Shown here: positions 1 through 24,646 of the stretch, piece by piece | Numbering within the stretch: position 1 is the stretch's first letter | Layout: each line of letters opens with the position of its first letter | IMG/VR virus record: IMGVR_UViG_3300034118_000928 | Span: 1-24,646 of that record | Reading direction: 5' to 3' (one strand) | Origin: a virus | DNA length: 24,646 nt | The notes under the pieces: generated by a model | Databases searched by the model: none | Seen by the model: the letters and a program-made list of their open reading frames with translations, nothing else | Told to the model about the DNA's origin: nothing | Program-made: the position numbers and the translations under genes

Positions 1-783
1 GTTCTCCCGCGAGAGGACGGCCCCCGCGCGGGATTCGAAGGCGTCCGGGAACATGTCCGGCTCCCCCTCGAGGAACAGGGCGCGAACGCCCTCGACGCCG
101 AGGGCCTCGAGGGCCTCCGGCTCCAGGAACTCCGGCGCGATCTTCCCCGCGCGATCGTAGGCGCGGGCAAGGTGCCGGTATCGATCGGCGACGTCGTAGC
201 CCCGACCCTGTGCCGTGTCGCGGTACAGGGCCACCATGTCGGCGGCTGTACCCGACCATCCGGCGGTCGTCGGCTCCGGCGTCGTCGCAGGAACGTCCAC
301 GGCCTCGGCGATCGCCGCGAGCGCGCGAGCCTGTCGCGCGATCAGGGCATTCGGGTCTCCGGGGACCGGGACGGCGGAGATGTCGAGGAGGTCGGCGCGG
401 GTGACGCGCCCACGGCTACCGGCGATCGGGCTCGGCTCCATCGCCTGGGTATCCCAGCCGACGGAGACTGAGTGCAGGAATCCGGAGCGGTACTTCGCCT
501 CGATGCTGCGGGCGAAGTCGTCGGACTGGTCGAAGGTGACGTCCGCCATGAGCCGGTCGCCGTCGACGAACACGTCGGCGCGACCGATCGGGGGACGCTG
601 TCCGGAGTAGTCGTGCGCCCAGAGGACGACCGGGTTCCGGCGGTAGTTGTCGAGGTCCCAGGCGTTCATGCCGATCTCGAGCCCGTCGCGGGCGACGCCC
701 TCGGTCGAAGCGACGAACCGGATCGGCGTCCCCTCGCTCTCGGGGGTCTCCGCGCGGGAGATCACACCACGGATGTACTTCAC
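1..783 (-). CDS. HK97-type prohead (capsid maturation) serine protease, C-terminus cut by window edge
   Basis: This is the likely procapsid protease, which cleaves scaffold and capsid precursor during head maturation. The frame is open from a GTG at 783 to the left edge (261 codons, no stop). GGGAGG lies 5 nt before the GTG, and the GTG overlaps the stop of the small upstream ORF (GTGA). Family-like motifs are VVLWAHDYSG (His57, likely catalytic), HSVSVGW (Ser105 or Ser107, likely nucleophile) and LLDISAVPVPGDPNAL (134-147, the usual end of the protease fold). Residues from about 150 on are Ala/Glu-rich and could be a scaffold-like extension. It follows the portal, the normal place for this gene, and a major capsid gene would be expected just beyond the left edge. 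Confidence in the family is high; the exact nucleophile is inferred. Confidence 0.93.
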   Translation of the reverse strand, partial: MKYIRGVISRAETPESEGTPIRFVASTEGVARDGLEIGMNAWDLDNYRRNPVVLWAHDYSGQRPPIGRADVFVDGDRLMADVTFDQSDDFARSIEAKYRSGFLHSVSVGWDTQAMEPSPIAGSRGRVTRADLLDISAVPVPGDPNALIARQARALAAIAEAVDVPATTPEPTTAGWSGTAADMVALYRDTAQGRGYDVADRYRHLARAYDRAGKIAPEFLEPEALEALGVEGVRALFLEGEPDMFPDAFESRAGAVLSREN

Positions 784-917
784 TCTTGCCTCCCGTCGTC
801 CCGCTTCCGGCGGGGAACGACTGTGCGGTCGAGACCGAGGTAGGTCTCGATCGCCCCTAAACAGATTAGCATAGCCTGTCTAATGGCCAAAAGGAGGACG
901 CGTTCACGGTCGCCCAT
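780..917 (-). CDS. Small hypothetical protein, 45 aa, between portal and protease
   Basis: The ATG at 917 opens a 45-codon frame starting MGDRERVLLLAIRQAM and ending in a basic tail (RTVVPRRKR, 32-40). It fills the gap between the portal-MuF stop (3 nt upstream) and the protease, and its TGA overlaps the protease GTG as GTGA, which fits translational coupling. The middle is a hydrophobic/amphipathic helix (LLLAIRQAMLICLGAIETYL, 8-27), too polar overall to be sure of membrane insertion. Small helical proteins of this kind occur in other siphovirus genomes as far as I recall, but I cannot name a family or function. No strong ribosome binding site is visible, so it probably relies on ribosomes ending on the portal gene. 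Confidence 0.6.
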   Translation of the reverse strand: MGDRERVLLLAIRQAMLICLGAIETYLGLDRTVVPRRKRDDGRQE

Positions 918-920
918 GAC

Positions 921-3551
921 CTAGGAGCCCGCCTGCATCGCCGCCCACTCGGTGTCGCTGATCGGGACCATCGTGCACCGGCAGTTGACGACGTTCCGCG
1001 CGCTCGGGAAGTCGCCGGGGTACATCCCCTGCTCCCCGCCGACGGTGAAGGGGTCATCCATCGCGACCGCCTGATCGTGCGCGGCGACGTGATCGGGTCG
1101 CGTGCGGTCGTCGATCGCGGACAGCCACCGCTTCCCGCCGACGACGCCGGACTGTCGCCAGCCCTCCTCCTGCCCACCGTTGACGGCGGTGCCGACCTCG
1201 GTCCGCGCGATCGCCTCCGCACTCGACCGGATGCGGTCGCCCATGATCGTGTTGACGCGGTCGGCGGCTTTGAGGACGTCTTCGCCGGCGGCGATGCTCT
1301 CGCCGAGGGAGACCCGCAGCGCGTCCCACGTCGTCTGATTGACCTCTTCAGCGAAGCGTTGGATCTGCCGCTCCATGAAGCGGACGACGCGCGGGTCGAG
1401 GACGTCGAAGGCCATCCCGACGCCGGTCTGCGCGAGCCCGTCCTGTCCGGCGGCGGCGATGATGTCTCGGTAGATCGGTCGCATCACGACGCGGAACTCC
1501 CGAATCCACCGCGCGAGCTCGAACGGGTTCTCGGCTGCATCCTCGATCGTGCGCGCGCTGCGCTCGCTCTTGACGCGGGCGAGGACCGCCTGCCGTTGTC
1601 GGCGCATGAGGTCGGCGACGGCGTTCCCGAAGCGACGCTCCTCCGGCTCGAGGCGGCGGACCCACGCGGCGAACCGCTCGACGTGTTCGGGGTCGCCGTA
1701 CTCGCGACCGGTGACGACGATCGTCCGCCCGGCTTCCTGTTCGCGCTCGATCTCGAGCTGCTTCCGCTCCGCCCAGGCGCGACCCGGGTCGCCGCCCCAG
1801 AGGTCCCACGCGACGCGACCGGGCGACGGGTAGCCGTCCTCCCCGTCGCTGAAGCCCTCGGCCTCCTTGTCGACCTCGTGGCGAGCGAAGAAGCTCTTCA
1901 TCCGGAGGATCGTCTCCGGCGACACCCGCTCCCGGTTCGCAAGCTGGTTCGCGCGGGCGAGACCGACGGCGGTGCCGCCCGGTCGCCCGTCTTCCTTCCA
2001 CGCGAGCGCGCGGCGGGCGACGGCGGCGATCTCTTCGGTCGGTCGCAGGTCCACGTCGGCGACAGCGCGGTGCGAGCGCGCGAGGTCGTCGAGGTCGTTC
2101 GGCGTGTCGTCTTCGTCGTCGATAGGCGTGTCGTCGATCGGCTGCTGGACCGGCTCCTGCGCTGTTGGGACCTCGCCGGACGTGACTGGCATTGATCCAG
2201 CAGGAACCCACCATGCGTCTCCCCACGACACCGGTTCGAGACCCTGCGACTGTCTGACCTCGTTGACAGTCAAGGTTCCGTTCGACAATGCCGTCGCAGC
2301 ACTTACCGGCGGAACTGTGGAGGAGACTGGACCGAGGCCGCCACTCCCGGTCGGTGCCCACCAGGCGTCACCCCACGGCACCGGGTCGAGACCCTTCGAC
2401 GCCCTCCACTCGTTGGGCAGCATAATTCCAGCGTCTAGCTTCTGGCGTTCGATCTCCCACTTGGCCGCCTCGGCCTCTTGCAGCACCGCGACGCCGGAGA
2501 GGTCGAACTCGACGACATCGGCGACGCCGGGGAAGAGCGGCAACAACTGCTCGGTGAGCTCGGTCGCGATGAAGCGCGCCTCCGGTTGGATCGTGTCCGT
2601 CCAGATCGCGAGCCGCGCATCCGCCTGGTTTGCGTAGGTGCGCTCGCCGCCGACAAGGTCGAGGGGGACGCCGTAGGCGCGGCAGATCTCCTCGAGCGAC
2701 CACTTGAGCGAGCCGAGGTATTCGGCGTCCTTCGGCGTCACCGACAGCGGCTGGAACTTCGCCTCGAAGCGGAGGACGCCCCACCGGTGCGCTTTGTCCG
2801 CGCCCTTGAACCGGCGCGACATTGACTGCTCGAGCCCGCGCGCCTGCTCTTCGGTGAGCGTCTGCCCGTTCGCCGGTTGCACGACGCCGGCCAACTGCAA
2901 GCCGTTCCTGAACATCGCGGCGTTCGAGATCATCGCGGCCCGGCTGGTGTCGGCGGCGATCGCGGCGGAGGCGAGCGGCGACAGCCCGTCGAACTCGTCG
3001 AGCGGGTTCGGGTAGCGCAGCCAGATCACTTCGTCGCGCTCGAAGCGCATCGGCTCCTGGTCGCTCCCGATCTGGTAGAGGAAGTGCGAGACGTAGGCTT
3101 CCTTGTCCGGGACGACGGTGACGCGGTCCGGGCGAGCCCACCACATCTCCATCGGTCGCCCGCGTCGGTTCGTCCCCCGGTCGAGGAAGATGTACGCGGA
3201 CCCCCAGAGGCAGAGGCTGAGCTCCGTCATCTCGACGAGACGCTGAAAGGTCCAGAACGGGTTGACCTTCGCGAGGAGCTCGACGAGCGGGCCGGCGGTC
3301 ACCTTGTCGCGGCGACCGTCGGGACCGACGCGGTAGGCGACGATCGGCAGCGACGACAGGAGCGACGCGCGGATACGCGACGTCGTGTAGACCGCGTTGC
3401 TCGTCTGGATGTACGCGCCGTAGTCGGTCCGGCTCTCCGGCTCGAGACCGAAGCCCGCGAGGTAATTCGTGATGCCGGGATCGGGGACGGAGCCCGGACC
3501 GGTGACGAACGCTCGGGCGACGGTGTCGGCGTATCGACGCATGCGACTCAC
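921..3551 (-). CDS. Portal protein fused to a MuF-type head morphogenesis domain, 876 aa
   Basis: The portal forms the dodecameric ring at one vertex through which DNA is packaged; MuF proteins are minor head components. Residues about 25-400 look like an HK97/SPP1-type portal (SNAVYTTSRIRASLLSSLPI at 51; SLEEICRAYGVPLDLVGG at 285; GIMLPNEWRASKGLDPV at 375). Residues 512-600 are a separate phage head-region domain (LARANQLANRERVSPETI, SFFARHEVDK, GYPSPGRVAWDLWGGDPG). Residues about 670-866 match MuF (AIARTEVGTAVNGG at 780, DDRTRPDHVAAHDQ at 814, SARNVVNCRCTMVPI at 850). GTG at 3551 is preferred because GGGGAGG sits 8 nt upstream and the codon overlaps the TerL stop; ATG at 3542 is the alternative. 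Portal and MuF are usually separate genes, so the fusion with an inserted domain is unusual. At 876 aa it is about twice a normal portal. Confidence 0.93.
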   Translation of the reverse strand: MSRMRRYADTVARAFVTGPGSVPDPGITNYLAGFGLEPESRTDYGAYIQTSNAVYTTSRIRASLLSSLPIVAYRVGPDGRRDKVTAGPLVELLAKVNPFWTFQRLVEMTELSLCLWGSAYIFLDRGTNRRGRPMEMWWARPDRVTVVPDKEAYVSHFLYQIGSDQEPMRFERDEVIWLRYPNPLDEFDGLSPLASAAIAADTSRAAMISNAAMFRNGLQLAGVVQPANGQTLTEEQARGLEQSMSRRFKGADKAHRWGVLRFEAKFQPLSVTPKDAEYLGSLKWSLEEICRAYGVPLDLVGGERTYANQADARLAIWTDTIQPEARFIATELTEQLLPLFPGVADVVEFDLSGVAVLQEAEAAKWEIERQKLDAGIMLPNEWRASKGLDPVPWGDAWWAPTGSGGLGPVSSTVPPVSAATALSNGTLTVNEVRQSQGLEPVSWGDAWWVPAGSMPVTSGEVPTAQEPVQQPIDDTPIDDEDDTPNDLDDLARSHRAVADVDLRPTEEIAAVARRALAWKEDGRPGGTAVGLARANQLANRERVSPETILRMKSFFARHEVDKEAEGFSDGEDGYPSPGRVAWDLWGGDPGRAWAERKQLEIEREQEAGRTIVVTGREYGDPEHVERFAAWVRRLEPEERRFGNAVADLMRRQRQAVLARVKSERSARTIEDAAENPFELARWIREFRVVMRPIYRDIIAAAGQDGLAQTGVGMAFDVLDPRVVRFMERQIQRFAEEVNQTTWDALRVSLGESIAAGEDVLKAADRVNTIMGDRIRSSAEAIARTEVGTAVNGGQEEGWRQSGVVGGKRWLSAIDDRTRPDHVAAHDQAVAMDDPFTVGGEQGMYPGDFPSARNVVNCRCTMVPISDTEWAAMQAGS
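2193..2414 (-). repeat. Duplicated 24-residue segment inside the portal-MuF gene
   Basis: Residues 380-403 (2343-2414) and 430-453 (2193-2264) are two copies of the same segment: NEWRASKGLDPVPWGDAWW and NEVRQSQGLEPVSWGDAWW, followed by related ends. The likeness is also clear in the DNA, so it is an in-frame tandem duplication with a 50-codon period rather than convergence. The motif is typical of the end of a portal clip/crown region. It sits at the junction between the portal and the inserted domain. Confidence 0.85.
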
Positions 3552-4744
3552 AGGAACAACCTCCCCGCTAGACTCGGCGCGCTAAGGTGCATCACCGCGT
3601 AGCGGAGAGCGTCGAGCGCGTGGTCGTGGTCCTTGATCGGCTTGTCCGACTCGGTGCGGGTGCCGTCAGGATACCGGTACGATTCGAACTCCCCGATGAG
3701 GTTCGCGCACGCCGGGTCTACGGTCAGGCCGTCGGCGATCGCGGTCGTGAGCCGACCGATGCCCTCGGTGATCGCGTGGTCGCCCGGGGTGACGTGATAC
3801 CCCAGCCGTCGGAGCTCGAGGATGTAGCCCGCCGCGCTCGGGTCGATGACGACGGTTTCGGCGGCGACGGCGTCGATCGCCTCGCGGATCGCGGCGACGA
3901 TCTCCGCGCTCGAGAGGTTGCGGCGGTAGACCTCGCGGGAGACGTGGACGCGATCGTCGCCCGCCTGGTGGACGGTGAGGATCGCGGTCGGGTTGCGGGT
4001 GCCGACGTCCACGGTGACGAGCGTGCGCCACCCGGTGACGTCGGTCGCGGCGACGTTCGCGACCCGGCTGAAGCCGGGGTAGACGAGCCCGTCGAACGCG
4101 ACGAACTCCGCCTCGATCTCCTGCGCGGCGAACCGCCCGGAGTAGCCGAGCCCGGCGATGTAGTCCTCCGCGTCGATGTACGGGTTGTCGCGGGTCGTGG
4201 CGCGGTAGAGGACATGCTGCGGGGTCGGGTTCGCGACCCACTCGTCGTAGATGATGCGGCGACCCTTCGGCGTCGAGGTAACGAAGAGCGACGGGTTCGC
4301 GCCGTCGCGGATCGCGCCCTTGAGCGCAGACCAGATCGCGCGGTCGGTGACGTACTCGACCTCGTCGATCCACGCCCAGGCGTAGTTCGGACCGCGGACC
4401 CGGCTCTCGTTCTCGAGGGTGGCGAACCGGACCTCCGCCTCGATCGGCGCGGTGATCGTGACGACTCCCCGCTGCTGGTGAAGCTCGAATCGATACCGCT
4501 GCGCGCGCAGTCGCTCGAGGAAGGCGCGCTTCGCCCCGAACTCGAGCATCGGGAAGTCCGGCGCGGCGATGAGCCCGAGCCGGCCCGGGTTGAGGGTCAG
4601 GAGCCGGAGCGCGCGGACGGCCCCGCCGTAGGTCTTCCCGGAGTTGCGACCGGCGACGAAGGCGACGTTCCGGTGGTCATCGAGGATGAACCGACGCTGC
4701 GACGGGTAGAACGTCTCCGCGCGCGGTTCGGCGAGGGCGACCAC
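3548..4744 (-). CDS. terL: Terminase large subunit (packaging ATPase and nuclease), 398 aa
   Basis: TerL is the motor that drives DNA into the procapsid and cuts the concatemer. The ATPase half shows Walker A AGRNSGKT (31-38), Walker B AWAWIDEVE (122-130, Asp127/Glu128) and the coupling motif VTSTPKG (155-161). The RNase H-like nuclease half shows acidic residues in VTVDVGTRNPT (Asp246), VVIDPSAAG (Asp301) and KDHDHALDALRYAV (Asp372/Asp374). Start is GTG at 4744, directly after the TerS stop (TAGGTG), with GAGGG about 10 nt upstream inside terS. The 3' end overlaps the portal start as GTGA. The length is at the short end for the family but all motifs are present. It acts with TerS on the portal vertex. 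Confidence 0.96.
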   Translation of the reverse strand: MVALAEPRAETFYPSQRRFILDDHRNVAFVAGRNSGKTYGGAVRALRLLTLNPGRLGLIAAPDFPMLEFGAKRAFLERLRAQRYRFELHQQRGVVTITAPIEAEVRFATLENESRVRGPNYAWAWIDEVEYVTDRAIWSALKGAIRDGANPSLFVTSTPKGRRIIYDEWVANPTPQHVLYRATTRDNPYIDAEDYIAGLGYSGRFAAQEIEAEFVAFDGLVYPGFSRVANVAATDVTGWRTLVTVDVGTRNPTAILTVHQAGDDRVHVSREVYRRNLSSAEIVAAIREAIDAVAAETVVIDPSAAGYILELRRLGYHVTPGDHAITEGIGRLTTAIADGLTVDPACANLIGEFESYRYPDGTRTESDKPIKDHDHALDALRYAVMHLSAPSLAGRLFL

Positions 4745-5167
4745 CTACTCGCCGCCCTCGGTCGCGGCGATGATGAGCGGGATCGGGCGATCGTCGATGC
4801 TGCCGAGCTTCTGTTCGACCCGGCGGGGAGCGTTGAGACCATCGAGCTCGGCGAGGTCGGCGAGGGCCTTCTGACAGATCGCCGCCGCCTTCTCGTCACC
4901 GGACACCGCCTTGTGATAGTAGGCGGCGTAGATCGACTCGAGCCGATCGCGGTGCAGGTTGCGGTACTCCTCGGCGGGCTCGCGGAGCGTCTCGCGGAGC
5001 GCGGCGAGGACGGCCTTGTGGGCTCCGGATGCGTTCGCGTATCCGAGGGCTTCGGCGATCTCCTCGAACGTCCGCCCGGCCTTGCGCATGCGCAAGGCGT
5101 CCGCCTGCCTCTCGTTGGCGGTCATCCCCCTTGTACTTGCTTTAGGTATACCTCGTGGTCGGGACAT
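4745..5167 (-). CDS. terS: Terminase small subunit, DNA-recognition protein, 140 aa
   Basis: TerS binds the packaging site on phage DNA and hands it to TerL. Residues 20-58 form a helix-turn-helix-like segment (ADALRMRKAGRTFEEIAEAL then GYANASGAHKAVLAAL). A helical stretch follows (REPAEEYRNLHRDRLESIYA, 62-81), as expected for oligomerisation. The ATG at 5167 has GGAGA 5-6 nt upstream, and a promoter-like sequence lies at 5208-5234. It is the first gene after a 1.4-kb non-coding stretch that may hold its target site. Identification rests on the HTH, the size and the position directly before terL. Confidence 0.88.
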   Translation of the reverse strand: MSRPRGIPKASTRGMTANERQADALRMRKAGRTFEEIAEALGYANASGAHKAVLAALRETLREPAEEYRNLHRDRLESIYAAYYHKAVSGDEKAAAICQKALADLAELDGLNAPRRVEQKLGSIDDRPIPLIIAATEGGE

Positions 5168-5207
5168 TGATTCTCCGGCGACAACACTAAGCCGGGGTAT
5201 AGTCCCC

Positions 5208-5234
5208 CTATTAGCAGTATACGCTAAACGTCAA
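5208..5234 (-). promoter_or_regulatory. Putative promoter for the packaging/head operon
   Basis: Read on the minus strand, TTGACG (5234-5229) is followed after 15 bp by TAATAG (5213-5208), preceded by TG at the extended -10 position (TGCTAATAG). A transcript would begin near 5201, about 35 nt before the terS ATG. The -35 lies within CTTGACGTTT, a word shared with the element at 11493-11553. The spacer is 2 bp short of ideal, so the extended -10 matters. A GGGG/CCCC mini-hairpin lies just downstream (5193-5208). Confidence 0.5.
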
Positions 5235-6547
5235 GTCGGCAGAACCGGAGCGACCAGGCGCGAGACGTTCTCGCGTCGCAACGGAACGTCGAGGGGATCG
5301 GTATGACGAGAACAGGGGTGCGTTGGCTAGTCGATCGGCCAGCGATGGCTCGCGGTGAGATGACCAGTCGATCGGCAAGACGCGGACGGCGAAGACACGG
5401 TGTGGTTAGTCGGGCGAGGCGATGCGCGGTGAAATGCCGACGGCATGACCAGTCGCGAGCGGGGTCGAGGGATGGCACAGGACGGACAGAGTCGGCGTGT
5501 CGATAGTGTGAATCGGGACGGCGAGAGTAGTCGACGGGGATCGGTGGGGGCAGGCTTGGCCTGTCGGTCGGGGCGTGGTGGGTCAAGGGAAGGCATGTCG
5601 GCGGGGCTTGTCGTGGTAAGGGACGGGATGTCGCAAGGGGCGGCAAGGCACGGGATGTCGATCGGCGCGCAGGGGTAAGCGGACGGGATGGCATGTCGGC
5701 GGGCGAGGCTGGCGTTGGCTCGGCATGGCTAGTCGAGCGTGTCGTTCCGTTGGGCTGTGGATTGTCGAAGGCGAGGTTAGGACTCGTGTGGTCAAGGGCG
5801 GACCCGGCTTGTCGTTGTGTAGCGTGTGGTGATGGTGTCGTGTGGCCCTGGTCAGTCGTCAGAGACGTAGTGTGCGGGATTGTCTAGTCTGTTGCGGTGT
5901 TCTGTTTCGGCTGGGCTCGAGGGGTGTTGGGTTGTCGTTCGCGGCGATACGCCGTGAGTTGTCGGTCGCAGCGGAAGACGGCGGCGTGGGCTGGCATGTC
6001 GCGTGGTCAGGGATGGCTCGTGGGGGCTAGTCGGGTGTGACGTGACGGCGAGTATTGGCATGAGGTGGCTCGTCGTGCGCTCAGGGGTAGGGGCGGATCG
6101 TGAAGTCGTCATGTTTCGTCTAGGTGCGCTGTGACAAGTCGGCGGCGGTGACTCGGTCAGGATCGTGGTGTCGGCTTGTCCCGGTGCGGTTCGTCGAGGA
6201 TCGTGTTGTCGGTGGTCGCGCAGAGACATGACAAGGCCAGGCCAGTCGGGAGTCCACCTGTCGCGACCGGACGATAGCGCAGGTCGTTGCGCTGACGCCT
6301 TCGCCATATCCGCCGGAAAGGATCGGCGTGACCCGGGAGGAGTACCGGGAGGCGTTGACGCTATCGTCCGGTCGCGACTGGTCGGCTCCGTGTGGGCACG
6401 ACTTGCGTAGTCGCTCGCGATGGCATGTCGAGCATAGTCGATCGATCTGTGGCGCGCAGGTACGACAAGGTTGGTGTTGTCGATCGCCGGGATGCGGGCC
6501 GATGGTGCTGCGAGAGGGGTAGTCGCCAGCGTCGTGTCGGATCGTGA
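5235..6547. other. Long non-coding control region, rich in YAGTCG and GGSATGTCG words
   Basis: No credible gene was found here. The plus strand is G-rich and C-poor, and open frames on the minus strand are Pro/Arg/Ser-rich with no ribosome binding site. TAGTCG occurs at 5328, 5407, 5528, 5730, 6028, 6408, 6435 and 6520, and CAGTCG at 5365, 5450, 5853 and 6243: 12 hits where well under one is expected for random sequence of this length. GGCATGTCG occurs at 5592, 5690, 5993 and 6422, and GGGATGTCG at 5625 and 5652. ATGACCAGTCG occurs twice (5360, 5445). The region separates the early operon end from terS, so a packaging site, replication origin or regulator-binding array are the reasonable candidates. 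None is proven. Confidence 0.7.
6254..6384. repeat. Perfect 20-bp inverted repeat enclosing nested hairpins
   Basis: GTCGCGACCGGACGATAGCG (6260-6279) is repeated as its exact reverse complement at 6359-6378, and pairing resumes outside one mismatch (6256-6258 with 6380-6382). Inside are a second stem (6295-6300 with 6350-6355, extendable by wobble pairs), a hairpin of CGCC/GGCG plus ATCC/GGAT (6302-6328), and a hairpin CCCGG/CCGGG (6332-6349). Together these make a branched, multi-stem fold about 120 nt long. It contains no convincing gene and no U-tract, so it is not a standard terminator. It could be a structured RNA, a DNA cruciform at an origin, or a packaging signal. Confidence 0.8.
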
Positions 6548-6578
6548 CCGGGGGCGCGGGACGATGCCCGGCCCCCGG
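6548..6578 (-). terminator. GC-rich hairpin after the last early gene, possible terminator
   Basis: CCGGGGGC (6548-6555) pairs with GCCCCCGG (6571-6578), and CGGG/CCCG continue the stem with a single bulged base and a 6-nt loop. It lies 10 nt beyond the stop of the last early gene. There is no U-tract on the minus strand, so intrinsic termination is plausible for a high-GC host but not certain. Confidence 0.6.
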
Positions 6579-6587
6579 CAGATAACG

Positions 6588-7349
6588 CTAGAGGCGGTCG
6601 AACCCGACGACCTTGAACTGTCCGTGTGACTGCGAGCGGAGCGCGCCGAGGCCGCTATCCTGCAAGTAGAGGAGGATGTGCCGCCACTGGTCGCCGGTGA
6701 TGCGCTCCTTTCCGTCGGCGGGGTCGATGATCGAGCGGATCACGAACGAGATCCGGGGGCGTTCGCAGTAGTCGTACTGGGTCAGGGTCGAGCGGCTGCC
6801 CTGCGGCCCGCTGACGACACCGTGCTGGGTCCAGGTGCCGTCCGGCTCCCGGCGACCGAGGTGCACCTTCTGCCCCTCGACGAAAACCCACTCGCTGATC
6901 GCGTTCTTTGCGCCCTTCTTCGTCTTCCCCCACCGGTCGCCGGCGTAGAGGACGGCGACGGCTTCCTTCACGCCGGACTTGATCTGCCGGGTCTCGATGA
7001 ACAGTCCGTTCTCGTCGCGTTTGAACGTGTTCCCGTGACGCTCCGCCCCGACCTTTTCCGACGCGGCGATGATCTCGTCGAGGGTCGCCGTCTCCGGCGT
7101 CTCGACGCCGAGGTCGAGCAGGGTCTGCCGGACGATGCTCGCGAGCTCGGCGTCCGAATCAGGGCCGAGGCCCATCTTCGACCGGATCCACCCGGCGATC
7201 AGGTCTGGCTTCTGCGGGACGCCCCCCATGACCTTGTCGGTGAACTGGCAGTCGACGCGATAGCGGACGTACATCTTGTCGGTGTCGGTGTCGAAGATCC
7301 CGATGATCGGGGTCGCGTCGGTGATCGGGCGATCGCTGACGATGGTCAT
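6588..7349 (-). CDS. Phage protein with Cas7/RAMP-like features, 253 aa, function unknown
   Basis: I do not recognise a named family. Three segments, in order, resemble landmarks of the Cas7-type RAMP fold: FIETRQIKSGVKEAVAVL (117-134), at the place and with the pattern of the family's I-P-G-S-S-x-K-G-A-x-R motif; QYDYCERPRISFVIRSI (191-207), like the Y-E-R-V-x-P-G-x-x-F-x-F-x-I strand; and GLGALRSQSHGQF (233-245) near the C-terminus, like the glycine-rich loop G-x-G-x-x-R-x-x-G-F-G. A charged helical insert lies at about 55-105. ATG at 7349 has GAGGAG 8 nt upstream. It is the last gene of the early/replication block, behind an unknown helical protein and RusA, with no cas neighbours. An unrelated phage nucleic-acid-binding protein with a similar glycine-rich end is the main alternative. 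Confidence 0.88.
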   Translation of the reverse strand: MTIVSDRPITDATPIIGIFDTDTDKMYVRYRVDCQFTDKVMGGVPQKPDLIAGWIRSKMGLGPDSDAELASIVRQTLLDLGVETPETATLDEIIAASEKVGAERHGNTFKRDENGLFIETRQIKSGVKEAVAVLYAGDRWGKTKKGAKNAISEWVFVEGQKVHLGRREPDGTWTQHGVVSGPQGSRSTLTQYDYCERPRISFVIRSIIDPADGKERITGDQWRHILLYLQDSGLGALRSQSHGQFKVVGFDRL

Positions 7350-7360
7350 GTGATTCTCCT

Positions 7361-8011
7361 CTAAGACTTCGCGAGCTTGCCTACCTTGCCCGTCGAGTAC
7401 GGTGCAAAATTCGTGTGAACGACTCCTCCCTTCATCGCTTCCAGTCGATCATGTGACCGCTTGATCACACGAGTGGCGAGCATCGCCAGTTGTGTCTCGT
7501 CGAGGACCTCTCCGGCGACCTGGCCGGGAGAGAGGCGGTCGGCGATCTCGCGGCAGAGCATGGCCCGCCGCTTCGCCTGCACGGATTCGGACTCGCGGTA
7601 CTCGGCGGCGACGATGAGCTCCTCGCGGGTCATCGACAGGATCGGGACGTCGATGCCCTCGATCGGGTGCCGCTCGAAGAACCGGGCCACCGGGTTGTCG
7701 TTGTCGTCTTTCGCGTTGCGGATGTTCTCGATGATCTTCGCCCGCCTGCGGGACGACATGACCGAGACCATGTGCTCGGCCTGCTCCCGCTTCCGTTCAT
7801 AGGTGTCGGAGACCTCGACCTTGCCGTTGATCGCTTCGAGGGCGAGGTAGCGCAGCGACTCGCGGACGAACGCCTCGAGGAGCGCGGGAGACTGTGCGTA
7901 CTTTTGAATCGCGATCGCCACGAGCTCGTCGGGGTCGCGCTGCGCGCCGTCGTGCTGGGTCTTCGCCCACCGGACGAACGCGTCGATGGCCGGGAAGTCC
8001 TTCGCGTGCAT
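7361..8011 (-). CDS. Conserved-looking phage protein of unknown function, 216 aa
   Basis: Not recognised. The protein is almost entirely helical by eye and charged, with a basic cluster SSRRRAKIIENIRNAKDD (86-103) and a C-terminal half rich in Arg, Glu and Ala (EYRESESVQAKRRAMLCREI, 137-156). No membrane segment or cysteine cluster is present. ATG at 8011 has GGAGG 7 nt upstream. It sits 2 nt after the RusA gene and 11 nt before the RAMP-like gene, so the three are surely co-transcribed. Position suggests a role in DNA replication or recombination, or as a partner of the RAMP-like protein, but no motif supports either directly. Confidence 0.85.
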   Translation of the reverse strand: MHAKDFPAIDAFVRWAKTQHDGAQRDPDELVAIAIQKYAQSPALLEAFVRESLRYLALEAINGKVEVSDTYERKREQAEHMVSVMSSRRRAKIIENIRNAKDDNDNPVARFFERHPIEGIDVPILSMTREELIVAAEYRESESVQAKRRAMLCREIADRLSPGQVAGEVLDETQLAMLATRVIKRSHDRLEAMKGGVVHTNFAPYSTGKVGKLAKS

Positions 8012-8013
8012 CT

Positions 8014-8382
8014 TTAGTCCTCCCGTGTCAGGGTGAACACGGTCACCCCTCGTTTCGTCGAGGTGTCGCTGTTGACGCCACGAACGTGCATCCGCCTGTC
8101 GTCGATGCCGAGGCCGTCGGCGATGCCGTCGATCGCGGCCTTGCAGCGGGCGAGGATGTTGTCCTCGTCGCGGCTCCCACCACGCTTCCAGTGTACGGTG
8201 ACCGTGTAGCCGATGCCGGAGCCCGCGATCAGAGACGCGCGTTCGGAGGCGGTCGTCGACGAGAGAACGGCGGCCCTGGCGGCGTCCCGGAGCTCTGCTG
8301 CCGCCTTCGCCTTCGGTGCCCAGTGCGTGCGAGCGTTCGGCGACAGGGCATGCGACGGGGTCATCGGGATCTCGATGATCAT
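8014..8382 (-). CDS. rusA: RusA-like Holliday junction resolvase, 122 aa
   Basis: RusA-family enzymes are homodimeric metal-dependent endonucleases that cut four-way DNA junctions; phages use them to resolve branched replication intermediates before packaging. The N-terminus MIIEIPMTPSHALSPNARTHW fits the family, and the catalytic core is visible as RDEDNILARCKAAIDGIADG (71-90) followed by LGIDDRR (91-97): Asp72, Asp74 and Asp85 are the likely metal ligands and Lys81 the conserved lysine. Length matches the family (about 120 aa). The ATG at 8382 overlaps the previous stop as ATGA, so translation is coupled. Assignment is firm to family level. Confidence 0.92.
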   Translation of the reverse strand: MIIEIPMTPSHALSPNARTHWAPKAKAAAELRDAARAAVLSSTTASERASLIAGSGIGYTVTVHWKRGGSRDEDNILARCKAAIDGIADGLGIDDRRMHVRGVNSDTSTKRGVTVFTLTRED

Positions 8383-8612
8383 CGCCGGGTCACCGCGCCC
8401 TGGAACTCGGCGAGCACGGCAACGAGCTCGTCGAGGAGATCGGGCTCGAGGAGGATCTGCATCCGGTCTTCCGGACTCTCGGCGAGCCGCGGCCCGGCCT
8501 TGCGGATGCGGAGCATCACGTAGTACTCGAGCAGGTCGGCGGAGATCGTCACCGGCCCCACGGTCGCCTCGGAGGCGATCAGGTTACCGTTGTCGTCGGT
8601 GTGAAAGTCCAT
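8379..8612 (-). CDS. Small hypothetical protein, 77 aa
   Basis: Not recognised. It starts MDFHTDDNGNLIASEATVGP and continues with helical segments (LEYYVMLRIRKAG, 28-40; LLDELVAVLAEFQGAV, 59-74). It has no cysteines beyond chance, no membrane helix and no catalytic motif. GAGGAG lies 6 nt before the ATG and contains the stop of the upstream deaminase (GAGGAGTAG). The 3' end overlaps rusA by 4 nt. Composition and coupling argue that it is real; it may be a small accessory protein of the replication operon. Confidence 0.8.
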   Translation of the reverse strand: MDFHTDDNGNLIASEATVGPVTISADLLEYYVMLRIRKAGPRLAESPEDRMQILLEPDLLDELVAVLAEFQGAVTRR

Positions 8613-8615
8613 CGG

Positions 8616-9065
8616 CTACTCCTCTTCGACTTCATGGACGACGACGCCGGCGTCCTCGAGCGTGTCGCGAACGATGTCCCAGCCATCCGGAATCGACGCC
8701 GACGGGAATGTCACACTGTAGATGCCTGCGGCGATGATGAGCAGCGCGCAGGTCGGACACGGTGCCTGCGTGACGTAGAGATCGCGACCGGCGACAGCCC
8801 ACCCGATGCGGGCGGCCTTGACGATCAGCGCAGCCTCGGCGTGAAGGTGCCGGGCATGGTCGCGACCGGTTCCGGCGACGCCCTTCTCGACGAACTCGCA
8901 GCCGACCAGGCGGCACGGCTCGACCTCGATCGGGGTACCGTTCGCGGTGGCGAGGAGCACCTCGCCGTCCTCGACGAATGCGGCGGCGACAGCGGCGGCT
9001 GGGCAGGACTGCTCCTCGATAGCGAAGCGTCGCAGAACCGCGAGCGTCTCGCTGCTACTCGGCAT
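8616..9065 (-). CDS. dCMP/cytidine deaminase-family enzyme, 149 aa
   Basis: This is a zinc-dependent deaminase of the CDA/dCMP deaminase fold. Phage members usually convert dCMP to dUMP to feed dTMP synthesis. The active site is clear: HLHAEAAL (73-80), with His75 a zinc ligand and Glu77 the proton shuttle, and APCPTC (101-106), with Cys103 and Cys106 as zinc ligands. Extra Cys51, Cys56, His70 and His73 upstream could form the second, structural zinc site seen in phage T4-type dCMP deaminases; that is inference. The ATG at 9065 has GGAGG 6 nt upstream, and the start overlaps the previous gene by 11 nt. It could instead act on another cytosine substrate; no thymidylate synthase lies in the window. 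Confidence 0.9.
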   Translation of the reverse strand: MPSSSETLAVLRRFAIEEQSCPAAAVAAAFVEDGEVLLATANGTPIEVEPCRLVGCEFVEKGVAGTGRDHARHLHAEAALIVKAARIGWAVAGRDLYVTQAPCPTCALLIIAAGIYSVTFPSASIPDGWDIVRDTLEDAGVVVHEVEEE

Positions 9066-9288
9066 CGTCGACCTCCTCGGTGAGCATCTCGACGGCGGAG
9101 AACCACCTGGACTCGCCGGCGATCGGGCCGCAGTCTAGGCGGACGAGGTAGCGGGTCGGCATCTTCGTCTTGGCCTCGTAGGTGATCTCGCCACGGTGGC
9201 CGGCGTACTTCGCCGTCTCCTCGACGGTCCACGCTTTCGCCCGAACGATGACCACGCGGTCACCGATAGCCGGTGTAATTTCTTTCAT
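9055..9288 (-). CDS. Small hypothetical protein, 77 aa, probable beta-barrel
   Basis: Not recognised. Short alternating strands (GDRVVIVRAK, RGEITYEAKT, RYLVRLDCG, RWFSAVEMLT) look like a small SH3-like or KOW-type barrel, seen by pattern only. ATG at 9288 is preferred (GGAGGAG 9 nt upstream); a TTG at 9294 is also in frame. The first 29 nt overlap the end of the nuclease gene in another frame, and the 3' end overlaps the deaminase start by 11 nt, so it is translationally linked to both. Confidence 0.78.
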   Translation of the reverse strand: MKEITPAIGDRVVIVRAKAWTVEETAKYAGHRGEITYEAKTKMPTRYLVRLDCGPIAGESRWFSAVEMLTEEVDDAE

Positions 9289-10258
9289 AGTCAATGTCTC
9301 CTCCTTTCGTTTCTAGATCGTATTGCGAAGCGCACGAGATGCAATACAGAGATGTCTTTATTGTGTATCTATCGTAAACATTGATTCTTCCAAAGATTGT
9401 TTCATCTTCTCCGATTTTGACGTAATCATAGATTGTGATGTCTTCTCCATAAGATGAGTATTCGTATGCTTCAAGAATGCACTCGCATTCTCTACAAAAG
9501 AAAAGCGGATGCTCGCCTCTATGGTGATAGAACGATTTTGTCGTCCATAGTTCTTGAGATGGATCGATTGATCTCGTCGATCCCACTGTCCATCCCTTTC
9601 CCCTTCTCGTATACTTGATCCGGTTCGTTCTAATCGGCACTGGGTTAGTTCCGCCGATACCGCCCTTCCCTACAAATGAAACCAACAACAATGTGTTGCC
9701 ATACTTGTCTTTTGTCTCTCCGTGAATAATCCCTGCACCGAATGTCGGATGAAAGAAACCGTCCATCTCCTCGTCGACCCGACAGTCGAATAGCTTTTGT
9801 CCGACCACGATCGACGGCGTCGGGGCGTTCCACTGCGGGAACGCTTCACGAACTCGCTTGATTGCCTCGTCCCATCGTGGGTGATTGTGTGGACGTTCTG
9901 TGGATATGATCTCGCCGATGCGGCCATCTGGTTCGACCAGTCGGTGAGCATACATACCAGGGCGGCCAGCGAGGACGAGAACCTGCTTCCCGGTCGCGCC
10001 GGCGAGGGCGATCTGCTTTGCGTAGTCGTCGGGCAAGCTGCCCTTGACCTCGACGAAGACATCGAGGGTGAAAGAGAAAAAGTCGGGGATGTAGTAGAGG
10101 CCGGGGATACGGTTCTTACCACTGGTCGGCTCGGGTTCGAGCTCCCAGCCGAGCGTGTCGCCGACGATCCTCCACATCGCCTCGGTGATCGAGCGATACA
10201 CGATGCCGTTCAATTCGACGGCAACCCCGGGGATCGCCCTTCTCTCGTCGATGGTCAT
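9260..10258 (-). CDS. PD-(D/E)XK nuclease fused to an AT-rich cysteine-containing C-terminal region, 332 aa
   Basis: The N-terminal part resembles a phage PD-(D/E)XK nuclease: YRSITEAMWRIVGDTL (21-36, Glu26), a Glu/Pro-rich strand, then YYIPDF (55-60, Asp59) and VFVEVKG (67-73, Glu70-x-Lys72). That gives the three expected catalytic positions. Residues about 150-332 are different: a beta-rich stretch (GKGGIGGTNPVPIRTNRIKY, 197-216), then cysteines FFCRECEC (253-260) and YCISCA (305-310) that could bind one zinc. The DNA for this second half (9300 to about 9790) is strikingly AT-rich; 9361-9420 has about 32% GC by hand count against about 70% in nearby genes. ATG at 10258 has GAGGGGAG 3 nt upstream. 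The function of the second half is unknown; the substrate of the nuclease is not evident. Confidence 0.85.
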   Translation of the reverse strand: MTIDERRAIPGVAVELNGIVYRSITEAMWRIVGDTLGWELEPEPTSGKNRIPGLYYIPDFFSFTLDVFVEVKGSLPDDYAKQIALAGATGKQVLVLAGRPGMYAHRLVEPDGRIGEIISTERPHNHPRWDEAIKRVREAFPQWNAPTPSIVVGQKLFDCRVDEEMDGFFHPTFGAGIIHGETKDKYGNTLLLVSFVGKGGIGGTNPVPIRTNRIKYTRRGKGWTVGSTRSIDPSQELWTTKSFYHHRGEHPLFFCRECECILEAYEYSSYGEDITIYDYVKIGEDETIFGRINVYDRYTIKTSLYCISCASQYDLETKGGDIDYERNYTGYR

Positions 10259-10288
10259 GCGCTCCCCTCTCAGACTAGCAGCCTACGC

Positions 10289-10597
10289 TCAGATCTTCCC
10301 GGAGTAGGTCTGCGCCTTCGCCACCGACGCCTCGGCGATCGCGATGTCCGCTGCTTTGCTGATCGCCCTGGCGAGGTCCCGAGCGTCCTCTGTCGAGAAG
10401 GCGAGCATCGTCACGGCGTTGCGCTTTTCGTCGATCCGCTTCGAGATGTACACGACGACTTCGCCGTTGCGGAATCCCGGCGAGTAGACCGAGACGTTGT
10501 AGCCTTCGCGCGAGGTGAACCGCCACCGCATCCGGTCGCCATCGGGTCCCCACGCTTCCCGTAGTCGATTCTCTGCCTCTTCGAGCTGAGTCGTCAT
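10289..10597 (-). CDS. Hypothetical protein, 102 aa
   Basis: Not recognised. An N-terminal helix (MTTQLEEAENRLREAWGPDG) is followed by strands typical of a small alpha/beta domain (RWRFTSREGYNVSVY, 24-38; GEVVVYISKRID, 44-55) and a C-terminal helical region (AFSTEDARDLARAISKAAD, 65-83). I chose the ATG at 10597 over upstream in-frame starts because GAGGGGAG lies just before it and the preceding gene ends 11 nt away. The leader is nearly identical to that of the nuclease gene. Co-transcribed with its neighbours. Confidence 0.8.
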   Translation of the reverse strand: MTTQLEEAENRLREAWGPDGDRMRWRFTSREGYNVSVYSPGFRNGEVVVYISKRIDEKRNAVTMLAFSTEDARDLARAISKAADIAIAEASVAKAQTYSGKI

Positions 10598-10608
10598 GCA
10601 CTCCCCTC

Positions 10609-11049
10609 TCAGAATGGACACTCGTCGGTCAGGATCTCGACGACGTCCGCCCACTGTCGGTCGAAGTCTCCCGGCTGGTCGCCTGTCGTCTGCCGGTAGT
10701 CGACGCCGAGCAGGTCGTACACCTTTTTCTTCGCCTGCGGCGATAACTGCATCGCCTGCACCCGTGCCGCTCTGGCGTTTTGGTAATACCTCTCCTGGGC
10801 ACTAGCGAACGCTAGTTCCAACTCTCTCGTCTTCACTTCTCGTTCATCGTAGCGGGGGTGGTCTACGTTGTCAATACACCACTGCCGCCTAGCGTCGAGT
10901 TTATCGGCGTTCCACTTGATGAACTGTAGTAGCGGGATCGTTGCCTCGACCAGCCGCTGGATATCGGCGATCCGGTCGCGCTCGGTCTTGATCGTGATCG
11001 CCGCCTGCGGTGTGCCGACGGACAGCACCAGCCCTCGCCGGGTCGTCAC
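10609..11049 (-). CDS. Hypothetical helical protein, 146 aa
   Basis: Not recognised. It is strongly helical and charged: TERDRIADIQRLVEATIPLL (22-41) and a region rich in Glu, Arg and Lys (REVKTRELELAFASAQERYY, about 72-91). The end is acidic (FDRQWADVVEILTDECPF). I chose GTG at 11049, which overlaps the upstream stop as GTGA and has AAAGGGGAG a few bases before it; longer frames start inside the upstream gene without a binding site. GC content in 10740-10900 is somewhat lower than in its neighbours. A coiled-coil or DNA-binding role is possible but not shown. Confidence 0.8.
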   Translation of the reverse strand: MTTRRGLVLSVGTPQAAITIKTERDRIADIQRLVEATIPLLQFIKWNADKLDARRQWCIDNVDHPRYDEREVKTRELELAFASAQERYYQNARAARVQAMQLSPQAKKKVYDLLGVDYRQTTGDQPGDFDRQWADVVEILTDECPF

Positions 11050-11408
11050 TGCGCTCCCCTTTCCCGTATGCGGTACAGGCCCTGGTACACGTCCGTCGCG
11101 ACGGCGATCGCTTCGCTGAGGACCTCGTAGCGCGTCAGGCGAGCATGCCAGAGCCGTTCCTCGTCGGTGACCGGGACACCGTCGCCCAGGTCGCCGAGAT
11201 TGTCGGCTTCGACCCAGAGCCACTCCGCCCACCGCTCACGGGTCGCCTGGATCTTGTCTCGCATCGGCAGATACTTCCGACGGCGACGGGCTTCGCGTGC
11301 GCCTTCGTTCGCAACGTCGGCGAGATCCTGCGCGAGCTCGACGAATGCCCACCCGTCGGGCTCTGTTTTCAGCTTCTCGACGAGGTCGGGGGCGATCATC
11401 GTGTCCAT
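11046..11408 (-). CDS. Hypothetical helical protein, 120 aa, first gene after an operator-rich leader
   Basis: Not recognised. Mostly helix, with a very basic patch EGAREARRRRKYLPMRDKIQ (35-54) and many Trp/Glu residues after it (RERWAEWLWVEADNLGDLG, 57-75). It could bind nucleic acid, by charge alone. The ATG at 11408 has GAGGAGG 4 nt upstream; the ATG three codons later is the alternative. It heads a run of tightly packed genes behind a promoter candidate (11521-11548) and repeated GCTTGAC sites (11429-11553), so its expression is probably regulated. It overlaps the next gene as GTGA. Confidence 0.8.
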   Translation of the reverse strand: MDTMIAPDLVEKLKTEPDGWAFVELAQDLADVANEGAREARRRRKYLPMRDKIQATRERWAEWLWVEADNLGDLGDGVPVTDEERLWHARLTRYEVLSEAIAVATDVYQGLYRIRERGAQ

Positions 11409-11428
11409 ACGGCCTCCTCATGCTTGCA

Positions 11429-11553
11429 GTGCTTGACATGTTTGAAAACGTGTCAAGCGCTTTTCGTCCGGATATATCCGCAGTTTTTGGGGGGTGCTTG
11501 ACGTTTGACAGTTTTTTTCAGTTCTAGCGCATACGTGTAAAACGTCAAGCACC
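11429..11553. promoter_or_regulatory. Array of four GYGCTTGAC half-sites forming two inverted repeats
   Basis: Four copies of one word lie in an AT-rich leader: GTGCTTGACATGTTT (11429-11443, plus), GCGCTTGACACGTTTT (11460-11445, minus), GTGCTTGACGTTT (11494-11506, plus) and GTGCTTGACGTTTTAC (11552-11537, minus). The first two make a near-perfect palindrome (13 of 15 positions). The last two make a 14-bp perfect inverted repeat (11493-11506 with 11540-11553). A 12-bp palindrome CGGATATATCCG lies between (11469-11480). This looks like an operator cluster for a dimeric phage regulator. Confidence 0.7.
11521..11548 (-). promoter_or_regulatory. Putative promoter for the 11408-6588 gene run
   Basis: TTGACG (11548-11543) and TAGAAC (11526-11521) are 16 bp apart on the minus strand, directing transcription toward the gene at 11408. 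The -35 is embedded in the outermost half-site of the operator-like array, so a bound regulator would block polymerase. The -10 matches consensus at only four positions. Confidence 0.4.
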
Positions 11554-11566
11554 GCAAGCCTAGACG

Positions 11567-13891
11567 CTACTCGTCATCCGGCAACCCGAGCAGTGTGCCG
11601 GCGACGACGACCATGTCGTTTCTGATCAGGCTGTCGAGAGCGCGGGCGAACTCGATCGAGGTCCACATCCGGCTTCCGCACTGTCCTTGCAGGGCTCGCC
11701 GCGTCATCGGCCCGCGCGTCTCGAGGACGTCGAGGATGCGTCGCTCGAGTTTGTGCATCACGCTGACGCCCCATACTCGCATCATGCGACGGACGTTCTC
11801 CCATGACCACTCGACGAGGGTGATCGCCGCCTCGAGATGTGGCCGGTCGAGATGTCGCGCACCGTCGGTGATCGCGTACACGGTGGCAATCTTGAGTCCG
11901 ATCACCTGGTGGCGTTCGCGCATGCTCGCCTCGGCTTCGTCGTGTCCCTTCGACCGGTTGATTCGGTCGTACCACTCTTTGTTGAGCTGCTCGGCCTCTG
12001 GCGTCATCGGCATCTTGTACGCGGACCCGAATGCCTCATAGGTCGCGATCGTGCGTCTCAGGGCCTCGTAGAGCCTGACGGCATCGTCGTCGTCGAGGGC
12101 CCCCTCGCGTGCGAGCTTGCCGTTCAGGCCGCCGACACCGGGGAGGTAGAGCCACCGGTTCGCGAACCCCGAAAATATGTCCTCGTCCCTGATCATATCG
12201 GCGAACCGCCCTGGCTGGCCGGCGGCGATGACCGACACGAACGGTGCCACCGCCCGCGATCCCTTGTCTGCTCTCGCCCGGATGCTGTTCACCTCGAGGA
12301 CAGGCGGCGTGTCCCAGGACTCGAGCAACGTGTCGAGGACGCCGCCCGCTCCCTTGCGCTGCGCGATCGACAATAGTTTGTTGATCTCCGAGATATAGAC
12401 GAGCTGGTTCGGCTGTTCGCTGAGCATCGCGATGAGCCCCTCGCCGGAGATCACGTTGCGCGCGAGGTTGTAGAACGGGCTCTCCGCTGTTCGTCTAACC
12501 CGTTCACGAATGCCAGGGAGCGAGATCGCCCGCTTGATCGCGGTGTCTTTTTTCGAGCTACCGGACAGCCCGAGCAGAAGGACGAATTGATTTACGAATA
12601 GCCCGTCGCCGAAGTCGAGGGAGACCTTACGACCGACCATCGCGCCGACCGTCGCGAGGGCGGAGCCGAGGTGGAACTGTTCCGCCGCCTCGGTCGTCGG
12701 GACGGCGATATCACGGTACTCGCGAAACCATCCGTACCAGGCGTCCTCGGGAAACGGCGTGACTGAAAACGACGACTCGAACCGCTCCACCGGGTCGACC
12801 TTCGTCGATGACGCGATCCGCGTCCCGACCCGAAGCTTGACCGCCTGCGACTGCCGGACCTCGTCGAAGGTCTTGTCGACCAGGTCGGCGACCGCCGCCG
12901 GCACGATATCGCGTAGCCGCATCCACCCGCTGATCGTCGACCCGCCGAGGTGCAGGCGATACGTCCGCTTCACAGTCTTGATTCTGCTGTCGATCTCATT
13001 GTCGGCGGCATCGACGCACATCCGCTCCACGAGCGCGAGGCATGATTCCTCGGTGACGCCCGCCTTCGCGGCCTCACCGGCGACGGCGACGGCGAGACTG
13101 TTGCGATCGCCCTCGACCCACAGCGGCATGAGGGCCGTCGCGATCCTGTCTGCCTGCGCTTCCTGGAGATCTTTGTCGGTGGCGTTCGGAACGATGCGAA
13201 GGTCGGGCTTCCGTCGCGACTGGGCGACTCCGGCGATCGCCACCAGCTGCTCGACCGTGAGCGCGCCGTCGTTCGACCGCAGGAGCCGGACCGGACGCGC
13301 GTTGACGCCCTTGAGGTTGAGCGTGCCGGGGACGCGGATCAGGCGGGTCCCGGCGTCGGTGACGGCGGGGTCGGCGAGCCGCATGCCCGCCTCGGTGTTG
13401 ACCCGCGCGACGATAGCCTTGTATGCCTCTACGATGGCTGGTAGCGCGTCCGGGGACGCATCCGCGATGCGGACTACCGCGACGAGTCCGTGGCCCGTGT
13501 GCGCGAGGATGTGAATCGGCAGCCCGACTCGACCGAGCACATCGTCGACGGCCCGGACGTGCGACTCTTCGTACGACAGGATCTCGCCGTCGTCCCACCC
13601 GTACACATCGTCGGCGGGTTCGTCGAGGAGGTCGGCGAGGTCGAAGTCGAACGAGAGGAGCCGGGCCGATACCAGGTTGTCGCGGGTGCGACCGCTGCCA
13701 CGCTGCACGCTGCCGGGACGGTATCCGCCGCCAGCGATGTACCACTGTGACGACTCGACGAGCGGTCGGTCGGGATTCGCGCTCACCGGATAATGCTTGA
13801 ACGCTCCGCCCGTCGCTTCGACGACGACCAGGTCCTCGCCGTCACGGACATCGAGACCGAACGCCGCTACGGCGTCGCGCACGGTTGCCAC
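11567..13891 (-). CDS. Primase-helicase: AEP-like primase domain plus DUF3987-like ATPase, 774 aa
   Basis: This looks like the replication initiator: a primase that makes primers, joined to an ATPase that unwinds DNA. The N-terminal part shows archaeo-eukaryotic primase signs: LLSFDFDLADLLD (78-90, Asp82-x-Asp84), ILAHTGHGLVAVV (128-140, His131) and RVPGTLNLKG (186-195). Residues 259-312 look like a PriCT-type connector. The C-terminal part has LLLGLSGSSKKDTAIKRA (438-455) at the Walker A place, QLVYISEINKLL (496-507) at Walker B, and FVSVIAAGQPGRF and SGFANRWLY further on, as in DUF3987 proteins. The Walker A has K-K-D-T instead of G-K-[ST]. GTG at 13891 has GGAGG 5 nt upstream. No DNA polymerase gene is in the window. 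The domain calls are by eye; the N-terminal one is less certain than the ATPase. Confidence 0.88.
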   Translation of the reverse strand: MATVRDAVAAFGLDVRDGEDLVVVEATGGAFKHYPVSANPDRPLVESSQWYIAGGGYRPGSVQRGSGRTRDNLVSARLLSFDFDLADLLDEPADDVYGWDDGEILSYEESHVRAVDDVLGRVGLPIHILAHTGHGLVAVVRIADASPDALPAIVEAYKAIVARVNTEAGMRLADPAVTDAGTRLIRVPGTLNLKGVNARPVRLLRSNDGALTVEQLVAIAGVAQSRRKPDLRIVPNATDKDLQEAQADRIATALMPLWVEGDRNSLAVAVAGEAAKAGVTEESCLALVERMCVDAADNEIDSRIKTVKRTYRLHLGGSTISGWMRLRDIVPAAVADLVDKTFDEVRQSQAVKLRVGTRIASSTKVDPVERFESSFSVTPFPEDAWYGWFREYRDIAVPTTEAAEQFHLGSALATVGAMVGRKVSLDFGDGLFVNQFVLLLGLSGSSKKDTAIKRAISLPGIRERVRRTAESPFYNLARNVISGEGLIAMLSEQPNQLVYISEINKLLSIAQRKGAGGVLDTLLESWDTPPVLEVNSIRARADKGSRAVAPFVSVIAAGQPGRFADMIRDEDIFSGFANRWLYLPGVGGLNGKLAREGALDDDDAVRLYEALRRTIATYEAFGSAYKMPMTPEAEQLNKEWYDRINRSKGHDEAEASMRERHQVIGLKIATVYAITDGARHLDRPHLEAAITLVEWSWENVRRMMRVWGVSVMHKLERRILDVLETRGPMTRRALQGQCGSRMWTSIEFARALDSLIRNDMVVVAGTLLGLPDDE

Positions 13892-13923
13892 TGCATCCTC
13901 CTCTGTCGATCCTCTCGCCTATG

Positions 13924-13949
13924 CCGCGCCCGACCGGAGCCGGGCGCGG
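13924..13949 (-). terminator. GC-rich intergenic hairpin
   Basis: CCGCGCCCG (13924-13932) and CGGGCGCGG (13941-13949) form a 9-bp stem with an 8-nt loop, between the putative SSB gene and the primase-helicase. No U-tract follows on the minus strand. It may attenuate transcription or protect RNA 3' ends, so that the abundant SSB is made in excess over the primase. Confidence 0.5.
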
Positions 13950-13965
13950 GGTAGGGGAGACGATA

Positions 13966-14466
13966 CTACGCCTCGTCGTCCCAGGCGGGCGACGCCTTCG
14001 CCTTCGCCTTCGCCTTCGACGCACGACAGCTGACGTACTTCGTGATCACGTTGCCGAGACTGTTTACCTCGCCGTTCGTGTTGAGGACCAGGCGAGAGCC
14101 GATGAGCCCGTCGAGGTCGAGCTCCTCGCCGGCCTTGAGGTCGCGACCGAGTGCAGCCTCGATGACCTCGCGAAGCTTCGCCTTCGGCCCGGCCTTGAAC
14201 CCGAACATGCACGAGAACTGCCCGCCCGCCTGATCGTGGCCGTCGCCGACCTCGAACAGCAACCGGATCATGATCGAGGTCCCCCACTTTTCGGAAGTGA
14301 GCTCGAACGGATCGGAGTAGCCGGCGATCGTCACCGGCTTCTCGCCATCCTCGACCTCGTCGATCATCTGCTCGCGGGTGTAGGTCACGGCCTCGATGCC
14401 GGCCTTCGTGCGAACGTTGAACGTGTTGGCACCGGCACCGCCGGTCGCGCTGATCGTGAGTCCCAT
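13966..14466 (-). CDS. Putative single-stranded DNA-binding protein, 166 aa
   Basis: Candidate phage SSB. The body is beta-rich (KPVTIAGYSDPFEL, 43-56; SIMIRLLFEVGDG, 64-76; QFSCMFGFKAG, 83-93; LIGSRLVLNTNGE, 121-133), as an OB-fold would be. The C-terminus is a flexible Lys/Ala linker followed by the short acidic tail PAWDDEA, much like the protein-interaction tip of SSBs. It lies directly before the primase-helicase. I start it at ATG 14466, where GGAG is 6 nt upstream; the ATG at 14478 has no binding site. The family match is inference; it could be another small replication accessory protein. Confidence 0.85.
   Translation of the reverse strand: MGLTISATGGAGANTFNVRTKAGIEAVTYTREQMIDEVEDGEKPVTIAGYSDPFELTSEKWGTSIMIRLLFEVGDGHDQAGGQFSCMFGFKAGPKAKLREVIEAALGRDLKAGEELDLDGLIGSRLVLNTNGEVNSLGNVITKYVSCRASKAKAKAKASPAWDDEA
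13994..14017 (-). repeat. Hexanucleotide tandem repeat coding for an Ala-Lys linker
   Basis: GCCTTC is repeated four times on the plus strand, giving the KAKAKAKA stretch (residues 151-158) just before the acidic tail of the putative SSB. Such short repeats change length easily by slippage, in frame, so linker length may vary between related phages. Confidence 0.85.
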
Positions 14467-14526
14467 CGTTTTCTCCATACTGTCGATACGCTGCCGTTTA
14501 CGTTGACGTCGACGCTCTCGCTCTCC

Positions 14527-14652
14527 TCATGCTCCCCGGTCCCATCGCGGGAACCATCGCGCTATCTCGAACCACCGCAACCGCCGACGTGGTCGGTGCG
14601 CATAGAGGTGGTCGGCGAGGTCGTTCCGATAGAGCCGACCACCTCCAGTCAT
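14527..14652 (-). CDS. Possible small Arg-rich ORF, 41 aa
   Basis: An ATG at 14652, 1 nt after the stop of the upstream gene, opens a 41-codon frame beginning MTGGGRLYRNDLADHL and rich in Arg and Trp (RRRLRWFEIARWFPRW, 22-37). Spacing suggests coupling, but no ribosome binding site is visible and the frame contains a 12-bp inverted repeat that could instead be a hairpin between genes. I think it is about as likely to be non-coding as coding. Confidence 0.3.
   Translation of the reverse strand: MTGGGRLYRNDLADHLYAHRPRRRLRWFEIARWFPRWDRGA
14605..14645 (-). terminator. 12-bp inverted repeat downstream of the zinc-protein gene
   Basis: GAGGTGGTCGGC (14605-14616) and GCCGACCACCTC (14634-14645) pair perfectly around a 17-nt loop, 9 nt past the stop at 14654. 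There is no U-tract. It belongs to a series of GC-rich hairpins found between genes of this phage and may be an attenuator. The rest of 14467-14604 shows no clear signal. Confidence 0.45.
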
Positions 14653-14653
14653 G

Positions 14654-14971
14654 TCAGTACCCGGTGAGACGACCGGCGGATATCATCGCCGAGCGCGCGA
14701 ACCAGGTGGCTCCGCGGCTCCCGATGGCCCGCACCCAGTCGCCCTCGATGTGCGCGGTCGTGAACTCGAACGGCTCGGCCCCGTTGGTGCGCAGCCAGTA
14801 ACGGACGCCGGTCGGCTGCTGCCCGTCCTCGATCGCCGCGCCGTTCTCGACGGCGTTTCGGATCGGCTCCGGCCACACGTCGGAACAGTGCAGACAGAAC
14901 TGTCCGTCCCAGCGATCCCCGTCCCAGGCGTCGCTGCTACCGCAGCCGAGGCACTTACCAGAGGTGCTCAT
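14654..14971 (-). CDS. Hypothetical protein with N-terminal zinc-ribbon-like cysteines, 105 aa
   Basis: Not recognised. The N-terminus has two Cys-x-x-Cys pairs, GKCLGCGSSD (5-14) and GQFCLHCSDVW (23-33), which fit a small zinc ribbon. The rest has strands (VRYWLRTNGAEPFEFTTAHI, 56-75) and ends RLTGY. GGAG lies 7 nt before the ATG. The protein may bind nucleic acid or another protein through the zinc knuckle, but nothing in the sequence fixes the role. Confidence 0.82.
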   Translation of the reverse strand: MSTSGKCLGCGSSDAWDGDRWDGQFCLHCSDVWPEPIRNAVENGAAIEDGQQPTGVRYWLRTNGAEPFEFTTAHIEGDWVRAIGSRGATWFARSAMISAGRLTGY

Positions 14972-14983
14972 CGTCGATCTCCT

Positions 14984-15286
14984 CTACGCCTGCCGGCGCG
15001 TTTCGAAGCGGGTGACGAGGTGCGGGTCGACTTTCGAGTAGGCGTCGATGTACGCGAACTTCGCAAGCATCGCCTCGCGCTCGAGCTCCTGCCAGCGGCG
15101 ACGCGCGGCCTCGACGTCGTCGTGGAGCGCGCTCTGCTTCTCATGCCACCGGACGCGGCGGTCGAACTCGGCGTCGGTCATGAGGCCGATGGTCGCATCG
15201 ACCTCGGGCTGGTCGTCGCCCATGATCGGCATCGGCACCGGCTTCGAGAAGATGCGGATGAACTGGGTCGCGAACTTGTCGATCAT
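14984..15286 (-). CDS. Hypothetical coiled-coil-like protein, 100 aa
   Basis: Not recognised. From residue 40 on it reads as one long charged helix (AEFDRRVRWHEKQSALHDDV, 39-58, then EAARRRWQELEREAMLAKFA), so a coiled coil is likely. The N-terminus (MIDKFATQFIRIF) is amphipathic. GAGGAG is 6 nt before the ATG, a typical site for this phage. It lies 12 nt upstream of the zinc-ribbon-like gene. Confidence 0.8.
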   Translation of the reverse strand: MIDKFATQFIRIFSKPVPMPIMGDDQPEVDATIGLMTDAEFDRRVRWHEKQSALHDDVEAARRRWQELEREAMLAKFAYIDAYSKVDPHLVTRFETRRQA

Positions 15287-15308
15287 CGTCGGCTCCTCGG
15301 TGGTCTAG

Positions 15309-15334
15309 GCCGGGCGACGTTGCCGCCGCCCGGC
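15309..15334 (-). terminator. GC-rich intergenic hairpin
   Basis: GCCGGGCG (15309-15316) pairs with CGCCCGGC (15327-15334) around a 10-nt loop, 10 nt past the stop at 15344 and before the ribosome binding site of the next gene. No U-tract. Same class as the hairpins at 13924 and 16224. Confidence 0.5.
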
Positions 15335-15343
15335 TGCAATCGG

Positions 15344-15658
15344 TCAGACGAGAGCGTAGAACCCGAACGTCCAGGCGGCTTCCTCGGGGGTGCCGTTGGC
15401 CATCCGCTCGACAGTCGACTCGAGGTCGTGGGCGCCGAGGGAGAGCAGGCCGCGGACGATGCGCTTCTGCGCGAGCTCGCTGGCGAGCGAGCGGCTGTAG
15501 CCCTCGCCGTCGATGTCGACCATGATCGCGTGGGCGATCCGTCCGATGTCGATGCCGTCCATCAGGTTCTCGACAAAGGCGACCATCTTCATGCGCTCGC
15601 CGGCCTTGGCGATCATCGTCATCGTGATCTGCTCATCGGTGAGGTACGTCGCGGTCAT
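15344..15658 (-). CDS. Hypothetical helical protein, 104 aa
   Basis: Not recognised. Starts MTATYLTDEQITMTMIAKAG and stays helical and fairly hydrophobic (MKMVAFVENLMDGIDIGRIA, 23-42), ending AAWTFGFYALV. I chose the ATG at 15658 because upstream residues in the frame read as the shadow of the overlapping RHH gene. AAGG lies about 12 nt upstream, so initiation is probably helped by coupling to the RHH gene, which it overlaps by 26 nt. Confidence 0.75.
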   Translation of the reverse strand: MTATYLTDEQITMTMIAKAGERMKMVAFVENLMDGIDIGRIAHAIMVDIDGEGYSRSLASELAQKRIVRGLLSLGAHDLESTVERMANGTPEEAAWTFGFYALV

Positions 15659-15839
15659 CGTGTTCGATCCCTTCCAGTTGTGCGAGGTACCGATCGAGGG
15701 CCTCGCGTACGAACCATGAGGCGGGCCGTCCCGTCTCGTTCCGTAGTCGTTCCAGCGTCTGGATCTGTCCGCGCCGGATAGTCGCCGTATAGGGTTGCGT
15801 GTAGTCGCGTTCGTCGGTGATCGTCTTCGGCCAGGCCAT
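15633..15839 (-). CDS. Ribbon-helix-helix (CopG/Arc-like) DNA-binding protein, 68 aa
   Basis: Likely transcription regulator. Residues 16-54 match the RHH fold: a strand PYTATIRR (16-23), a first helix GQIQTLERLRNETG (24-37) and a second helix ASWFVREALDRYLAQLE (40-56), with the usual turn (GRPAS). RHH proteins bind as dimers with the paired strand in the DNA major groove. I chose the ATG at 15839, with GGGAG 8 nt upstream; longer versions start in the promoter region. It is the first gene behind the promoter at 15919-15947, which carries a 10-bp palindrome around its -10, so autorepression is the simplest model. Other targets could be the twin promoter at 16562 or the array at 11429. Confidence 0.85.
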   Translation of the reverse strand: MAWPKTITDERDYTQPYTATIRRGQIQTLERLRNETGRPASWFVREALDRYLAQLEGIEHDDRDVPHR

Positions 15840-15918
15840 CGGGCTATCTCCCGTTCGTGTGTGCCATCCGCGCTCCTTCGCTTGCCGCTGTCGTCGTCGG
15901 TCCGTCCCGACACCACGG

Positions 15919-15947
15919 ATAGTATACGATGCCGGGACGGACGTCAA
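15919..15947 (-). promoter_or_regulatory. Promoter P1 with overlapping palindrome
   Basis: TTGACG (15947-15942), a 17-bp spacer and TACTAT (15924-15919) make a good sigma-70-type promoter reading into the RHH gene. GTCCGTCCCG (15900-15909) and CGGGACGGAC (15933-15942) are a perfect 10-bp inverted repeat flanking the -10 and spacer, an ideal operator position. Sequence from the -35 through the leader is nearly the same as at 16530-16592. Confidence 0.75.
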
Positions 15948-15956
15948 GCCACGCCG

Positions 15957-16202
15957 CTAGGCGATCCCGAGCCGACGGCGGCGACCGAGCTCGCGGCGGA
16001 TCATCGTCGCCTTGCGCTTGCGCGCCTGGTGGTCGTGCATCACGCCGAGGCGAGCCTCCTCGCAGAGCCAGCCGGTGAACTCGGGGTCGTTCCAGGCGGC
16101 GACGTCGTCGGCGATGCTGCGGTCGATGTCGGCGAGGCTGGTCATCAGGTAGGCGGTCGAGAGCTTTTCGAGGGACGGGTACGTTGCGTTCTGCGTCTTC
16201 AC
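15957..16202 (-). CDS. Hypothetical protein, 81 aa, basic C-terminus
   Basis: Not recognised. Helical throughout, with a basic end (HQARKRKATMIRRELGRRRR, 58-77) that could contact nucleic acid. The GTG start at 16202 has GAGGAG 7 nt upstream; no earlier in-frame start has a better site. It lies between the twin promoters, with a strong palindromic hairpin just before its ribosome binding site (16224-16247), which may reduce read-through or translation. Confidence 0.75.
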   Translation of the reverse strand: MKTQNATYPSLEKLSTAYLMTSLADIDRSIADDVAAWNDPEFTGWLCEEARLGVMHDHQARKRKATMIRRELGRRRRLGIA

Positions 16203-16223
16203 GGGTGCGCTCCTCGGGTGTGA

Positions 16224-16247
16224 GCCCGGCGGCGATCGCCGCCGGGC
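16224..16247 (-). terminator. 24-bp perfect palindrome between two early genes
   Basis: GCCCGGCGGCGA and TCGCCGCCGGGC are exact reverse complements with no spacer, so RNA would form a very stable hairpin with a small loop. It lies 10 nt past the stop of the first early gene. No U-tract follows; partial termination or RNA processing is plausible. Confidence 0.55.
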
Positions 16248-16257
16248 GCGTGGTTGA

Positions 16258-16509
16258 TCAGGCGTTGTCGCGCTCGAAGGTCTCGACGACCCGGACGACG
16301 GTGTAGCCGGGCCAGAGATCGCCGCCGAGCGTGACCTCGACGACGCGGTAGTCGGCGTCCGCCCAGTCGCCGCCTTGCGACCGAAGGTCGTGAACCACGG
16401 TCTCGGCTTCGTCGGCGGTCGCCCAGGTGCAGTCGTCGAGAGAGGTGGTGCAGATCCCGTCGTATGCCCAGCCCTGGGCGTCGCGCGTCTCGATCACGTA
16501 GGTCGTCAT
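16258..16509 (-). CDS. Hypothetical protein, 83 aa, first gene after promoter P2
   Basis: Not recognised. A small alpha/beta protein: strand MTTYVIETRD, a cysteine pair with wide spacing (GICTTSLDDC, 18-27), a helix TADEAETVVHDLRSQGG (31-47) and strands DYRVVEVTLGGD and YTVVRVVETF near the end. I chose the ATG at 16509 with AAAGGA 8 nt upstream; upstream in-frame codons cover the promoter and terminator. As the first gene of the early block it could counter or redirect a host function, but that is position-based guesswork. Confidence 0.78.
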   Translation of the reverse strand: MTTYVIETRDAQGWAYDGICTTSLDDCTWATADEAETVVHDLRSQGGDWADADYRVVEVTLGGDLWPGYTVVRVVETFERDNA

Positions 16510-16561
16510 CTCGCTGGTCCTTTCGCTTTCGTTGCCGCTGTCGGTGCGTCCCGACACACGG

Positions 16562-16590
16562 ATAGTATACGATACCGTGACGGGCGTCAA
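16562..16590 (-). promoter_or_regulatory. Promoter P2, near-copy of P1, start of the early block
   Basis: TTGACG (16590-16585), 17 bp, then TACTAT (16567-16562), also readable as TATACT two bases closer. P1 and P2 share the run ATCGTATACTATCCGTG and, further down, GTGTCGGGACG and GACAGCGGCAA. P2 keeps only one arm of the P1 palindrome. It follows directly after the double terminator of the late block. Confidence 0.75.
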
Positions 16591-16627
16591 GCCCCTGCGA
16601 TCGGAATCGTGATTGATCACGGATATG

Positions 16628-16673
16628 CAAAGAAACGGCCCGGGGGTCCGATCACCCCGAGGCCGTTTCTTTG
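16628..16673 (-). terminator. Intrinsic terminator, second of a tandem pair
   Basis: CAAAGAAACGGCC (16628-16640) and GGCCGTTTCTTTG (16661-16673) form a 13-bp stem, with GGGG/CCCC pairing further in. The stem ends in a short T-run on both strands, so it can work in either direction. It acts as a backstop behind the stronger terminator at 16734. Confidence 0.8.
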
Positions 16674-16733
16674 TCCTCACGCGTCGCGGCGGTGTCCGCG
16701 CTCACACCCGAAGGGAGACGGCTACAGTCTACC

Positions 16734-16777
16734 AAAAGCGAACGGCCCGGGGGCGCATCCCCGGGCCGTTCGCTTTT
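16734..16777 (-). terminator. Strong intrinsic terminator of the tail/lysis block
   Basis: AAAAGCGAACGGCCCGGGG (16734-16752) pairs perfectly with 16759-16777 over 19 bp with a 6-nt loop. On the minus strand the stem runs into TTTTGG; on the plus strand it runs into seven Ts. It is thus bidirectional and by sequence stronger on the plus strand, which has no genes here. The gap 16510-16835 otherwise holds only promoter P2 and the second terminator. Confidence 0.88.
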
Positions 16778-16835
16778 TTTGACACCCGCCATACCAACCG
16801 CTTCGCAATCGGCATGACGACGGCTCGCTTGCAAT

Positions 16836-17063
16836 CTACTTGAGGGCCGCGCGCCCCGTCAAGCCTTCGAGCGCGTTCTGCGCGAACGAAATCACAGCGA
16901 TGATGCCAGCCCATGCCGCCGCCATCGCCGCGCGCTTGAGGACATCGACGTCGGGGAGACTGTCGGGTCCGACCATCCCGCTCGTCGAGATCGCAAGGAA
17001 CACGCCCAGGAACGCCTGCAAGAACGTCCGGATACCACGAATCAACGGATCACGCATCGCCAC
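16836..17063 (-). CDS. Holin-like membrane protein, 75 aa
   Basis: Likely inner-membrane pore former that lets the endolysin reach the cell wall. Two hydrophobic stretches are visible: RTFLQAFLGVFLAIS (about 11-25) and RAAMAAAWAGIIAVISFAQN (44-63), joined by a polar loop (GMVGPDSLPDVD). The size and two-helix plan suit a small phage holin. I chose GTG at 17063 because GGGAGG lies 8 nt before it; ATG at 17057 is the alternative. It follows the endolysin directly and is the last gene before the terminators. Function is inferred from topology and position. Confidence 0.82.
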   Translation of the reverse strand: MAMRDPLIRGIRTFLQAFLGVFLAISTSGMVGPDSLPDVDVLKRAAMAAAWAGIIAVISFAQNALEGLTGRAALK

Positions 17064-17085
17064 GCTAGGAACCTCCCGGGGCTTC

Positions 17086-18516
17086 TCAGGCCCTACTAAA
17101 CGCGACACGGACGTCCGTGTCGGTGCACCGGATACGCGACCCGCGAGGGGTCACCCACCACCACTCGCCCGCCGTCCCCTGCACCGCCCACGCCACCGCG
17201 AAGCCCTCGCCGCCGGGCTTCGCCGGGGCCCGGGTCTCGCGACTGGTGACGTCGGCGTACTCCCGGAACCGCGCACCCTCGCCGGCCCGGACCTCGCGAG
17301 CGCATGCGTAGAATCGCGCACCCCCGAGGTCGGCGTCCTTCCCGGCTTCGGCGGGGAACGGTCCCGGATCGACGTAGACCGGAGCGGGCGGGACGACGGG
17401 GACGCCGTACCGCTCCCGAACCGCGCGCAGCGCAGCCGCCGCGCACTTGTCGTAGAAGCCGGGGGAGTCGATGATCTTCAGGTCGGCGGTCTGAGTCAGA
17501 CACCCGTGCTCGACCACGAGACGTGGCGATCGCGCGCGCACTGCGGCGGTGTAGGCCATCATGCCGAGCCGCCACCCCTGCCCACCGACGCCGGTCACGC
17601 GCTCGCTCATCACGCCGGGCTCGGTCGTCGATCGCAGTGGGAGCCCGGTCGCTTCGCCGATGTACCTCGACACCAGCCGGGCGAGCGCGACGTCGTCGCC
17701 GTTCCTCGCCCAGGTGTCGTCGATCGGCGCGCCACCCGACACCGCCGTCCGGAGGCCGGTGACGTCGGGGACGATCGAGAAAACGCCGCGCGGTCCGCCG
17801 CCCTCGAAGTGAAGGTCGAACAGAATCGACGGCCCGCCGATCGACGACATGAGCCGACCGACGCCGCGACCGACGCCGTCGAGGCCACCGGGCGACTGGT
17901 CGGGTCGGGTGTCGCCGTCCATCGACTGCCAGTAGTAGACCGTGAACCCGGCGGCCTCGAAGGCACGCTTATACGCCTGCGCGAGCAGAGGCGTGCGCGC
18001 CTTCTCCGCAGGGTTGCCGGTGTCGGCGTCGGACCGATGTCCCGCCGTGAGGACGATCGCGGGTAGCGGTTGCGGTGTGCTCATCCATCCCTCCCGGGGC
18101 CACTCGTCGAGCAGCCACTCCACGACGCGGACGTACCCCGCCTCGTCGTTGTCGTCTGACGACGGCGCGAACACCGACACGAGGTCGGCGACCGTCACCG
18201 TCCTAGCATACGCATAGTTGGGGTCGGTGAGGCGGTCGCGCCACTCTGCGACCCCCGCCGCCCAGGTCGGGAACGTCTGAAAGCCGGAGCCGCCGCGCGG
18301 GCGGAGATTGTGGACGTTGCGATTGTCGGCGGTGTTCCGGCGGTAGGATGTCCCGTAGCGCGACTCGTGAAAAGCCATCGCGAGGGCGAGCGCGGAATGC
18401 GGTCGCGCGGCTTCCCACGTCGCCGTCGGCTCGGCAGCGAGCGGCGACCCGAACGTCGCTAGCTCGTGCCGCCACGTGTCGAGGGGAACGTCGCCGTATC
18501 GTCGCCAGTCACTCAC
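17086..18516 (-). CDS. Endolysin with glucosaminidase-like and N-acetylmuramoyl-L-alanine amidase-like domains, 476 aa
   Basis: This is the probable peptidoglycan hydrolase for host lysis. Residues about 25-135 look like a GH73-type glucosaminidase (LALAMAFHESRYGTS, Glu51 in the catalytic place; NVHNLRPRGGSGFQTFPTW), which would cut glycan strands. Residues about 150-375 look like a zinc amidase of the Amidase_3 type: IVLTAGHRSDADTG (His160), ILFDLHFEGGG (His236) and LVVEHGCLTQT (Glu336), which would cut the stem peptide from the sugar. The last 90 residues could be an SH3-like wall-binding part (WAVQGTAGEWWWVTP). I chose GTG at 18516 with AGGAGG 6 nt upstream. No signal peptide is seen, so release depends on the holin. 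Domain names are by motif; the first is less sure. Confidence 0.9.
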   Translation of the reverse strand: MSDWRRYGDVPLDTWRHELATFGSPLAAEPTATWEAARPHSALALAMAFHESRYGTSYRRNTADNRNVHNLRPRGGSGFQTFPTWAAGVAEWRDRLTDPNYAYARTVTVADLVSVFAPSSDDNDEAGYVRVVEWLLDEWPREGWMSTPQPLPAIVLTAGHRSDADTGNPAEKARTPLLAQAYKRAFEAAGFTVYYWQSMDGDTRPDQSPGGLDGVGRGVGRLMSSIGGPSILFDLHFEGGGPRGVFSIVPDVTGLRTAVSGGAPIDDTWARNGDDVALARLVSRYIGEATGLPLRSTTEPGVMSERVTGVGGQGWRLGMMAYTAAVRARSPRLVVEHGCLTQTADLKIIDSPGFYDKCAAAALRAVRERYGVPVVPPAPVYVDPGPFPAEAGKDADLGGARFYACAREVRAGEGARFREYADVTSRETRAPAKPGGEGFAVAWAVQGTAGEWWWVTPRGSRIRCTDTDVRVAFSRA

Positions 18517-18730
18517 CGGTGTCCTCCTCGGCAACGCTGCGATTTACATGCGGGGCTACGTCTTCGCGGTAGACCCGACGCCGCCACCGCTCGCGCTCCT
18601 CGTCGGTCTCCGGGACCTCGCCGAGGCCGCGACAGCGCACACACCAGATCCCGTAGCGGTAGACGTGAACGGCCCCGCGCTCGATCGCGATCCGCCACCC
18701 CGAGCCCCCGCACACCTCACACGTCTGCAC
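18509..18730 (-). CDS. Small zinc-binding protein with two CxxCxGxG motifs, 73 aa
   Basis: CEVCGGSG (4-11) and CVRCRGLG (30-37) are DnaJ-type Cys-x-x-Cys-x-Gly-x-Gly motifs that together should bind one zinc ion. The remainder is charged and helical (ETDEERERWRRRVYREDV). GTG at 18730 lies within the end of the upstream gene and the stop overlaps the endolysin start, so all three are coupled. No strong ribosome binding site is visible. Its place between a membrane protein and the endolysin is unusual; it might assist folding or be an unrelated small gene. Confidence 0.75.
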   Translation of the reverse strand: MQTCEVCGGSGWRIAIERGAVHVYRYGIWCVRCRGLGEVPETDEERERWRRRVYREDVAPHVNRSVAEEDTGE

Positions 18731-18986
18731 GGCGCGAGTCCCGCATGAGGAGCTCGATGAGCTGCGACCGGGTCGCCTCGAGCTCCGATCGCAGCGCGGC
18801 TTGCTCCTCCATCATCCGCGCCTCGAGGGCTTCGTACCGCGACTGCAGCCGGTCGTACTGTTCGCCGAGCGACTTCATCTCCCGACCGGTGACGAAGTAG
18901 CCTTTGTGCGCCGCCCAGATCAGCACGAGCGGGAGCCCGACGAGGTTGAGGGCCGAGATGATCGTGTCCATATCCGCAGGGGTCAT
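18717..18986 (-). CDS. Membrane-anchored coiled-coil protein in the lysis cassette, 89 aa
   Basis: One hydrophobic helix near the N-terminus (IISALNLVGLPLVLIWAAHK, 9-28) is followed by a long charged helix (KSLGEQYDRLQSRYEALEAR, 38-57, and on to about 82) with heptad-like spacing. This plan fits a small holin-like or antiholin-like phage protein, or a spanin-type partner, near the tail fibre and endolysin genes. ATG at 18986 has GGAG 9 nt upstream, within a hairpin that may mask the start codon. Function is inferred from topology and context only. Confidence 0.82.
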   Translation of the reverse strand: MTPADMDTIISALNLVGLPLVLIWAAHKGYFVTGREMKSLGEQYDRLQSRYEALEARMMEEQAALRSELEATRSQLIELLMRDSRRADV

Positions 18987-19028
18987 GCGCCTTCACTCCG
19001 TTGTGTTCGCGCTGAAGGATCGGCGCAT
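18985..19028 (-). promoter_or_regulatory. Leader hairpin that could mask the start codon of the membrane protein
   Basis: On the minus strand ATGCGCC (19028-19022) can pair with GGCGCAT (18991-18985), with TTCA/TGAA continuing the stem past a 5-nt bulge. The right arm includes the first two bases of the ATG, and the GGAG lies in the loop. This could limit translation until ribosomes from the fibre gene open it. Seen by eye only. Confidence 0.4.
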
Positions 19029-19037
19029 GCTGCTAGC

Positions 19038-20690
19038 CTACTCGACGATGTACTCGATGTAGCCACCCATCACCGTCGCCTGCTGCCCGGTTGTGGTTGT
19101 GGAGTAGTCAAGCGCGATGTTCCACGCCGTCGCCGCCGATGCGATCGTAACCGGGTTCGCCGACAGCTCGATGCGGTTGACCGCGACATCGCCCTCGGCG
19201 TCGGCGTTGTTGACCGCTTGGGCGCGGCCGATCCCGGTCGCGGTCGTGGTCGTGAGGACGTTCGCCTCGAACTCGCAGTAGAACGAGTTAGCGACACTGT
19301 TGGTCTGAGCAGACAGCGCGGGGATCGCGATGATGACGACGTCGGTCGTCCCCTGGCGGAAGGTGATCGTGAGCGTCGCCGCGCCGGAGGTGTTGCCGTA
19401 GAAGCCCCACACCTTGCCGCGAACGACCGACCCCGCGGTGAGCGCATACGACCCGCCGGTGATCACGGTCGTCTCGGTCGTGCTCGCGAAGGTGGTCGTC
19501 GTCGTGCGCGCGGCGTCAAGGAGCGGAACCGGCTCGCCAGTTTGCTGGTAGAGATTTGTGCCAACGTTTAGGGTTCCGGCCGTTGTCATCGTATCGGTTG
19601 TGGCATCGCCAGAGGTGATGTTGCCGTTCACCACGAGGCTGCCGCCAACCGTCGTTGTTTGGCCTGATTGAGAGATTGTCACCGGCACCGCAGACGCCGC
19701 GCCAAGCTTTAGGAAACCCGTGGTTGCGTCAATTGCGAGTCCCGGCCCGCCTGTTTGCACAATGCGCGCGCCGGACGTGTTGTTGGCCTTTGCTTGGTAG
19801 CAGGTTAGATAACCGTAACTGCCGGTGCTTGCCGTGTCTACGGTAAATTGAAACGCCTCGCCCGCTGCCTCGTTCGCCGGAATGATCTTGACGTCGCGGT
19901 GCGCAAATATCCGAAAATCCGGAAACGAACCGGCAGCGGAAAACGAACGGAAGTCCACGGTCCCGCCCGCGTCCACCTTGAACTCGGCCGCGAGAGACGC
20001 GCCGCGGTAGAGCTGAAAGCCACCGAGCGACCCGGAGCCGAGGCTGTTGTCGGTGTTCAGGCGGAACACCGGGCGCGGCGTCGTCGAATCGTAGGTGGCG
20101 ACCACGTTCCCGGTGACCGACGGGTCGCGCGAGATCGCGATCGTCGGGTTGCCGGAGACGCCGTCGCCGTTGGTTACCGTGATCTGGTTCGTCGTGCCGG
20201 TGACCGTGCGAGCGGCGAACGTCGGGGTCGTCGCCGTCTGCGCGACGATGCCGTTGGAGCCGAGTGCGGTGAACGTTCCGGTCGGTCCCGTGGGACCCGT
20301 TGCGCCGGTCGCTCCCGCCGCACCGTTCGCGCCTGCAGGTCCCGTCGGTCCGGTCGGTCCCGTCGCTCCGGCACCGCCGCCCGTGAGCGTGCCGGTGACG
20401 GTGAGATCCTGCACCGTGAGATCGAGGTCGGTGATCGCCCCACGCTGAAGCCGCCCGACGACGACCGGCTTCCCGTTGAGGGCGATGCAGACGACCTCGT
20501 CGTCGACTTGCAGCGTGAACCCGGCGACGCGCGCGTATTCTTCGCTGTCGTTCGCGCTCGCACCGACGCGGCGGATCGTGACGACGCCGGTGCCGACCGC
20601 CTTGACGACGGCGCGGAACGGCGCGTACCGCTCGACCCGCTTGTCGATCAGCTTCTCGATCCTCTGATTGAGCGCGTCGAGACTCGTCAC
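19038..20690 (-). CDS. Collagen-like tail fibre / tip protein, 550 aa
   Basis: Probable host-contact protein at the tail tip. Residues 1-88 contain a helix (LDALNQRIEKLIDKRVERY) and a beta domain like an OB fold (VVKAVGTGVVTIRRVGA; DDEVVCIALNGKPVVVGRL), as in baseplate or fibre bases. Residues 106-138 are collagen-like Gly-x-y triplets (GATGPTGPTGPAG), which make a trimeric stalk. The long C-terminal part is beta-rich, ending in a receptor-binding-type domain (about 375-550; QQATVMGGYIEYIVE at the end). I chose GTG at 20690, overlapping the upstream stop as GTGA, over a longer frame starting inside the upstream gene. GC content dips in the middle (about 19540-19940), suggesting exchange. The ligand is unknown. 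Confidence 0.88.
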   Translation of the reverse strand: MTSLDALNQRIEKLIDKRVERYAPFRAVVKAVGTGVVTIRRVGASANDSEEYARVAGFTLQVDDEVVCIALNGKPVVVGRLQRGAITDLDLTVQDLTVTGTLTGGGAGATGPTGPTGPAGANGAAGATGATGPTGPTGTFTALGSNGIVAQTATTPTFAARTVTGTTNQITVTNGDGVSGNPTIAISRDPSVTGNVVATYDSTTPRPVFRLNTDNSLGSGSLGGFQLYRGASLAAEFKVDAGGTVDFRSFSAAGSFPDFRIFAHRDVKIIPANEAAGEAFQFTVDTASTGSYGYLTCYQAKANNTSGARIVQTGGPGLAIDATTGFLKLGAASAVPVTISQSGQTTTVGGSLVVNGNITSGDATTDTMTTAGTLNVGTNLYQQTGEPVPLLDAARTTTTTFASTTETTVITGGSYALTAGSVVRGKVWGFYGNTSGAATLTITFRQGTTDVVIIAIPALSAQTNSVANSFYCEFEANVLTTTTATGIGRAQAVNNADAEGDVAVNRIELSANPVTIASAATAWNIALDYSTTTTGQQATVMGGYIEYIVE

Positions 20691-21757
20691 AGCACACCCC
20701 CCGACGCCGTCGTCACGCGGTTGAGCTCCAGATCGTAGTAGCACGACGCCGGGGTGAGACCGAGAGCCCAGCGGCGAACCCACCATCGCCCGTTGAGCGC
20801 GGCAAGCTCACCCGACAGCGCAAGATCGACGACCTCGTGGACGCTGAAGTCCTTGTCGGGGAACACCCGGACTGTCGCCGTCTGGTAGTAGGTCCGGGCC
20901 TCGCGCAGGAGCCGGGCCGCGAGCGCATCGACCTCGGTCTGGGTCTGGAGATCGCCGACCCGCTCGATGCGGGTGTACTCGAAGCCGACCGACACCGTCG
21001 ATGTCGGCGACCCCGGGTCGTCGTTCCGCGCCACCGCGTAGAGCGACGCCTGGGCGGGATCGTCGCGGATGACTATGACCACGTTCACGAGCGTCTGGTC
21101 AGTGCTCTGAACGTCGATAGGCGCGAGGAGGTCGCCGTCCCCGATCGTCATCACCGGTTGCGCGTTCGCGAGGTCGATGTAGGGCTTGCTGGTGAGCTTC
21201 CCGTCGAGACGGGGGAACAGCGCGTACCAGCCGATAGAGCCGAGGAGGTCGTTGACCTTCTCGAGCCGCGTCGTGCCGATCGGGAAGGTGAGCGCCTTCG
21301 GCGTGGTCGCGCTCGTCGTCGGCAGCGAGTAGCGGGTGATCGACGCCTCGCCGATCGTCGCCTCGACCTCGGTGACAATGTTCGTCGAAGCGGGGACGTT
21401 GTCGACCGCCGTGTACGCCGACAGCGACAGGAGCCGCGTCAGGTCTTCGACCTCGAACGTCGCCTCGTGTCGCTCGAGGGTGCGGGTCGCCGGAGCCGTG
21501 CGCGTGGAGTAGAAGCCGATCGACTTCGTGATCGTCGGCGACCCGTCGTCATACTCGATCGTCAGCGTCGGCGCGAGGAAGTCGGTATAGGCGCGGATGC
21601 GATCGGGCTCGGTGATCGAGAAGTACCCGGACATCTTTCCCGACACGCGGTCGGTGTTCAGCTCGACGGAGCCCTCGGTAAGGAACCGGCTCAGATCCTC
21701 GAGCCGGTTCCCGTCGATGTCGGTCCTCCACAGCGTGGTCGAGATCGTCCGCGCCAC
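20687..21757 (-). CDS. Tail hub / baseplate protein (ReqiPepy6 Gp37-like), 356 aa
   Basis: Minor tail protein likely to form part of the hub at the tail tip. The N-terminal segment RTISTTLWRTDIDGNRLEDL (3-22), the pattern of TDRVSGKMSGYFSITEPD, the two hub-like blocks (GFYSTRTAPATRTLERHEAT; LEKVNDLLGSIGWYALFPRL) and the end ELAALNGRWWVRRWALGL fit the Gp37-like siphovirus family as I know it. GTG at 21757 overlaps the upstream TAG by one base. It lies between the FN3-type protein and the fibre, the expected order for tail-tip genes. The family name is from recall and pattern; a tail hub role is safer than the name. Confidence 0.85.
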   Translation of the reverse strand: MARTISTTLWRTDIDGNRLEDLSRFLTEGSVELNTDRVSGKMSGYFSITEPDRIRAYTDFLAPTLTIEYDDGSPTITKSIGFYSTRTAPATRTLERHEATFEVEDLTRLLSLSAYTAVDNVPASTNIVTEVEATIGEASITRYSLPTTSATTPKALTFPIGTTRLEKVNDLLGSIGWYALFPRLDGKLTSKPYIDLANAQPVMTIGDGDLLAPIDVQSTDQTLVNVVIVIRDDPAQASLYAVARNDDPGSPTSTVSVGFEYTRIERVGDLQTQTEVDALAARLLREARTYYQTATVRVFPDKDFSVHEVVDLALSGELAALNGRWWVRRWALGLTPASCYYDLELNRVTTASGGVL

Positions 21758-24330
21758 TAGACCACCGCCTCGCTATAGGCTTCCTCGCGGATCGCCACCG
21801 ACGCGCGCCACCAGGTCGGGACCTGATCGGTGAACGAGAGGTCGGCGATCCGTCCGAAGATCTTCCGCCCGTGGTTATCGCGATAGCAGACCGTGACGTT
21901 CGCGACGTCGAGGGTCTCGAGCTCGTCCTTCTTTTGCGTCGCCGTGCTGTAGTCGTCCGGATGCAGCATCGCCTCGAAGGCGATCGTCCGGTACCGCGTT
22001 GCGGAGCGGATCGTCTGCGGGTTCGAACCGTCGAGCGGCTGGTAGACCGTCTCGTCGATCACGCGCTGCTCGTCGCGTTCGGCGGTGTAGCGGAGCGCGG
22101 CCTGCGTCGTCGATGCCGCCGCGCCGACGGCGGTGAGCATGATCCCGCCGAAGGCGAGCTCGATGCTCGCCGACTCCCGGACCGACTCGATCTCCTCGCC
22201 GCTCGTGCTCGAGACCTGCGACACGGCGTACGTGTACTCGACGCCGCTCGCCGGGGTGTAGTCGGTGTAGGTCGTGGTCGTCTGCGCGCTGATCCGGGCG
22301 ACGATGACCTCGGCAGTGTCCGGCCCGCTCTCTGCGGAGCGGCGGACGATGTACTCGACAAAGCTCGCGTCGCTCGACTGGTCCCACGAGAGCGACACCG
22401 CGGTCGCCCACGGGTTCGTGCCGACGGTCTTGATCGCCGACGCGACGACGTTCGTCAGCGTCGCCGGAGGGGTGAACGCGGCGGTGATGTCGACGATACC
22501 GGAGGAGCCGGTGAGCGGCGTCGTATCCTCGACCTCGACCACGAGATCGTAGGAGACGCCGTTCAGGATGTATCCCGACGGGATGTTGTGCGACGAGGTG
22601 CCGGAGACCGTCCACCCCGAATCGTAGAGCGCGGTCGTGCCGACGTCGGCGTAGAGCCGCACGCGGTACTGCGCCTGGTTCGTCGTCGTCCACGTCACCG
22701 TGAGCGCGGACGTCGTCACCGTCGAGCCGTCGGTCGGCGACGACATCGTCACCGTCGGACCGAGTGCGTAGACGAACGTGCCCTCGCTCGACCAGGTGCG
22801 CGACCCCGACGACGTCACGCCGCCGGAGTAGGTGGTCCCGTCGAACGCGGAGGCGTCCCACTTGTAGGTCGCGTAGGACGCGAGGTCGGTGCCGGTGGTC
22901 TGGTACTCCCACCGCGCGTTCCCCGTCGAGTAGGTCATCGCCCGCGTGAAGAGGACGGTGCCGCCGGAGCTCTTGATCCGTGCCGACACCTCGAGCCCGG
23001 TCGCGACCGTGTCGTCGGTGTCGGTCGCCTGACACGTGAGCAGCGGGTAGGACGTGTAGATCGTCGAGGTGCTGGGCGACAGGGAGGACGGGACCGACGG
23101 CGCGGCGTTGACGGTGAACGACCGGCGCGGCGTCGAGTAGTTCGACCAGTTGTTCGACGTGTCCCGGCCCCGGATCTCGTACTCGTAGGAGCCGCCCCAC
23201 GTCAGCGACCCGAACGCCGACTCGGCGGCGGTGATCGTGAACAGGGTCCCCGGCGACGCCGAAGAGGTCACCGTCTTCGTGATCGTGCCGGAGTCCTTGA
23301 GGAGGACGCCGAGGCTGTCGTAGAGCTTGATCTGCACCGCGTTCGTCGAGGTGCCGGACTGGTGAGTCCACCGGCCCTGAAAGTCCGGGGTATCGTCTTC
23401 GGTCTTCCCGGTCGGGGTGCCGTCGGTCGTCACGTAGCCGAGGCTCGCCGGGGTGAACGCTGTCCACGCGGTGAAGTCGCCCGCCTCGTTGAACTCGTCG
23501 TAGAACCGGATGCGCCACTCGTAGGTCGTGCCACGGGTGAGCGTGGAGCCGCCGTAGGCGCGGGCGATCGCGTTGTTCGTTTGCTCGGTGCCGGTCGCCG
23601 TGTAGGTCGCGCTCCACCGGTCGGCGGTCGCGCTCCCCTGCGTCCGGACCTCGATCGCGTACTTCGTCATCCGGTCGCCGGTGTCGACCCCGTTCCCGGA
23701 GGTCGTGCCGTATGCGCCGTTCAGGTCCTCGAAGTTCGCGACGAACGTCGGCGCGGTGTCGTTGATCGTCCCCGACGGCGACAGGCTGGTCGCGACCTCC
23801 GGCTTGACGTTGAGGTATCCCTCCGCCCACACCGTCATGTGACCCTCTGTCGAGGCGGTGTAGGTGCCGAACGGCGCGGGGAGCGACGTCCCGGACTTGT
23901 TGTAGAACTGTTCGTTGGTGGCGGAGATCGACGCGGCGACGACCATCGAGTGGTCGGTGTTCGCCGTTGTCGAGAGGATCGCGATCGAGTACAGGCTGCC
24001 GGAGGCGAGCTTGATCGCGGTCTGTAGCGGCGACGAATCGGTCACCGACACCGACGCCGTCCGCGAGGTCATGCTCGTCGAGGTCACGGAGATCGACGAC
24101 GTGTAGCCCAGGCGGGTCGAGGGGTTGTTGCTCGTCGTCCCGTAGAGGCCGAAGCGGACGGTCGAGTTCGTCGAGCCGCTCTTGCGAATCCACCCGCCGA
24201 GCGTGTGGACCCACACGTTCTGTGTCGCGCTGTTGAAGACGCACGCGCGGATCGCGGACGTCCCGATGATGCCGTAGGCGGCTTCGGCGGAAGCGGAGTA
24301 TCTGCCGTAGCGGACAGTAGTGAGGGCCAT
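21757..24330 (-). CDS. Large minor tail protein with fibronectin-III-like repeats, 857 aa
   Basis: The protein is Ser/Thr-rich and beta-rich. Residues about 1-170 form a jelly-roll-like opening (WVHTLGGWIRKSGSTNSTVR). From about 170 to 735 it is a chain of Ig/FN3-type modules, each beginning with a Pro-rich turn and holding W-R or W-D core residues (TTYEWRIRFYDEF; YEYEIRGRDTSNNW; TYKWDASAFDG; a clear FN3 at VSLSWDQSSDASFVEYIV to EYTYAVSQVSS). The last 120 residues differ (YRTIAFEAMLHPDDYSTATQ; RKIFGRIADLSFTDQVPTWW) and resemble a distal-tail-like fold. ATG at 24330 overlaps the tape measure stop (TAATG). FN3 modules in phage tails often bind host surface sugars. It follows the tape measure gene, the normal distal-tail position. 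Confidence 0.88.
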   Translation of the reverse strand: MALTTVRYGRYSASAEAAYGIIGTSAIRACVFNSATQNVWVHTLGGWIRKSGSTNSTVRFGLYGTTSNNPSTRLGYTSSISVTSTSMTSRTASVSVTDSSPLQTAIKLASGSLYSIAILSTTANTDHSMVVAASISATNEQFYNKSGTSLPAPFGTYTASTEGHMTVWAEGYLNVKPEVATSLSPSGTINDTAPTFVANFEDLNGAYGTTSGNGVDTGDRMTKYAIEVRTQGSATADRWSATYTATGTEQTNNAIARAYGGSTLTRGTTYEWRIRFYDEFNEAGDFTAWTAFTPASLGYVTTDGTPTGKTEDDTPDFQGRWTHQSGTSTNAVQIKLYDSLGVLLKDSGTITKTVTSSASPGTLFTITAAESAFGSLTWGGSYEYEIRGRDTSNNWSNYSTPRRSFTVNAAPSVPSSLSPSTSTIYTSYPLLTCQATDTDDTVATGLEVSARIKSSGGTVLFTRAMTYSTGNARWEYQTTGTDLASYATYKWDASAFDGTTYSGGVTSSGSRTWSSEGTFVYALGPTVTMSSPTDGSTVTTSALTVTWTTTNQAQYRVRLYADVGTTALYDSGWTVSGTSSHNIPSGYILNGVSYDLVVEVEDTTPLTGSSGIVDITAAFTPPATLTNVVASAIKTVGTNPWATAVSLSWDQSSDASFVEYIVRRSAESGPDTAEVIVARISAQTTTTYTDYTPASGVEYTYAVSQVSSTSGEEIESVRESASIELAFGGIMLTAVGAAASTTQAALRYTAERDEQRVIDETVYQPLDGSNPQTIRSATRYRTIAFEAMLHPDDYSTATQKKDELETLDVANVTVCYRDNHGRKIFGRIADLSFTDQVPTWWRASVAIREEAYSEAVV

Positions 24331-24646
24331 TAGATCGCACCTCGCAGACCGAGCTCGCGGGAGAACGTCGCGTAGACCTCCTGCGCGACTGTCTTCGGGC
24401 TATCGACCCCGGTCACGTTGATGTTGATCGTCGCGTTGATCACCTGCGCGCCACCCATGCCGAGGGCCTGCGCGACAAAGCCTCCCTGTCCACCGCCACT
24501 ACCGCCGCCGCCGGGGATCGTGCTCCCGCCGCCGATCGTCGGGATGTAGGGGATGTCCACGCCGGGGAGCCTGTTCGCGTTCTCGATCCACCCGTTCACG
24601 GTGCGGATGATGCCGTTGATCTTCGTGATGATGTAGTCGCCGATCC
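24330..24646 (-). CDS. Tape measure protein, C-terminal fragment (window edge)
   Basis: The frame is open to the right edge and ends at TAA 24332-24330, so only about the last 104 residues are present. They read as a helical end (IGDYIITKINGIIRTVNGWI), a Gly-rich linker (STIPGGGGSGGGQGG) and a strand/helix end (INATININVTGVDSPKTVAQ) closing at GLRGAI, typical of siphovirus tape measure C-termini. A GTG at 24599 is just an internal valine, not a start. Tape measure proteins set tail length. The identification rests on this end and on the position before the tail-tip genes. Confidence 0.8.
   Translation of the reverse strand, partial: IGDYIITKINGIIRTVNGWIENANRLPGVDIPYIPTIGGGSTIPGGGGSGGGQGGFVAQALGMGGAQVINATININVTGVDSPKTVAQEVYATFSRELGLRGAI

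Follow-up and report, generated by a model that had tools for sequence, protein, structure and literature searches.

The locus and its phased array

The window analyzed here is the whole of a linear 24.6-kb virus contig from IMG/VR (24,646 nt). Between two genes on its - strand lies a noncoding stretch of 1.4 kb (positions 5171 to 6587). One flanking gene, at the terS position (4745 to 5167, - strand), encodes 140 aa and falls in PHROG 645; the RNase E label of that family is probably attached to a mislabeled small terminase, or else it is a genuine RNA-processing annotation. The other (6588 to 7349, - strand) is a candidate for the vipr gene of Viral Interference Programmable Repeat (VIPR) systems and encodes 253 aa with a predicted RAMP fold and a conserved C-terminal G-loop, GLGALRSQSHG. 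A 216-aa gene directly upstream of vipr (7361 to 8011, - strand) is a candidate vap; no known family was matched. Its position is conserved, several relatives having a gene of about 200 aa at the same place relative to vipr. Further along the window, a patch at 9001 to 9750, overlapping part of the gene at 9260 to 10258 (- strand), has a GC content of 44 to 54% against approximately 66% and is perhaps a recent insertion.

The 253-aa protein matched no family in Pfam, NCBIfam, or PHROG. Its AlphaFold model (mean pLDDT of 75, pTM of 0.63), compared with the PDB, matched the CRISPR RAMPs Csm3 and type VII Cas7 with Z scores of 10 to 12 (up to 12.2), and the homolog in contig L028 gave sequence-profile matches to Csm4 and type IV Cas7. 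Microcystis phage Mae-JY09 and several other viral contigs encode homologs with 33 to 82% identity; no Vipr relatives were found in GTDB genomes or PLSDB plasmids. In all 10 arrays analyzed (a set that counts the window and has two pairs of close relatives), the phased stretch adjoins the RAMP gene; it lies on the downstream side in nine cases and on the upstream side in L022. Thus, gene and array form a unit. The intergenic stretch beside the gene is 1.4 kb in the window and about 0.4 to 2 kb in the relatives.

The initial annotation of this DNA had concentrated on a hairpin within the noncoding stretch and overlooked the more important feature, the surrounding 1.4-kb array phased at 5 nt and the adjoining RAMP gene. 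The stretch is strongly G-rich on the + strand with near-random dinucleotides, and it is regarded as a candidate vrRNA array (5171 to 6587, + strand) of 5-nt G-phased repeats, with runs bounded by GTCG and interrupted by the hairpin at approximately 6249 to 6389. GTCG occurs 48 times on the + strand, compared to 7 to 8 occurrences of its complement. On the gene strand, C is found at positions +3, +8, +13, and +18 after CGAC in about 75 to 100% of copies in most arrays, most other positions being near random, and in the cleaner arrays successive CGACs are mostly spaced by 5n+2 or 5n+3. The G autocorrelation summed over lags 5, 10, and 15 was 0.425, which is 9.1 standard deviations over dinucleotide shuffles, and this lattice signal was confined to the noncoding stretch and seen nowhere else in the window. 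The on-lattice G was present at 70 to 90%, the two variable bases (NN) were near uniform, a second G was present at 40 to 58% in most arrays, and the third position was C or G and only weakly pyrimidine. The GTCG-bounded runs mostly comprise 1 to 9 repeats, with the longest, of 15 to 16 repeats, in L021. In three related arrays, those of the window, L007, and L017, it is mainly the hairpin that breaks the lattice.

The arrays of the window and L007 are unrelated, lying between flanks that are approximately 90% alike, as expected if they carry hypervariable guides. When the three related arrays were compared (window 5171 to 6587, L007:6360-7500, and L017:8800-10060), five NN strings of four dinucleotides were common to them, against 0.42 in shuffles, with none of 1,000 shuffles reaching five. 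The scaffold bases around such strings differ, as in GGCTG GCGTT GGCTC GGCAT GGCTA in the window and GTCTG GCGTT GACTC GTCAT GGTTA in L017. Sharing of NN strings on differing scaffolds is what the VIPR code predicts and, at the level of sequence comparison, independently supports such a code; it also offers a purely computational check of it. Guide turnover would appear to be fast, with arrays replaced wholesale between near-identical genomes and some codes persisting. A search for targets allowing a skip of 0 to 3 nt, made over 0.2 Mb of loci and with little power, found no excess over shuffles, and one stretch of an L021 guide, 10 repeats long, had no exact target among the viral contigs scanned. 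The L007 array also contains a terminator-like hairpin with a T-run at 6492 to 6536 on the - strand of that contig, its GG strand, which suggests that the GG strand may be transcribed.

Comparison with VIPR and other systems

VIPR was reported in 2026 (bioRxiv) as a possible ancestor of CRISPR. According to the main text of the report, a phage RAMP protein, Vipr, acts with vrRNAs of alternating GGY and NN motifs; the NN dinucleotides recognize DNA with one base skipped, and rival phages are the targets (PMC13142463). The consensus given there is YNNGG/GGY, with related consensus sequences allowed and 9 to 16 repeats per vrRNA; a vap accessory gene acting on DNA is among the features of membership, and some vrRNA arrays are interspersed with hammerheads (PMC13142463). 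Seven types are distinguished in its supplement, where staggered arrays are also mentioned (PMC13142463).

The present locus resembles VIPR, as described in that main text, in its phage-encoded RAMP fold (predicted here) with an RRM core and G-loop, in the long adjoining intergenic stretch of pentanucleotide repeats with a fixed G and variable dinucleotides, and in the NN strings common to several phages despite different scaffold bases. It differs in that the GG strand, here and in the relatives, is opposite to vipr; in that the runs are bounded by GTCG and mostly shorter than the published 9 to 16 repeats, a comparison made here run by run; in that the scaffold is nearer GGS than GGY; and in the one branched, conserved hairpin that the array contains. 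The weakly pyrimidine third position, the short runs, and the targets not found all count against the VIPR reading. We nevertheless consider it very probable that the hairpin stands in a VIPR array. The locus is described here as VIPR-like, and its array architecture may already be among the types in the supplement of PMC13142463; its main text makes no mention of the branched element inside the array.

As a positive control, the type II VIPR phage SUSP1, whose vipr gene was identified by position and G-loop, gave the same lag-5 G signal beside its RAMP gene with the same method. In type II, as represented by SUSP1, vipr and the vrRNAs share a strand, and every vrRNA carries a structured 3' tail, whereas here the GG strand is opposite, the array holds one structured element, and no fold signal was found after each run. 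Since such tails are absent, the locus was not filed as type II. Aligned to SUSP1 Vipr with hhalign, the 253-aa protein matched in the C-terminal G-loop region only, without significance. The candidate Vipr of SUSP1 and its neighbor (L034:28031-29061) correspond to PHROG families 4652 and 5926, both labeled as of unknown function, and the RAMP gene was present in 129 phage records, a few Gordonia and Mycobacterium phages among them.

The class 1 CRISPR RAMPs Csm3 and Cas7 share with this system the predicted fold and a guide RNA with regularly recurring fixed positions, but CRISPR repeats are absent here and the period is 5 nt rather than 6 nt. The hammerhead-interspersed vrRNA arrays of PMC13142463 likewise place a structured RNA within the array, although the present arrays have one element each, with a long and variable outer stem. 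No match to the Rfam hammerhead models was obtained in the arrays of the window, L007, and L017 at permissive E values, or in seven other loci at the gathering score.

The branched hairpin and its homologs

The initial annotation had described an exact 20-bp inverted repeat here, and this is borne out: the arms at 6260 to 6279 and 6359 to 6378 are complementary at 20 of 20 bp and separated by 79 nt. With mismatches allowed, the repeat extends to 31 nt at 90% (6249 to 6279 and 6359 to 6389). Across 60 dinucleotide shuffles of the 1.4-kb region, no perfect inverted repeat exceeded 12 bp, and the number of 20-bp repeats expected by chance is approximately 3e-7; the repeat is real and far beyond chance. 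The multi-way fold proposed for it was also recovered in shuffle-controlled folding of both strands. The RNA fold of the + strand is branched at -76.3 kcal/mol (z = -5.8) and that of the - strand is branched at -75.7 kcal/mol (z = -6.8), with none of 200 shuffles equally stable in either case; z is inflated for C-rich strands, whose shuffles fold weakly. Single-stranded DNA of the element folds equally well (z = -7.1). As had been claimed, no known element accounts for the structure: no Rfam family matched at the gathering score (permissive thresholds gave sub-threshold microRNA models only), a tRNA search of the element found none, and a scan of the region found neither an intrinsic (U-tract) terminator nor a sigma-70 promoter. 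An independent 8.3-kb contig (L006/L013) contains both arms and is identical to the window throughout the noncoding stretch, making an assembly error unlikely.

Using a covariance model (R1; 6264 to 6374 in the window, - strand), the element was also found in L006, L007 (6903 to 6986), and L017 (9347 to 9466), with folds on both strands. L007 carries a TerL 98% identical to that of the window, and L017 is linked through the neighboring RAMP gene (79% identical); each has a single homologous element, located in the corresponding intergenic region. Three inner motifs are conserved in the same order on the + strand in the window and L007, namely AGCGCAGG (6276 to 6283), GCCTTCGCC (6297 to 6305), and GCGTTGACGC (6352 to 6361), and are diverged in L017, where they read GGCGCTGG, GGCTGCGCC, and GCCTTGACGC, respectively. 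Each homolog starts shortly after a GTCG boundary; the location in the array varies and the core is kept.

The initial annotation had proposed a search for conserved pairing in related phages, and such pairing was found. The outer-arm sequences differ among the homologs, and 20 to 21 of 26 positions are Watson-Crick paired in both members of a comparison. Among the retained pairs, two-sided changes numbered 5 between the window and L007, 10 between L007 and L017, and 14 between the window and L017, and the compensatory signal appeared in the correct register only. These changes, from three distinct sequences only, constitute strong evidence of selection for pairing, and judged by them the hairpin is evolutionarily maintained. 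The fold z scores of the three homologs were -6.8, -4.7, and -6.5 on the gene strand, compared with -5.8, -3.0, and -3.4 on the array strand.

The hairpin is known from three related phages, with none found in the other Vipr-associated arrays; the covariance model found no further member in other Vipr-positive contigs. Weak matches in G001 and G007 were rejected, as the conserved motifs are missing. A loose consensus pattern run against viral and GTDB contigs gave 15 viral and more than 120 genome matches, which are attributed to chance: apart from the three known elements, the loci scored reached at most 27 bits and had no comparable array.

Possible roles of the hairpin

Of the roles suggested by the initial annotation, structured phage RNA is the option left standing, since two relatives keep the pairing through compensatory changes, and the packaging signal finds no support. 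On balance, we favor the reading that the hairpin is a clade-specific branched RNA element of a VIPR-type vrRNA array, likely with a boundary or processing role; that role, taken by itself, is put forward tentatively. Within the vrRNA array, the inverted repeat would close, as its outer stem, a branched RNA element some 110 to 145 nt long. We infer that + strand transcription, in the orientation opposite to vipr, yields the array RNAs and that these act as guides: RAMP subunits would hold the fixed G positions of the 5-nt repeats, and the two variable bases of each repeat would read the DNA of rival elements. Sitting between two guide blocks, the hairpin would most likely be a structural boundary of a long transcript, with a role in processing, loading, or termination through which guide RNAs would be kept apart or protected. 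Of the available readings, an element that bounds, processes, or terminates the guide transcript needs the fewest assumptions, though the limitation of the hairpin to three related phages counts against it, as do the gene-strand folds, which are the better ones in each of the three.

The stronger gene-strand scores in three of three homologs would instead fit a hairpin that acts on the - strand, in the 3' part of the vipr transcript, and either stabilizes the mRNA or blocks read-through antisense to the guides; vipr does converge with the GG strand of the array. However, the element lies approximately 200 to 600 nt past the vipr stop codon at a variable distance, a separate strong hairpin is found directly 3' of that codon in the window and L017, and the C-rich composition of this strand inflates the z scores; the explanation retains a minor share of our confidence.

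A role as DNA, in which a cruciform or folded single strand serves replication start, recombination, or guide entry, is unlikely. The origin cruciform suggested by the initial annotation belongs here and gained no positive support. It would accommodate the equally good fold of single-stranded DNA, the need for pairing with free arm sequence, which a cruciform shares, and the rapid turnover of arrays between near-identical flanks. The unpaired conserved inner motifs are at least as well suited to RNA or protein binding, though, and no integrase, initiator site, or genome end was linked to the element in this analysis. Less likely still is that the branched element represents a new catalytic or recombination module, either a ribozyme or folded site cutting the long transcript at the regularly spaced GUCG boundaries or a site of guide entry.

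A cos or pac packaging signal, one of the roles suggested by the initial annotation and favored by the location upstream of the gene at the terS position, is highly improbable: the element lies inside a guide-like array following a RAMP (Vipr-like) gene, tracks that gene and array, has vipr, not terS, as its nearer neighbor in the window, and is present in L017, whose terminase was not among the matches when the TerL of the window was used as the query. A small MITE-like mobile element, for which inverted-repeat termini around a short center and the more distant arrays lacking it would speak, and an assembly artifact are both largely refuted and scarcely credible, as the terminal repeats vary with pairing retained, the opposite of ends recognized by a transposase, and the independent contig is identical across the region. 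A search of these contigs for an rve-family transposase found none.

Under the favored reading of a boundary or processing element, the conserved branched element could shed light on the way in which long vrRNA transcripts are cut, brought to an end, or diversified. The locus adds a phage lineage whose guide-like arrays hold about 30 to 40 GTCG-bounded runs and occupy the strand that does not encode vipr.

A RAMP gene with a 5-nt-phased array and no hairpin was recorded in L021, L022, L023, L026, L028, L029, and L018 (Mae-JY09, 38460 to 38860). In L029 (5953 to 7002), the vipr frame is broken by stops and the array signal is weak, so that this system is possibly decaying. Mae-JY09 has a GC content of 73%, which is odd for a Microcystis host, and a match to the int-alpA RNA (RF02996; 37.8 bits) was found on its + strand at L018:9698-9762.
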